Shown: positions 1-55,264 of the stretch, piece after piece
Position numbering within the stretch: the stretch's first letter is position 1
How the letters are laid out: every line of letters begins with the position of its first letter
Source of the DNA: Helicobacteraceae bacterium
Lineage (GTDB): Bacteria > Campylobacterota > Campylobacteria > Campylobacterales > Sulfurimonadaceae
Length of the DNA: 55,264 nucleotides
Direction of reading: 5' to 3'
Assembly: GCA_013138865.1 (NCBI GenBank)
Contig: WTBY01000046.1
Span: forward strand, 1 to 55,264
Notes under the pieces: model-generated
Told to the model about the DNA's origin: nothing
The model's input: the letters and a program-made list of their open reading frames with translations, nothing else
Database searches by the model: none
Position numbers and translations under genes: made by a program

Positions 1-1
1 T

Positions 2-97
2 GACTATAATAATTATAGACCTCACTCAACTTTAGGTAAATTAAGCCCTATTGAATATTTAGATAAGTATCATTTAGAGATGAATTATTCCGTTTGA
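2..97 (+). pseudogene. C-terminal end of an IS3-family transposase (cut by window edge)
   Basis: The first 31 codons read DYNNYRPHSTLGKLSPIEY and then run to a TGA stop. The NNYRPHSTLGKLSPIEY block is the typical C-terminal end of the DDE integrase core of IS3-family OrfB transposases. Only this end is visible, so it cannot be said whether the element to the left is complete. A terminal inverted repeat follows directly, which supports the family call. Confidence 0.8.
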
Positions 98-98
98 A

Positions 99-125
99 CT
101 AGTATGGTTTAAGGGGAGGCTTACA
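99..125 (+). mobile_element. Right terminal inverted repeat of the IS3-family element
   Basis: Read inwards (minus strand) the end is TGTAAGCCTCCCCTTAAACC, with the TG start and C-rich block usual for IS3-family ends. It starts two bases after the transposase stop, where the right repeat of such elements lies. The matching left repeat and any target-site duplication lie outside the window, so the exact edge is inferred. Confidence 0.6.
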
Positions 126-233
126 TATGCTCTCAAGAGGAAGCTTTACTAATGTTCTTAAAACTTGCTTCTGTTCCTCATTAGTTTTTTTCAGTAAAAC
201 TGTTACTGTATGTTCTATGTTTGTAGTTTCCAC
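99..233 (-). pseudogene. N-terminal remnant of a small gene truncated by the IS element
   Basis: On the minus strand a GTG at 233 is preceded by AAAGGAG and opens a frame starting VETTNIEHTVTVLLKKTNEE. It reads LRTLVKLPLESI up to the IS edge, then runs into the terminal repeat and stops at 99. An upstream ATG at 269 is in frame but lacks the good ribosome site. About 36 codons are host sequence; the rest of the gene is missing. The product is not recognised. The clean run-in to the IS end suggests disruption by insertion. Confidence 0.4.
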
Positions 234-409
234 TGTTTTCTCCTTTTTGTGTACTCTACTTATATTCATAATTTTTTAGATTTAATAAATTATGAATAGG
301 GAATTAGTATAAAATTTTCAAGCAAGAAGTAAATTATTATTTATAATATTTAATCGCTGAATGAGCTTCTTTCACAGATTGAAATAGAAAATAAATAAAT
401 AAAATTTAA

Positions 410-427
410 TGTCATATATGGCATAAT
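410..427 (+). promoter_or_regulatory. Promoter and palindromic operator of the XRE gene
   Basis: TGTCATATATGGCA (410-423) is a near-perfect palindrome that overlaps the -10-like CATAAT (422-427). The ribosome site AAAGGAG lies about 10 bases before the ATG at 446. An operator over the -10 fits autorepression by the DNA-binding protein encoded just downstream, as is usual for antitoxins. The assignment is by position and symmetry only. Confidence 0.45.
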
Positions 428-445
428 ATTTTCAAAGGAGCTTTT

Positions 446-826
446 ATGAAACGATTAGACTTAATCAATCAAATAATTATCAGAAAAGATAAACTAAACA
501 TTACGATTGAGAATCTTGCTAAACTAAGTGGTGTGAGTATTAGAACTATAAACAGACTCCTAAAAAATGAAGATGTTAAATTAAGTACTATTGAATCTGT
601 GACAAACTTATTAGGTTTAGACTTTGCAGGTAATGAACAAGTTACTCTGAGTGTACTAAAAAAACAAAGAGCATATGAAAAAGCTATATTTTTAGCTTCT
701 GTAGTTCAAGGTACATCAGCACTAGAAATGCAAGGCTTAGAAGATGATAGTTTAAATATGATTATAACTTCGTATACGAAAGAATTTTTAAGCGGAAGCT
801 ATCAAGATACTCTTTGGGTAGCTTAA
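446..826 (+). CDS. XRE-type helix-turn-helix protein, likely orphan antitoxin
   Basis: A 126-residue protein with a predicted helix-turn-helix near residues 19-56: ITIENLAKLSGVSIRTINRL followed by an NEDVKLSTIESV helix. The rest is a short alpha-helical tail ending EFLSGSYQDTLWVA. The start has a strong ribosome site (AAAGGAG). It lies one base from the start of a broken Fic gene, an arrangement typical of toxin-antitoxin style pairs in which the HTH protein represses its own operon. The gene itself is intact while the partner is dead. Function as antitoxin is inferred from context; it could also be a free-standing repressor. Confidence 0.65.
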   Translation: MKRLDLINQIIIRKDKLNITIENLAKLSGVSIRTINRLLKNEDVKLSTIESVTNLLGLDFAGNEQVTLSVLKKQRAYEKAIFLASVVQGTSALEMQGLEDDSLNMIITSYTKEFLSGSYQDTLWVA

Positions 827-827
827 A

Positions 828-1416
828 ATGATACACTCTACACAGCCTATAGATGATGCTACTCCACTTGATCAAACTACCAATTGATAAAGTTTATAGC
901 CTAAAAGAAGTCTATGTCGCAGAAGCAAATAATATAGCACTTGCAACCATAAAGTACTTAGCTGCACCACCATCTAAAAAAATAGCACCGTTTACTTATG
1001 AATGGTTATCTGCACTACATGAAGAGATGTTAGGAAATGTATGGGATTGGGCGGGTAAGTTTAGGCATGTATAGCTTTCTATAGGGATAAAAGCTTATCA
1101 AGTACCAACAGCTCTAAAAGAGTTAGCAGATGATATAGAGTTTTGGGACAAAAATAAAATATTTGATATATATGAAATAGCTACTCGTGTTCATCATAGA
1201 GCTGTTCAAATTCATCCATATAAAAATGGAAATGGTCGCTGGTCACGAATGTTGGCAAATATTTATCTTAGACAGAATGGTTCTATGCCTGTTAAATGGC
1301 AAGAAGATTTACTCTCAAAAGAGAATCCTAAAAGAGATGAATATATACAAGCACTTAAATCAGCCGATAATGGAGATTATTTAAGTTTGATAGCGTTGCA
1401 TAGAATAGTCTATTAA
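828..1416 (+). pseudogene. Broken Fic-domain protein (mobile mystery protein B-like)
   Basis: The frame opens MIHSTQPIDDATPLDQTTN and stops at 885. Homology continues in another frame from about 853 (EVYVAEANNIALATIKYL, LHEEMLGNVWDWAGKFR). An in-frame TAG at 1072 breaks that frame, and the Fic core then continues to 1416. The catalytic motif HPYKNGNGRWSR is still readable (consensus HPFx[D/E]GNGRxxR). One frameshift plus one nonsense codon make this a pseudogene of a Fic AMP-transferase-type toxin. Intact relatives join AMP to target proteins and are paired with a small HTH gene, as here. Confidence 0.8.
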
Positions 1417-1458
1417 AGTTTACAATGTATAATATTACATAATTAAAGGAACTTAAAT

Positions 1459-1639
1459 ATGGAACTTGTAAATAAGACTCAAGATATAGAATCAAAAATA
1501 TATACTATTCGTGGTTTACAAGTTATGCTCGATAGAGATTTAGCAGAACTTATACATAGTTGAGCTCAAAAGACTAATTTGGCAAGTTAAAAGAAATATT
1601 GAAAGATTTTCAATAGAATTTATGTTTCAACTTACAATA
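1459..1639 (+). pseudogene. ORF6N-domain (KilA-N-like) protein remnant
   Basis: An ATG preceded by AAAGGA starts MELVNKTQDIESKIYTIRGL followed by QVMLDRDLAELIHS, then a TGA. The phrase IYTIRGLQVMLDRDLAELY is the hallmark opening of phage-type ORF6N DNA-binding domains. In a shifted frame the next stretch reads VKRNIERF..EFMFQLT, which is the continuation of the same domain. Only the N-terminal third remains, with at least one stop and one deletion or shift. It supports a phage or island origin for this region. Confidence 0.65.
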
Positions 1640-1661
1640 TTGATGTGTGGCGCTATTTATA

Positions 1662-1799
1662 ATGATTGAACTTATTATTAGTATTGGATTTATAGCTATC
1701 TTATTTTCAGTTTTTGGTAATTCTTCTGATGATGAGAATGATGTTGAGGAATATGATGATATTTATGACTATGAAGATGATTTTGATGATTATGACTAA
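1662..1799 (+). CDS. Small membrane protein with acidic tail (45 aa, uncertain)
   Basis: A 45-codon frame begins MIELIISIGFIAILFSVFGN, a single hydrophobic helix, and ends in a tail made almost only of Asp, Glu and Tyr (EEYDDIYDYEDDFDDYD). No clear ribosome site precedes the ATG. The sharp split between a membrane helix and a strongly acidic tail is unlike random AT-rich translation, so it may be a real small protein. No family is recognised. Confidence 0.35.
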   Translation: MIELIISIGFIAILFSVFGNSSDDENDVEEYDDIYDYEDDFDDYD

Positions 1800-2208
1800 A
1801 GTTTTAGATAATGAAAGCTTATGCTGTAAGCACAAATAAGTAATAAATACTTTTAAATAGGCTAGATAGCAGTGTGACTATCTTATAAATGGACACTTAA
1901 CTTGCAGCGTATTAGTTTACCGCTACAATTACTACTGATAGACTTTGAGTATTTGTTACTTTAATTTTCATAGTTATATTGTAATCTATAAAATGAGCTT
2001 AGTGTGACTTTATTGCAATTTTTCATACTTTAAATTTAACACATAATATATATTTAAGTATACCTACTAGGGATATAAAATTATGCGGACATAATGCGGA
2101 CATTTTCTTGTCAAGATCTTGTCATTATGTAATGTTTTGTCAAAAGAAGTATACTATTGTTTATTTAAAAAATACTCTGTAAAGTTCGTGTTTTAGGGAG
2201 TTTGTGAA
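1800..2208. other. Gene-free stretch beside the tRNA with short direct repeats
   Basis: No credible gene is seen in about 400 bases. The stretch holds ATGCGGACAT twice (2083-2092 and 2094-2103), TTGTCA three times (2108, 2119, 2137) and the palindrome CAAGATCTTG (2112-2121). It lies directly beyond the 3' end of tRNA-Met, the usual integration site of tyrosine-recombinase islands. The repeats may be remains of integrase arm-type or attachment sequences. No integrase gene and no second copy of the tRNA end are visible. Confidence 0.35.
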
Positions 2209-2285
2209 TGGTGTCAAGAGTGGGACTTGAACCCACGACCCCCGGCTTATGAGACCAGTGCTCTAACCAGCTGAGCTACCTTGAC
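2209..2285 (-). tRNA. tRNA-Met (anticodon CAT)
   Basis: On the minus strand the sequence folds as a full cloverleaf. The acceptor stem GTCAAGG pairs with TCTTGAC (one G-T wobble). The D-arm is AGCTCAGCTGGTTAGAGC, the anticodon loop CTCATAA gives CAT, and the T-arm has GGTTCAAGTCC. A73 and an encoded CCA end (2209-2211) follow. The CAT anticodon allows elongator Met, initiator or lysidine-modified Ile2. The D-arm and anticodon stem favour elongator Met, but this was not tested against the other CAT tRNAs of the genome. Confidence 0.9.
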
Positions 2286-2306
2286 ATATATGTAATAGAG
2301 AGCAGA

Positions 2307-2312
2307 ATTATA
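2307..2312 (-). promoter_or_regulatory. -10 element of the tRNA-Met promoter
   Basis: TATAAT on the minus strand lies 21 bases before the mature 5' end of the tRNA, so transcription would start near 2300. No -35 hexamer is evident, as is common for housekeeping promoters of Campylobacterota. Confidence 0.45.
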
Positions 2313-2341
2313 CTGTTTTAAGCTTTTATATTCCTAAAGCC

Positions 2342-3274
2342 TTAAATATAGACCTTTTCAAGCATCTCTCTATACTCATTTTTAGCATTTGAGTCTATTG
2401 TAATACCACCACCACTTTTGTACACTAAAGAGTTGTTATATTTTTGAATAAAACGTATCATAACAGCACTTTTAAAGCTCTTTCCATCGAAGTAACCAAA
2501 TACTCCAGTAAAGTAGTTGCGATCGTAGTTTTCGATAGATTCTATTAGCTCTACTGTTTTTTTCTTTGGAGTTCCACTTATGCTTCCTGCTGGAAGAAGT
2601 GAACTTAAAATATCTCCAAAGTTTTCTCTCCAATTATCAGGAAGTTTTCCGCTGATTTTAGAGCTTACTTGTAGTAGTTCTTTGTCACCTGCATCTATTT
2701 TTTCAACGTATCTAAAACTATCTACTTTTATATTCTTTGCAACAATACCAAGATCATTTCTCAAAAGGTCTGTGATCATAACGTGTTCCGCCATCTCTTT
2801 TTGATCTGCTAATATTTTCTCTTTTGCATTTTCAACGCTAGCATCAATGGTACCTTTCATAGGGTAGGTTGAAATGGTACTGTTATTTATATCAATAAAC
2901 TTTTCAGGCGAGAAGCAGACAAACTTGTCTTTATATAGTAGTTTAAAAGGAGCTGATGAATTGTTATAGATCTCTTTTAATGAGTGTGAAGTTGTGATTG
3001 GCGTTGGTTGGGTTAAGTTAAATAGGTATGTATTCCCATTTTTGATCTGCTCTATTACTTGATCGAATTTTTCTTTATAGACGTTAAGTGGTATTGGATC
3101 AGTTGCAAGTTTAGTTTTTAACTTAGCTTTAACAGAGCTATTAAAAGAGAACTCTATATTCTCTTTTTTTAATTCATCAAGGGTAAAAACTTCTATTTTT
3201 TCAGCTTTAAAATCAGTTATAACTAAAAAAGGTATTCTAGCTGAAGCTAAAGAGTTTATTTTTTGAAATGACAT
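2342..3274 (-). CDS. pabB: Aminodeoxychorismate synthase component I
   Basis: A 310-residue chorismate-binding enzyme of the PabB/TrpE family. It makes 4-amino-4-deoxychorismate for folate synthesis with ammonia from a PabA-type glutaminase. Visible signatures are YPMKGTIDA, the EHVMITDLLRNDLGIVA block and SLLPAGSISGTPKKKTVELI, where Pro-Lys after GT(A)P fits PabB rather than TrpE. It lacks the N-terminal region of longer PabB proteins, as is common in this phylum. It directly abuts pyrB, the last gene of a long minus-strand run, so it is probably translated from the same message. Confidence 0.85.
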   Translation of the reverse strand: MSFQKINSLASARIPFLVITDFKAEKIEVFTLDELKKENIEFSFNSSVKAKLKTKLATDPIPLNVYKEKFDQVIEQIKNGNTYLFNLTQPTPITTSHSLKEIYNNSSAPFKLLYKDKFVCFSPEKFIDINNSTISTYPMKGTIDASVENAKEKILADQKEMAEHVMITDLLRNDLGIVAKNIKVDSFRYVEKIDAGDKELLQVSSKISGKLPDNWRENFGDILSSLLPAGSISGTPKKKTVELIESIENYDRNYFTGVFGYFDGKSFKSAVMIRFIQKYNNSLVYKSGGGITIDSNAKNEYREMLEKVYI

Positions 3275-4150
3275 TTAAATGTTATAAATTAACTTTTTTA
3301 AAACTGCCATCCTCATAGATACACCATTTTTTACTTGTTCTAAGACTAGAGAGCGATTGTCTTCTAAAAGTGCATCATCTATGTCTATATTTCTATGAAC
3401 TGGTCCAGGGTGTAAAATAGAAATATCGCGATCGCCTATAAGCTCACTAGTAATGCAGAAGTCACTAGCATAGTCTTTAAGTGAAGCGTACGCTGGAGTT
3501 GAATGACGCTCTGTTTGTGTTCTTAAACTCATGATCGCATCTACACTATTAACTATACTTTTAAGGTCATGTGTATTTTTAAGTGTTGTTTGAGGCATAA
3601 ACTGAGGTGGGGCTACAAGAGTTACATTTACTCCAAAACGTGTAAGTAATTTTATGTTAGAGTTTGCAACACGAGAATTTTTTATATCTCCTACGATCGC
3701 TAAGTTAAGACCTTTCAGCTCACCAAACTTTTCACGAAGAGTAAAAAGGTCAAGTAGTGCTTGTGTTGGGTGTGAGTATGCACCGTCACCTGCATTTATG
3801 ATCGAGGCTCTTGTATTTTCACTTAAAATTTTAGGTACTCCTGACGCACTATGACGCACTATGATCGCATTTGGATTCATAGCGTCTAAGTTCATAGCAG
3901 TGTCAACAAGTGTCTCTCCTTTTTTAGTAGAGCTCTTAGCCGCGTCAAGATGGACTATTTCTGCACCAAGACGTTTAGTAGCAATTTCAAATGAGCTTTT
4001 AGTTCTTGTAGAGTTTTCAAAAAATAGTGTGATCACTATTTTATCTTTTAAAAGGCGATCAAATTTACCATCATTATAGATGGCTGCTTGGTTCATAAGC
4101 TCCTCTATTTCACTAATACTAAAGTCACTTTCTTGAATAAGGTGTCGCAT
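3275..4150 (-). CDS. pyrB: Aspartate carbamoyltransferase catalytic subunit
   Basis: The 291-residue enzyme joins carbamoyl phosphate and aspartate in pyrimidine synthesis. The carbamoyl-phosphate loop [13 protein letters not shown] lies at residues 43-55. [27 protein letters not shown] and [12 protein letters not shown] complete the family signature. Length is normal for the bacterial catalytic chain, and no regulatory PyrI is seen nearby. Its start overlaps the stop of the upstream hypothetical gene and its stop abuts pabB, so all three look co-translated. Confidence 0.95.
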
Positions 4151-4593
4151 TATATATCTCCTTCTAGGGTATTTTTATAGTCGTACAACTCTTGCATTTG
4201 TGGAGTTGTTTTTGGTGACAACATAGTAAACTCATTTTTAGTATAAACATCATAAGGGTTAATAAATAGTGTTATAGAGTCTAGTCTATTACTCTTTTCT
4301 TCTAAAATTATATCAATTCTATCAAACTTTTTTTGTGAAGTTTCTCTACCCAAAGAGAGTGTAAAGCCATTTAGGTTAGAAGAGTTAATATGTGAAACTA
4401 CAAAAAATTGTAACTTTTCATCATTAAGTAAAGAGCCTATAAACTCATTGTCTTCAAGAGTAAACTCTCTACTTTTTAAAGCACTCTTTATTTTTTGAAG
4501 AAATATAGTCTCATCTTTCACAGAATACTCAACAAAATCTAAAATTTTTAAATTGTGCTCATTCCAAGGCCTTAGCCAGTTTGACTCTCTCAT
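4150..4593 (-). CDS. Conserved-looking hypothetical protein between mscS-type gene and pyrB
   Basis: A 147-residue soluble protein ([20 protein letters not shown]...) without a signal peptide, membrane segment or recognised motif. It ends in charged and tyrosine-rich sequence ([16 protein letters not shown]). One-base overlaps with the channel gene upstream and with pyrB downstream indicate translational coupling in the operon. No function can be assigned from sequence. Confidence 0.7.
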
Positions 4594-6521
4594 TATATTT
4601 TCAACTCTTTGCTAGTCATATTTATATTTAGGGGCTCATCACCTGCATTGCTTAAGTAAACACTCTCAGAAGGAAATGCAAACTCTAAATTATTCTCTTT
4701 TAAAATACCTGCTATTTTGTAAAGGACATCTTGTTTTACTACTAACCACTCATCCCAAACAACAGTTTTAGAAAAACAGTAGACTAAAATATTTATAGAG
4801 CTTTCGCCATACTCATTTAAAAAAACAAGTAGTGTTTTAGAGATCCCATACAGATCTTCTAACTTCTCAACTCTTGAACGTGTTTGCAACTTATTTTTAT
4901 CAAATTCTGTTGTTGCATCGGCTACATCCTCATGCTTTATAAGCATCTCTTTTATATCATTTACAGCTTTCATAACATCATCGATCCTAGCTGTGTACGC
5001 AACACCGATCTCCATCTTTATACGACGACCTAATTTTCTTTTGCTAAAGTTTTTAACCTCAGTAGTTGCTAAGTATGAGTTAGGGTAATATGTAAGAGCA
5101 TTATCAAATGTTCTTACTTTAGTTGATCTAAGACCTATTTCAACAACTGTCCCTTGACCTCTTTTGGTAACAATCCAGTCACCTTGTGAAAACATATCAT
5201 CAAGTATAATTGCAGCAGAACCAAATACGTTTTCTAAAGATGTTTTAGCAGCTAGTGCTAAAGCAATACCACCTATTCCTAAAGATGTTAAAAGTGTCTT
5301 TACATCTATATTCATATTGTCTAAAATAGTAATAACTGCAACTATAACTATAAATATACGAAGACCTATAATAATAAAGTTTATAACCTCCGCTCTCACT
5401 GTTGGAAACTGCTGTAAAAAATTATTAGAGTAAGTTAAAACATAGTTGTCTATAAGTCTAAATAACGTCCATACTAGTATAATAGCATAGACCATATCAG
5501 CGTAGTAGATTGCATCAAGGTTATTACTTTGATAAAAAATAATACGTTGTGTAATATCTAACATAAATATTAGTAAAAGTATTTTAAGAGGAATCCCTAA
5601 GCTTTTGTGTATAAAGTGTTTTGCCACTTTGTACTTTTGCAAATATTTTTCATCAGTTTTATCGTACTGTTTTGAAGCTAGGAAATATAGAATCTGAAAA
5701 AGTATAAAATAACCTAAGCCAAGAATTATAATAGTAGCTATAAGTGCACCAATAACACCAATGCTTATTTTATTGTTATAAAAAGGGTTTATAGCTATTG
5801 TTTTAAAGGTGTAATTCTTATTAATTATGTTTATTAAAGAACCTATTTTAAGCTTATTGACAAGTTTTTCAGTACTTGTAATTTTATCAGCATAGGCTTT
5901 CATATAACGATAAACAATATTGTATACAGTGAACTGGTCATGTAATATATAGTATTTAGGCAAAAAATTAAGCTCTTCAACATTATGAAAAGATTTTCCC
6001 TCTACTATTTGAATATCTTCATATACTCTGTCATAAGTTCTTACATTAATTGTTAATGCTTCTCTAAAGTCTTCAAAAATAGAACTTATTTCTTCATTAC
6101 TTTTATACTCTTCAAGTGCTTTTATTGAGTTCTTTAGCATCTTTTCAAAAGCTATCTCTAACTTGTTAGAGGCTATTTGCATATCTTCAGTTACTCTCTG
6201 TATATAACGATCAGAAGTTAATTTTTCATTTTTTAACTTGGCAATTTTTGCTGTGTCAATCTTTATTCTATTCGTACTATATTCATTATTTATAAATTTG
6301 TTAATGAACTCACTTACTAATCTATCGCGCTCTCTATCTAGGGATTCTAAAAACTCTTTATGATAAGTACTATTCTCTTTTTGAAGTTTTGTGATCTCTA
6401 GTTGAACATCACTAATTTTATTTAGCTCAGGCTCTAAAAACCTCTCAAAATGAATATTTTCTCTGTAGTTAAATGCTGATGAATATGTAAAAAGAATAAA
6501 TAAAATAAGTACTAAACGCAT
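4593..6521 (-). CDS. MscS-family mechanosensitive ion channel
   Basis: A 642-residue inner-membrane protein with a signal peptide, a long helical periplasmic region (about residues 25-250), several membrane helices (about 250-430) and the MscS core. The pore helix and following loop are clear: TSLGIGGIALALAAKTSLEN, then VFGSAAIILDDMFSQGDWI. The beta domain continues GTVVEIGLRSTKVRTFDN. Such large MscS relatives release osmolytes on membrane tension, the extra periplasmic part being of variable role. It sits between bioD and the hypothetical gene in one minus-strand run. Confidence 0.9.
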   Translation of the reverse strand: MRLVLILFILFTYSSAFNYRENIHFERFLEPELNKISDVQLEITKLQKENSTYHKEFLESLDRERDRLVSEFINKFINNEYSTNRIKIDTAKIAKLKNEKLTSDRYIQRVTEDMQIASNKLEIAFEKMLKNSIKALEEYKSNEEISSIFEDFREALTINVRTYDRVYEDIQIVEGKSFHNVEELNFLPKYYILHDQFTVYNIVYRYMKAYADKITSTEKLVNKLKIGSLINIINKNYTFKTIAINPFYNNKISIGVIGALIATIIILGLGYFILFQILYFLASKQYDKTDEKYLQKYKVAKHFIHKSLGIPLKILLLIFMLDITQRIIFYQSNNLDAIYYADMVYAIILVWTLFRLIDNYVLTYSNNFLQQFPTVRAEVINFIIIGLRIFIVIVAVITILDNMNIDVKTLLTSLGIGGIALALAAKTSLENVFGSAAIILDDMFSQGDWIVTKRGQGTVVEIGLRSTKVRTFDNALTYYPNSYLATTEVKNFSKRKLGRRIKMEIGVAYTARIDDVMKAVNDIKEMLIKHEDVADATTEFDKNKLQTRSRVEKLEDLYGISKTLLVFLNEYGESSINILVYCFSKTVVWDEWLVVKQDVLYKIAGILKENNLEFAFPSESVYLSNAGDEPLNINMTSKELKI

Positions 6522-6531
6522 AACTCTCCAA

Positions 6532-7176
6532 CTAAAGGTCTATTTTTTCAACTAACTTGTCTAAATTTGTATTGACTATATAAAGATCTTCGCAATAATT
6601 TTGGAAAAATTTTAGCGATGTTTTGCTAAAACTCTCCTCATTTTCTTTAATATTGATTGCAAAATTATGTTTAATATTCCTATTCTTTAGAGCCTCAAGA
6701 CTTAACAATGTATCATTTATGCACCCTAAATTACTATGAGTTATAAGAAGTGTAAATAAATTTAGTTCTAAAATTAGATCTATTACAAAAAAATCTTTTG
6801 TGATCGGAACTAAAAGTCCACCAGCACCCTCAATCAAAACAATGTCACATAAAGAACCTATTTTATTTAACTTCTCTTTTATTAGTTCTATATCTATTTC
6901 AATATTTTTGTCATTGGCAATATAGGGTGCTGCTGGAAGTTTAAACTGATATGGAGTAATGTCACTAAGACTCAATTCACTAAGAACAGGGTTTAACTCT
7001 AAGGCTTTTTCAAAAAGTTTAGTTGCATCTTCAGCTATAGGGTCAACACCTGTTTCAAATGGTTTAAAAACACCAACTCTCAAACCCTTAGATGCATATA
7101 GCTCTAAAAGTTTTAAAGTAGTGTATGTTTTACCAACATTAGTATTTGTCGCAGTAATAAAAAGAGTTTTATACAT
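6532..7176 (-). CDS. bioD: Dethiobiotin synthetase
   Basis: The 214-residue enzyme closes the ureido ring of dethiobiotin from diaminopelargonate, CO2 and ATP. The P-loop at residues 8-17 reads TATNTNVGKT, followed by GVFKPFETGVDP and the substrate-binding IEGAGGLLVPI. Length is standard. It starts two bases after the stop of the norF-like gene. No other biotin gene is in the window, so bioD is separated from the rest of the pathway. Confidence 0.93.
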   Translation of the reverse strand: MYKTLFITATNTNVGKTYTTLKLLELYASKGLRVGVFKPFETGVDPIAEDATKLFEKALELNPVLSELSLSDITPYQFKLPAAPYIANDKNIEIDIELIKEKLNKIGSLCDIVLIEGAGGLLVPITKDFFVIDLILELNLFTLLITHSNLGCINDTLLSLEALKNRNIKHNFAINIKENEESFSKTSLKFFQNYCEDLYIVNTNLDKLVEKIDL

Positions 7177-7178
7177 AA

Positions 7179-7448
7179 TTATGCCTTGTTAATTGGAAGA
7201 TAGTAAGCAAAAGCGATTAAAGATATCACAATAAACAACCAAAGTGAGGGAATAATTCTATACTTTAAGGAGACATCTTTTAATCCCATAAAATACTCAA
7301 TTACTAGTTGAGCTTTAATGAAAGTTGTAACTAAAATAACTCCAACAAATAGTGAGTTTACAACTCCTAAGTAACCTAAAGTATAAGTAAAGAGTGTTAA
7401 AAGAAGTAAAATTATAATTATTTTTTTATAAACGCCTAAAAAATTCAT
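7179..7448 (-). CDS. norF: NorF-like cytochrome oxidase subunit IV family protein
   Basis: An 89-residue membrane protein with three hydrophobic helices. TTFIKAQLVIEYFMGLKDV and the following helix match the prokaryotic subunit-IV / NorF family found in nitric oxide reductase clusters, where it assists NO reductase assembly or activity. Its ribosome site AGAGGG lies inside the last codons of the upstream nuclease gene. Relatives normally follow norE directly; here two unrelated genes lie between them. NorF is called partly from context. Confidence 0.7.
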   Translation of the reverse strand: MNFLGVYKKIIIILLLLTLFTYTLGYLGVVNSLFVGVILVTTFIKAQLVIEYFMGLKDVSLKYRIIPSLWLFIVISLIAFAYYLPINKA

Positions 7449-7453
7449 ATTAA

Positions 7454-8539
7454 TTACCCTCTAAAACTATTTTTTAGTTCATCTTCTATCATCTCAATAG
7501 TTGGTAAACTTGATTCAAACTCTTTTGGTAAAATTTCTGTAAGTTCGTATTCTGATATACCTATGGGTTGAGCCATGTTTTTTAGTGAGTACTCTGCTAT
7601 TATTTCATTTTTCTCTTGACATAAGATCAAGCCAATAGTAGGGTTGTCATCTTTATGAGCTAATTTTCCATCAACTGCACTACAGTAGAAATTTACCTGT
7701 CCAGAATACTCTGGTTTAAACTTTCCTTTTTTAAGTTCCACTACAACATAGCACCTAAGCTCTAAATGATAAAAAAGTAAATCAATATAAAAGTCACTGT
7801 CACCAACTTCTACTTTATACTGCCTTCCTACAAAAGCAAAACCACTTCCAAGCTCTATAAGAAATTTTTCCATATGTTCTATTAGGTTTGATTCTAACTC
7901 TTTTTCTCTAAATGGTTCACTAATAGTTAAAAAATCAAATATATAAGGATCTTTAAAAGATTGCTGAACTAAGTCACTATCATTTGATGGTAGTATAGCT
8001 TTAAAGTTTGATGTTAATTTTGCTTCTCTTTTATGCACTTCACTTTTAATCATAAGTGCTAATATATTTTTACTCCAACCATGTTCTACTATTTTTGTAA
8101 TATACCAATATCGTAAATTGATATCTTTAATTTTTTGTATTAATAGTATATTATGTGTCCAAGGTATTTGTGTAACTAATATTTGTACATTTTGTTCAGA
8201 TTTATTTTCACTTTTTATTTGTGCAACTGATGGTTGCCCAATTTGAATATCAGAATACTCAGTATAAAACTGAACCATAAGTTTAATATTTCTTGTAGAA
8301 AATCCACCAAGTTCAGGAAATGCAACTTTTATATCATTGCTAAGATTATCTATAACCTTTGCACCCCATCCGAGTTTTTGTTGTTTTTGATGTATAATTT
8401 CACCTATATTAAAGTATAGTATTATCATCTCTTGATTTACTTTAGTTATAGCTCTTGTTTGAGATATCTGTATCTGTTTTTTTATTTCTACTATAAAATG
8501 TTTATACTCTTTTGTAGTGATAAGGTTTAGTTGCTTCAT
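7454..8539 (-). CDS. DUF1016/YhcG-type PD-(D/E)XK nuclease domain protein
   Basis: A 361-residue protein with an N-terminal helical DUF1016 region (VNQEMIILYFNIGEIIHQKQ, GWGAKVIDNLSNDIK). Its C-terminal PD-(D/E)XK fold has catalytic residues in DFYIDLLFYHLELRCYVVVE followed by LKKGKFKPEYSGQ. The family (E. coli YhcG) is linked to mobile and defence regions, and its substrate is not firmly known. It lies downstream of a putative HEPN protein and interrupts the norE-norF pair. Few GATC sites and no CGATCG occur in it, unlike neighbouring core genes. Confidence 0.85.
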   Translation of the reverse strand: MKQLNLITTKEYKHFIVEIKKQIQISQTRAITKVNQEMIILYFNIGEIIHQKQQKLGWGAKVIDNLSNDIKVAFPELGGFSTRNIKLMVQFYTEYSDIQIGQPSVAQIKSENKSEQNVQILVTQIPWTHNILLIQKIKDINLRYWYITKIVEHGWSKNILALMIKSEVHKREAKLTSNFKAILPSNDSDLVQQSFKDPYIFDFLTISEPFREKELESNLIEHMEKFLIELGSGFAFVGRQYKVEVGDSDFYIDLLFYHLELRCYVVVELKKGKFKPEYSGQVNFYCSAVDGKLAHKDDNPTIGLILCQEKNEIIAEYSLKNMAQPIGISEYELTEILPKEFESSLPTIEMIEDELKNSFRG

Positions 8540-8576
8540 TTTATTTTGCCTTTTTTATAGTTTTGTATATTCATTT

Positions 8577-9764
8577 TTATTCCCCAACATCTAAATAAGC
8601 AAATAAATGTAAAAAGTCAAATTTCCAATGACCATCTTTATTTTTAATTGAAACTAATTTATTTTCGATATTAGAATATTCAAAAACTATATTATCAGTT
8701 TTTGCATATTGTTTGTTTTTATATTTATAATTGAAATTGATACTAACAATTTTTAAGTTTTCTTTATTTTGTAAATTATCTTGACTTAATATTTTGAAGT
8801 TTACAAATTTTATATATTTAAATAATCTACCTAATTCTTTCATTCTATGAAGCTTACTATAAATAGTTGTTGGATATTTATTAAAATAAATTAATTCATG
8901 ATTCTTATTACCATTTATTAATTTCTCAAATAGATTTTTAATAAATACCTTAAAATTACTAGATATGATTTCATCAATATCTTCTTTGGTTATTGGTTTT
9001 GTATTGTCAACATTAAATAATGGCTCTGTATTCTGCTTTGCCCAATCTTTTAATGCAAATAAGATATGCCAACATTTTGAAGCAACTATTTTATTATCAA
9101 AGTTTATATCTCGACCATGCAGTATTCCATTTCTAAATGGTATAGTAAGAGGTTCTTTATTTGTTTGTTTTCTACTTTGAATAATAATATCTTTTATTGA
9201 TTGAAGTCCACTTTTATGCCCTACAATAGAATCTTTTAGTATTAAATTAATATTAGAATTAAAAAACCCATATTCATGGTCAATATCATTTGTGATACCA
9301 TCTATAATTGTTAAAAGTAATGGAACAGATGAAGCATATCTTTCATTAAGATAATCTTCTTTTGCTATTTGAATAAGTTCTAATCTGTCTAAAAAATATC
9401 TAATGAATAAAATACCAATATTTGGTAAATTATCTAAATATAAGTTTTTAAATGGGATTAATTCATTAATAAAACTATCTATAAAATTTTGATTATATAT
9501 ACTAGATAAATATTTATCTACATAATATATATTTTTATTTTCTTCATAAATAGTAATTGCTTTTTCTAATATATCAGGTACAAAACCATCGTAAGCAATC
9601 CAACAATTACTAGAAAAATATTTATTAAATTTATCTGGTAACATTAAAACTTTTTTGAGGTCTTCTTTTATCTTCTTTTGTTCTTTATTTAATTTTATAT
9701 TACTAATTTTTTCAAGCTCTAATAGTTGTTGTTTATACTTATAAATATCTATAATTTTATCCAT
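8577..9764 (-). CDS. Putative HEPN-like protein inserted in the nor operon
   Basis: A 395-residue, very AT-rich soluble protein without signal or membrane segment. Residues 210-218 read FRNGILHGR, which contains R-x4-H (R211, H216), the catalytic pattern of HEPN ribonucleases. Helical sequence surrounds it (SVPLLLTIIDGITNDIDHEY before, CWHILFALKDWA after), as in HEPN proteins that carry RNxxxHG. The last 100 residues look like a separate mixed alpha/beta domain. No GATC is found in the whole gene. The domain call is by motif only; no homologue is recognised by name. Confidence 0.6.
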   Translation of the reverse strand: MDKIIDIYKYKQQLLELEKISNIKLNKEQKKIKEDLKKVLMLPDKFNKYFSSNCWIAYDGFVPDILEKAITIYEENKNIYYVDKYLSSIYNQNFIDSFINELIPFKNLYLDNLPNIGILFIRYFLDRLELIQIAKEDYLNERYASSVPLLLTIIDGITNDIDHEYGFFNSNINLILKDSIVGHKSGLQSIKDIIIQSRKQTNKEPLTIPFRNGILHGRDINFDNKIVASKCWHILFALKDWAKQNTEPLFNVDNTKPITKEDIDEIISSNFKVFIKNLFEKLINGNKNHELIYFNKYPTTIYSKLHRMKELGRLFKYIKFVNFKILSQDNLQNKENLKIVSINFNYKYKNKQYAKTDNIVFEYSNIENKLVSIKNKDGHWKFDFLHLFAYLDVGE

Positions 9765-9813
9765 CTACCTCTCCTCAATAATATAAACTCCATAATTATT
9801 AAAATTATAAAGC

Positions 9814-10416
9814 TTACCTCATTATATAGACTAAAGGAAATAAAATAATCCACAAAAGATCTACCATGTGCCAGTAAGAAGCGCCAGTTTCTAAACCTTT
9901 ATGATCTTTAATTGTATAACCGTTAGCTTTTACTTTTTTTCTAATTATGAATAGGATGAAAATCCCTAAAAGTACATGTAAAAAATGAAAAACACTCATC
10001 ATAATATAAAACATAAAAAAAGTATTTGTGCTTAAATTTATACCTTGTTCAAACTTATCTGAAAGTTCACTTATTTTTATAATTATAAAAATAGCACCAA
10101 AACTCATAGCTGCAAGAAGCCACCTTGAAGTAAATTTAATAGCTTTTTGTCTATCACTATTCTTTATAGTTTGAACAGCTTGAACTACAAACCAGCTGCT
10201 AAGAAGTAAAACTATAGTATTTACAAAACCCGCACTTTGGTTAAGGAGAAGTTGTGAATTGTTAAAAAGTTCAACATCAGAGCGTCTTGCGAAAGCATAA
10301 CCTAAAAAGAGAGCACCAAATGTTATTAACTCTATATATATAACTATCCAAATACCAATGTCACCAGGTGGATAAGTAGCTTTTCTTCCGAGTTCTAAAC
10401 TCTTGTTAAGTTGCAT
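9814..10416 (-). CDS. norE: NorE-like cytochrome c oxidase subunit III family protein
   Basis: A 200-residue membrane protein with five hydrophobic helices typical of the oxidase subunit III family. Family signatures are GDIGIWIVIYIELITFGALF near the start, FHFLHVLLGIFILFII and GASYWHMVDLLWIILFPLVY near the end. NorE is an accessory of nitric oxide reductase. It is divergent from norC with 131 bases between, so the two promoters are probably controlled together. The gene is first in the minus-strand run that continues to norF and beyond. Confidence 0.85.
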   Translation of the reverse strand: MQLNKSLELGRKATYPPGDIGIWIVIYIELITFGALFLGYAFARRSDVELFNNSQLLLNQSAGFVNTIVLLLSSWFVVQAVQTIKNSDRQKAIKFTSRWLLAAMSFGAIFIIIKISELSDKFEQGINLSTNTFFMFYIMMSVFHFLHVLLGIFILFIIRKKVKANGYTIKDHKGLETGASYWHMVDLLWIILFPLVYIMR

Positions 10417-10471
10417 ATAACCTCTTTTGATTTTGAAGATTATAGCATTTTAAAGTGCTTTAGTAATTAAA

Positions 10472-10505
10472 TTAAAAGTTAAGTTTAATAAAAAATAGAT
10501 ATAAT
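10472..10505 (+). promoter_or_regulatory. Promoter region of norCB
   Basis: TATAAT (10500-10505) is preceded by GA, an extended -10 pattern. Upstream, TTAAA-N7-TTTAA (10472-10488) forms a small inverted repeat placed about -40 from the predicted start. This is where an activator of the CRP/FNR type would bind, although the sequence is neither a clear FNR box nor a clear NssR box. The AT-richness makes chance symmetry possible. Confidence 0.35.
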
Positions 10506-10547
10506 GCCTTTTACTACGAAGAGGTAGAATTAAAAAAGGAGTTACAT

Positions 10548-10994
10548 ATGACTGAACGTATTACAAAAAATATGGCTAGAAATATCTATTTTGGTGGAAG
10601 TATCTTCGCTATTTTAGTATTTGTTGGTCTTACATTTGACACTGTTCAACAAGTTCCTAAATTGTCTAACGATGACAAAATTACGGAATCTGTAGCACGT
10701 GGAAAAAATTTATGGGAAGTTAACAACTGTGTTGGTTGCCATACAATTATGGGTGAGGGTGCTTACTATGCACCAGAGTTAGCTAATGTATTTGATCGTC
10801 GTGGAATGAAAAACGAAGTTGCATTTAAAGCATTTTTACAAGGTTGGATGGCAGCGCAGCCACTTCAAGAACCAGGTAGAAGAAAAATGCCTCAATTTAA
10901 TCTAAGTGAAAGTCAAGTTAATGATATAGCTGACTTTTTAATATGGACATCTCGTATCGACGATAACGAATGGCCTCCAAATATTGAAGGATAG
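10548..10994 (+). CDS. norC: Nitric oxide reductase subunit C (cytochrome c)
   Basis: A 148-residue membrane-anchored monoheme cytochrome c. One N-terminal helix lies at about residues 14-31, the heme site CVGCH at 61-65 and the likely axial Met in RRKMPQF. GEGAYYAPELANVFDRRG and EWPPNIEG at the end are typical of NorC. It passes electrons from periplasmic cytochrome c to NorB. The ribosome site AAAGGAG is strong, and norB starts six bases downstream. Confidence 0.96.
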   Translation: MTERITKNMARNIYFGGSIFAILVFVGLTFDTVQQVPKLSNDDKITESVARGKNLWEVNNCVGCHTIMGEGAYYAPELANVFDRRGMKNEVAFKAFLQGWMAAQPLQEPGRRKMPQFNLSESQVNDIADFLIWTSRIDDNEWPPNIEG

Positions 10995-10997
10995 TAG

Positions 10998-12374
<1,377 letters not shown>

Positions 12375-12384
12375 TTTTACACTA

Positions 12385-12420
12385 AATACTTATCACATTA
12401 ATTGTGATGAGTATTTTTTT
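12385..12420 (+). terminator. Terminator after norB
   Basis: AATACTTATCACA and TGTGATGAGTATT form a 13-bp stem with one wobble around a 5-base loop. The T-run at the 3' end makes a convincing rho-independent terminator 10 bases after the norB stop. It may reduce but not abolish read-through into norD and norQ. Confidence 0.8.
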
Positions 12421-12463
12421 CTTAATAAATTTATGTTAGATAAAATAAATTTATTAAGAAAAA
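12416..12463. repeat. Perfect 19-bp inverted repeat between norB and norD
   Basis: The left arm (12416-12434) TTTTTCTTAATAAATTTAT and right arm (12445-12463) are perfect reverse complements around a 10-base spacer. The left arm shares the T-run of the preceding terminator. It could be a second hairpin that protects the norCB 3' end, an anti-terminator fold, or a regulator site for norDQ. Confidence 0.75.
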
Positions 12464-12506
12464 TGAATACTTCACTACTTTGAGATATGGTTAAAATGAG
12501 AAACAA

Positions 12507-14297
12507 ATGATTAAAAATTTTTTAGAGTTTGAAGAGACTACTGGTAAAGCTTGGGATAAGTTCTTAAAAAAGAGAACAACTATTACTCATAAAGAGTGTG
12601 AAGTTCTCTTTAGTAAAAAAAGCAAAGCTCTTAAGATCTTTTACCACCTTCTAGGCGGGGAGCAGGCTAAAGAGCTACAAGTTACTGATAAACGATTTAT
12701 CAATACCAAAAGAACTCTATTAGAAAAAATTTCAGGTTCAGGCAAGACTTTTTTTCTTGCATGGCAAGATGAAAAAGGGATCTATCTACCCGCATCACTT
12801 GCATATTTTCCCTCACATGAACAAAATGAGATGATGTACTTTTGGTTGGTAGCTATGCTTACTCACGTTGATATAACATCTTCTAACATTATTTTAGAAA
12901 ATACAAAAGCTGTAAAATTACTCTGTGAAAAATATGTAGGTTTTAAAAACTTTTATGAAGAGGCAAGTGGCTACTTAATATCTAGAAATGAAGTTTACTC
13001 ATTTGTTAACTCTTCAGAAGAGAATGAGTTAACAGATAACTATCCTTTTCCTTTATGGATCTATCCATCTCTTTCATCAAAGAATAGAGTAAATGATCTT
13101 AGTGATGAAGAAGAAGATGAAGAAAAAGATGAGAGTACACCTGATAAAACTGACACTCTAAACATGAAAAAACAGGCTAATCAGATCGATGATAAAAAAG
13201 AGACTGATGGTCTTTTAGCTTTTTTACCAGACTCACTTATGAGCATAATGGAGCAGGTAAATGTTGACAGGAGTGAAGATGATAGTTTTGATGAAGACGC
13301 TCTTTACAATGCAGAAGATCTTGATGAAATAACATTAGGACAAAAAAAAGCAAACCTTAACGCAAGACTTAAGATGGATCTAGACCTTGCGGTTGATAGT
13401 TCTGAAGAGTACCCTCTAGGTAAGGGACACTTTATAGATGAATGGGACTATAAAAGTCAAACATATTTAAAAAACTATGTCTGTATAAAACCACTAATAA
13501 CTACAAATATAGAACCCATTGAAGTTCCAAAAAGATTAAAAAAAATGATTAAAAAAATTCAAGATGAGTTAGATCTACTTCAACTTGATCGTATTAAAAA
13601 TGATAACCTACCATATGGTGATGAGATAAATTTAGATAGTTGGATTGACTATAAAGGACACCAAAATAAGTCTATGCATCCACAAAAATTTTATGAAAGT
13701 TTTGAGAAAAAAACTAGAGATATGGCTACTCTTATTTTAGCAGATATTTCACTCTCAACTGAAGCTGGAATAACGCAAGAGATCAGAGTAATAGATATGA
13801 TTAAAGACTCCCTTATGGTTTTTTCAGAGTCACTGCAAAAACTTCAAGATAGGTTTGCAATTTATGCCTTTTCGTCATTAAAAAATACAAATGTCCGTTT
13901 TCATATTATAAAAAATTTTAAAGAGAAGTATACAGACCTAGTTCGTGGACGAATAGACACTATAAAACCTGGTTATTATACAAGATTAGGTGCCGCGATC
14001 AGAGAGAGTGCTAAAGTCTTAGATATGCAAAAATCACAAAATAAATTACTTCTGATCGTAAGTGATGGTAAACCTAATGATGTTGACAGGTACGATGGTC
14101 GTTATGGAATTGAAGATACTAAAAAAGCGATTGAAGAGGTTAAGAAAAAAGGGATAACACCTTTTTGTATAACGATCGATCTTGAAGCAAAAGAGTATTT
14201 AGCTTACCTTTTTGGTAAAAATGGCTATGTTGTTGTAAGAGATGGTAAAAAGTTACCAAAAGTACTACCAGAAGTCTATATAAATTTAACAAAATAG
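12507..14297 (+). CDS. norD: NorD-like von Willebrand factor A protein
   Basis: A 596-residue protein with a C-terminal VWA domain (about residues 405-590). The metal-ion site is LILADISLSTEAG and LLLIVSDGKPNDVDRYDGRYG is typical of NorD/CbbO proteins. An acidic linker near residue 200 (SDEEEDEEKDE) separates the N-terminal part. NorD works with the NorQ AAA+ ATPase to mature nitric oxide reductase, probably by metal insertion. The gene precedes norQ by eight bases and follows norB after two hairpins, so it may also have its own promoter. Confidence 0.88.
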   Translation: MIKNFLEFEETTGKAWDKFLKKRTTITHKECEVLFSKKSKALKIFYHLLGGEQAKELQVTDKRFINTKRTLLEKISGSGKTFFLAWQDEKGIYLPASLAYFPSHEQNEMMYFWLVAMLTHVDITSSNIILENTKAVKLLCEKYVGFKNFYEEASGYLISRNEVYSFVNSSEENELTDNYPFPLWIYPSLSSKNRVNDLSDEEEDEEKDESTPDKTDTLNMKKQANQIDDKKETDGLLAFLPDSLMSIMEQVNVDRSEDDSFDEDALYNAEDLDEITLGQKKANLNARLKMDLDLAVDSSEEYPLGKGHFIDEWDYKSQTYLKNYVCIKPLITTNIEPIEVPKRLKKMIKKIQDELDLLQLDRIKNDNLPYGDEINLDSWIDYKGHQNKSMHPQKFYESFEKKTRDMATLILADISLSTEAGITQEIRVIDMIKDSLMVFSESLQKLQDRFAIYAFSSLKNTNVRFHIIKNFKEKYTDLVRGRIDTIKPGYYTRLGAAIRESAKVLDMQKSQNKLLLIVSDGKPNDVDRYDGRYGIEDTKKAIEEVKKKGITPFCITIDLEAKEYLAYLFGKNGYVVVRDGKKLPKVLPEVYINLTK

Positions 14298-14305
14298 GAA
14301 AAATT

Positions 14306-15094
14306 ATGTCACAAACTTATTATGAAGCACAAGCAAATGAAATAGAGCTTTTTGAAGCCTCAGCTCAAATGAACCTTCCGATACTTATTAAAGGTCCAAC
14401 AGGTTGTGGGAAAACACGTTTTATTGAGTATATGGGAGAGAAATTAAAAAGAGATGTTTACACAGTAGTTTGTCATGATGACTTAAGTGCGGCAGATCTT
14501 GTTGGTCGCCACCTTATAGACGAAAATGGAACATACTGGCAAGATGGACCACTTACTAAAGCTGTACGAAATGGTGGTATATGTTACTTAGATGAGATCA
14601 TAGAAGCTAGAAAAGATACAACCGTTGTTCTTCACTCTCTTGCAGATTACAGGCGAGTTCTTCCAATCGATCGCACTGGTGAGACGATCGAAGCACACCC
14701 AGACTTTATGTTAGTTGTCTCATATAACCCAGGTTATCAAAATGTACTTAAGGGTATGAAGCCTAGTACAAAACAGCGTTTTATTTCACTCTCATTCGAT
14801 TACCCTAAAGCAGATATTGAAGAGAAAATAGTTATAAAAGAGAGTGGAGTTGATAGTGAAACTGCTAAAAAATTAGTAACGATCGCAGGTGAGATCAGAC
14901 AACTTAGTGATACTGATATACAAGAAGCAGTCTCAACAAGACTACTTATTTACGCTGCAAAACTTATAACAAAAGGCTTTGACCCATATAATGCTTGTAT
15001 GCACTCGATCGTAGAGTCTTTAAGTGATGAGGAAGATGTTTTAGAAGTTTTAGAGAAGTTGATAGGGTTACATTTTAAAGTTCTGTCCCTCTAG
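14306..15094 (+). CDS. norQ: NorQ/CbbQ-type MoxR AAA+ ATPase
   Basis: A 262-residue AAA+ ATPase with Walker A GPTGCGKT at residues 30-37, DDLSAADLVGRHLID after it, Walker B ICYLDEI near residue 95 and FMLVVSYNPGYQ as sensor region. NorQ pairs with NorD to activate NorCB. Its last 27 bases overlap the 3' end of the convergent Rrf2-family gene, leaving no room for a terminator between them. Confidence 0.92.
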   Translation: MSQTYYEAQANEIELFEASAQMNLPILIKGPTGCGKTRFIEYMGEKLKRDVYTVVCHDDLSAADLVGRHLIDENGTYWQDGPLTKAVRNGGICYLDEIIEARKDTTVVLHSLADYRRVLPIDRTGETIEAHPDFMLVVSYNPGYQNVLKGMKPSTKQRFISLSFDYPKADIEEKIVIKESGVDSETAKKLVTIAGEIRQLSDTDIQEAVSTRLLIYAAKLITKGFDPYNACMHSIVESLSDEEDVLEVLEKLIGLHFKVLSL

Positions 15095-15478
15095 GTTATC
15101 TAGTGTTGTTTCATTAAACATTTTTTTGATCATATCTTTTGGATCAACCCATTGATCGTGAAGTGAGCACTTATGTTCGCTATCACATACACCACCTAAA
15201 ATACACTCTGTATCACTTATACTTTGATTACAAACATTTAAGATATCTGAAATTACAATTTGCGAAGCTTCTCTAGCTAATTTATATCCACCTTCACGAC
15301 CTCTAATAGATAGTATTAGATCTGCTTTAGCTAAATCAGTCATTATTTTTGTTAAATATTTGTATGGTATAACCAAAGCTTCTGAGATCTCTTTTGCACT
15401 ATAAAGCTTATCTTTATCTTTACTAGCAATATAACTTAAAATTCGTATTGAGTAACGAGATGTACTACTAAGTTGCAT
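15068..15478 (-). CDS. Rrf2-family Fe-S regulator, NsrR/IscR-like
   Basis: A 136-residue winged-helix regulator: SSTSRYSIRILSYIA, SAKEISEALVIPYKYLTKIM as the recognition region, and RGREGGYKLAR as the wing. C92, C98 and C104 match the three cluster-binding cysteines of IscR and NsrR. NsrR senses NO through its Fe-S cluster, so the position head-on to norQ favours an NO-sensing role. The divergent neighbour is a sulfur amino acid enzyme, which leaves a CymR/IscR-like sulfur role possible. A -10 (TATAAT) lies at 15501-15506 on the minus strand. Confidence 0.85.
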   Translation of the reverse strand: MQLSSTSRYSIRILSYIASKDKDKLYSAKEISEALVIPYKYLTKIMTDLAKADLILSIRGREGGYKLAREASQIVISDILNVCNQSISDTECILGGVCDSEHKCSLHDQWVDPKDMIKKMFNETTLDNLEGQNFKM

Positions 15479-15537
15479 AACGATCCTTTTCTATGGAGTG
15501 ATTATAGCACGGGTTGCAGTATTTTTACTGTTTATAA

Positions 15538-15554
15538 TTTGTAATATTTACAAA
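15538..15554. promoter_or_regulatory. Candidate Rrf2-family operator (palindrome)
   Basis: TTTGTAA-TAT-TTACAAA has perfect 7-bp arms. It lies between the Rrf2 gene and the sulfhydrylase gene, just upstream of the -35 region of the latter. A second symmetric pair, TGTTTATAA (15529-15537) and TTATAAACA (15564-15572), flanks it with a slightly different centre. Position and symmetry suggest a binding site for the divergent regulator. Confidence 0.5.
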
Positions 15555-15582
15555 AATAACAATTTATAAACAATATATGAGT

Positions 15583-15588
15583 TATAAT
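15583..15588 (+). promoter_or_regulatory. -10 element of the sulfhydrylase gene
   Basis: TATAAT lies 30 bases before the ATG at 15619 and inside the longer reading frame that begins at 15577. This argues that translation starts at 15619. Confidence 0.5.
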
Positions 15589-15618
15589 CTTTCTTATTTA
15601 AAAACAAAGACTATAAAT

Positions 15619-16854
15619 ATGAAAAATTTTGAAGATTACTCTACACAACTTACACAATCAGTCGGTTCTAAAGATGGACTTGTCTCTCCTGCTATAGCTA
15701 ATTCTGCATCTTTTGCTTATGGAAGTGCACAAATAGCGGAAGATATATTTGCCGCTCGTGCAAAACGTCCACTATACTCTCGTATGGGAAATCCTACTTC
15801 AGCAAGACTAGAGTCTATTATGGCTGAGCTTGATGGTGGAGTTGGTGCAGTTGCAACGAGTTCAGGTATGGGTGCGATCGCAATGGTCTGTATGTCTTTA
15901 CTTAAAAGCGGAGATGAGATCATAAGTATAGGTGGGCTTTTTGGTGGAACTTACTCATTTTTCAGTGAAACACTTTCACGCTTCGGAGTGAAAACTCACT
16001 TTTTTGATGTTGATGAACTTGAAAATATAAGCTCAGCTATAAATGAAAATACAAAAATAGTTTTCCTAGAGAGTGTTGGAAACCCTAACATGAGGCTACC
16101 AGATATAGAAGCGATCGCAAACATCACTACAAAGCATCAAGTAGCACTTGTAGTTGACAATACTATTACACCGATGGGTGTACTTCCATTACAACTAGGT
16201 GCAGACATAGTACTCTACTCAACTACAAAAATAATAAGCGGTAACTCTTCTGCCTTAGGTGGTATAGCAGTTTTTAGAGCTATTGAAGATGAAGACAAGT
16301 TTAAAACAACTCGTTATGCTGAGTTAGAAAAAATAATAAATAAGATGGGCAAAATGGCTCTTGTTGCAAATGCTAAAAAAAGAGCGTTAAGAGACTTTGG
16401 TATGAGTGCTTCAGCTCACTCATCATATCAAGCTATGCTTGGACTTGAGACACTACCACTTAGAAGTGAGAGAATAAACAGTAGCGTTGAGTTTATAGTA
16501 AAAGCTCTGAATGAAAAAGGTTTAAATGTAAATCACCCATCATTACCAACTAATGTACATCATGATCGCTATAACACAAATTTCACGCAAGGATGTGGAA
16601 CGTTATTCACGATCGACTTTGGATCAAAACAGAGTGCATACAGCTTTTTAGATAACTCTAAACTATTAACGATCACGGCAAATATTGGAGATAGTAGAAC
16701 ACTAGGGCTTCATATGGCATCTACTATATACAGTGACTTTAATAGTGAACAAAAAGAGTTTTTAGGTATTACTGAAGGACTTGTAAGGATCTCAGTTGGT
16801 TTAGAAAACCCACAAGATTTAATAAACGATATTTTAACAGCTTCAAAGGAATAA
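15619..16854 (+). CDS. O-acetylhomoserine sulfhydrylase-family PLP enzyme
   Basis: A 411-residue Cys/Met metabolism PLP enzyme. Recognisable parts are YSRMGNPTSARLESIMAELD, ATSSGMGAIAMV (cofactor phosphate loop), VVDNTITPMGVLPLQLGAD and the Schiff-base lysine in YSTTKIISG. It probably makes homocysteine from O-acetylhomoserine and sulfide (MetY type); cystathionine synthase or methionine lyase activity cannot be excluded. A start 14 codons upstream at 15577 is possible but overlaps the -10. It runs directly into clpS. Confidence 0.85.
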   Translation: MKNFEDYSTQLTQSVGSKDGLVSPAIANSASFAYGSAQIAEDIFAARAKRPLYSRMGNPTSARLESIMAELDGGVGAVATSSGMGAIAMVCMSLLKSGDEIISIGGLFGGTYSFFSETLSRFGVKTHFFDVDELENISSAINENTKIVFLESVGNPNMRLPDIEAIANITTKHQVALVVDNTITPMGVLPLQLGADIVLYSTTKIISGNSSALGGIAVFRAIEDEDKFKTTRYAELEKIINKMGKMALVANAKKRALRDFGMSASAHSSYQAMLGLETLPLRSERINSSVEFIVKALNEKGLNVNHPSLPTNVHHDRYNTNFTQGCGTLFTIDFGSKQSAYSFLDNSKLLTITANIGDSRTLGLHMASTIYSDFNSEQKEFLGITEGLVRISVGLENPQDLINDILTASKE

Positions 16855-16856
16855 CC

Positions 16857-17156
16857 TTGGGTACACAACTAGATAGTTCACATGAGAGTGAAGTTGTTTT
16901 TTCAAAACCTCCTAGGTTTAGTGTTTTGCTACTAAATGATGACTATACATCTATGGAGTTTGTAATAAAAGTTTTAATGAATATTTTTAGAAAAAATGCA
17001 GAAGATGCACATCAAATAATGCTGGACGTTCATAAAAATGGAAGTGGAAACTGTGGAACCTATAGTTATGACATAGCAAGAACAAAAATTGCTCAAGTAG
17101 AGAAAAGTGCGCTAGATGAGGGTTTTCCTCTTAAAGCCATTATGAAGGAGCTTTAA
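16857..17156 (+). CDS. clpS: ClpS adaptor protein
   Basis: A 99-residue adaptor that hands proteins with Leu, Phe, Tyr or Trp N-ends to ClpA. The core reads RFSVLLLNDDYTSMEFVIKV then NGSGNCGTYSYDIARTKI, with the NDDYT binding-pocket motif intact. A TTG start is chosen because AAAGGAA lies seven bases before it and no ATG occurs before the core. The stop overlaps the clpA ATG as TAATG, indicating translational coupling. Confidence 0.93.
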   Translation: MGTQLDSSHESEVVFSKPPRFSVLLLNDDYTSMEFVIKVLMNIFRKNAEDAHQIMLDVHKNGSGNCGTYSYDIARTKIAQVEKSALDEGFPLKAIMKEL

Positions 17157-19360
17157 TGGTTTCAAATGAACTAAATGATGTTTTTAAAAATGCTATATTT
17201 ATAGCCAAACATGCACGTCACGAGTACTTAAGTGTCGAACACCTTTTTCTCTCTTTGTTAGAGTCACAAAAAGGAATTGACATTATTGAGGAGTGTGGAG
17301 CAGATGTTGAAGGGCTAAAGGTCGCTACTAAAGATTATATGAAAGAGTTTATAGCTTCACTTCCTAATGATATTCAAGCCGATCCATACGAAACAGAAGC
17401 ACTATCTAGTGTTATTGATAGGATGATGAAACATATTCACTCAGCTCAAAAGCCAAGTGCTGAGATTGGAGACTTACTCGCTTCTATGTACGATCAAGAG
17501 GGTTGTTACTCTCAACTACTTCTACAAGAGAGTGGAATTGATAAGGTTGATATTTTAGATGTTATCTCTCATGGAGAGAGTACTGAAGAAGTAGTAAGTG
17601 AAGAGTCTCAAGATCAGCTAAAAGATAAATTTTTAGCTAAATATACTATTGATTTAACTCAGAGTGCAAGAGATGGAAAAATAGACCCAGTAATTGGTCG
17701 CTCTTCTGAGTTAGAGCGTGTACTTCAAACTCTATGCCGTCGTAAAAAGAATAATCCTCTTTTAGTTGGTGAAGCAGGAGTAGGTAAGACTGCGATCGCA
17801 GAAGCACTGGCACTCAAAATTGAAGCTAATGAGGTTCCAGAGATCCTTAGTGGAGCTAAACTTTTAGCACTAGATCTTGGTGCAATGTTAGCAGGAACTA
17901 AGTACAGAGGTGACTTTGAGAAACGCTTAAAAGGTGTTATTGATGAGCTTAAAAGTTATAAGAACGCTATTTTATTTATCGATGAGATCCATACGATAGT
18001 AGGTGCAGGCGCAGTTGGTGGTGGGAGTCTTGATGCTTCAAACTTACTAAAACCAGCACTAGCTAGTGGTGAGTTGAAGTGTATGGGCGCAACAACTTAT
18101 GGTGAGTACCGAAATGCTTTTGAGAAAGATCGAGCACTCTCACGTCGCTTTGCTAAGATCGATGTTGATGAGCCAAGTATTAATGATAGTTTCCTTATTT
18201 TAAAAGGCTTAAAGTCTAAGTATGAAGAGCACCATGGTGTAACTTATGCTGACAAAACTCTACGATCTGCTGTGGAACTCTCAAAGCGTTATATAAATGA
18301 TCGTTTTTTACCTGACGTTGCGATTGACATTATAGACGAATGTGGAGCATCAACTCATGTTCAAAAACGTAAGCGTAAAAGTATAACGATCAAAGATGTT
18401 GAAAATGTGATCTCTAAAATTGCTAAAATTCCACCTCAAAGTGTAGAAGAAGATGACATAGAAAAACTTCAAAAGTTAGAGAGTGAGCTAAAAGCAACTG
18501 TCATAGATCAAGACCCAGCGATCGAAGTTGTTAGTGCTGCGATCAAACGCTCACGTGCAGGTTTAGCAAAAGCAGATAAACCAACTGCATCTTTTCTTTT
18601 TTCAGGACCTACAGGTGTAGGTAAAACAGAATTAGCTAAGAGCTTAGCTTCAACTTTGGGTATTTACTTTGAGCGTTTTGATATGAGTGAATATATGGAA
18701 AAACACGCTATTTCACGTCTGATCGGAACTCCTCCTGGTTATGTTGGATTTGAACAAGGTGGACTTCTTACAGAGTGTGTTAGAAAGCACCCTTATATGG
18801 TTCTACTTCTTGATGAGATTGAAAAAGCTCATAGTGACTTACTAAATATTCTATTGCAAGTGATGGACAGTGCGACACTAACAGATAATAATGGTTATAA
18901 AGCAAACTTCTCAAACATTATTTTGATCATGACTTCAAACTTAGGTGCAAGTGAAGCTCCAGTTATGGGCTTTAATTCTGATCAGGAACTCTCTCGTGAC
19001 AAAGCTCTAAAAGCATTTTTTGCACCAGAGTTTAGAAATAGAATAGACAAAATTGTAGAGTTTAAAGCGTTAGAGCCTAAAAGTGTAGAGTTAATTGCAC
19101 AGAAATTTATTGATGAGTTAAATGAGAAACTAAAAACTAAAAAAGTTATACTTACTCTTAGTAAAAAAGCACTTATTCATATAGCTGATATAGGCTACGA
19201 TAAAGATCTAGGTGCTCGTCCATTAGCTCGTGTTATTCAAGATAAGCTAGAAGATACTATAAGCGATGAGCTTCTTTTTGGTGCGCTTAAAAATGGTGGA
19301 GAAGTTAAAGTTGATTATAAAAAAGATGAGTTAGTTTTTGAGTATACCTCTACTAAGTAG
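17156..19360 (+). CDS. clpA: ATP-dependent Clp protease ATPase subunit ClpA
   Basis: A 734-residue Hsp100 unfoldase. It has a Clp N domain (residues 1-140), a first AAA+ module with Walker A GEAGVGKT and IDEIHTIVGAG, and a second with GPTGVGKT, LLDEIEKAH and GARPLARVIQDKLED. No ClpB middle coiled coil is present, which makes it ClpA. It threads ClpS-delivered substrates into ClpP, which is not in the window. It lies between clpS and aat with overlaps at both ends. Confidence 0.95.
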   Translation: MVSNELNDVFKNAIFIAKHARHEYLSVEHLFLSLLESQKGIDIIEECGADVEGLKVATKDYMKEFIASLPNDIQADPYETEALSSVIDRMMKHIHSAQKPSAEIGDLLASMYDQEGCYSQLLLQESGIDKVDILDVISHGESTEEVVSEESQDQLKDKFLAKYTIDLTQSARDGKIDPVIGRSSELERVLQTLCRRKKNNPLLVGEAGVGKTAIAEALALKIEANEVPEILSGAKLLALDLGAMLAGTKYRGDFEKRLKGVIDELKSYKNAILFIDEIHTIVGAGAVGGGSLDASNLLKPALASGELKCMGATTYGEYRNAFEKDRALSRRFAKIDVDEPSINDSFLILKGLKSKYEEHHGVTYADKTLRSAVELSKRYINDRFLPDVAIDIIDECGASTHVQKRKRKSITIKDVENVISKIAKIPPQSVEEDDIEKLQKLESELKATVIDQDPAIEVVSAAIKRSRAGLAKADKPTASFLFSGPTGVGKTELAKSLASTLGIYFERFDMSEYMEKHAISRLIGTPPGYVGFEQGGLLTECVRKHPYMVLLLDEIEKAHSDLLNILLQVMDSATLTDNNGYKANFSNIILIMTSNLGASEAPVMGFNSDQELSRDKALKAFFAPEFRNRIDKIVEFKALEPKSVELIAQKFIDELNEKLKTKKVILTLSKKALIHIADIGYDKDLGARPLARVIQDKLEDTISDELLFGALKNGGEVKVDYKKDELVFEYTSTK

Positions 19361-19973
19361 CGATCTAAGCTTTCCAGATCCAGCAAAAGCCATAAAAGAG
19401 GGCGTTGTTGCTATTGGTGGAGATCTCTCAATTGAGCGACTACTTTTAGCTTACAAGAGCGGTATATTTCCTTGGTACTCTGAAGAAGAGCCACTTATTT
19501 GGTGGTCGCCAGATCCTCGATTTATTTTAGAACTAGACGAGTTTAAGTTAAGAAAATCTCTTCGTAAAAAACTATCAAGCTTTGAAGTTAAATATAACAC
19601 AGCTTTTGAAGATGTGATCGAAGAGTGTTCAAAAATTGATCGCCCTGGACAAAAAGGAAAGTGGCTACACGAAGAGATGGTAAAAGCCTACAAGGAACTT
19701 CATACTTTAGGGTATGCAGTAAGTGTTGAGAGCTATCAAAATAAAGAGCTAGTAGGTGGACTTTACGGCATAATAATAGGACGTGTCTTTTGCGGTGAGT
19801 CTATGTTTAGCAAAGTTAGTGACGCTTCAAAAGTTGCTTTCAATTTTTTAGTGGAGAAGCTAAAAAAAGAGAACTTTGACTTTATTGACGCACAAGTTTA
19901 TACTGATCACTTAAACTCATTAGGAGCAAAAGAGATTAGTAGAGATGAGTTTTTAAAAAGAATAAAAGGGTAG
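19338..19973 (+). CDS. aat: Leucyl/phenylalanyl-tRNA-protein transferase
   Basis: A 211-residue enzyme that adds Leu or Phe to proteins with N-terminal Lys or Arg and so creates ClpS-recognised N-degrons. Signatures are KSGIFPWYSEEEPLIWWSPD, LYGIIIGRVFCGESMFSKVS and FDFIDAQVYTDHLNSLGA. Translation starts at a TTG inside the end of clpA (23-base overlap), because the conserved N-terminus begins immediately there. The three-gene set clpS-clpA-aat covers most of the N-degron route. Confidence 0.94.
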   Translation: MSIPLLSSDLSFPDPAKAIKEGVVAIGGDLSIERLLLAYKSGIFPWYSEEEPLIWWSPDPRFILELDEFKLRKSLRKKLSSFEVKYNTAFEDVIEECSKIDRPGQKGKWLHEEMVKAYKELHTLGYAVSVESYQNKELVGGLYGIIIGRVFCGESMFSKVSDASKVAFNFLVEKLKKENFDFIDAQVYTDHLNSLGAKEISRDEFLKRIKG

Positions 19974-19987
19974 GACTTGCGAACTTT

Positions 19988-21820
19988 TTAGTTTAAAGCT
20001 TCTATTTTTGTCTCATAAGTTTCATTGATTTCATCTAACTCTATCTGAGCCTCTTCAAATAGATCAAACAACTCTTCAACTCTATTTTCATCATCTGAAA
20101 CAATTTTTGAGAGTTCCATCAGGCGTGAGCTATCACCGTTGTTTGAAACCTCAATAAGTTCTTTATGGTTCTCAGATATCTGATCTTCTAACTCCATAAT
20201 TTCATTCTCAAACTTCTCAACTTTTTTCTTTAGCGGAGCAGTTGTTTTGCTTCTCTCACGTACAAGATCTGCACGTAATTTTTTGTTCTCTTTGCTGTTT
20301 GATTTAGGTACAACTTTTACTTTTTCATTGCTCTCTTCTTCATCCCAACCAATCTTACTTAAAAAGTCATCATATCCACCATCAAAATATTTAGCTTCAT
20401 CTGAAGCAAATATAATAAGACGATCACAAACTTTTCGCAATAGCTCTTCAGAGTGAGTAACTATTATAACTGAGCCTTTAAAGTTTTTTATAGCCTTGCT
20501 TAGAGCATCTATAGAATCCATGTCAAGGTGATTAGTTGGCTCATCGAGAAATAGTAAGTTTACATTTTTAGCTAAAATTTGTCCAAGCATTACACGACTT
20601 TTTTCACCACCAGATAGTAAAGCAATCTTCTTCTTGGCACTATCTCCACTGAACATCATACCGCCACAAATTGAGCGTACACTTGACTCTGAAAGCTTTG
20701 GATTACCCACATAGATCTCATCCATAACACTATTTTTAGGGTTCAAGTGAGCTATATTAGTCTGTCCAAAGTGTGCAAATGAAGTTGTTCCATGGTACTC
20801 AATATCTCCACTAAGTTGTTTTAACTCTTTTGCGATCGTATTTAAAAGTGTAGATTTCCCTTTACCATTTTTACCTATTATTCCTAAGCATTCACCTTTT
20901 TCAAGTGTGAAAGATATATTTTTAAATAAAATTTTGTCTGCACTATAACCAAAGCTAAGATCTTTTACATCAAGTAAAACTTTTGCAGGAGTATCTTTAA
21001 AGTTAAAGTCAAAACTAAGAGTATTATCAAAACCTAGATCATCTAGTAGATCCATTTTTTCTAACTCTTTTACTTTTGACTGTGCACGTGTTGCTGTTGA
21101 AGCTCTTGCTTTATTTTTAGCTATAAAATCTTCAAGCTCTTTTACTTTTTTATCTTGAGCTATTTTATGCTTTGCATGAAGTTCATCATTTGCTTCTAGT
21201 TGCTCATAAAATTTATAAGTGTTACCTTCTATTAAAGTAAGCGACTTTCTAATAATTCCCATAGTATGAGTACACACAGAGTCCATAAAGTCGCGATCGT
21301 GAGTGATAAGAATAACTTCACCCTCAAAGCTTCTTAAAAAGCTCTTTAACCATCTAAGAGAGACAATGTCTAGGTAGTTGGTAGGTTCATCTAATAGTAG
21401 TAGATTTGGCTCAGTTACAAGAAGTTTAGCAAGGTTAATACGGATCTGGTAACCACCTGAGAATGAGAGTGGATCTTTGTCTAAGTCACTCTCAACAAAA
21501 CCCAAACCAAAAAGGATCTTTTCAACTCTATAAGTGTCATATTTCATATCTTCACTAAGAGCAAGAGCAGCTTCTTCTCTTAGTGTAGGCTCATTAAAAG
21601 TTAAGTGCTGTCTTAGAGTTCCGATCTTATAGTTCTTAGGGATTATTACATCTCCACTATCAGCACTCTCTTCTGCTAAAATAAGTTTAAAAAGTGTTGA
21701 CTTTCCACTACCATTACGACCAACTAAACCAACTCTATTCCCAGAGTTTAGTTTGAAAGAAAGTGAGTTGAAAAGTTCTTGAGAAGAGTAACTTTTTGAT
21801 ATATTTGTAAGTTGTATCAT
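19988..21820 (-). CDS. ABC-F family ATPase
   Basis: A 610-residue soluble protein with two ABC domains and no membrane part. The first has GRNGSGKST, LSFSGGYQIRINLAKLLV and LLLDEPTNYLDI. The second has GKNGKGKST, LLSGGEKSRVMLGQILA and LFLDEPTNHLD. The linker between domains and the C-terminal 100 residues are charged coiled coils. ABC-F proteins act on the ribosome in translation control or antibiotic protection; which subfamily cannot be told here. It is convergent with aat, with only 14 bases between them. Confidence 0.9.
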   Translation of the reverse strand: MIQLTNISKSYSSQELFNSLSFKLNSGNRVGLVGRNGSGKSTLFKLILAEESADSGDVIIPKNYKIGTLRQHLTFNEPTLREEAALALSEDMKYDTYRVEKILFGLGFVESDLDKDPLSFSGGYQIRINLAKLLVTEPNLLLLDEPTNYLDIVSLRWLKSFLRSFEGEVILITHDRDFMDSVCTHTMGIIRKSLTLIEGNTYKFYEQLEANDELHAKHKIAQDKKVKELEDFIAKNKARASTATRAQSKVKELEKMDLLDDLGFDNTLSFDFNFKDTPAKVLLDVKDLSFGYSADKILFKNISFTLEKGECLGIIGKNGKGKSTLLNTIAKELKQLSGDIEYHGTTSFAHFGQTNIAHLNPKNSVMDEIYVGNPKLSESSVRSICGGMMFSGDSAKKKIALLSGGEKSRVMLGQILAKNVNLLFLDEPTNHLDMDSIDALSKAIKNFKGSVIIVTHSEELLRKVCDRLIIFASDEAKYFDGGYDDFLSKIGWDEEESNEKVKVVPKSNSKENKKLRADLVRERSKTTAPLKKKVEKFENEIMELEDQISENHKELIEVSNNGDSSRLMELSKIVSDDENRVEELFDLFEEAQIELDEINETYETKIEALN

Positions 21821-21827
21821 AATAAAT

Positions 21828-23279
21828 TTAAACCATAGGCATCGAAATGCTTTCTTCTTCTACATTCATTTGAGCTTCGCCCATGTCTACATTTTCATAA
21901 ACAACTTCAAAAGCTTTTTTAGGTTCTGCATTTACAAAACGAGTAAATTTCTTTTGAAAAGTCAGTTTTACGTGTCCAGTAGGTCCATTACGCTGTTTAC
22001 CTATAATGATCTCTGCCTCTTCTTCTTCTCGTTCAACATAGTTACTAATGAACTCTTTACCATCAGCCTTAGCCTGTTTTTCACGCTCTTTTTCCTCTTT
22101 AAAGAGGTAAACATCATCGCGATATACAAACATAATAATATCTGCATCTTGCTCGATTGCACCAGACTCACGAATATCACTAAGCATAGGACGTTTATCT
22201 GCACGACCTTCAAGACCACGGTTTAGTTGAGAAAGTGCAAGAATAGGCATCTCTAATTCACGAGCTAACATTTTTAAACCACGACTGATCGCACTTACTT
22301 CATCTTGACGACCACGTCCACCACCAGTTTCACTCATAATTTGAATATAGTCAATTACAGCCATTTCGATCTCTGGGTGTTGTTGTTTTAGTTTTCTAAG
22401 ACGAGATTTTAGTTGGTTAATATTTAGACTACCTTGATCGTCAATAAAGAGCGATCGTGTCTTCATTTTTGCGATCTCACTGTCAAGGTCTGCTTGTTGT
22501 TTAGCATCAATATTTCCAACACGTAAGTTTGTAAGGTAAATAGATGTTTTCATACTTAAAAGTCTTAACATTAACTGTTCTGCTGGCATCTCTAGAGAGA
22601 AAAAAGCTACACCTTTACCTTTATCTAAAAGGTTTGAAACTGTATTTAAAACGAAAGATGTTTTCCCCATAGCTGGTCTGGCCGCTATAATTACCAAGTC
22701 ACCTTTACCAAACCCTGTTGTCATTTTATTAAGTTCATGAAAACCAGTATCTACACCAACTAAAACAGTGTCACCACGAGCTTTCATCTCTTCTATATAC
22801 TCTAGTGTAGCTTGTGCAACTTCAGGAGCTTCTCTAAACTCTTTTTTTGTAGCACTTTGTGTTATTTCAAACAGTTTTTTCTCAACAAGATCTATAACTT
22901 CACTACTTGGTAGTTGCTCTTCGATCGTAAAATGTTTGATCTCTGTTGTAAGTGTTAAAAGATGGCGTTTCATCGCCTTATCTTTTAGTTCCTCTATGTA
23001 AGCTGCTGTATTTGAGATAGGGTTAGCACTTAAAATCTCAAGCATAACTCCTTCATCAAACTTATTTTTTTTGCCAAGCTCTTTTTTTAAAAACTCTTCA
23101 GCAATAGGTTGCTCTTGAAGTGTTAAAATAGTCATGCTATCATAAATTTCAGCGTGTGCTGGAAGGTAGAAGTCATCTTTACTTAAGATATTTGATATAT
23201 CATCAAACTGCTCCGGCTCAAAAATAATAGAGCTTAAAACAGATCTCTCAAATGCTAGGTTATATAGGTGTTCTTCCAT
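21828..23279 (-). CDS. dnaB: Replicative DNA helicase DnaB
   Basis: A 483-residue hexameric helicase with an N-terminal DnaB domain (residues 1-110) and a RecA-like motor. Walker A is AARPAMGKTSF, Walker B MAVIDYIQIM, and ALSQLNRGLEGRADKRPMLS then DIRESGAIEQDADI are hallmarks. Length is normal, so no intein is present. It starts at the base where ispG ends (shared base 23279), and the ABC-F gene follows eight bases after its stop. Confidence 0.96.
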   Translation of the reverse strand: MEEHLYNLAFERSVLSSIIFEPEQFDDISNILSKDDFYLPAHAEIYDSMTILTLQEQPIAEEFLKKELGKKNKFDEGVMLEILSANPISNTAAYIEELKDKAMKRHLLTLTTEIKHFTIEEQLPSSEVIDLVEKKLFEITQSATKKEFREAPEVAQATLEYIEEMKARGDTVLVGVDTGFHELNKMTTGFGKGDLVIIAARPAMGKTSFVLNTVSNLLDKGKGVAFFSLEMPAEQLMLRLLSMKTSIYLTNLRVGNIDAKQQADLDSEIAKMKTRSLFIDDQGSLNINQLKSRLRKLKQQHPEIEMAVIDYIQIMSETGGGRGRQDEVSAISRGLKMLARELEMPILALSQLNRGLEGRADKRPMLSDIRESGAIEQDADIIMFVYRDDVYLFKEEKEREKQAKADGKEFISNYVEREEEEAEIIIGKQRNGPTGHVKLTFQKKFTRFVNAEPKKAFEVVYENVDMGEAQMNVEEESISMPMV

Positions 23280-24337
23280 TAGTTCTCCAACGCCATTTTT
23301 TCAACTTCATTAACAAAACGCTCTACAAGTTCGTCCTCTTTTAGTTTTGCAACAACTTCACCTCTAACCATAATAAGACCACTACCTTTTCCAAATGCGA
23401 TCGCAACATCTGCGTGAGCTGCTTCTCCGATCGCATTTACTACACAACCCATTACGGAGACATTAAGAGGTTTTGTTATATGTTTTGTTCTCTCTTCTAC
23501 TTGAGCCACTGCTTTAACAAGATCAGCTTCAATGCGTCCACAAGTTGGACATGAAATAATATTTATTCCATCATTAGCGACTCCACTATCTTTTAAAATA
23601 GCACGTCCAACTTTGATCTCCTCTTCTAGCTCGCCTGTGATCGAAATACGCATAGTGTCCCCTATGCCATCAAGTAGTAGTGAACCAAGTGCGATCGAGC
23701 TTTTTACAGTTGAATGAAATAGCGTTCCTGCTTCTGTTACACCTAAGTGAAAAGGGTAACTATTTTTTGGACGTAACATTCTATATGCTGCAACTGTTCT
23801 TTGAACATCGCTAGCTTTTAAAGAGATCTTAATATTTTCAAAACCTAAATCTTCAAGATACTTTATGTTGTATTCAGCCGAAGCCACCATACCCTCAGGT
23901 GTTTGACCATACTTAGTGTCAAACTCTTTTTCTAGTGAGCCTGAATTTACACCTATACGGATCGGAAGTGAGTGCTCAGCACATGCTTTAACAACCTCTT
24001 TTACACGATCGCGACTACCAATATTTCCAGGATTAATACGAATACAGTCAACACTCTCAGCTGCGATCAATGCAAGACGATGGTTGAAATGAATATCTGC
24101 GATCAGAGGCATGGAGATCTCTTTTTTGATCTGCTTTAGTGCGTGTGCGTCTTCTTCATCTACTACTGCAACACGAACTATGTCACAACCTGCAAAGTGT
24201 AAACGGTTGATCTGCTCTAGTGTCTCTTTAATATTTTTAGTTTTTGAGTAAGTCATAGACTGAACACTTATAGGTGCATCGCCACCAACGGCTACATCTC
24301 CTACAAATATTTTTTTAGTTGGGTATCTTTTTATCAT
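23279..24337 (-). CDS. ispG: 4-hydroxy-3-methylbut-2-enyl diphosphate synthase
   Basis: The 352-residue Fe-S enzyme of the MEP isoprenoid pathway converts MEcPP to HMBPP. It has [47 protein letters not shown] and the cluster region [13 protein letters not shown] followed by [12 protein letters not shown]. Three cysteines (C-x2-C and the later C) bind the 4Fe-4S cluster. Its stop overlaps the dnaB start. Confidence 0.96.
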
Positions 24338-24343
24338 AATGAA

Positions 24344-25132
24344 TTATATCTTTTTAGACTTTAGCTTATTTTTCCACATTAAGGATTTTTGACTATTTTT
24401 TGGAGTTCCTAAGCCTTTTTCATACATATATATAACTTTTTTTATAGCATCTACAAAACCACTTTTAGCTGATTGACGATACCAGTATAGTGAATTTTTC
24501 AGGTCTCTATTTACCCAAATTTTATTTTCATACATATATGCTAATGAGTATTGTGCTTCTGGACTACCATTTCTTGCAGCTTTTACAAATAATGTATAAG
24601 CCTTTTTTGTACTTTTTTTAACGCCAAAACCATTGTAGTAGAACTGCCCTAAAGTATACTGTGCAACACTGTCTTTTTCACTTTGTGCTTCACTCAAATA
24701 TTTAAAAGCTTTTTTAGGTGAGTACATTTCAAGAGTTTTATTTGCATACAACTCAGCCAATAGTAGCTTTGACTTGTTATAATCGCCATTAGCAGAGAGT
24801 ATTAAGTATGCTACAGCTTTGTCATACTTGCCACCAGCTTCAAAAATTCGACCTAAGACGTACTGTGCGGGAGCATAGTTCTTATTCGCTGCCATAGTAA
24901 AGTACTTAAATGCAGTTTGTAAGTCTTTATCACAACCTCTTGCGTCGCTATACATAACACCAAGCATATGTGCTGATTTTTCATCTCCGCCTTCTGCAAG
25001 ACGAGAGAATGATATGAGTGAATTTTTGTAGTCACCTAATTGATAACTTTTAAATGTATCTTCATAGTTATCAGAACCATAGCTTAAAGCAGTGAATAAA
25101 AAAAGAAGAAGAAAGTATTTAAAATTTTTCAT
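24344..25132 (-). CDS. Secreted Sel1-repeat (TPR-like) protein
   Basis: A 262-residue protein with an N-terminal signal peptide (FKYFLLLFLFTALSYGSDNY) and about five Sel1-like repeats, for example AHMLGVMYSDARGCDKDLQT, AQYTLGQFYYNGFGVKKSTK and AQYSLAYMYENKIWVNRDLK. Sel1 proteins are protein-protein scaffolds, here probably periplasmic. It lies 22 bases after the porin gene in the same direction and seven bases before ispG. Confidence 0.85.
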   Translation of the reverse strand: MKNFKYFLLLFLFTALSYGSDNYEDTFKSYQLGDYKNSLISFSRLAEGGDEKSAHMLGVMYSDARGCDKDLQTAFKYFTMAANKNYAPAQYVLGRIFEAGGKYDKAVAYLILSANGDYNKSKLLLAELYANKTLEMYSPKKAFKYLSEAQSEKDSVAQYTLGQFYYNGFGVKKSTKKAYTLFVKAARNGSPEAQYSLAYMYENKIWVNRDLKNSLYWYRQSAKSGFVDAIKKVIYMYEKGLGTPKNSQKSLMWKNKLKSKKI

Positions 25133-25154
25133 TATTTATATTAATAACTACCTC

Positions 25155-26612
25155 TTAAAAAAGGTAGTTAGCTTCTAAGCGGTATTCGTTGTATGATTGA
25201 TCATCAGTTGCTTCACCGATGTTTTTATCAGCATTTACACTTGCTGCACGAAATTTTAACTCTAGATCAGGTAAACTTTTAAAAGTTTTCCATACATCTA
25301 AGTGTATTATACTTCTGTCAGTTTTAGAGATACTACCAGCAAGCTCTTTAGCTCTGTCATAATCCATAACTGCATAATCTATGTTCATTCTTAAACCTGA
25401 AACAAGACCTGCTTTTCCAAAGTTGTAACCTGCTTTAAGCATCCAAGAATTGGTACCAGCTTCCCAGTTGTACTGAGCCATAGAACGAGTATAGCCACCA
25501 GTTGGGAAACCACGCCAAGGAGCAATGATATCTGCTTTATTATCTATAGATGAGTAACCTAACATAATATTACCAGCACCTTTTTTAACTTTAATTCTAG
25601 TCATCCAAGCACTAGCATCAACACTATTAGGATTTGTATACCCGCCTGGAGTTGCTGTTGATACTTTTCCACTAAGTGCCGCGCCACCAATAGCACCAGC
25701 ACCTTCATCTATCTGAGAAATATATCTTGCACCTGGAGTTACACTCCACCCATTTCCTATATCTATTTTATAGTTAACTTCTGGGATAATACTACTTACA
25801 AAACCGTCTATAAACATATAGTCAGCGTTAAGTTTTAGTCCCTTTATGCTTCTGTTTTGTGCAGTTAGAACTACCATACCAGGGTTTGCATTTACTTCAG
25901 CAGCACTTATTTTTGCTAAAGTTAAACCTTTGTGTCTTGCACTGTCATCATTACCATTAGTTCCATCAACCGCTATAATACTTCCAAAACCTTCATGGTT
26001 ACGAAGCTTTTGCTTATCAAAATAGGCAGCTCTTAGTCTTGTTTTACTCACTATTTTAGTGTCAATTGAGTAACCTTGAAATGTATTTGGAACCATTTTA
26101 GTGTCATTAGATCTCAAAAGAGTACTCTCAAATTTTTGACGACCAAGTTTAGCACTAGTTTTGTAGTTGTTGTACTCTAAAAAAGCTATTGCTAATGTAT
26201 TTATTGCAGCGTTCTCTTCACCTGCACCTTTAAAGTATACATCTGCACCAGCTTTTAACTTAGTATAGTTTGTTGATGCAAGAGGTGAAGCATTGTAAAG
26301 ACCTACTGTTGCACCAAAACCGTTGTACAGTGCAGTTCTATAAGTTAAACTACCACCAACTGCTGCTATAGAGTTATCTTTATTGTTTGTACCTTCTTCT
26401 TCAGCCCAGTCCCAGTAGAATGAGTTAAATCGCATGCGACCAAAAAACTGTCCCTCTTTAAACATATCTGTTATGCTATTAACTCTTTTAGCATCTTCTT
26501 TATATGTTAGAATCATGTTATTTGCAAGTTTAACTTTGTCAGTTTCAAGTGCGCTAAGGCTGCTTGTAGCCATTGCACTAATTGCAAGTGCTGTTAATAT
26601 TTTATTTTTCAT
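25155..26612 (-). CDS. OprD-like outer-membrane porin
   Basis: A 485-residue beta-barrel precursor. The start at 26612 is chosen because it has AAGGG before it and gives a clean signal peptide ([20 protein letters not shown] cut after SA); a 15-codon longer frame exists. [20 protein letters not shown] and [17 protein letters not shown] recall OprD-family substrate porins, and the chain ends in Phe as outer-membrane barrels do. The gene overlaps the chemoreceptor gene upstream by 11 bases, so the two are translated together. The substrate is unknown. Confidence 0.8.
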
Positions 26613-28950
26613 TATTATCCCTTTTAATATTTTTATCAGATAGCTCATCTTTATCATCGCTGTTGTTATTTGGTATGTTATCCATTTGAACTTTAAAAAA
26701 TGATATGGACTCGGAGAGTGAAGTTACTTCACTCTCTAAATAGGTGCTTATTGTTGCTAGCTCTTTTGAAGATAAACTGTTTGCATGTGTGACAGCATCA
26801 AGCTCGTGCATCGCCTGAGAAATTTGTGTAATTCCTACATCTTGTTCACTAGAAGCGGTAGAAATATCGTTAATTAACTCTGCAGTATGAGTAATTTTAG
26901 GTACTACTTCATCTATTAACTCTCCTGCAGTTTTTGAAATATCTACACTTTGGCTTGTTATATCTGAGATCTGTGAAGCTGCAATTTGGCTTCTTTTTGC
27001 TAACTTTCTAACCTCTGAAGCAACTACAGCAAAACCTTTACCATGCTCACCCGCGCGAGCTGCTTCGATCGCAGCATTAAGAGCAAGAAGGTTTGTTTGA
27101 TAAACTATATCTTCTATGATGATTATTTTTTCTGCAATAGCTTCCATGCTTTTAACTGTTTTACTAACTGCGCTGCCGCCATCAGTAGCTAATTTTGCTG
27201 CGTCAGTTGCCAGCATATTTGTCAGAGCTGAGTTCTTTGCATTTTGAGTAATACCAGCCCCCATCTGCTCAACTGCAGCACTTGTTTTAGTAAGTGAACT
27301 TGACTGTTCTGTAGCTCCGCTTGCAATAGATTGACTAGAGTTATTAACATTTGTAACTGCTTGTTGCATATTTGAAACGGAGAGTTTAATATCTTCCATT
27401 GTTAAAGATAGTTTTGAAACTAACTCATTTAGCGAACTTTTTATATCAAAAAAATCGCCATGATACTCTTTAGTAATTTTAATGTCCAAGTTGCCTTGTG
27501 ATAGCTCTTTTAAAATATTTGAAACATCTTGAATAGTTTTTTCAGACTCTAGTGAAACTTTGTTTGCTACTTTTTCAATAACTCCAGTAGCATTTTCAAT
27601 AGTCCCACCAAATTTCATATCAGATAACTCGTTGAAGAGTGTACTAATTTTGTTGATATCTGTACCTATTTGCATTTCAAGTTTTTCTAACATAACATTA
27701 ATAAGGTCTTTTAAGTCATTTAAACCTGCATGATTAGAATCTAGTTTAAGACGAGAGCGCAAGTGACCATTTCCAACTTCTAGTATAACTACTCTTGCCT
27801 CATTAATAAGGTCTTTCTCTTTGTCTTGTGAACTATTTATACGTTTGATATTTTCATTGACTAATTGCATTATTTTACCAATATCATCCATCGATTTAAT
27901 TTCTGATAATTCAACTGAGTCTACTTCACGATTTAGGTAACTGAAAAAACCTAAAAGAGATTTGGTAAAGTTGTGAAGTGGTTTAAAGACTAACGTGTTC
28001 ATAGCAAAATAGAGTGATATTATTATTATAAGCATTACTAATATTAAGATAACAATAGAGATATCAATAATACTCTGAGCTTGGTCTATAACTGAGTTTA
28101 TAGTAGTGATCTTTTTAGAAATTAAATATACTCCTACACAATTTTTTTGAAAATCATAAATAGGAATTGTTGTTACAAAGTAGCCGTTGTGTAGTAAGAA
28201 GCCATCTTTTTTTAATTTAAAAAAATTTATACTCTTCATGGCAGTTTCAAAATTTTTATCAATAAGTGTCTCTTTTTGAGAAATTATATAATTTTGTAGC
28301 TGTTGACTCTTTTTAAATGTTATTTTGGAATATTTTTCATCCATTAAAACTAAGAGTGATATATTTTTATTAGATAGTTCTTTTACTATAGAGTTAAAGC
28401 CTTGCATAAACTCTACTGAACCTATATATTTCTTTTTATAATTAACTGCTGCTAAGCCTCTTATGGTAAGTCCTGCTTTACCAACTTCTATAGCCGAGAG
28501 TGCTTTTTTACTCTTTTTTACACTATTTATAGTATGTCTAAAGCTTTTAAGATCATCACCATGTTTTTTTAACTTCCAAATTCTTACAAATGATTTCACA
28601 TCAGCTGTATGTATGTGAATTTTTACATTTTTGAATGAACTATTTTTGTTGTATAATTTTCTAAGTGAGTTTAGTGCACTTATAGCAATTGATCTATTAT
28701 TTTCTAATAGTGCTATTTTTACATCTGAGCTGTTTGCAATAGCTATAGCATTAGTTTTTGCAATAGTAAATTTTTCTTCTACATATTGAGTAGTTATGCT
28801 TTGAAGTTCTTTTTTAGTTTTTAGGTAAGTATCTACTTCTATATCGTTTGATAGTTTTTTTGTAATTACAAGCATGACACTAATAACAATAATAGAAATA
28901 GACAGAACAAGCAAAAAAATTTTCTTCATAATACTCATGTTGTAAAACAT
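26602..28950 (-). CDS. Methyl-accepting chemotaxis protein
   Basis: A 782-residue receptor with membrane helices near residues 10-28 and 290-315. Between them is a periplasmic Cache-like sensor of about 260 residues. A HAMP-like region and long coiled coil follow, then the signalling tip ([38 protein letters not shown]). The periplasmic ligand cannot be told. It overlaps the downstream porin gene by 11 bases, a coupling that hints at a shared ligand or nutrient. The N-terminal ATG follows a weak ribosome site. Confidence 0.9.
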
Positions 28951-29009
28951 ATTAATTTACCTTTTAAATTTTAAGTAATTATAATATCTTCTTTTTACTT
29001 CAAACTAAA

Positions 29010-30851
29010 TTATGAAAACTCTATTGGATCTATGTCTACCTCTGCTAAAGGGTTTTTACAAGCTTTTATAGCAGAAAGTAGGTCTGTACTTTTTTTAGAT
29101 CTTATAAGAATTACAAAACGATATTTATTTGCTATTTTCTCTATGGCTGCTTTTCCACTTCCAACGATTTCAACTTTACTGCAAGCTCTTAATGAGTTCT
29201 CCATCTCTCTCATAGATTCTTGTGCTTTAGCACCATTAGCATGTGCAAATAGAACTCTAGCTAGTTTAACAAAAGGAGGGTAGAGCTGGGCTCTTAAACT
29301 TTTTTCGTCTTCTAAAAAGTCTTCATAGTTGCTTATATAGTTGTTGAAAAACTTTTCATTAAAGCTTTGCACTAAAACTTTTGAACTATTTTTTCTACCA
29401 CTACGTCCTGCAATTTGAATTAAAAGTGATAACGCTTTTTCTCTAGATCTATAATCACTCATATTTAAGATATTATCTATTCCGAAAATAATAGCGAGTG
29501 ACACATCGTGATAGTCATGACCTTTTGAGAGCATCTGAGTACCAATAAGTAGGTCTATTTTATTTTCATTAAAACGTTTAAGTAGATCTTTTAACTTTTT
29601 TTGAGTTGTGATCACATCACGATCGAATTGATCTACTACTATGTCTGTATATTTCTCTTTAAAGTACTTAACTGCTTCTGCTGTTCCTATACGAGTGTTA
29701 ATTAGCTTTCCTGCGTGACACTCCGGGCAAATTTGTGCGACTCTTTCACTATAGTTACAGTAGTGACACTTAAGAGTAGAACTATTTTTGTGCAGACTCA
29801 TTCCCACACTACAGTAAGGACACTCATATGTAAAACCACAACTCTCACAAATGAGGTATTTGAAATTAGCACGTGTTGGTATAAAAAGCATTGACTGAGA
29901 GTTGTTAGCATGAGTTTGAGTGACCATACTCTCTACCAACGGAGTAATAGACTCAACTTCTCTCTCATAAATAAACTCTCTCTCACTACTAAAGTGCCCA
30001 CCTTTAAGGCGTGTATGAGGGAACTTAACATAAGAGCTAAGAGAGGGTGTAGCACTTCCTAAAACAACTTGAATACCTAACTTTGAACCCATGTAGATAG
30101 CCATGTCTCTTGCGTTGTAACGAGGACGTGAAGAGGCTTTATAACTGTCATCATGTTCTTCATCTACTACTATTAAGCCTATATTTTTAACAGGTAAAAA
30201 GAGTGCAGATCTCGCACCTGCAATGATTGTGGCTTCATTAGAATATATTTTGGCTAATGCTTTTTCTTTGAGTTTTTTTGTTAATTTTGAGTGCCACATT
30301 ACAACACTATCTCCAAAATGCTCTTCTAAACGAATTTGCATCTGTGGAGTTAAGGAGATCTCAGGCATTAAGAATATAGAATTTTTTCCACTCTCGATCA
30401 TCTTCTCAAAATATTTCATGTAAATTTCTGTTTTACCACTACCTGTATCACCAAAAAGAAGAGAAATTTTATTTTTCTGTAAAAAGTCAAAAGCACTGTT
30501 TTGAGTCTCACTTAAGACTATTTTAGTTGAGTTATAAAGTTTTTCTTGACTCTCTTCTATGATAGAGCTATTAAATGGTGTAAAAATAGCTAGAGCTTCA
30601 CCTAGTGAGCAGAAGTAGTAAGTTGATATAAAAGAGGCAAAAGAGAGTTGAGTTTGGCTATAAAACAGCTCTTCAACTTCGTTAATAGGTAATGTTTTAA
30701 AAGTAGGTTTATCGCAACTCTTTGTAATAACACCATTTTTAACTCTGTTGTTTAGAGTTACTTGAACTTTTGTACCAATGTTTAATGAGTGATCGTAGGA
30801 GTATGTAAGCACACCAAGTGGTGAGCCTAAAATAGAGACTAAATAGTACAC
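29010..30851 (-). CDS. priA: Primosomal protein N' (PriA helicase)
   Basis: A 613-residue superfamily 2 helicase that restarts stalled replication forks. Walker A is GDTGSGKTEIY, DEEH is in VVDEEHDDSYKASSRPRYNA, and LGSATPSLSSY follows. The zinc region CESCGFTYECPYC then CHYCNYSERVAQICPECH has the eight cysteines of PriA. It is shorter than the roughly 730 residues of E. coli PriA, as in relatives. The GTG start overlaps the stop of the pseudopilin gene as TAGTG. Confidence 0.94.
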   Translation of the reverse strand: MYYLVSILGSPLGVLTYSYDHSLNIGTKVQVTLNNRVKNGVITKSCDKPTFKTLPINEVEELFYSQTQLSFASFISTYYFCSLGEALAIFTPFNSSIIEESQEKLYNSTKIVLSETQNSAFDFLQKNKISLLFGDTGSGKTEIYMKYFEKMIESGKNSIFLMPEISLTPQMQIRLEEHFGDSVVMWHSKLTKKLKEKALAKIYSNEATIIAGARSALFLPVKNIGLIVVDEEHDDSYKASSRPRYNARDMAIYMGSKLGIQVVLGSATPSLSSYVKFPHTRLKGGHFSSEREFIYEREVESITPLVESMVTQTHANNSQSMLFIPTRANFKYLICESCGFTYECPYCSVGMSLHKNSSTLKCHYCNYSERVAQICPECHAGKLINTRIGTAEAVKYFKEKYTDIVVDQFDRDVITTQKKLKDLLKRFNENKIDLLIGTQMLSKGHDYHDVSLAIIFGIDNILNMSDYRSREKALSLLIQIAGRSGRKNSSKVLVQSFNEKFFNNYISNYEDFLEDEKSLRAQLYPPFVKLARVLFAHANGAKAQESMREMENSLRACSKVEIVGSGKAAIEKIANKYRFVILIRSKKSTDLLSAIKACKNPLAEVDIDPIEFS

Positions 30852-31300
30852 TATTGAGTTAAAATTTTACAGTAACTATTAGAGTGATCGCAGTCAAAAG
30901 TACCATTTGCAGGCAGATATGTAAAAAGTATTGAATTACCATCAACTTTATAAGTGTATTGATTTGTAGCTGTTTTTAACCAGTGACCGTTAGCATCTTT
31001 AGTTGTTACACCATACATTAGAAGTGTAGCACCTCCATAAGCATCGAAAAGAAGTACGTCAGCTGTATTATTACTTACGTTTGAATCAAGTGAACCAATG
31101 TAAGAACTTTCACCTTGCAAAAGACGACCTTGACGTTCACTTATAATAGAACTTCTTAGACTTGCTATGTCTGCTTTAGTTTTAGAAATTTGAGCATCAG
31201 TTCTAGTTGCTGAAAGTTTTGGGATCGCAACTGCTGCTAAAATACCTAAGACAACGATAACAAAAATAAGTTCGATCATAGTAAAAGCTGATTTTTTCAT
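30851..31300 (-). CDS. Type IV prepilin-like / type II pseudopilin
   Basis: A 149-residue prepilin with a short leader cut before FTMIELIFVIVVLGILAAVA, the class III signal with Glu at position 5 of the mature chain. Translation is placed at 31300 (MKKSAFTMIEL); a longer frame from 31396 would put 32 extra residues before the leader. The C-terminal part has a Cys pair (CDHSNSYC). The N-terminal 45 residues nearly repeat those of the neighbouring pseudopilin, so they arose by duplication or shared assembly constraints. Confidence 0.88.
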   Translation of the reverse strand: MKKSAFTMIELIFVIVVLGILAAVAIPKLSATRTDAQISKTKADIASLRSSIISERQGRLLQGESSYIGSLDSNVSNNTADVLLFDAYGGATLLMYGVTTKDANGHWLKTATNQYTYKVDGNSILFTYLPANGTFDCDHSNSYCKILTQ

Positions 31301-31370
31301 GTGAGTTCTTTGAGTTGAGAAGTTTAAGAGTAAATGTAATGAAGCCGAAGCTTCATTTATATAAATAGTT

Positions 31371-31811
31371 TTAATATTGAATACTAGACCCACCAAATGA
31401 ATGTGCTTTACTTATTGTTGCATCACTTGTAGCACCAGTAATACCAACAGCAGCCATAGCAATTCCAGTACATACAGCTGACTGACCAGTTGTATAAGTT
31501 ACATTCAGATCAGTATTATTTGCACCAGAAGAAGTTATTGTAATACAATCCTCATAAGTTGCACCACCACTTGCATTTAATTCAACACCACCAAAAATTA
31601 CATTTGTCATACTAGTAACCGGACCAAATGAACCTTGAGAAGTATAATATGAACCCATGTCAGAAATTGCAGTAGCTAATTCTGTAGCACCCTTAGCAAT
31701 TTTTGCATCATCACGTGTAGCAGAAAGTTTTGGAATAGCAACAGCTGCTAAAATACCTAAAATAACGATAACAAAGATCAATTCGATCATAGTAAAACCT
31801 GAACGTTTCAT
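31371..31811 (-). CDS. Type IV prepilin-like / type II pseudopilin
   Basis: A 146-residue prepilin with leader MKRSG cut before FTMIELIFVIVILGILAAVA, then IPKLSATRDDAKIAKG, very like the downstream neighbour. The globular part (GGVELNASGGATYEDCITIT) has a Cys pair (C at about 91 and 113). The strong ribosome site AAAGGATC precedes the ATG. It is probably a subunit of a pilus or type II secretion-like fibre; no assembly genes lie nearby. Confidence 0.88.
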   Translation of the reverse strand: MKRSGFTMIELIFVIVILGILAAVAIPKLSATRDDAKIAKGATELATAISDMGSYYTSQGSFGPVTSMTNVIFGGVELNASGGATYEDCITITSSGANNTDLNVTYTTGQSAVCTGIAMAAVGITGATSDATISKAHSFGGSSIQY

Positions 31812-31913
31812 GTCAGATCCTTTAAAAATAAGAAATTTACCTAACTCTTGTTAAGCATGAAAGTATTATGAACCTATTTAGCTTAGAGTTATATAAAAAT
31901 TTAAATGTAGTGT

Positions 31914-32132
31914 TTAGTTTTGAAGTTTTTGTATTAGTTTTTTAAGATCAACATCTTGTGAGAAAAGCTCATAGTTCTTTCTGACATAAGCTTGTAGTAG
32001 TTGCTTTATTTCAGTATTTCCCTCGGCATTAAAGTCTTTTGCCATTTGAAACTCTAAAAAATTTGCAAACTGTTCTTCTACATCGATATCGAAATTTTTA
32101 CCACCGATAAGAAGAGAGATTTTTTTTGACAT
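31914..32132 (-). CDS. ZapA-like small protein
   Basis: A 72-residue protein opening MSKKISLLIGGKNFDIDVEE, which resembles the N-terminal beta-strand pair of the cell-division protein ZapA, followed by a helical part. It lies 10 bases after a small coiled-coil gene with ZapB-like features. A division role (FtsZ ring bundling) is inferred from this pairing and the opening motif; similarity is weak. Confidence 0.5.
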   Translation of the reverse strand: MSKKISLLIGGKNFDIDVEEQFANFLEFQMAKDFNAEGNTEIKQLLQAYVRKNYELFSQDVDLKKLIQKLQN

Positions 32133-32142
32133 ATTGTGTTAA

Positions 32143-32370
32143 CTAGTTAAATATTGTTTCTATTTTTGTTACTATCTCTTCAATTTCGAGATCTTTCATT
32201 TGGTTTAGTTCGTCTAAACGCTCTATTTCACTATTTTTAGCTTCGCTTTCAGCTCTTAGTGTTGTAATCTCTGTTCTTAACATCTCATTTTCACCTTTTA
32301 GTGAGTTGAATTGTTGTAGTATTTCTGATACTTTAGAGCCTAATCTTTCTAATGTTGTTTGATCTTCCAT
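32143..32370 (-). CDS. Small coiled-coil protein, ZapB-like
   Basis: A 75-residue protein that is nearly all coiled coil: LERLGSKVSEILQQFNSLKG, ENEMLRTEITTLRAESEAKN and DLEIEEIVTKIETIF. Length and pattern fit ZapB-type division factors, and it is directly followed by a ZapA-like gene. Coiled coils are low in information, so the name is tentative. Confidence 0.5.
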   Translation of the reverse strand: MEDQTTLERLGSKVSEILQQFNSLKGENEMLRTEITTLRAESEAKNSEIERLDELNQMKDLEIEEIVTKIETIFN

Positions 32371-32477
32371 AATTGTATTTCCTTTAGCTTTTATTTGTTT
32401 GTGATTCTAACACAGATATCGACAATTAGTGAATTAAACTTTGATTTTTAGGTAATTTTACTCTATTTTGTTTGTAT

Positions 32478-33305
32478 TTATAAAATATCATGTAGTTTAT
32501 TAGCATTTTGCATTTTTTCATTTATGGCCTTGTAATCATCTTCTTGAATATTTTTTTTCATAGCAGAGAGCTCTGTTTCAAATATCTCTATTGACTCAAG
32601 CAGATTTTTTTTATTTTGTCTAAAAATATCTTCCCACATGGCTGGTGAGCTTTTAGCTAAACGTGACATAGACCTAAAACCACCAGCAGCTAGCGCTAAA
32701 ATGTTGTATTTGTCAGCTTGTGCTAAAACAGTGTTTGCTAGAGAGTAAGAGATCGCATGGGGCATGTGTGAAATAAATGCTGCATGACGATCATGCTCAT
32801 GAGCTGTCATATAATTAAGTTGCATCTCTATTCCGCTAAATAGTCTTACAGCTAGTTGTTGCTGATGTTCACCACTATTTTCTAAGTCACAAAGAACTAC
32901 AACTTTATTTTTATACAACTCTTCTAAAGCTGCCTCTGGACCATGCTTCTCTTTACCAGTCATAGGGTGTGCTGCCACAAAATTTTTACGAATTTTAGTT
33001 GGAATACTATTTACTATAAACTCTTTTGTACTTCCAAGATCTATAATTGTTGTGTTTTCATCTATATTTTCAAACTCTTTAAAGAGTGCAATAATTCCAT
33101 CAACAGGAATAGCTAAAATAATGACATCACAAGTTTTTATCTCCTCAAAAGGTACTGTTTTATCTACAAGATTTAACTCTAAAGCTACTTTTTTATGCTC
33201 TTCGTTACGATCGTAGCCGACAATAGTATCAATATAATTTAATTTTTTAAAAGCGAGTGCTAAAGAGCCTCCCATAAGGCCTAAGCCTATGATACCTATT
33301 TTCAA
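32478..33305 (-). CDS. tyrA: Prephenate dehydrogenase
   Basis: A 275-residue NAD-dependent enzyme of tyrosine synthesis that converts prephenate to 4-hydroxyphenylpyruvate. The Rossmann start is IGIIGLGLMGGSLALAFK. Prephenate contacts appear in AAHPMTGKEKHGPEAA and the helix HDRHAAFISHMPHAISYSLA. No chorismate mutase or ACT domain is fused. It is divergent from bamA across about 105 bases. Confidence 0.93.
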   Translation of the reverse strand: MKIGIIGLGLMGGSLALAFKKLNYIDTIVGYDRNEEHKKVALELNLVDKTVPFEEIKTCDVIILAIPVDGIIALFKEFENIDENTTIIDLGSTKEFIVNSIPTKIRKNFVAAHPMTGKEKHGPEAALEELYKNKVVVLCDLENSGEHQQQLAVRLFSGIEMQLNYMTAHEHDRHAAFISHMPHAISYSLANTVLAQADKYNILALAAGGFRSMSRLAKSSPAMWEDIFRQNKKNLLESIEIFETELSAMKKNIQEDDYKAINEKMQNANKLHDIL

Positions 33306-33410
33306 TTTTTTTCCTTAAGAGTATAAAATTACGAAAGTATATCAAATTTAACTACTATTAATTGTTTTAAAGGTATTATTAAACCCATTTTAATAATTAG
33401 GCTAATATAT

Positions 33411-35651
33411 ATGAAACTACTAACTACTCTTTTGCTAACAATTTTTACTTTAAACCTACACGCTGTCACTGTTAAAGCTATCGAATTTAATGGACTTGTA
33501 CATATTTCTGAAAATGTTGCTAACAGAATGTTAAAGTTTACTGCTAAAGAAAACATTACTACAGAACAGATTGATCAGGCTATTAAAACATTTTTTAAAC
33601 AGGGTTATTTTGAAGATATTTGGGTTAGAGATGAAGATGACATACTGACTTTTTACTTTATAGAGAAACCTATTATTTCAAAGATTGAAGTTAAGGGGTA
33701 CAATGGCGATGACGATGCTGATATTCATAAAACTATTTTAAATCTTGAAAAAGGTGCACTATATAATAAAAAACGTATAGAAAAAGCAAAAGAGAACATA
33801 ATAAAAACACTTAACTCTGAGGGTAAAATAGACTCTGTTGTTGAAGTAACAGAAGAGATGCAAGAGAACGGTAGTGTAGCTTTAACTTTTACTGTTAATG
33901 AGGGAGAAGAGATTATTATTGAATCGCTTAAATATAGTGGACTTAAGGGTTTAAGAGCGAAAGATTTTAATAGTATTATAGCAAATAAAGAACACCAGTG
34001 GATGGGTTGGTTTTGGGGTCGTAATAACGGTATTATGAAACTTGATCAGATGCAGTACGATCCACTTAGAATTCGTGACATTTATATGCAACATGGGTTT
34101 TTAGATGCTGAAGTTGATACTCCTTTTGTTCGTGTTGACTTTGATAACTATACATCTCAAATGAGTTACCAGATTAAAGAGGGTGGTGTTTATAGAGTAA
34201 AAAGTATATCAATCTCACAAGCAAAACATATTTTAGAAGAGTCTGCACTTAAAGCAGATATAGATCTTGAGCTTCATGAAACATTTAACATAAAGACTTT
34301 CCGTGATGACGCTGAAGTTATAAAAACAAAAATTGCTAATGAAGGTTACGCTTTTGTACAGGTTCAACCAGATTTAGATAAAGATGAGAAAAATCATACT
34401 GTTGATGTTAATTATAGAGTAATACCAGGCGACAAAGTTTACATAAGAAATGTGATTATCTCTGGAAATAACCGTACACTTGATCGTATAGTTAGACGTC
34501 AAGTATTTTTAGCTTCTGGTGATCTTTATAACTTAACAGACCTTAAAGACTCACGTTCTGCACTTAGTCGTACAGGGTATTTTGAAAATACGACAGTAGA
34601 AGAAAAAAGAATTAGTAAAGACCTTGTGGACATCATAGTAAAAGTTTCAGAAGCACCTACTGGTAACATTCAAGTTGGTGGTGGTTATGGTAGTTATGGT
34701 GGTATTATGTTTAGTGTTGGTGTTAATGATCGTAATATTTTTGGATCGGGTATAACAATGGGTGTTCAGTTAGAAAAATCTGAGAGAAACTCAAACTACG
34801 CTTTTAACATTAGCAACCCTAAACTAAACGATAGTGACTTTAGTGGTAACTACTCTATTTACACAAGTTCTAATGAGTACAATGACTACACGGTAGACTC
34901 AGTCGGTACAACACTAGGAACTGGACATCAGTTTACTAGACATTGGAATGGTTACTTAACTTATGGTTACTCTGATAATGCATATAATAATATACAGACT
35001 ACGAGTGTTACAACTGATGGTTACACTATTAACTACGACAGTTATGATAAAAGCTCAGTTAGTGTAAGTGCTGCATTTAATGATACTGATGACTATTACC
35101 TTCCAAGAAATGGTGTTACATTTAACCAGTCTATAGAAAAAGCTGGTTTAGGTGGAACAGCTGATTTTTTAAAGTCTACTACAAAGTTTGGTGCATATAA
35201 AGGGCTAGAAGACTATATAGATTTTGATCTTATTTTAAGATATAAAGCAAGACTATTTTTAGCAGCAGAAACAGGTTATTTGCCAATTGGTGAAAAGTTT
35301 TATATGGGTGGTTTAGGAAGTGTTAGAGGGTACCAATCTTACTCACTATCACCTGAAGTTGAAAATGCTGATGGAACAAAAACACGTATAGGTGGTAAGC
35401 AGACTTTCTCTAACTCAATTGAGGCAAACATACCATTTTTACCAAGTGCTAAAATGAGACTAACTGGTTTCTTCGATTGGGGTATGATCGGTGATGAAGA
35501 TATAAGTGAAATTGAGAGAGCTGGGTACGGTATTGCACTCGAGTGGTTCTCACCAGTTGGACCAGTGCAACTTATTTTTGCTAAACCTCTTATGGAGAAA
35601 CCTGGAGACAAAACAGCAGGTTTTGAGTTTACTATGGGGCAAAGATTTTAA
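33411..35651 (+). CDS. bamA: Outer-membrane assembly protein BamA
   Basis: A 746-residue Omp85 protein with a signal peptide (LLTTLLLTIFTLNLHAVTV), five POTRA domains (about residues 20-420) and a 16-strand barrel. The conserved barrel block reads FYMGGLGSVRGYQSYSLSPE, with the RGY lid-lock motif, and the chain ends QRF. It inserts outer-membrane proteins. It ends two bases before the convergent sensor kinase gene. Confidence 0.95.
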   Translation: MKLLTTLLLTIFTLNLHAVTVKAIEFNGLVHISENVANRMLKFTAKENITTEQIDQAIKTFFKQGYFEDIWVRDEDDILTFYFIEKPIISKIEVKGYNGDDDADIHKTILNLEKGALYNKKRIEKAKENIIKTLNSEGKIDSVVEVTEEMQENGSVALTFTVNEGEEIIIESLKYSGLKGLRAKDFNSIIANKEHQWMGWFWGRNNGIMKLDQMQYDPLRIRDIYMQHGFLDAEVDTPFVRVDFDNYTSQMSYQIKEGGVYRVKSISISQAKHILEESALKADIDLELHETFNIKTFRDDAEVIKTKIANEGYAFVQVQPDLDKDEKNHTVDVNYRVIPGDKVYIRNVIISGNNRTLDRIVRRQVFLASGDLYNLTDLKDSRSALSRTGYFENTTVEEKRISKDLVDIIVKVSEAPTGNIQVGGGYGSYGGIMFSVGVNDRNIFGSGITMGVQLEKSERNSNYAFNISNPKLNDSDFSGNYSIYTSSNEYNDYTVDSVGTTLGTGHQFTRHWNGYLTYGYSDNAYNNIQTTSVTTDGYTINYDSYDKSSVSVSAAFNDTDDYYLPRNGVTFNQSIEKAGLGGTADFLKSTTKFGAYKGLEDYIDFDLILRYKARLFLAAETGYLPIGEKFYMGGLGSVRGYQSYSLSPEVENADGTKTRIGGKQTFSNSIEANIPFLPSAKMRLTGFFDWGMIGDEDISEIERAGYGIALEWFSPVGPVQLIFAKPLMEKPGDKTAGFEFTMGQRF

Positions 35652-35653
35652 GC

Positions 35654-36793
35654 TTAAATAGTAATTTTAAAACAAGCACCTATATCACTATTTGTACAAC
35701 TTAGTTTTCCACTATGGTGATCTTCTATAATTACACGTGACATATAAAGACCTAACCCACTTCCTTGCTTGTGCTCACGAGTTGTAAAATATGGCTCATA
35801 AATTTTACTCTTTATACTATCTTTGACTCCACCACCATTATCACATATCGTTACTACAAAAATGGTTCCATCCATTTTAGTTCTTATAGCTATTTGAGGC
35901 TCTTCTATATCATTCTCAACTAAAATATCTTGAGCATTTTGTAAAATATTTAGTACAACTTGTTTGAACTCATTTTTATATAGAAGAGACTCTTGGTCTA
36001 TATTGTACTCTCTACTGACTTCTATATTAGAGTTTTGAAGAGTTTTAAAAATAAGTGAGAGTGTCTCTTCTATAACATCATTTATATTTACACTTAACTT
36101 CTCTTTATCTGCTTTAAAGAAGCTACTAAAGTCATTTATTGTGTGTGACATAAACTCTAAAAGATGGCTTCCCTCTTTTACTTTAGTATCCATATATGTT
36201 TGGCTCAATTCCTTATGGTTATAAGCACCTTGAATATTCATAAATACAAAAGAGAGTTGATTTAGTGGTTGTCTCCATTGGTGCGCGATCATACTTATCA
36301 TATCACCCATAGCAGCCATCTTAGAGCTTTGAATTAACATTCTCTCTTTCTCCTGCATCTGTGTTACAGCAGCCTGTACACGACGTTCAAGTAGCCTATT
36401 TAGAACATTAAGTTCTTCTTCACGCTCTTTTACCTCTTTTTTATACTCTAAAAAAATATCTGCTATTCTTCTTGAGAACCAAAGAGAGAGTAAAGAAGCA
36501 AAAATTGCAAGCATAATTGAGCTTCCTATTACGATCCTAGTTTTACCCTCAATCTCGATCTCTAGTGCAGTTGTGTCATCTATGATTTTTCTATTTAGGC
36601 TCTCAAGATCTACAAAACCAAGACTCTGTTCACGTACTCTAAGTAGGTACTCTTTTACAAAACGTTCACGGTCCTCTTTTAGTCGTAGTTTTAGCTCATC
36701 AACATAAAATGTTGTGATCATTGCAGTAAGTATAAAAATAGTTAAAAGGGGTGTTATAAGAATAAGACGAGGTAATGACTTTTCTCCAAACAC
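35654..36793 (-). CDS. Membrane sensor histidine kinase
   Basis: A 379-residue kinase with an N-terminal helix (LILITPLLTIFILTAMITTF), a short periplasmic part of about 70 residues, a second helix (residues 90-110) and a coiled coil. The H-box reads GDMISMIAHQWRQPLNQLSF with the phosphorylated His in IAHQWRQ. The ATPase part has NILQNAQDIL, CDNGGGV and GSGLGLYMSRVII. No response regulator lies beside it. It follows cti by six bases and so probably belongs to that operon. Confidence 0.9.
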   Translation of the reverse strand: MFGEKSLPRLILITPLLTIFILTAMITTFYVDELKLRLKEDRERFVKEYLLRVREQSLGFVDLESLNRKIIDDTTALEIEIEGKTRIVIGSSIMLAIFASLLSLWFSRRIADIFLEYKKEVKEREEELNVLNRLLERRVQAAVTQMQEKERMLIQSSKMAAMGDMISMIAHQWRQPLNQLSFVFMNIQGAYNHKELSQTYMDTKVKEGSHLLEFMSHTINDFSSFFKADKEKLSVNINDVIEETLSLIFKTLQNSNIEVSREYNIDQESLLYKNEFKQVVLNILQNAQDILVENDIEEPQIAIRTKMDGTIFVVTICDNGGGVKDSIKSKIYEPYFTTREHKQGSGLGLYMSRVIIEDHHSGKLSCTNSDIGACFKITI

Positions 36794-36799
36794 TTTACA

Positions 36800-39094
36800 T
36801 TACCAAGCTTTCTCATGGTAACGATTTAGATCATATAGTCCAGACTTTACTGGTTTTGAGTCTATAAAATCTTTTTGAAACCAGTCGTATACATTCCAAA
36901 AATTTTTATCAGATCGGCTTATAAAATATTTCTTTACTTTTTGAGTATATTTTTTTGATCCATCATAATTCTCTAACATATCAAAAAAGTCATTTAGATC
37001 TTCATATTTCAAAACACCAAAAGCATTAGGATAGCTTCCAACAGAACCATCTACAAAGTTGATTCTATTTTTTGAAGGTACAAAGGTACTTGACTCTTTA
37101 AACATTGAGTTTACATTATTGTGCCATCTATTGATAAGAAGTGAGAATACATAATCTCTCTCATTTGGCATTTTTACCAAAATAACTGCATTATTAACTT
37201 TGTTAGATGTTATATATTTAACAAAACCAGAGCCAACTTTAGTAACTTGTCGCATTTTGTAATAAATATTTTCCATCTCTTTAGAGTGGCTGAATTTAGC
37301 TGGAGTAACTGCTTTATCTTGAAGATAATCGATATTATCAAACTCTATATTACTCCCTTTTAATATGCGATCATTTACAAAACTTTGCATAAATTGCTCT
37401 TTTGGATCACTATTACTGTATTTAATAGTATCACCATGATTCAAAATTTTTAGTGTTTTTAATTTTTGAACTTTTTTATCACCTATGTACCATGATTTAT
37501 AGATATTCAAACGTTTTTCTTTTGGCATATAAGAGATAAAGTTTTGCTCACCCTCAAAGCGTAAAAAATCCATGTAACGCCGTATATTAGTCTGTTCAGA
37601 GACATTTCCAAAAACATCATAACCAGCAACTAGAGCGTAGTAAATCCTCTCTAGTAGTGGGTAGTCTATAACCCACATAGTTCGAGCTAGATTTCCTTCA
37701 ACTCCACGTAAAACAGTAGCACTGTCAAAGTGGCGGTAGACTGTTACTATTGGTGAGGCTAAAGTATTATTTCCACTCCATATAGATTCAACTCCTAAAC
37801 CATTAGGGTAAGCTTTGTTATATAGTTCATATTTTGCATTCATATATTTTTGAGCTCTATTTTGATACTCATTACTAAAAGTTTTAAAAATACTTTGATT
37901 GCTATACTCTATGGGTAGTGATAAGTTTTTAATTTGTGAGTTTATAAAAGAGTTATCACGAAGAGAGAGATCATACTCAGGATCTAAAAACATCATCCAA
38001 AAATGATCGTGAATAACATTTAATGCGATCTGTCCACGACATACAGGACCTTTTATAAAAGTCTCTATAATGTATTTGGAATTATCAAGTAAAAATTTAT
38101 AACGAGATAGTGCGGGTATTTGAGAGTAAGTTATAAATGGGTTTGCACTTGTTTTTATGTCGTAAGAGGCTATGTATGGTTTTACATTCCATTGAGGTTT
38201 AATAAAAAGCTCATTAATGTAGTTAAACTTTTTCTCATCAAGCGTAAAAACTATATGCGTCTTATCTACGATCGTAGAGTGAATTTTTCTAAACCTATAA
38301 TAAAACTTTTTACTTGTTGGTTTGTCAAATGGACGAACAGTCGCTATAACATTAATAGGTTTTGGTGATGGAGTTGAGCTACGAACTAACTCAAAAAACT
38401 CATTTGAAGATAGCTCAAAATTAATATGTGCTAAAAAAAGGTGCTCATATAAGTACCTTGCACTCACAACATGCTTGGCATCCTTTTTATTTAAAAATTG
38501 CTCATACTTTTTAATTTTTTCACTTGCTATTTTAGTAGGTGTAGTTAAAAGTTTTTGTTCATCTTTTGTAGCTCCAAATGCACCAGCATTTAACCACTTA
38601 GTGAGAGTTTTGTGTTCACTCTTTGAAATTTCTGGAAAACCATAAGGCATGCCATGATTTGGTTTTTCCTTGAAGTATTTGTACATTTCATCATCATTTT
38701 TAGGGCATATAAGCTCATCTAATTCAGGTGTATATTTTCCAACTACTTTAGGATTTTTCTGTTTGTCATTTAAAAGTTGAGCCATTATAGAGTTGTCTCT
38801 ATTTTTTGTTAAAGAAAAGAAGCCTTTTTTTCTCCACTCAGATGTTGAATCAGCATCTATAAAAAGTCTTGTAGGATCAATTGCTCTAAGTCTAAACGCA
38901 TCGTAAACAACTATTTTACTTCCACCACGACTAACACCCTCAAAGGAGCTAAATTTAGCTTGACATGGAGAGTTGTAACATGAGTGGCATACCACACAGC
39001 GTTTATCTAAAATAGGTTGAATATCTTTTACATAACTAAGTTTACTCGAGTATAGATTTGTTAGAAAAAAAAGTGTTAAATAGATATATTTCAT
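36800..39094 (-). CDS. cti: Fatty acid cis/trans isomerase
   Basis: A 764-residue periplasmic heme protein that turns cis-unsaturated into trans-unsaturated membrane fatty acids under solvent or temperature stress. After the signal peptide the heme site reads CVVCHSCYNSPCQAKFSSFE, followed by SRGGSKIVVYDAFRLRAIDP and TRLFIDADSTSEWRKKGFF, all typical of Cti. The ATG overlaps the alr stop (TAATG). The kinase gene after it may sense envelope stress. Confidence 0.92.
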   Translation of the reverse strand: MKYIYLTLFFLTNLYSSKLSYVKDIQPILDKRCVVCHSCYNSPCQAKFSSFEGVSRGGSKIVVYDAFRLRAIDPTRLFIDADSTSEWRKKGFFSLTKNRDNSIMAQLLNDKQKNPKVVGKYTPELDELICPKNDDEMYKYFKEKPNHGMPYGFPEISKSEHKTLTKWLNAGAFGATKDEQKLLTTPTKIASEKIKKYEQFLNKKDAKHVVSARYLYEHLFLAHINFELSSNEFFELVRSSTPSPKPINVIATVRPFDKPTSKKFYYRFRKIHSTIVDKTHIVFTLDEKKFNYINELFIKPQWNVKPYIASYDIKTSANPFITYSQIPALSRYKFLLDNSKYIIETFIKGPVCRGQIALNVIHDHFWMMFLDPEYDLSLRDNSFINSQIKNLSLPIEYSNQSIFKTFSNEYQNRAQKYMNAKYELYNKAYPNGLGVESIWSGNNTLASPIVTVYRHFDSATVLRGVEGNLARTMWVIDYPLLERIYYALVAGYDVFGNVSEQTNIRRYMDFLRFEGEQNFISYMPKEKRLNIYKSWYIGDKKVQKLKTLKILNHGDTIKYSNSDPKEQFMQSFVNDRILKGSNIEFDNIDYLQDKAVTPAKFSHSKEMENIYYKMRQVTKVGSGFVKYITSNKVNNAVILVKMPNERDYVFSLLINRWHNNVNSMFKESSTFVPSKNRINFVDGSVGSYPNAFGVLKYEDLNDFFDMLENYDGSKKYTQKVKKYFISRSDKNFWNVYDWFQKDFIDSKPVKSGLYDLNRYHEKAW

Positions 39095-40110
39095 TAAATA
39101 AAATCTCTTTTAATATAGTGCTTTAAACTAGTTAAAACCTCATAAGCGATCGTACCAGCCGAAGAGGCATATGATGAAGCATTATTAAAAATCAGAAGCT
39201 CATTCTTACTACTTTCAAAGGTTGTGTTGTCCATAGAGATACGCCCTAATAGTTTTGCACCACTAGGTGTTGTGTAGTTGTTTGAAGCTGATCGTAAAAG
39301 TCCATCTGCGTAACCAAGGTCGTAGTTGCTTATTACTGTGTTTTCTTTGGAGCTGAAAATTCCACCATATCCAAGGCGTAGTGAACTTTTCAATTTTCTG
39401 GTAGAATTTTTTGAAGCGTAAAGAGATAGAACTGGTTTTAGGTTTGGTTGTTCTAGTGTTTTATCCATCTCTAAACAACCATAAGCTGCGATCCCAACTC
39501 GTACTAAGTCATCTTCTTCAAAGTTAGACCTTCTAAACAGACCCGCAGAGTTTAGTGAGTGATAACGAATATTTACTAAGTTATACTTCTCATTTAGCAT
39601 ATGAGTCCGTTGTTTGATCTGCTTAAAAATTTGCTCTTGTGTAAAAAAATCACTACTCAAAGTATCTGCACAGCAGTGGTGAGTAAAAATACCTTTAAGT
39701 GCTAAACCTTTTTCATTTATAAGTAAATAAGCCTCTTCAAGTTCACTATAATCAATTCCATTACGGTGCATTCCGCTATCTACTTTTAGCTCAACTCTTG
39801 TACCATGTTTCATATCCCTTAGTTGTTCTAAAGAGTTGATTGCATATATAAATGTATTAAGCTCTGTTGGGTTATCAGCTAAAATAAGTATCTCATCAAA
39901 ATACTCTTTAACTATTTGCGCTTCTACGTTACAGCGAACAACGACTTTAGTTATACCATAGTCACATGCTAATGAAGCTATAAGCTCTATTCCATGACCA
40001 TAAGCGTTATCTTTTAAAACTAGAGCTATCTTGTTTTTATCTCCAACTTTAGTTGTTATAGTGTCTAGGTTGTTTACAAAATTATTTCTATTTAGTTTTA
40101 TATATGCCAT
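39094..40110 (-). CDS. alr: Alanine racemase
   Basis: A 338-residue PLP enzyme that supplies D-alanine for peptidoglycan. The cofactor lysine is in IALVLKDNAYGHGIELIA, and the catalytic Tyr region reads LRLGYGGIFSSKE. RISMDNTTF replaces the usual GRVCMDQ-type sequence. ATLAHVR- and HSLNSAG-type segments are present in altered form (YHSLNSAGLFRRSNFEEDD). Slightly short for the family (about 360), as in relatives. It overlaps cti and follows the 135-residue gene by one base. Confidence 0.9.
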   Translation of the reverse strand: MAYIKLNRNNFVNNLDTITTKVGDKNKIALVLKDNAYGHGIELIASLACDYGITKVVVRCNVEAQIVKEYFDEILILADNPTELNTFIYAINSLEQLRDMKHGTRVELKVDSGMHRNGIDYSELEEAYLLINEKGLALKGIFTHHCCADTLSSDFFTQEQIFKQIKQRTHMLNEKYNLVNIRYHSLNSAGLFRRSNFEEDDLVRVGIAAYGCLEMDKTLEQPNLKPVLSLYASKNSTRKLKSSLRLGYGGIFSSKENTVISNYDLGYADGLLRSASNNYTTPSGAKLLGRISMDNTTFESSKNELLIFNNASSYASSAGTIAYEVLTSLKHYIKRDFI

Positions 40111-40111
40111 G

Positions 40112-40519
40112 TTAAATTATGTGCTCTTTAATTTTAGAAAATATAACTCCATCAACACTCTTTAGTGCTTCTACTTCTATTTGAACGTCACTTTCAATTT
40201 GAGTTAATATTTTTGCATCAAAAAGATACTCTGTCGCTATATTTGCGATCGAGGCTGACAACTCTTTAGTGGTTAAAATATATTTTGCATTTAAGTTTTC
40301 TGCAAAAATAGCTTCTTTTATATTTGTAACTACGATCGCATACGATAAATTGTTATCATTTATATGCTTAATTAGTCCAAGGTTTTTTTCACTCCACTCT
40401 ATTAATAGAGTAGCGTTAGAGGGAGTTTTTTTAATTTCTTCTATATTAGTTATAGAGTAGAAGCTTTCACTTTTTATGTAAGGGTGGCCAAAAAGTAGCA
40501 TTATGAAGCCTTTAAGCAC
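40112..40519 (-). CDS. Hypothetical protein upstream of alr
   Basis: A 135-residue soluble protein (MLLFGHPYIKSESFYSITNI after a possible MLKGFI start). It has a Rossmann-like alternation of strands and helices (NATLLIEWSEKNLGLIKHIN, YAIVVTNIKEAIFAENLNA, KYILTTKELSASIANIATEY). No motif is recognised. Its start overlaps the end of the PP0621-like gene by 19 bases; an internal ATG at 40501 may be the true start because the frame then reads MLLFGHPYIKSE with less overlap. Confidence 0.65.
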   Translation of the reverse strand: MLKGFIMLLFGHPYIKSESFYSITNIEEIKKTPSNATLLIEWSEKNLGLIKHINDNNLSYAIVVTNIKEAIFAENLNAKYILTTKELSASIANIATEYLFDAKILTQIESDVQIEVEALKSVDGVIFSKIKEHII

Positions 40520-40734
40520 TCATCTGAGCAGTAGTACAAACCATTACTAAGAATAGCTTCTTCTTGTGAAACATAGACTCCGCACTCTCTACATTCAAGC
40601 ATCTCATCATCAATATTTTCTTTTCTCTTTTTTGCAGCTTTAGCTTTTTTTTGAGCAACTGTTGGTTTTTTCTTTATAAAAAAGAACCAAACTATTGCGA
40701 TCACGAATAAAATTACTAATATTTGGTTTATCAT
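40501..40734 (-). CDS. PP0621-family small membrane protein
   Basis: A 77-residue protein with one N-terminal helix (NQILVILFVIAIVWFFFIKK), a basic linker rich in Lys and Ala, and a zinc-type knuckle: ECRECGVYVSQEEAILSNGL then YYCSDEC. The C-x2-C and C-x3-C pairs fit the PP0621 family of unknown role. It lies between rsmG and the hypothetical gene in one operon. Confidence 0.8.
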   Translation of the reverse strand: MINQILVILFVIAIVWFFFIKKKPTVAQKKAKAAKKRKENIDDEMLECRECGVYVSQEEAILSNGLYYCSDECLKAS

Positions 40735-40747
40735 TTTAACTCTCTCT

Positions 40748-41323
40748 TTATGGTTGAATTAGAAGGTAGTGTCTTTTTCTATCTTCTATTATTTTATAGT
40801 TTAACTTTTCATTTACTTCATCGAATACTCTTTCACCTTTATAAAAAAGCAGTAGAGACTTCTCATGTAAAAAAGGTTTAGACAGAGTCATTAACATATC
40901 TGTTTGAGTAACCGCTCTTGAAGTTACTATGTCAAACTTTTGATCATCTATCTCTTCTACACGCTTTGCGATCACAGTTACATTTTTAAGTTTTAGTGTT
41001 GCTTTTATAAACTGTAAAAAAGATGCTCTTTTTTTCAATGGCTCAACTAATGTAACATGAGTGTTAGGGAGTCCAAGTGCTAAGATCATACCTGGAAAAC
41101 CAGCTCCTGTTCCTATGTCCATAAGAGTCTCTACTTTAGGTAAAAAACTAACTGGAAAGAGAGCATCATAAATAAACTCGTCCAGCTGTTGTTTGCTTTT
41201 AATACCAGTTATATTGTGAACTTTGTTCCACTTTAAAAGTTGTTCTTTATAAACTTTTATATTCTCGTAAAAACTATCATCTAGTAAAATGTTTGCTTCT
41301 GTTATCTCTTCTTTTAAATTCAT
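40748..41323 (-). CDS. rsmG: 16S rRNA (guanine-527-N7) methyltransferase
   Basis: A 191-residue SAM-dependent methyltransferase. [20 protein letters not shown] at the start, the SAM loop [31 protein letters not shown] and TSRAVTQ are standard RsmG/GidB signatures. It is first of a run ending with the sensor kinase at 35654, and is divergent from the DUF420 gene with 28 bases between. Confidence 0.94.
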
Positions 41324-41351
41324 TTGCTATTATACTATAAAAGGATTTTAA

Positions 41352-41828
41352 ATGTTTGAAACAGGTTTTTTCTCAACACGTGCACCACTATTTATGGACG
41401 TAGTAACTATCTATTTTGCTCTTCTACCATTTTTACTAGGAATATCTATTTACTTTGCTGCAAAAGGTAAACTAAAACTGCACATGCAATCTCAACTAGC
41501 TATTTTTATATTTACTATGATGATGATCGTAGTCTTTGAAGTTGGAGTTAGAGTTATAGGTGGCTTTAAAGAATTTTTAGAACATAGTAGCGTCTCTCAG
41601 AGTTATTTTGTTATATATTTAATTATTCATGTAATGATCGCGATCGCTAGTGTAGTAGGTTGGGTATGGCTTATTTTCAAGAGTCATCATGCTTTTAAAA
41701 CTAATGGTTTTAAAGATGAATTTTTTAAAATACACCCACCAGCAGGAAAATTAGTATTTATAGGCTTAACACTTACCGCTTATAGTGGAGTAGGGATGTA
41801 CTATATGCTTTTTGTACTTGTAAGATAA
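41352..41828 (+). CDS. DUF420 membrane protein
   Basis: A 158-residue membrane protein with four helices: VTIYFALLPFLLGISIYFAA, LAIFIFTMMMIVVFEVGVRV, FVIYLIIHVMIAIASVVGWV and a final one ending YYMLFVLVR. Several His residues (HMQ, HVM, HH, HPP) lie near membrane ends, as in DUF420 proteins, which often occur with respiratory oxidases. The role is unknown. It ends seven bases before the convergent response regulator gene. Confidence 0.75.
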   Translation: MFETGFFSTRAPLFMDVVTIYFALLPFLLGISIYFAAKGKLKLHMQSQLAIFIFTMMMIVVFEVGVRVIGGFKEFLEHSSVSQSYFVIYLIIHVMIAIASVVGWVWLIFKSHHAFKTNGFKDEFFKIHPPAGKLVFIGLTLTAYSGVGMYYMLFVLVR

Positions 41829-41835
41829 AGAGAGT

Positions 41836-42504
41836 TTAAACTATTTTATAACCAACTGAGTAGCAAGAAGTTATAAACTTTTTTGTAGTCTTTTTACGAA
41901 GTCTTTTTACGAGTGATGTGATCGCATCTTGTGAAAATTCTTCTAGATCGTATATGTAGTTATGAAGCTCCTCATAAGGCACACATTCATTTGTTTGTTT
42001 AAATAAACACTCTACTAAAAGAGTCTCATAGTTACTCATGCTTACAACTTTTTTATCTTCATTATACAGAGTTTTATTTGTAGAGTCCCAACAATAAGAA
42101 CTTTTTAAAAGTGTCACATCACTATCTTTTACTCTTTGTATAGCTTTTGTGATCGCACTGTCTAGTTTGTCAATGTTAAATGGTTTTAGTAGATATGTCA
42201 GCAAATTAAGCTCTGTTGCTTGAATTAGATAGTCTATATTTGAGTGTGCTGTAAGTATTATAATCTGTGTCTCATTATCTCCTGATCGGATCTGTTTAAT
42301 AAACTCAAAACCATCTACATGAGGCATGTTAATATCTGTTAAAATGATATTTGGGCTATATTTTTTATAGAGCTCATAACCTTCTTTACCATCACCTGCT
42401 TTATAAACTACATCACAAAAAAGAGATACATACTCTGCTAGTTTTGACTGTATATCAGACTCATCTTCTACTATTAAAATTTTTATTTTTATGAAATTAT
42501 TCAT
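41836..42504 (-). CDS. OmpR/PhoB-family response regulator
   Basis: A regulator of 222 residues from the ATG at 42504. The receiver domain has IKILIVEDESDIQSKLAEYV, phospho-Asp in IILTDINMPHVDGF, IIILTAHS and the Lys of LLKPFN. A C-terminal winged helix follows (SNYETLLVECLFKQTNECVP, DAITSLVKRLRKKT, SCYSVGYKIV). A frame from GTG at 42543 is open, but those codons hold a direct-repeat box and a -10. The promoter predicts a start exactly at the ATG (leaderless), while the GTG could serve messages read through from the kinase gene upstream. Confidence 0.9.
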   Translation of the reverse strand: MNNFIKIKILIVEDESDIQSKLAEYVSLFCDVVYKAGDGKEGYELYKKYSPNIILTDINMPHVDGFEFIKQIRSGDNETQIIILTAHSNIDYLIQATELNLLTYLLKPFNIDKLDSAITKAIQRVKDSDVTLLKSSYCWDSTNKTLYNEDKKVVSMSNYETLLVECLFKQTNECVPYEELHNYIYDLEEFSQDAITSLVKRLRKKTTKKFITSCYSVGYKIV

Positions 42505-42510
42505 AATAGA

Positions 42511-42542
42511 ATTGTATTTAAACATATTGTCAAACTTTGTCA
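42511..42542 (-). promoter_or_regulatory. Direct-repeat box and -10 of the response regulator gene
   Basis: On the minus strand TGACAAA begins at 42542 and TGACAA begins at 42532, a 10-bp period. Sixteen bases from the second repeat start lies TACAAT (42511-42516). The same layout recurs at 45329-45360 and 49116-49147. In PhoB/OmpR-type promoters such repeats replace the -35 element, so this suggests autoregulation. Confidence 0.65.
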
Positions 42543-42543
42543 C

Positions 42544-45072
42544 TTAGCTTTTTATTGTAAAAAGTGCACCATCTTTTGTATTTTGCACATCTATTTTACC
42601 CTCCATATTGTTTTCTATAATCATTTTTGCTATATATAGTCCTAGACCTGTCCCTTCACTTTGGTGCTTTGTTGTAAAATATGGCTCGAAAATTCTATCT
42701 ATGATTTTTTCATCTATTCCACCACCTGTGTCACTAATACTTAAAACTATTTTGTTTGTTCTAGTTGCACTTATGTCAATCTTTTTAAGCTTTTTAGACT
42801 CTAAAATAGCGATTGAGTTTGAGATAATAGAGATCACAACTTGCACATACTCATCTTTAAAACCATCTATTGTGTAACTTTTATCAACATCAACATTCAC
42901 TTTTATAGCACTTTTATAAAGCAAGTTATTTACGATTGAGAGTGCTTTATTTACGGCTTCATTTACATTAAACTTCTCTTTTATCTTATTTGGTCTAAAG
43001 TATGTCAAGAAGTCTTCGATCGTTTGCGACATATATAGTGTACTACTTTGTATATTTGCAATCTGTTTTTTAAACTCATCTTCACTTAGTCTATTTTGCA
43101 ATCGCTTATGTTTTAAAATACCTAAACATAAATTTACAACAGAGAGAGGTTGTCTCCATTGATGAGCAATATTGCCTACCATCTCTCCCATATTTTGCAT
43201 TTTTGACTTCTGTGTTAAAAGCTCATTTGTTCTCTCTCTTACTTTCTCGTCTAGTTTTTCATTAATCTCTTGCAAATCTTTTGTTTTTTTATCTACTAAT
43301 ATGTTTAGTTGTCTGTTGAGCCTACTTAATATAAACTCTCTATAAAAAAGAAAAATAATAACTCCTAACATTAAGAGTCCAACATATATGGCGATCGTAT
43401 AGTCTACGATCTCAGCAAAATCTATTTTAACCCATCTATCTAAAATATTTTGTTTCTCTTTTTCACTTATTTGCTGTATTGCCTTATTTAAAACTATTGC
43501 CAAAATAGGTTCATCACTTCGACTTGCGATCGCTAACTCCACACTATGATCAAACTTTCCAGAGATCGCTACTGTACCTAAGTGATTAGTTTGAATATTG
43601 TAGTTAATTACGATCGAGTTATCAAGATAACCCCATATTTCACCATTTTCAACTTTTCTTAGACCATCATGAATAGACTCAACCTCTACCAAGTTAATAT
43701 TTGGATAATCTTTTTTCAACTCTTCATGTAAAGAGTAGCCCTTAACCACACCTAGTTTTTTATGGCTAACTTGAGCTAAAGAATCTATAAATGGTACACC
43801 AATTTTTGTAGCTATCACTATAGGAGTAACTATATAAGCTGAACTAAAGTCCATAAATTCTGATCGCAGATCTGTTTTTGAAGCAAGTGAAAATATGTCA
43901 CACTCTCTACTTTTCGCTTTTGTTATAGACTCACTCCAACTAGATGTTTGTACTAGCTTTACAGGAGTATCTATAATGTTGCTTACTAATTGTATTAACT
44001 CTTGTGAAATACCTATATGTTTACCATTCTCTATTTTCTCAAACGGCATCCAGTCGGGATCCACACATATACTTATGAACTTTTTCTTCTTTAAGTACTC
44101 TCTCTCTTTTTTTGTAAGAAATGCTTGTTTAGTAACTTTATATATAAACTCATCATAATCAATTCTGTTCTTTGTAAGCCCCATAAGGTTGTAAACACCA
44201 TAAATACTTTTTACTCTATCCTTCTCTATTAAACCCAACTCAGTTGTATTCAAGTAAGCTAACTCTTTTTCTATGTTCGCTTCAAAAAGCAACGCACCAT
44301 AAGTTCTATTTTGTGTATTGTATTTCTTTAAAATAACTTTTACACTCTCGTCTATATGAGAGAGTGCATACTCCCACCCTTTTAGCGAAGCAGACCTAAA
44401 TGCTTCAACTCTTTGAGGGTGATCTTTTAGCTCTTTTGCAGACGTAAAGAGGATCAGATCATAAAAGTCAAACCCATACTCTTTAGGATCCCAAATATCA
44501 TATTCGATCCCTTTTTCTACTAAAGCGTAAGGCTCATTTGAGCTATAACCAGAGAACAGATCAGTTTTTCCATCTATAAGATCTTGTATATCAAAAGTGT
44601 GTTCTACTCGTGTTATGTCATCTTTACTTAGACCATTAGCTTGTAACATTGAGGTAAACACAGATGAACCAGTTGCGTTTGTATTGATCATTATTTTTTT
44701 GTTTTTAAAGTCTTTAATAGATCGAATTCCTGAACTTTTAAGCGATATTAGAACATGAGGAGAAGATTGAAAAATAGCACTTAGTAAAACTATATTTTTT
44801 GAGTTGGCTTTTTCTAAAATAAGGTTAGAGTAGTTGATCCCAAAAGTACTTTTAGCTTCAAGAACATCTTTAACTATATCAGTACCAAGTTCAAACTCAA
44901 CTAAATCAACATCAAGTCCAACATCTTTATAAAAACCTAACTCTTTTGCCATAAAAAAACCAGCAAATTCAAACTGATTTTTCCAGTGAAACTGTAGTGT
45001 CACTTTTTCTAACTCTTTTGTTTGAGCTAAAGTGAACATCATAAGTAAAAATAGTTGTTGAAAAACTTTCAT
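42544..45072 (-). CDS. Hybrid-sensing histidine kinase with NMT1 and SBP3 periplasmic domains
   Basis: An 842-residue kinase. The start at 45072 gives a signal peptide (MKVFQQLFLLMMFTLAQTKE) with AAGGAA before it; a 28-codon longer frame is unlikely. Domains in order: NMT1/THI5-like binding protein (about 20-260; VTLQFHWKNQFEFAGFFMAK, GINYSNLILE), family-3 solute-binding domain (about 310-560; ISICVDPDWMPFEKIENGKH, GYLDNSIVINYN), membrane helix (about 570), coiled coil, H-box MGEMVGNIAHQWRQPLSVVN and ATPase (ISDTGGGI, GTGLGLYIAKMI). Its partner regulator follows at once. The ligand is unknown; NMT1 domains often bind pyrimidine- or sulfonate-like small molecules. Confidence 0.92.
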   Translation of the reverse strand: MKVFQQLFLLMMFTLAQTKELEKVTLQFHWKNQFEFAGFFMAKELGFYKDVGLDVDLVEFELGTDIVKDVLEAKSTFGINYSNLILEKANSKNIVLLSAIFQSSPHVLISLKSSGIRSIKDFKNKKIMINTNATGSSVFTSMLQANGLSKDDITRVEHTFDIQDLIDGKTDLFSGYSSNEPYALVEKGIEYDIWDPKEYGFDFYDLILFTSAKELKDHPQRVEAFRSASLKGWEYALSHIDESVKVILKKYNTQNRTYGALLFEANIEKELAYLNTTELGLIEKDRVKSIYGVYNLMGLTKNRIDYDEFIYKVTKQAFLTKKEREYLKKKKFISICVDPDWMPFEKIENGKHIGISQELIQLVSNIIDTPVKLVQTSSWSESITKAKSRECDIFSLASKTDLRSEFMDFSSAYIVTPIVIATKIGVPFIDSLAQVSHKKLGVVKGYSLHEELKKDYPNINLVEVESIHDGLRKVENGEIWGYLDNSIVINYNIQTNHLGTVAISGKFDHSVELAIASRSDEPILAIVLNKAIQQISEKEKQNILDRWVKIDFAEIVDYTIAIYVGLLMLGVIIFLFYREFILSRLNRQLNILVDKKTKDLQEINEKLDEKVRERTNELLTQKSKMQNMGEMVGNIAHQWRQPLSVVNLCLGILKHKRLQNRLSEDEFKKQIANIQSSTLYMSQTIEDFLTYFRPNKIKEKFNVNEAVNKALSIVNNLLYKSAIKVNVDVDKSYTIDGFKDEYVQVVISIISNSIAILESKKLKKIDISATRTNKIVLSISDTGGGIDEKIIDRIFEPYFTTKHQSEGTGLGLYIAKMIIENNMEGKIDVQNTKDGALFTIKS

Positions 45073-45379
45073 ATTTAGAGTTCCTTGTTTAGGTCGTATT
45101 ATACATAAAAAACTTATTTCTTTTTTACTTATTAGTAAAGTGACAAAGTATGACAACCATGGTGATGGTATTTACCTAGATCCTAATCTTGCACCTGATG
45201 TTAGTGTTGGTACAACATTTAAAAGTCTTGATAGTGAGACGACTACAACCCACCAACAAGCTCACTAACAGACCATAGAACAACAAGCTCTTTGTTAAGA
45301 AATATTGCATTTTGTCATAAAACGATAATGACAAACTTTGACAAAGTATTTTAGTACAATACATACATAAGGAAATAAT
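45073..45379. other. Intergenic region between kinase and lipoprotein genes
   Basis: The left side has a minus-strand -10 (TATAAT, 45098-45103) for the kinase gene. TGACAAAGTATGACA at 45141-45155 is a further copy of the direct repeat, in plus orientation but without a -10 at the usual distance. The frame from GTG 45140 to 45268 reads protein-like sequence (NHGDGIYLDPNLAPDVSVGT) and may be the stub of a lost gene. The right side is the promoter of the lipoprotein gene. Confidence 0.45.
45329..45360 (+). promoter_or_regulatory. Direct-repeat box and -10 of the lipoprotein operon
   Basis: TGACAAA at 45329 and again at 45339, then TACAAT at 45355-45360, exactly 16 bases after the second repeat start. 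An inverted copy TTTGTCA lies upstream at 45311-45317. The predicted start (about 45367) leaves a 13-base leader with TAAGGA before the ATG at 45380. Confidence 0.7.
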
Positions 45380-46543
45380 ATGAAACTTAATAAAAAGCTA
45401 ATAACTCTAAGTGTTGTAGTTACGATCGCACTAAGTGGTTGTGGTGGAAGTTCTACTTCTACTACTGAAAATACTGCTTACTATATAGACAATGCGGTAA
45501 GTGGTTTGAAGTGTACTTCGGGTACTACAACAACTACAACAGACTCAAGTGGTGCTTTTACTTATGAAGATGGAAAGACTACTAGCTGTAAAGTTGGTGG
45601 TATTACTCTTCCAACCATTCCAGTTATGACTTCTTCTGCACCCTATTACCAACTTCAAGATACAAAAAGTGCTATGTTGTTACACTCTCTTGATCATGAC
45701 AATGACTCTAGCAATGGAATTAGCATAGATCCAAAAGTTATTGATGCTATTAACAAAAAAGGAACTACTTCAGTACCTACAAACAGTAGTTCATTAGCTG
45801 ATCTAGTACAATATGTAGGAATTGCAGTTGGTTCAGACTTTAGAGGTCAGGTTAAAGATGAAACAGCTATAAACAAACATTTAGCAACGCAAGCAATACT
45901 CACGGACAAACTAAATAGTGATACTAAAGCAAACCTTGACGCATTAGGAAACGATCTATTTAACCAACCAGACAACGACGATACATGTGGTATTAGACAA
46001 GTTCTTTTTTGTAAAGATGTTTTAAATAAGAACTACTCTTATAGAGGTGACATACTTCCAGTATGGACACAGATGAGAACAGCGCAACTCACTAACTATA
46101 GTGCAAGTAGCTTACCTGCTAACTTCTCTTATGATGTACCAACAGTGTATACTCATACAGCAGTTCTTGCAGTAAACGGCGGACCAGAATCACTTCCTAG
46201 TAGTGTTGTAGAAATAGCACCATCACTAGGTTTAAAACTAGTTAACCTGTATGTTGATAAAAGTGCAGTCCAAACAATGTTTCCAATGGTAGATACTGAA
46301 ATAACACTAATAGATAAGTTTGCTTCAGTTACTACTAAAAGTTATAGTGTTAGTAGTAATGTAAGTGAAGTAATCACTAATCCTAATAGCTACTATATGA
46401 TTGTAATTAATAATGGTACACATTGGATCGGTGCAACTACAACAACTATCTATAATAGTCTAAATGCACATAAACAACCTTATGATGAGAAATACTTAAA
46501 TAGTGTTGAGTTTGGTGTTATTATGGAGTTTCAAAAAAAGTAA
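45380..46543 (+). CDS. Lipoprotein of unknown function in the putative regulon
   Basis: A 387-residue lipoprotein precursor: basic start, hydrophobic helix and lipobox LSGC followed by GGSSTSTT. Residues 33-80 look like a beta-sandwich opening (AYYIDNAVSGLKCTSGTTTT, SSGAFTYEDGKT) of the kind found in Campylobacterota surface lipoproteins. Several Cys occur in the middle (DDTCGIRQVLFCKDV). No domain is recognised with confidence. It has its own direct-repeat promoter and is followed by the decarboxylase-like gene after 57 bases. Confidence 0.75.
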   Translation: MKLNKKLITLSVVVTIALSGCGGSSTSTTENTAYYIDNAVSGLKCTSGTTTTTTDSSGAFTYEDGKTTSCKVGGITLPTIPVMTSSAPYYQLQDTKSAMLLHSLDHDNDSSNGISIDPKVIDAINKKGTTSVPTNSSSLADLVQYVGIAVGSDFRGQVKDETAINKHLATQAILTDKLNSDTKANLDALGNDLFNQPDNDDTCGIRQVLFCKDVLNKNYSYRGDILPVWTQMRTAQLTNYSASSLPANFSYDVPTVYTHTAVLAVNGGPESLPSSVVEIAPSLGLKLVNLYVDKSAVQTMFPMVDTEITLIDKFASVTTKSYSVSSNVSEVITNPNSYYMIVINNGTHWIGATTTTIYNSLNAHKQPYDEKYLNSVEFGVIMEFQKK

Positions 46544-46600
46544 TATTTAAAAAGTTAAGCCGTTATAAAATAAAAAATGAAAAATAAAAAAGGATAAAAA

Positions 46601-47728
46601 ATGAAAATATGGATGAAGCTACTAAAGGTTCTATTCGTTACTACTCTTATAACGAGTTCTATTTATGCAGATATGACAAAGAAGAGTTATGAAAGTGTTA
46701 TAACAAACTTAGAGAGTCTAATTAAGACAACACCAAATTTAAAAAATGACATAAAAAAAGTGTTGAAACTACAAAATAACCGATCATACTATTGGAATAA
46801 CAAAGATGTTAAATATTTTGTTAATTACTTCAAAGAGTGGCTTATCTTTAACCCAACACCATGGAATGGTCCAAAATATATACAACCATGGGATGCACTT
46901 GCTAACTCTGAAGGTAGTGAAATACTTTTTAACAACAATATTTTCAGCTCGTGGTTTATAGATTTTTTAAATGCTCGTGGTGAATATTTAAGAACAACAG
47001 AGTCCCTCTCAGGTGGAGTACTTAAAAATTGGGAAAGTTTTCCAGATGTTAAGCTCGATACTTTTAAACCACCTTATAACCAAAGTAGTTATGACTCTTT
47101 TGAAGATATATTTTTAAGAGTTCCAAAAAAAGAGTTTAATATTGCAGGTGAAAATGATGAGAGAGTCATAGTTTCACCAGCAAGTGGAAAAATTCATCAA
47201 ATATATTCTAAGACTCTTGACTCTAACTTTAAGATCAAAAGAGATGTACTTAATATTAGAGAATCACTTAACAATAGTGCATATTCACAAAAGTTTATTG
47301 GTGGAAAAATGGTTGATATTCTTTTATGGTTTACAGATTATCACTATTTTCACTCACCAGTTTCAGGTGAGATCGTGGATGTTGGTGAGTATGCAGGTTC
47401 ATACAACTATAACTTCCAAGATGTTGACTGGTATAAAGCGTTAGCTAAACATAAGCGTGTTTCTTACATTATTAAAACTAAAGAGTTTGGTTTAGTTGCC
47501 ATGATACCTGTTGGTTTTTGGGGTGTTGGATCAATTATTACAGATAAAAAAATAAAAAAAGGTTACAAGATTACTAAAGGCGAAAAAATTGGTCGTTTTG
47601 GTTATGGTGGATCTTCTATTTTACTAGTTTTTGAACCTAATGCCGTTAACTTCTCTATTGAAGATATTGACAAAGATTGGGAAGAAGTAAAAGTTGGTAC
47701 TCAAATTGGTATAGCTACTAAAAAATGA
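46601..47728 (+). CDS. Secreted phosphatidylserine decarboxylase-related protein
   Basis: A 375-residue protein with a signal peptide (LLKVLFVTTLITSSIYADMT). The C-terminal half follows the phosphatidylserine decarboxylase fold: FEDIFLRVPKKEFNIAGEND, VIVSPASGKIHQI, LWFTDYHYFHSPVSGEIVDV and RFGYGGSSILLVFEPNAV. The processing-site Ser (GGSS, residues 336-339) and His251 are kept, but the usual PADG Asp is Ser195. Normal enzymes are cytoplasmic-facing membrane proteins, so export is unusual. It may act on phospholipid or another carboxylate, or be non-catalytic. The ribosome site AAAGGA is strong. Confidence 0.85.
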   Translation: MKIWMKLLKVLFVTTLITSSIYADMTKKSYESVITNLESLIKTTPNLKNDIKKVLKLQNNRSYYWNNKDVKYFVNYFKEWLIFNPTPWNGPKYIQPWDALANSEGSEILFNNNIFSSWFIDFLNARGEYLRTTESLSGGVLKNWESFPDVKLDTFKPPYNQSSYDSFEDIFLRVPKKEFNIAGENDERVIVSPASGKIHQIYSKTLDSNFKIKRDVLNIRESLNNSAYSQKFIGGKMVDILLWFTDYHYFHSPVSGEIVDVGEYAGSYNYNFQDVDWYKALAKHKRVSYIIKTKEFGLVAMIPVGFWGVGSIITDKKIKKGYKITKGEKIGRFGYGGSSILLVFEPNAVNFSIEDIDKDWEEVKVGTQIGIATKK

Positions 47729-47817
47729 ATTTAAAGTTCTACTTATTTAGCATTATAAGTACGATCGTATTTACTGGTTGTCTAGGAGAAAATACTAACA
47801 AGAGTCCTAATTTTTAG
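47725..47817 (+). CDS. Tiny lipoprotein-like ORF (30 aa), probably truncated by frameshift
   Basis: The ATG overlaps the stop of the decarboxylase-like gene (ATGA). The frame reads MNLKFYLFSIISTIVFTGCL then GENTNKSPNF and stops, giving a complete lipoprotein signal with lipobox FTGC but almost no mature part. If one T of the five-T run at 47811-47815 is dropped, the frame would go on as LVSGVSGVVT and stop soon after. It is either a very small lipoprotein or the start of a decayed one. Confidence 0.4.
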   Translation: MNLKFYLFSIISTIVFTGCLGENTNKSPNF

Positions 47818-47863
47818 TTAGTGGTGTCTCTGGAGTGGTAACTTAAATTTATACCAGTATTTA

Positions 47864-49081
47864 TTAAAATGTTCCACTTGCCAGTTTACTTTTTTCAATT
47901 GGAATATCAATCGTAGGATTTGAAATATCATCACCAAAAACATCTAGTGCAAAACCAATATCTGCTGCAATTCCCATATAAAAATCCCAAATACTTGAAT
48001 CTGCTGAAAGTTCTATAAATGGATTAATACCTACACTTGGACCTGCTACATCATATACATCTAACACTAGTTCTATATTTGTTCCTGCATTAAAGTTTTC
48101 ACTTCCACTTAAAGTAGGTGCTGTGAAATTGTGTGTATTTACGGCGTCACCTGTAGTATGAGACCAGTTACTGTTACTATAAGCAAGTGTATATGATCTT
48201 TTATGTTCAACACTATATGATGTACTGACTTCTACAGAAATACTCTCACTAATTATTAAGTTTACAACTACATGAGGAACAAACACAACTGGAACTGGTC
48301 CAACTTGTACATCAAATGCATCTAAAGTATATGATGCAATTTCTACTTTTTTCTTCTGTGAAAATGTACCAGTCATAACAGCAGATAGCTCATATGTTAA
48401 ATCTGGTGTCGCTGTAAATGACATATTAATAGTATCTTCCCAGAACTCCCAATGTGAATTTATATTTGCATTCAAATTTATATCGAGGTTAAATTTTACA
48501 TTACCTGTAATAGTGGCACTTGAACCTCCTTCTGTAATTGTTTTAGATATATTTTCAGAAAAATTAAGAGTATTACCACTTGCGCTAACTACACTACCTG
48601 TTGCAACTACCTTACCATCCGTGACACCTTGTGCAAAGACAATTGAGTTTGGATTTCCTGGTGGTGCTAAGCGTTTCGTCATATTCAAATTTAAATCTTT
48701 AAAAAGATCTACTAAAGTTGCTTGTTCACCAATAACTACAATTTGATCTGTATATTCAGTTACGCCTATAACTTTCATTAATGAACCGTTAGGAGTTTTT
48801 ACTCCAATACCATGAACTATAATATCATCTACTTTTATATCAGATGCTTTTTGAGTTACTGCACTTGTTACGAGCATACTTTTTACTGTATCTTTTTTAT
48901 ATACAACTTCATACCTATCAAGAGAACCTGAGTGCACTATATGCTCATGCGTTATTATACTACTTACATCAACTACTTTTACATTATCATGTGCTACACC
49001 ACTTGCTGTATTATTACCACCACAGCCACTTAGACCTATAAATAATATAACCATAGATAGATAATATGTTATTATTTTCAT
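47864..49081 (-). CDS. Lipoprotein of unknown function, second regulon member
   Basis: A 405-residue lipoprotein precursor with lipobox LSGC followed by GGNNTASG. The body is beta-rich, with alternating Ser/Thr/Val strands (SATITGNVKFNLDINLNANI, TYELSAVMTGTFSQKKKVEI, SISVEVSTSYSVEHKRSYTL), suggesting an elongated surface or periplasmic beta protein. No family is recognised. AAAGGAAA precedes the ATG, and the promoter 28 bases further up carries the same direct-repeat box as the response regulator and first lipoprotein genes. Confidence 0.75.
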   Translation of the reverse strand: MKIITYYLSMVILFIGLSGCGGNNTASGVAHDNVKVVDVSSIITHEHIVHSGSLDRYEVVYKKDTVKSMLVTSAVTQKASDIKVDDIIVHGIGVKTPNGSLMKVIGVTEYTDQIVVIGEQATLVDLFKDLNLNMTKRLAPPGNPNSIVFAQGVTDGKVVATGSVVSASGNTLNFSENISKTITEGGSSATITGNVKFNLDINLNANINSHWEFWEDTINMSFTATPDLTYELSAVMTGTFSQKKKVEIASYTLDAFDVQVGPVPVVFVPHVVVNLIISESISVEVSTSYSVEHKRSYTLAYSNSNWSHTTGDAVNTHNFTAPTLSGSENFNAGTNIELVLDVYDVAGPSVGINPFIELSADSSIWDFYMGIAADIGFALDVFGDDISNPTIDIPIEKSKLASGTF

Positions 49082-49115
49082 AATTTTCCTTTATTGTGTA
49101 TATTTTGCTTAACTA

Positions 49116-49147
49116 ACTATAGTGAAACATTATGTCAAACTTTGTCA
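49116..49147 (-). promoter_or_regulatory. Direct-repeat box and -10 of the second lipoprotein gene
   Basis: On the minus strand TGACAAA begins at 49147 and TGACA begins at 49137; TATAGT occupies 49116-49121, again 16 bases from the second repeat start. Sequence and geometry equal those of the other two boxes although gene and strand differ. Confidence 0.7.
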
Positions 49148-49160
49148 CTTTCTTAATATG

Positions 49161-49182
49161 AAGAGTTAGTTTTATAACTCTT
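49161..49182. repeat. Short inverted repeat before selO
   Basis: AAGAGTTA (49161-49168) and TAACTCTT (49175-49182) form an 8-bp perfect inverted repeat with a 6-base spacer. A further TTAACTCTTT follows at 49191. It may be a small operator or leader hairpin for selO; nothing more specific can be said. Confidence 0.35.
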
Positions 49183-49218
49183 AGCGTTCTTTAACTCTTT
49201 TGGTGTAAAAATAGTGTT

Positions 49219-50646
49219 ATGAAAAAAGAAACTATAAAACTAACCTCACCATATTTAAAACTTCCAGAACTTTTTTACCATAAAGTTGATCCAACACCTC
49301 TTTTAAAACCATTTTTGATCTCTAAAAACTCTGAACTATTAAAAGAGTTAGGTATAGATGTAAATGATGAAGAGTTAGTAAAACTAATAAATGGTTCATC
49401 TGCTTTTAGTGGTAGTGAGCCATATGCTATGTGTTACGCTGGTCATCAGTTTGGCCATTTTGTTCCACGTCTTGGTGATGGTCGTGCTATTAATTTAGGT
49501 AAAACAGAGTCTGGTTGGAACTTGCAGTTAAAAGGCTCAGGACTTACTCGTTACTCTCGTAATGGCGATGGACGTGCAGTTTTAAGAAGCTCCATTCGAG
49601 AATACTTAATGAGTGAAGCTATGTTTGCTTTAGGCATACCTACAACTAGGGTATTAGGCATTATAGGTTCACAAACTGACGTTGCTCGCCAGATGTGGGA
49701 GAGTGGATCTGTAGTTATGAGACTCTCACCCTCTTGGATCCGTTTTGGAAGTTTTGAATACTTTTACCACTCCGATAACCATGCTATGTTAGAGCAACTA
49801 GCTGAGTTTACAATCGAAGAGAGTTTTAGTGATCTTAAAGATAAAGAAGATCGTTACTATTTAATGTTTGAGAGAGTAGTTGAGAGTACTGCAACTTTAA
49901 TGGCTCAGTGGCAAGCTGTTGGTTTTAACCATGGTGTTATGAACACAGACAACATGTCAATAGCAGGACTTACAATAGACTATGGTCCATACTCTTTTTT
50001 AGATGACTATAATATAGACTATATATGTAACCATACAGATGAACAAGGACGTTACCGTTTTGGTCATCAACCTCACATAGGACACTGGAACCTTTCAATG
50101 TTAGCTAAGGCTTTATCTCCTCTTGTGAATATAGAGAGGCTAAATAAAGCACTAGAGAGTTATGGAGCGATCTACACTAAAAATATTCATTCACTTATGT
50201 CAAAAAAACTTGGCTTAAAAAATATAGACTCAACTACAGAGTTACTTGGGGAGTTATTTCAAATATTGCAAGAACAGTCACTTGATTACACCCTATTTTT
50301 TAGAGAGTTAAGCTCTTTTAACGGTGATAAAGAAGCTCTTTTAGAGTTATGTAAAAGTAGTGAAAGTTTAGACAAGTGGTTAGATAGCTATAGCTTTGAG
50401 CTAAAAGAACAAAAGAGTGATTTTAATAAACGATCACAACAGATGAAAAAAACTAACCCAAAATTTGTGTTGAAAAATTATATATTACAAGAGGCTATTG
50501 AAAAGGCAGATAGTGGTGACTTTACTCTTGTAAATGATCTTTTAAATATTGTGCATTACCCTTATGATGAACATGAAAGGTTTGAGAGATATGCAAAAGC
50601 AACACCTAAAAGCAAAAAAAATTTAATACTTAGTTGTTCGTCTTAA
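49219..50646 (+). CDS. selO: Protein adenylyltransferase SelO
   Basis: A 475-residue pseudokinase-fold enzyme (YdiU/SelO) that attaches AMP to proteins, linked to redox stress. Signatures are YAGHQFGHFVPRLGDGRAIN, LQLKGSGLTRYSRNGDGRAV, LRSSIREYLMSEAM, HGVMNTDNMSIAGLTIDYGP and a conserved RYRFGHQP-like segment. Length equals that of the E. coli protein; the C-terminal selenocysteine of eukaryotic forms is absent (ends LSCSS). It is convergent with the Sel1 gene, overlapping by four bases. Confidence 0.94.
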   Translation: MKKETIKLTSPYLKLPELFYHKVDPTPLLKPFLISKNSELLKELGIDVNDEELVKLINGSSAFSGSEPYAMCYAGHQFGHFVPRLGDGRAINLGKTESGWNLQLKGSGLTRYSRNGDGRAVLRSSIREYLMSEAMFALGIPTTRVLGIIGSQTDVARQMWESGSVVMRLSPSWIRFGSFEYFYHSDNHAMLEQLAEFTIEESFSDLKDKEDRYYLMFERVVESTATLMAQWQAVGFNHGVMNTDNMSIAGLTIDYGPYSFLDDYNIDYICNHTDEQGRYRFGHQPHIGHWNLSMLAKALSPLVNIERLNKALESYGAIYTKNIHSLMSKKLGLKNIDSTTELLGELFQILQEQSLDYTLFFRELSSFNGDKEALLELCKSSESLDKWLDSYSFELKEQKSDFNKRSQQMKKTNPKFVLKNYILQEAIEKADSGDFTLVNDLLNIVHYPYDEHERFERYAKATPKSKKNLILSCSS

Positions 50647-51332
50647 AAGACTAAAGTTCCTGCATCTTGAAGACCTGACATGATCATTTTTGCTTTTTCA
50701 TGACCATTAAAAGAGGCTTTTCTACACCACTCTAATGACTTCTCGTGATCAGCGTCAACACCAAGACCTTGATCGTAAAGTAGACCTAAGTTGTACTGGG
50801 CAGAAGCTACATTCATATTTGCAGCTCGCTCAAAACAGATAAAAGCTTTTTGGTTATTAACTTCTACTCCGTGACCATCTTTGTAAAGAACACCTAGGTT
50901 GTTAAACGCTTCAGCGTGTCCTCTTTTAGCTGCTTCTTCATACCAAAAAGAAGCTTCACTTAAGTTCTCTTCACACCCTATACCGCTCTCAAACATAACT
51001 GCAACTTCATACTGAGCTTGAGGAACTTCACGAACAGCCGCTTCTAAAAAAAGCTCATGTGACTTTTCAAAGTTTTGCTCAACTCCTCCAGATCCAGCAG
51101 AGTAGAGTGAAGCTAAGTTAAATAGAGCAAGTGGTTGTTTTTTAGCAGAAGCATTTTCATAACACTCTAAAGCTTTTAGTTCATTTTTTTCACAACCTTG
51201 AGCATTTTGGTACATAAAACCTAAAGATGTGATCGCATCCGCATTTCCGCTTTCACTTATAGCTTTATAGATCTCAAAAGCACTTTTATAATCACCTGTA
51301 TTGTAAGCTTCGTGAGCTTCTGCTATATTCAT
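50643..51332 (-). CDS. Cytoplasmic Sel1-repeat protein
   Basis: A 229-residue protein of about six Sel1-type repeats (AITSLGFMYQNAQGCEKNEL, ALFNLASLYSAGSGGVEQNF, AFNNLGVLYKDGHGVEVNNQ, AQYNLGLLYDQGLGVDADHE) without a signal peptide. The start at 51332 (MNIAEAHEAYNTGDY) has AAGAGG before it; a start 6 codons upstream lies in the end of the neighbouring gene. Such repeats bind partner proteins. It follows the 119-residue duplicated-motif gene, which may be that partner. Confidence 0.8.
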   Translation of the reverse strand: MNIAEAHEAYNTGDYKSAFEIYKAISESGNADAITSLGFMYQNAQGCEKNELKALECYENASAKKQPLALFNLASLYSAGSGGVEQNFEKSHELFLEAAVREVPQAQYEVAVMFESGIGCEENLSEASFWYEEAAKRGHAEAFNNLGVLYKDGHGVEVNNQKAFICFERAANMNVASAQYNLGLLYDQGLGVDADHEKSLEWCRKASFNGHEKAKMIMSGLQDAGTLVF

Positions 51333-51333
51333 A

Positions 51334-51693
51334 TTAGCCTCTTGTTCCACGTGTGGCTCTTTGTTTGTTCTTTAATTTTTCTACTACACTTAAAACAATT
51401 TCTTCTTTTTTATCTAAATGATCATCTCGGATGAGGTGCTCATCACCACCATCTATCTCAGGATCATACTCAACAACTTCAGCTACATAATCTTTAAAAA
51501 GATCTTCTGCTGATACTTTGTTCTCTTGAGTCGCAACTTTTGCCTCAATTTTTACACTCTTAACTTTTTTACTCTTTTTAACATTTTCAAAGAGGTAGTC
51601 ATTACCAGAATCAACTTCAGGATCGTACTCTATAACTTCAGGGACATAGTCTTTAAAAAGTTCTTCTGCTGATATTTTTTTTTCTTGTGACAC
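51334..51693 (-). CDS. Small acidic protein with an internal duplication
   Basis: A 119-residue soluble protein in which KISAEELFKDYVPEVIEYDP (near residue 6) recurs as KVSAEDLFKDYVAEVVEYDP (near residue 59), each followed by an acidic EVDSGND/EIDGGDE stretch. Between them is a Lys-rich linker. No family is recognised. It lies directly before the Sel1 gene in one transcription unit. The repeated short motif looks like a docking peptide present twice. Confidence 0.7.
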   Translation of the reverse strand: MSQEKKISAEELFKDYVPEVIEYDPEVDSGNDYLFENVKKSKKVKSVKIEAKVATQENKVSAEDLFKDYVAEVVEYDPEIDGGDEHLIRDDHLDKKEEIVLSVVEKLKNKQRATRGTRG

Positions 51694-51726
51694 GTTTGCA
51701 CCTTTTATTGTTTTATTGAATTATAA

Positions 51727-53694
51727 CTAAGAATTTTTGATAATATCACTAGGTTTTCCAAAATAGTAACCTTGTAAATAATCAACATCTAGCTCAACTG
51801 TTTTGTCATATACATCTTTTGAGTGTACAAACTCTGCAACTGTTTTAATATTTAATTTTTTTGCAAAATCAACTATTGTTGAAGTGATCATTTGTGCACT
51901 TTCATCAACATCTATATTTTTAATCATGGAACCATCTATCTTTATATAGTCTACTTTTAGTTTCATTAGGTATTCAAAATTAGAATAACCAGTTCCAAAG
52001 TCATCAATTGATATTTTTACTCCATAGTGTTTAACATCTTGTATAAACTCTAAAACTCTATCAAAATTTTCTATTCCCTCAGACTCTATAATTTCAAAAA
52101 CTATCTGTTTACTTATACTGCTTTGCTCTAAAGTGTCTAATATAAATTCGTATATATCTTTATTTAAAATATCTTCAACAGAGATATTTATAGAGACATT
52201 AAGTGATGAATTTTCAAACCTTTTAAATGTTTTTTCTATCATTATTTTTGTAAGTTGATGATATAGCTTGTTCTTTTTTGCTAGTTCTAAAAAGTGTATC
52301 GGTGCTATGTATGATCCATCATCATCGACCATTCTCATAAGTGACTCATATTTTACTACTTCATTTGTTTTTGCATCTACTATAGGTTGAAATAGAGGTA
52401 CTATCTTATCATTTGTTATTGCATCTTTTATTCTTTTAGTCCATTTAAAATTTTTCTCTTGTTTTTCAATAATTGTCATTGAATCATCATAAAATAGAAA
52501 GTCTTTTTTACCTTTTTTAGCAATTTTTAGAGCTATATCAGCATTAGCTAAAAGGTTACTAGAACCATATGCTATGCCTATAGTAGCACTTATCTGTAGT
52601 GTCTTTTGACCTTTTATTTTAAAGCTTTTTTGAGATATTTTTTCATAAATAAGGTTGACTAAATTTGTGTACTCTTCTATATCAACAGCCATTTCACATA
52701 GGTGTGCAAACTCATCTGCATGGAGCCTAAAAAGTGTTTTTCTTTCTGGTACAAGCTCTTGTAAAAATTGAGCAAACTCTTTTAATACTGAGTCACCTGT
52801 CTCTTCTCCATATAGGTCATTAATCTCTTGAAAGTAGTCTATATTAATAAGCATAAGAAAATATCTTGATCTTGTTTCTAGTTTTTCACTTAATTTTCGT
52901 CTATTTTGTAAACCAGTTAAAGAATCATAATAAAATTGATACTCAATAGAGTCTAACATAGTATTAAAGACCTCTTTAATAGAGTCTAGTTCTTCAATAT
53001 GATCGAGGGCTTCAACTCTTTTTGTAACATCATTTGAGTTTGTAATATTTTTAATAACATTAGAGAAGTTTTTGATAGGCTTTATTAAATACTTATTAAG
53101 TTCAAAAAAGAGAGCTAAAAATATTACTATTGAAAACATAACCATAAAGATAATAAAAAAGTTTATCATTTCAGTGAGCGAGATTTTTAAATTTTTAATC
53201 GGATAAGATATATTAATAACACCTAGCATATCACCAATAGTAGCATTTGTATGACACTTTAAACAAACTTTTTCTGCCGTTACAGGGTAGTAGTAGTCTA
53301 TTAAATCATCATCTGAAATATTTAATATTTCTTCACCTAAAATAGCTCTACTCATGAAAGGGTCATTTTTAAATTTTTCTTTATCAGTTGCAATTTTACC
53401 AAATAGGTTTGAGACTATATCACTTCTATATACATCAACTCTCATATTTTCATCTACATTATTAAGTCTTATGATAATTCCATTTAAATCATCTCTACTC
53501 CAGCCTTTTTGCATAGATGAGTACAGGCTTTCAAATACAAGTAAAGAAGTTTTTTTTGCATCTGTATAAGCCAGTTCAGTAATAGCATTTTCCTTTATAT
53601 ATTCACCATATAGGTAAGAAGTCAATAGTGTTACTATAAGAGTGAAAGATATTATTTTGATAGTAATTTTTGTATAAGATGTTGACTTTTGCAA
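51727..53694 (-). CDS. Membrane GGDEF-EAL protein with CxxCH-bearing sensor
   Basis: A 655-residue protein with a membrane helix (residues 10-30), a periplasmic sensor holding CLKCH (144-148, a c-type heme site), a second helix (about 170-195), HAMP, a GGDEF domain and an EAL domain. The cyclase signature is degenerate (LHADEFAHL instead of GGDEF), so synthesis of cyclic di-GMP is unlikely. The EAL domain keeps most catalytic residues (YESLMR, FEIIESEGI, IDDFGTGYSNFEYL, YIKIDGSMI, LQGYYFGKP). It is probably a heme- or redox-gated phosphodiesterase. Confidence 0.88.
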   Translation of the reverse strand: MQKSTSYTKITIKIISFTLIVTLLTSYLYGEYIKENAITELAYTDAKKTSLLVFESLYSSMQKGWSRDDLNGIIIRLNNVDENMRVDVYRSDIVSNLFGKIATDKEKFKNDPFMSRAILGEEILNISDDDLIDYYYPVTAEKVCLKCHTNATIGDMLGVINISYPIKNLKISLTEMINFFIIFMVMFSIVIFLALFFELNKYLIKPIKNFSNVIKNITNSNDVTKRVEALDHIEELDSIKEVFNTMLDSIEYQFYYDSLTGLQNRRKLSEKLETRSRYFLMLINIDYFQEINDLYGEETGDSVLKEFAQFLQELVPERKTLFRLHADEFAHLCEMAVDIEEYTNLVNLIYEKISQKSFKIKGQKTLQISATIGIAYGSSNLLANADIALKIAKKGKKDFLFYDDSMTIIEKQEKNFKWTKRIKDAITNDKIVPLFQPIVDAKTNEVVKYESLMRMVDDDGSYIAPIHFLELAKKNKLYHQLTKIMIEKTFKRFENSSLNVSINISVEDILNKDIYEFILDTLEQSSISKQIVFEIIESEGIENFDRVLEFIQDVKHYGVKISIDDFGTGYSNFEYLMKLKVDYIKIDGSMIKNIDVDESAQMITSTIVDFAKKLNIKTVAEFVHSKDVYDKTVELDVDYLQGYYFGKPSDIIKNS

Positions 53695-53840
53695 TAAAAC
53701 TCCCTGCTTTATAAATATAGAATATTTAAGTTAATTTTTTAATGTGCAATATAACATTTCTGACTTTAAAAAAAGCACTAATTTAGTAGAGAGTATAAAT
53801 ATATTAAGAGTTTACACATATAATGTGCAGTTAATATGGA

Positions 53841-53846
53841 TATAAT
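53841..53846 (+). promoter_or_regulatory. -10 element of mnmG
   Basis: TATAAT after GGA lies 30 bases before the GTG start of mnmG. The rest of the 182-base interval to the GGDEF-EAL gene is AT-rich and shows no other element that can be named. Confidence 0.45.
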
Positions 53847-53876
53847 TTTAATAATTTAAATATGTGGATGTAAAAA

Positions 53877-55264
53877 GTGAAATATGATGTAATAGTGATC
53901 GGTGGAGGTCACGCTGGAGTTGAAGCTTCACTTGCAAGTGCAAGAATGGGCTCGAAAACTCTTTTAATTTCAATGCTCGCAGAAAATGTTGGTGCTACAA
54001 GTTGTAACCCTGCGATCGGCGGTTTAGCAAAAGGTCACCTTGTTCGTGAGATTGATGCTCTTGGTGGAGAGATGGGTCTTATAACTGATGAAGCAGGAAT
54101 ACAGTTTCGTATTTTAAATGCTACAAAAGGTCCCGCTGTTCGAGGAAGTCGTGCTCAGATAGATATGGATCGCTACCGTGTGATCGCACGTAACATAGTC
54201 TTAAATACTCAGAATTTAGAGCTTATACAAGAAGAGGCAACATCTTTAATTATCAAAGATGGTGTTGTTGAAGGGGTGAATACTGCTCTTGGAGATATTT
54301 ATGAAGCTAGTAGAGTGATCATAACGGCTGGTACATTTTTGAAAGGTATGATCCATATAGGTGAAAGCTCAAAAGAAGCAGGTCGTTTTGGTGAGTTTAG
54401 TGCAAATGAATTAAGTGACTCACTTCGAGGACTTGATCTAAATATAGGACGCTTAAAAACTGGAACCTGTGCAAGAATAGACAGCTCAACAATCGACTTT
54501 AGTGTTATGGAAGAGCAGGGTGGTGATGTGATACCTGCACCTTTTAGCTTTAGAACTGATCGAGACGAGTTTGCAAAAACGAAGAAACAGATCCCATGTT
54601 TTATAGCCTACACTAATACAGATACTCACGATATTATTCGTAACAACTTTGATAGAGCTCCACTTTTTACAGGTCAGATCGAGGGAGTTGGTCCACGCTA
54701 TTGCCCAAGTATAGAAGACAAAATTAACCGTTTTGCAGACAAAGATCGCCACCATCTTTTCATAGAACCACAAACCTTTGAAAATACAGAGTGCTACATA
54801 AATGGTATGAGTACTTCACTCCCTGTTGATGTTCAACGTGAAATGATCCACTCAGTTAAAGGTATGGAAAATGCAAAAATAACTCGTTATGGTTATGCGA
54901 TTGAGTATGACTATGTTGACCCTACTGAGCTTACTCATACACTAGAACTTAAAAAAGTTAAAAACCTATACCTAGCAGGTCAGATCAATGGAACAACAGG
55001 TTATGAAGAAGCAGCAGCACAAGGTCTTATGGCTGGAATAAATGCAACTCTAAGTCTTCAAGAAAAAGAACCATTAATTTTAAGACGTGATGAGTCTTAC
55101 ATAGGTGTTCTTATAGATGACCTTGTAACTAAGGGTACTAAAGAGCCCTACCGTATGTTTACTTCTCGCGCTGAGTATAGACTTCTTTTACGTGAAGAGA
55201 GTGCAGATACACGTTTAAGTGAGTATGGTTACCAACTTGGACTTATAAATAGTGAAGCGTATAT
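53877..55264 (+). CDS. mnmG: tRNA uridine 5-carboxymethylaminomethyl modification enzyme MnmG (3' end beyond window)
   Basis: The frame from GTG at 53877 opens [20 protein letters not shown], the FAD-binding start of MnmG/GidA, and stays open to the window edge (462 codons seen of about 620). [64 protein letters not shown] and [16 protein letters not shown] are all present. With MnmE it modifies the wobble uridine of several tRNAs. GTG is used as start because the conserved N-terminus begins there. Confidence 0.96.

Follow-up and report, generated by a model that had tools for sequence, protein, structure and literature searches.

The window, by which we mean the whole stretch of 55,264 nucleotides analysed here, contains a sensor kinase and a response regulator in close company with genes for two predicted lipoproteins and a decarboxylase-like protein. 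The regulator, RR1 (41836-42504, minus strand), was assigned by Pfam and by its place in the tree to the OmpR/PhoB type, with a receiver and a C-terminal winged helix. Its receiver matches Response_reg (PF00072) with 92.3 bits (E=2.8e-26) and shows a TDINMP motif in the translation. The C-terminus matches Trans_reg_C (PF00486) with 33.9 bits against a cut-off of 26.2 and was recovered again in the genome search. With both domains above their cut-offs, the OmpR-type identity proposed in the first-pass annotation for the gene at 41836 holds; measured against the PhoB equivalog TIGR02154, RR1 reaches 63.4 bits, below the cut-off of 296.2. Directly upstream of RR1, across a 39-bp gap, lies the sensor kinase HK1 (42544-45072, minus strand), in which Pfam detected HisKA and HATPase_c, with the His box visible in the translation, together with an NMT1/THI5 and an SBP_bac_3 sensor domain, the dual binding domains that had been ascribed to it. 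Kinase relatives among genome contigs are 36-52% identical. The arrangement is that of a two-component pair, and the adjacency of the genes suggests that HK1 phosphorylates RR1.

On the other side of HK1, sequence comparison identified the predicted lipoprotein Lp1 (45380-46543, plus strand). Its N-terminal part is of a family with numerous representatives in this genome and in relatives; the C-terminal part is known only from Lp1 and from a paralogue on contig C38. This Lp1-specific domain was absent from all 396 sampled genomes of the class, and no relative retains the Lp1 gene set. A secreted phosphatidylserine-decarboxylase-like protein (46601-47728, plus strand; PF02666, 117 bits), closest among solved sequences to PsiD-type L-tryptophan decarboxylases, is encoded 57 bp after Lp1; since its gene has no box of its own, it probably belongs to the Lp1 operon. 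Lp3 (47864-49081, minus strand) is a predicted lipoprotein of unknown family, present as a single copy in the genome. It gave no match in Pfam or NCBIfam, and its AlphaFold model has a mean pLDDT of 32.5.

An exact search of the window for TGACAAAN3TGACAN11TANANT returned 42511-42542 (minus strand), 45329-45360 (plus strand) and 49116-49147 (minus strand), at the promoters of RR1, Lp1 and Lp3, respectively. The RR1 box TGACAAAGTTTGACA (42528-42542, minus strand) directly follows the kinase stop codon and is paired with a -10 TACAAT (42511-42516, minus strand), giving TGACAAAGTTTGACA-N11-TACAAT. The Lp1 box TGACAAACTTTGACA (45329-45343, plus strand) precedes TACAAT (45355-45360, plus strand) as TGACAAACTTTGACA-N11-TACAAT, and the Lp3 box TGACAAAGTTTGACA (49133-49147, minus strand) precedes TATAGT (49116-49121, minus strand) as TGACAAAGTTTGACA-N11-TATAGT. 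Direct repeats of 10-bp period are thus present at RR1's own and at neighbouring promoters. The first-pass annotation had described these as a repeated TGACAAA whose second copy begins 16 bp before the -10 hexamer. The sites and the 16-bp distance proved exact at all three promoters; the second copies read TGACAAT, TGACAAA and TGACATA, and only TGACA is repeated in every case. Allowing up to two mismatches to the full pattern, the window holds four matches, compared with 0.15 expected from shuffles. This is the geometry of a class II site, in which the operator replaces the -35 at a fixed distance from the -10, here 16 bp at three promoters.

The second repeat contains an exact TTGACA at 3/3 sites, so the shared TTTGACA could be read as a plain sigma-70 -35 element, with three ordinary promoters resembling one another by chance or promoter grammar. 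We regard this as highly improbable and rejected it: TTGACA stands 11 bp from the good -10, not 16-18, and at N16-18 the best hexamer reaches only 3/6 at Lp1 and 2/6 at Lp3 (RR1 has 4/6 at N17). Neither lipoprotein promoter has a good -35/-10 pair. Such a reading also leaves the first repeat, 10 bp upstream, without explanation, and it accounts neither for the rarity of the pattern in the genome nor for the sister modules described below, which carry words without TTGACA at the same position. A different alternative accepts RR1 as the binding protein and reverses its effect, so that occupancy of the -35 would block polymerase until a signal arrives and RR1 would repress its own gene. OmpR-type regulators can repress from positions overlapping the core promoter, and the present sites do overlap it. 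We nevertheless consider repression unlikely, because Lp1 and Lp3 would have no usable -35 in the absence of the regulator and because a repressor does not need the fixed -10 phasing seen at 3/3 promoters.

The pattern is rare in the 3.03-Mb genome (82 contigs). The half-pattern TGACAAAN3TGACA has seven exact matches genome-wide, four of them inside the window, and its reversed-pattern control has none. One of the three outside matches precedes a paralogue of Lp1; the other two appear, on our reading, to be starts of coding genes (ATGACAAAY.TTGACA). The full pattern with its -10 occurs exactly three times, always in the window. Allowing one mismatch adds a single match genome-wide (C38:40216-40247), before the gene for a lipoprotein 80% identical to Lp1, and at two mismatches there is no genome-wide excess over controls. 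The genome-wide scan that had been called for therefore gave matches that are not random, with one new strong site before a paralogue of a predicted target. The coding DNA of the two lipoprotein genes is 82% identical. Their boxes agree at 14/15 positions, compared with 17/60 in the 60 bases before the box, which is the chance level, and 13/30 in the 30 bases after it; the box was thus retained while its surroundings were not. Against RR1 activation at C38 stands the weak hexamer at the set distance, CATACT; a better match, TGTAAT, is found 11 bp downstream of it. As this site is on another contig, outside the locus, the proposed regulon is not strictly local, contrary to what had been supposed.

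Since the RR1 box lies inside the 39-bp gap between the kinase and regulator genes, the regulator alone would be in the feedback loop. A candidate extended -10 for the kinase gene (TGTATAAT; 45098-45103, minus strand) was picked out from the sequence, and this candidate promoter has no box at the fixed distance. The spacing of the RR1 -10 would place the transcription start at about the ATG, so that the RR1 mRNA would be leaderless; the RR1 promoter may then be weak or differently used, which counts against activation by RR1 there.

The genome encodes 21 OmpR-type DNA-binding domains, and several regulators related to RR1 show the same layout with words of their own. The sister of RR1 is RR2 on C64 (support 99/98; 42% identical). 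Its own promoter reads TGCCAATAGTTGCCA-N11-TATAAT and overlaps the end of a kinase reading frame, and the promoter of a lipoprotein gene on C57 reads TGCCAAAAGTTGCCA-N11-TAAAAT. Both sites carry the RR2 word TGCCA, one base per half-site different from the TGACA of RR1, and the recognition helices differ in a few residues (RR1, SQDAITSLVKRLRKKT; RR2, SKGSLSSIVKRLRQKT). In the C51 module the word AAGAGAC is present at the regulator (AAGAGACTGCAAAGAGAC-N10-TATAAT) and at the lipoprotein (AAGAGACCACTAAGAGAC-N10-TACAAT), the only two exact sites genome-wide. A third gene there has a related TGAGAC repeat; with two mismatches the C51 word gave 51 matches against 12 in the control, mostly noise. The C53 word (GACGACTTTG / GACGACTTTGTGRYGACTT / GACGACTTTGTGRYGACTTKG) is common to a regulator, a DUF285 lipoprotein and a divergent S74 protein and has exactly three sites genome-wide at up to three mismatches (control, 0). 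At C14 the lipoprotein has CTCCC repeats in front of it, and the regulator has them in weaker form; the C17 regulator has TTTGCTACCAGTTTGCTAC. The six module regulators and five others form one clade among the OmpR-type regulators of the genome (support 96/97). The true regulator-lipoprotein box pairing has the highest total score among all 120 pairings, a comparison to be read with the knowledge that the first sites had already been seen when the other modules and the score were worked out, and that the box itself served to define the C57/C64 pair.

With 21 such domains in the genome, the boxes could be real operators read by RR2 or another OmpR-type regulator, RR1 being merely a target; RR2 in particular appears to read a nearly identical word and may cross-bind. 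This we think very unlikely: the RR1 gene sits amid the sites, and each sister regulator shares its own-promoter word with its lipoprotein, the RR2 word being TGCCA. That sister regulators have their own words at their own and at lipoprotein promoters supports the pairing of RR1 with the TGACA boxes.

Upstream regions were also scored for 7-mers repeated at period 10/11 ahead of a -10. A score of at least 8 was obtained for 10/39 members of the lipoprotein family, 4/26 regulators and 13/587 other genes (Fisher p=1.7e-7 for the lipoproteins). The score was picked after the sites had been seen; a fairer comparison comes from the period control and the relatives. In relatives only, 6/33 lipoproteins and 6/387 controls qualified (p=1e-4), and no such excess of the relatives' lipoproteins was found at control periods (8/9, 0/33; 12/13, 1/33; 14/15, 0/33). 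The excess at period 10/11 suggests that in relatives, too, OmpR-type operators often drive the lipoprotein family, each with a different word. Only the lipoproteins show it; the regulator upstream regions in relatives have no clear repeats except a few. The identity of regulators found in 60 relatives is only about 40%. At G033 (L225) the word of the regulator differs from that of its lipoprotein, so a regulator-lipoprotein pair cannot be deduced from adjacency alone.

Among known systems, the direct repeat of Campylobacter jejuni DccRS is said, after Wosten 2010, to be WTTCAC-N6-TTCACW over the -35, a different word from that of RR1, and we know of no NMT1/SBP kinase in DccRS. Like RR1/HK1, DccRS is an OmpR-type two-component system with few envelope-protein targets, activating a handful of genes for periplasmic and membrane proteins (PMC9449129). 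HP1043 (HsrA) of Helicobacter pylori belongs to the same phylum and type as RR1, has its own promoter among its targets and binds, just upstream of the -10, direct repeats spaced by one helical turn; unlike RR1 it is an orphan, essential regulator with many housekeeping targets and no kinase or lipoprotein neighbours (PMC5253667). Its TTTAAG repeats with a 5-bp spacer differ from the RR1 word, and RR1 has an adjacent kinase. In Sulfurospirillum, also of the Campylobacterota, the repeats of the OmpR-type PceS/PceP system overlap the -35 of several neighbouring promoters and self-activation has been proposed, as we propose for RR1; its operator, however, is CTATW-N17-CTATW, the outer pair being two turns apart, and it has a 7-TM kinase and organohalide genes (PMC7755780). 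RR1 has instead the word TGACA at period 10. Regulators of the OmpR/PhoB type occupy direct repeats as tandem dimers (PMC4832192; PMC4415409). PhoB binds the Pho box head to tail as a dimer on tandem direct repeats of 11-bp units; its word is CTGTCAT and its targets are phosphate genes (PMC4415409). Mycobacterium tuberculosis PhoP likewise sits as a tandem dimer on a direct repeat, with the recognition helix reading each 7-bp motif, and has a strict 4-bp spacer (11-bp period) in contrast to the 10-bp period of the RR1 and RR2 sites (PMC4832192). A period of 10 lies at the lower end of the range for the family and counts against RR1 as the reader of the boxes.

From the sites, their spacing and rarity, the conserved footprint and the paralogous modules we infer that RR1 binds the boxes and activates from them. 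Very probably RR1 acts as a class II activator at its own promoter and at those of Lp1, where the decarboxylase-like gene is probably included, Lp3 and the distant C38 paralogue. TGACAAAN3TGACA would be its operator: two RR1 molecules bound head to tail, one per repeat and on the same helix face, would occupy the -35 position and bring RNA polymerase to a -10 lacking a good -35. A ligand sensed by the NMT1/SBP kinase would lead to phosphorylation of RR1, which would then activate its own gene from within the kinase/regulator junction, raising the regulator relative to the kinase, along with its lipoprotein targets. The RR1 system would belong to a set of several related regulator-lipoprotein modules in this genome, no two of which use the same word.

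The class II mechanism itself is textbook and standard for the OmpR/PhoB family, and single autoregulated two-component regulons are common; the RR1 regulon alone would be ordinary. The literature searched, with many subscription papers outside it, contained no described system with this gene set, in line with the earlier opinion. New to us are the gene set, a regulator promoter within the kinase/regulator junction and the family of private words; the interest of the finding lies in the parallel occurrence of these words. Their value lies in replication: one genome, one regulator clade and a fixed promoter layout, in which every regulator has a word of its own, present at its own gene and at lipoprotein genes of one family. 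We give even chances to a lineage of duplicated, insulated regulator-lipoprotein modules in which regulator and target words changed together and which switch alternative surface lipoproteins, each in response to a different external signal. The modules make testable the long-standing question of how regulators that arise by duplication come to have separate DNA codes in step with their targets; RR1 and RR2, one base per half-site apart, offer a natural test. They also connect surface proteins with sensor kinases of unknown ligand, and operators, hence targets, of uncharacterised Campylobacterota regulators may be readable from sequence.

A fourth copy of the box in the window, TGACAAAGTATGACA (45141-45155, plus strand), came from the pattern search and has no -10 at the set distance. 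It abuts what is left of a lipoprotein gene of the C57 type (67% over 27 aa, E=8e-11); recombination may have left it there as a scar, or it may serve the kinase promoter as an upstream site. An TGCCAAAGTTTGCCA site on C36 was dismissed, as it lies inside a coding gene. The PhoB-like genes of this genome adjoin PhoB-like boxes of the same geometry.

The -10 hexamer TACAAT of RR1, the OmpR/PhoB-type response regulator, lies very near its ATG (42504-42516). The RR1 transcript would thus be leaderless, judging from this distance; no alternative RR1 start codon was found ahead of the receiver domain. Pho-box-like repeats (GTAACCAAACCGTAACCAA; TTGTAATCAAGTTGTAAT), present with the PhoB-like regulators of contig C41 (L178 and L180), have the same geometry as the RR1-type boxes and provide a useful internal control for it.

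The kinase frame preceding the sister regulator RR2 (contig C64, L087 1-250) is intact in its last ~40 residues only, and the sequence upstream of this intact end, judged by eye, is not kinase-like. The RR2 kinase may therefore have been lost, or alternatively the start of the contig may be misjoined. A further NMT1/SBP kinase on contig C42 (L090 2720-3622) has its own repeat, TGACACTGGGCTGACACT, ahead of a -10.

On contig C53, two divergent promoters (L085 15169-15447), one for a DUF285 lipoprotein and the other for an S74 protein resembling a phage fibre, share the same 33-bp box-to-minus-10 stretch, which faces outward on both sides as a near inverted repeat. The same contig encodes a protein (L085 2898-5102) in which the N-terminal family of the Lp1-type lipoproteins is joined to a chitinase-type GH18 domain; its gene adjoins modABC-like genes. 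Between the sensor kinase HK1 and the lipoprotein gene Lp1 in the window lies a remnant of a C57-type lipoprotein gene (45141-45270; NHGDGIYLDPNLAPDVSVGTTFKSLDS), 67% identical to that lipoprotein over 27 aa; the fourth box copy touches its edge. The PS-decarboxylase-like protein (46601-47728) is secreted, with a long N-terminal part. PsiD-type L-tryptophan decarboxylases are its closest solved sequences, and the expected pyruvoyl site carries a GGSS motif.

Follow-up and report, generated by a model that had tools for sequence, protein, structure and literature searches.

We have identified a gene whose product, on an estimate slightly better than even, is a Sec-exported, self-maturing periplasmic pyruvoyl decarboxylase from the PsiD-like branch of the phosphatidylserine decarboxylase (PSD) superfamily, with an amino-acid-like substrate and with Asp246 replacing the Asp of the PADG motif. 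The gene lies in a 55,264-nucleotide contig of a Helicobacteraceae bacterium, the whole of which we refer to as the window. The proposal draws on the architecture of the protein, its conservation and phylogeny, its retained Asp, His and Ser residues, and the loss of a residue that contacts the lipid phosphate in canonical enzymes; from these we infer its cleavage, its periplasmic location, its decarboxylating activity and the class of its substrate.

In the course of events we propose, the signal peptide would be removed on Sec export and the proenzyme would then cut itself between G337 and S338, with His248 driving self-cleavage and Asp246 assisting in place of the missing PADG Asp. Cleavage would leave the alpha chain, of 38 residues, with a pyruvoyl group, which in the periplasm would form a Schiff base with a small amino-acid-like substrate, and decarboxylation would follow. 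Phosphatidylserine (PS) would be left to the separate canonical Psd of the same genome.

Architecture and family placement

The initial annotation, made from the sequence alone, had described an open reading frame with a signal peptide, DYHYFHSP and GGSS motifs and PASG in place of PADG (Ser195), and the sequence bears out its coordinates, strand and motifs (Table 1). The gene starts with an ATG at 46601, and its product carries PASG, D246-Y-H248-Y-F-H251-S-P and YGGSS. The signal peptide, MKIWMKLLKVLFVTTLITSSIYA followed by DM, has a short h-region and Ala at -1.

Table 1. Features of the PSD-like gene and its product in the window
Feature	Position	Strand	Evidence
Gene of PSD-like protein, exported by prediction, 375 aa	46601..47728	+	ORF; PF02666 E 8.4e-34; orthologues L048 and L049 under purifying selection
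AAGGA, probable ribosome-binding site	46590..46594	+	sequence
Signal peptide, residues 1-23, predicted cleavage between SIYA and D	46601..46669	+	sequence; hydrophobicity and charge rule; relatives compared
N-terminal domain, residues 28-158, probable homologue of the PSDC domain found in PsiD-type proteins	46682..47074	+	profile-profile comparison
PS_Dcarbxylase domain (PF02666), residues 172-370	47114..47710	+	
Phe179 replacing near-invariant Arg (E. coli R76)	47135..47137	+	R in 63/66 PSD-like rows, F in PASG trio only
Ser195 (AGT) replacing PADG Asp (E. coli D90)	47183..47185	+	D/E in 126/129 rows
Leu241 at site of phosphate-contacting E. coli PSD Tyr137	47321..47323	+	alignment; Y137 role from PMC7952604
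Asp246, equivalent of E. coli D142 (complements D90 in self-cleavage)	47336..47338	+	
His248 to His251 (E. coli H144 and H147)	47342..47353	+	His248 invariant in 129/129 rows
GGSS (G336-G337-S338-S339); predicted self-cleavage between G337 and S338, pyruvoyl from Ser338	47606..47617	+	
Predicted alpha chain, residues 338-375 (38 residues)			

The match to PF02666 reaches 117.4 bits against a Pfam gathering cut-off of 22, whereas the NCBIfam equivalog cut-offs for PSD and ASD are all missed (best 99.3 bits against 371); for TIGR00163 the score is 71.2 bits against a cut-off of 111.75. In a tree of 113 rows (residue counts throughout are from 129 aligned rows), a split (100*) separates E. coli PSD and the Psd of this genome from the window protein, which lies in a branch of 66 rows (100*) that also holds the L-tryptophan decarboxylase PsiD of Psilocybe cubensis (PDB 8x4q, 8zia; 8x4q in the tree) and the PsiD-like structure 9jer. 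The window protein's subclade, of 22 rows, differs from that of PsiD. Shared with PsiD are a probable PSDC-like N-terminal domain joined to PF02666, the GG/S site, the invariant first His and the absence of Tyr or Arg at the phosphate-contacting site. Full-length profile-profile comparison of the window group with PsiD-type proteins gives an E of 1.8e-58, and the N-terminal parts alone, compared with PSDC-bearing PsiD-type proteins, give a probability of 97.2 and an E of 4.6e-11 (reversed control, 0.1). The Pfam model for PSDC (PF12588) has no match in the window protein and matches 5 of 12 group members weakly (best E 0.0022). PsiD differs in that its PADG site carries Glu and its DYH site Ala, opposite to the arrangement in the window protein; its chain also shows no visible signal peptide, whereas the window protein has a predicted one.

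With canonical PSD (E. coli, PDB 7cnw and 6l06) the window protein shares the PF02666 fold, DYHxxH, the self-cleavage site and the expected pyruvoyl chemistry; canonical enzymes differ in forming a separate clade, in having Asp at both acid sites and in using Tyr or Arg at position 137 for phosphate. The E. coli enzyme is, moreover, cytoplasmic and bound to the membrane via three N-terminal amphipathic helices (PMC7952604).

The 3.03 Mb draft genome holds two further PF02666 genes. One (L001) encodes a complete canonical Psd with SPCDS, DYHRYH and MGST. The other (L003:1315-2013, G000:C54), which follows ftsH, encodes a short protein without DYHxxH and with NCGEST at the expected GS site; judged by these motifs, it appears to fit the part of a non-catalytic PSD relative better than the window protein does.

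Ser195 and the acid that may assist self-cleavage

In the alignment, Ser at position 195 is confined to the window protein and a pair of orthologues, against Asp in all 63 canonical rows. The orthologues came from an alignment-guided scan of one genome per species across 84,980 species; a scan of genome contigs with a single-protein query gave no match. They lie in metagenome-assembled genomes of Candidatus Muiribacteriota (L048, 72% identity to the window protein) and Desulfobacteraceae (L049, 68%), and both carry PASG and a signal peptide. The next relatives, proteins of Candidatus Fermentibacteraceae and Sabulitectum (L050 and L051) at 51% identity, share the predicted signal peptide, the domains, TDYHHFHSP and YGGSS, but keep both the PADG Asp and the Arg (ARP) that are replaced in the PASG trio. 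Between L048 and L049, dN is 0.12 and dS 0.87; between the window gene and either of them, dN is 0.19 and dS is saturated or nearly so. This pattern indicates that purifying selection holds in the trio, which argues against decay, and the presence of PASG in three separate genomes makes a sequencing error a very unlikely source of Ser195. The contig of L049 also carries a cut-down second copy of the PASG orthologue (L159:2425-2829, G430:C1170; 134 aa, from DYHYFH onward), which has YDGSS rather than YGGSS and is probably a degenerate duplicate.

The initial annotation had called the protein one lacking the catalytic Asp, which holds for the PADG Asp (Ser195) and fails for the Asp of DYHxxH, present as D246. 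In the E. coli enzyme, S254 is activated mainly by H144, and D142, the Asp of D-Y-H144-R-V-H147, complements D90 (PMC7952604). The D90N and D90A mutants are completely processed and decarboxylate PS normally, and single D142 mutants behave in the same way (Cho et al., 2021; PMC7952604); only D90A/D142A stays uncut in lysates, and even this mutant is cleaved after purification (PMC7952604). Since D246, both His residues and the GG/S site are retained (D246, H248, H251 and GGSS in all PASG members of the alignment) and D90 is dispensable in E. coli, self-cleavage of the window protein is to be expected. The protein can thus probably still activate itself, with the second Asp standing in for the lost one.

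These data bear directly on the earlier argument that the altered triad points to a different mode of maturation or to a binding-only role, which is not supported given mature, active D90 mutants, complementation by D142 (PMC7952604) and the retention of D246. By this comparison, D246 appears to come close to a nearby Asp doing the same job, the finding that the initial annotation had named as counting against its own reading. We accordingly regard as unlikely a pseudoenzyme whose proenzyme stays uncut and whose fold serves as a binding protein in the envelope. PASG speaks for it, together with the replacement of a near-invariant Arg in the three proteins that carry PASG, but the trio conserves GGSS, His248, His251 and Asp246 alike, D90A alone does not block maturation in E. 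coli (PMC7952604), and the truly degenerate L003 of the same genome, which has neither the His motif nor the GS site, shows how a decayed member would look.

The placement of acids across the PSD-like branch is consistent with self-cleavage assisted by the second Asp. Members have an acid at the first site only (as in PsiD, with Glu there and Ala at the second), at both sites or, in the PASG trio, at the second only; every row of the branch keeps an acid at one site at least. The loss of D90 and that of D142 are mutually exclusive in the expected direction, a pattern that rests on one clade and is not significant. The distribution agrees with a second-Asp mechanism and stops short of proving it, because a single second-site-only clade is too few for significance. 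The crystallised PsiD beta chains end at the GG of the predicted cleavage site. No convincing candidate for a replacement acid gained by the trio was seen near the site by sequence. A strict Arg-Asp pair was considered as an explanation of the double change and rejected: several canonical Campylobacterota PSDs without the Arg keep the Asp, so that Arg to Phe179 and Asp to Ser195 are not strictly coupled.

Substrate and genomic company

The periplasmic substrate of the window protein is probably a small amino compound and not a lipid. A different substrate had already been put forward from export and the altered triad; the suggestion gains support not from PASG but from the phylogeny, the lost phosphate-contacting Tyr or Arg and the genomic company of a relative. 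Y137 of E. coli PSD contacts the lipid phosphate (PMC7952604). Tyr or Arg occupies this site in all 63 canonical rows and in 4 of the 66 PSD-like rows, a clade character that reflects shared ancestry and not 66 independent events; the window protein has Leu241. PsiD, for its part, cleaves itself and decarboxylates tryptophan without PLP, tolerating substituents on the ring (PMC12603985).

A periplasmic PSD, converting PS in the inner membrane's outer leaflet, or external PS, to phosphatidylethanolamine, seems improbable to us. It would fit the PF02666 domain with its His and cleavage site intact as well as the full PS activity of E. coli D90 mutants (PMC7952604), and the loss of the Tyr137 equivalent does not in itself exclude PS, because E. 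coli Y137F alone retains about half of its PS activity. Against it stand the replacement of the phosphate-contacting Tyr or Arg by Leu241 together with differences in the region of E. coli S166 (also seen in the alignment), the position of the window protein outside the canonical PSD clade, and the complete Psd already in the genome.

The amino-acid-like substrate that we prefer is not free of difficulty. To our knowledge, PsiD, an amino acid decarboxylase, represents the only characterised enzyme type of the PSD-like branch; that it belongs to another subclade weighs against our proposal, as does the change from Arg to Phe179, for which the proposal does not account.

The neighbours of the window gene (lipoproteins of unknown function and SelO) are uninformative, and no conserved neighbourhood was seen for the PASG trio, the window's neighbours not being found beside the orthologues. 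A lipoprotein gene on the same strand (45380-46543, +) ends 57 bases upstream; it was rejected as a dedicated partner, since the genome holds a paralogue of it with 80% identity and several partial ones at other sites, and proteins related to its N-terminal part are many. Downstream, a tiny ORF (47725-47817, +; MNLKFYLFSIISTIVFTGCLGENTNKSPNF) overlaps the stop codon of the PSD-like gene (ATGA); it has a lipoprotein-like signal and almost no mature part, and may be a remnant or a micro-lipoprotein. Phage or plasmid origin was also rejected, with only distant PSD-family matches found.

A relative offers what may be the best contextual hint to function, a single case transferred from another genome. 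In the Campylobacterota genome G299, a cluster of pyruvoyl-dependent decarboxylases, exported by prediction (L043:2059-13172; G299:C1, about 900058-911171), includes L017, a PSD-like protein of the same 22-row subclade as the window protein. The signal-peptide proteins of this locus comprise, besides L017, a histidine decarboxylase (PF02329), an arginine decarboxylase (PF01862) fused to a PSD-like domain, an asparaginase and a C69 dipeptidase; nearby lie a porin of the OprD type and a binding protein of family 5. Genes for HDC or PvlArgDC, exported or not, are absent from the genome of the window. In another Campylobacterota genome (L045:7761-11079, G040:C12), a PsiD-like gene without a signal peptide adjoins a protein-arginine deiminase (PF03068) gene.

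Predicted export and distribution of the PSD-like branch

Export, as first proposed, gains support from the signal peptides predicted for the window protein and for the four relatives closest to it, although their N-terminal sequences are divergent; the window protein and its relatives show the n, h and c regions typical of a predicted cleavable signal peptide. By a simple hydrophobicity and charge rule, 33 of the 66 branch rows have signal peptides, and alternative starts judged by eye add at least three (L048, L140 and a second L059 protein), so that at least 36 of 66 look exported; several Bacteroidales members look like lipoproteins. Because the pyruvoyl cofactor comes from the enzyme's own serine, Sec export would need no cofactor loading. 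Among 397 Campylobacterota genomes, matches to the query better than E 1e-12 occur only in the window's genome, G366 and G299, and all three are exported PSD-like proteins by prediction; such proteins are rare within this phylum. Tandem arrangements also occur: a Candidatus Omnitrophota metagenome-assembled genome has a PSD-like pair, both exported by prediction, near M24 peptidase and creatininase-family genes (L064:6667-9185), and in L059:8064-11093 one of two tandem PSD-like genes is exported by prediction. On the canonical side of the tree, nine Bacteroidota/Chlorobiota PSDs (L065, L069, L071, L073, L076, L078, L081, L092 and L093) begin with a Lys/Arg-rich stretch followed by one hydrophobic helix, for which the positive-inside rule would put the catalytic domain in the periplasm.

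Least probable, in our estimation, is that PASG (with Phe179) slows cleavage until after export, when Asp246 or an export-side factor would complete it: PASG is conserved in three genomes and E. coli double Asp mutants are slow yet eventually cleave (PMC7952604), but E. coli single D90 mutants are mostly cleaved early, and many exported relatives retain PADG, PADC or PTDC, so that export does not need PASG.

The exported PSD-like branch is widespread, and we found no description of it in the literature searched. Its members match the PSD family and could easily receive the annotation phosphatidylserine decarboxylase, an assignment to a lipid pathway that would mislead. More tentatively, and at less than even confidence, bacteria of many phyla may export pyruvoyl decarboxylases that mature by themselves, of the PSD-like type and, in a single Campylobacterota genome, of the histidine and arginine types as well. 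Such enzymes would produce amines and use up protons in the periplasm with no need to import a cofactor, and the PASG trio would be a variant that matures by the second Asp alone. The window protein, with the second Asp only, is the equivalent in nature of the D90 mutants of E. coli, and PsiD has the first acid only; a comparison of the two would directly show on which acid the maturation of PSD-type enzymes relies. In a wider sense, the PSD-like branch suggests extracytoplasmic amino acid decarboxylation by enzymes that make their own cofactor.
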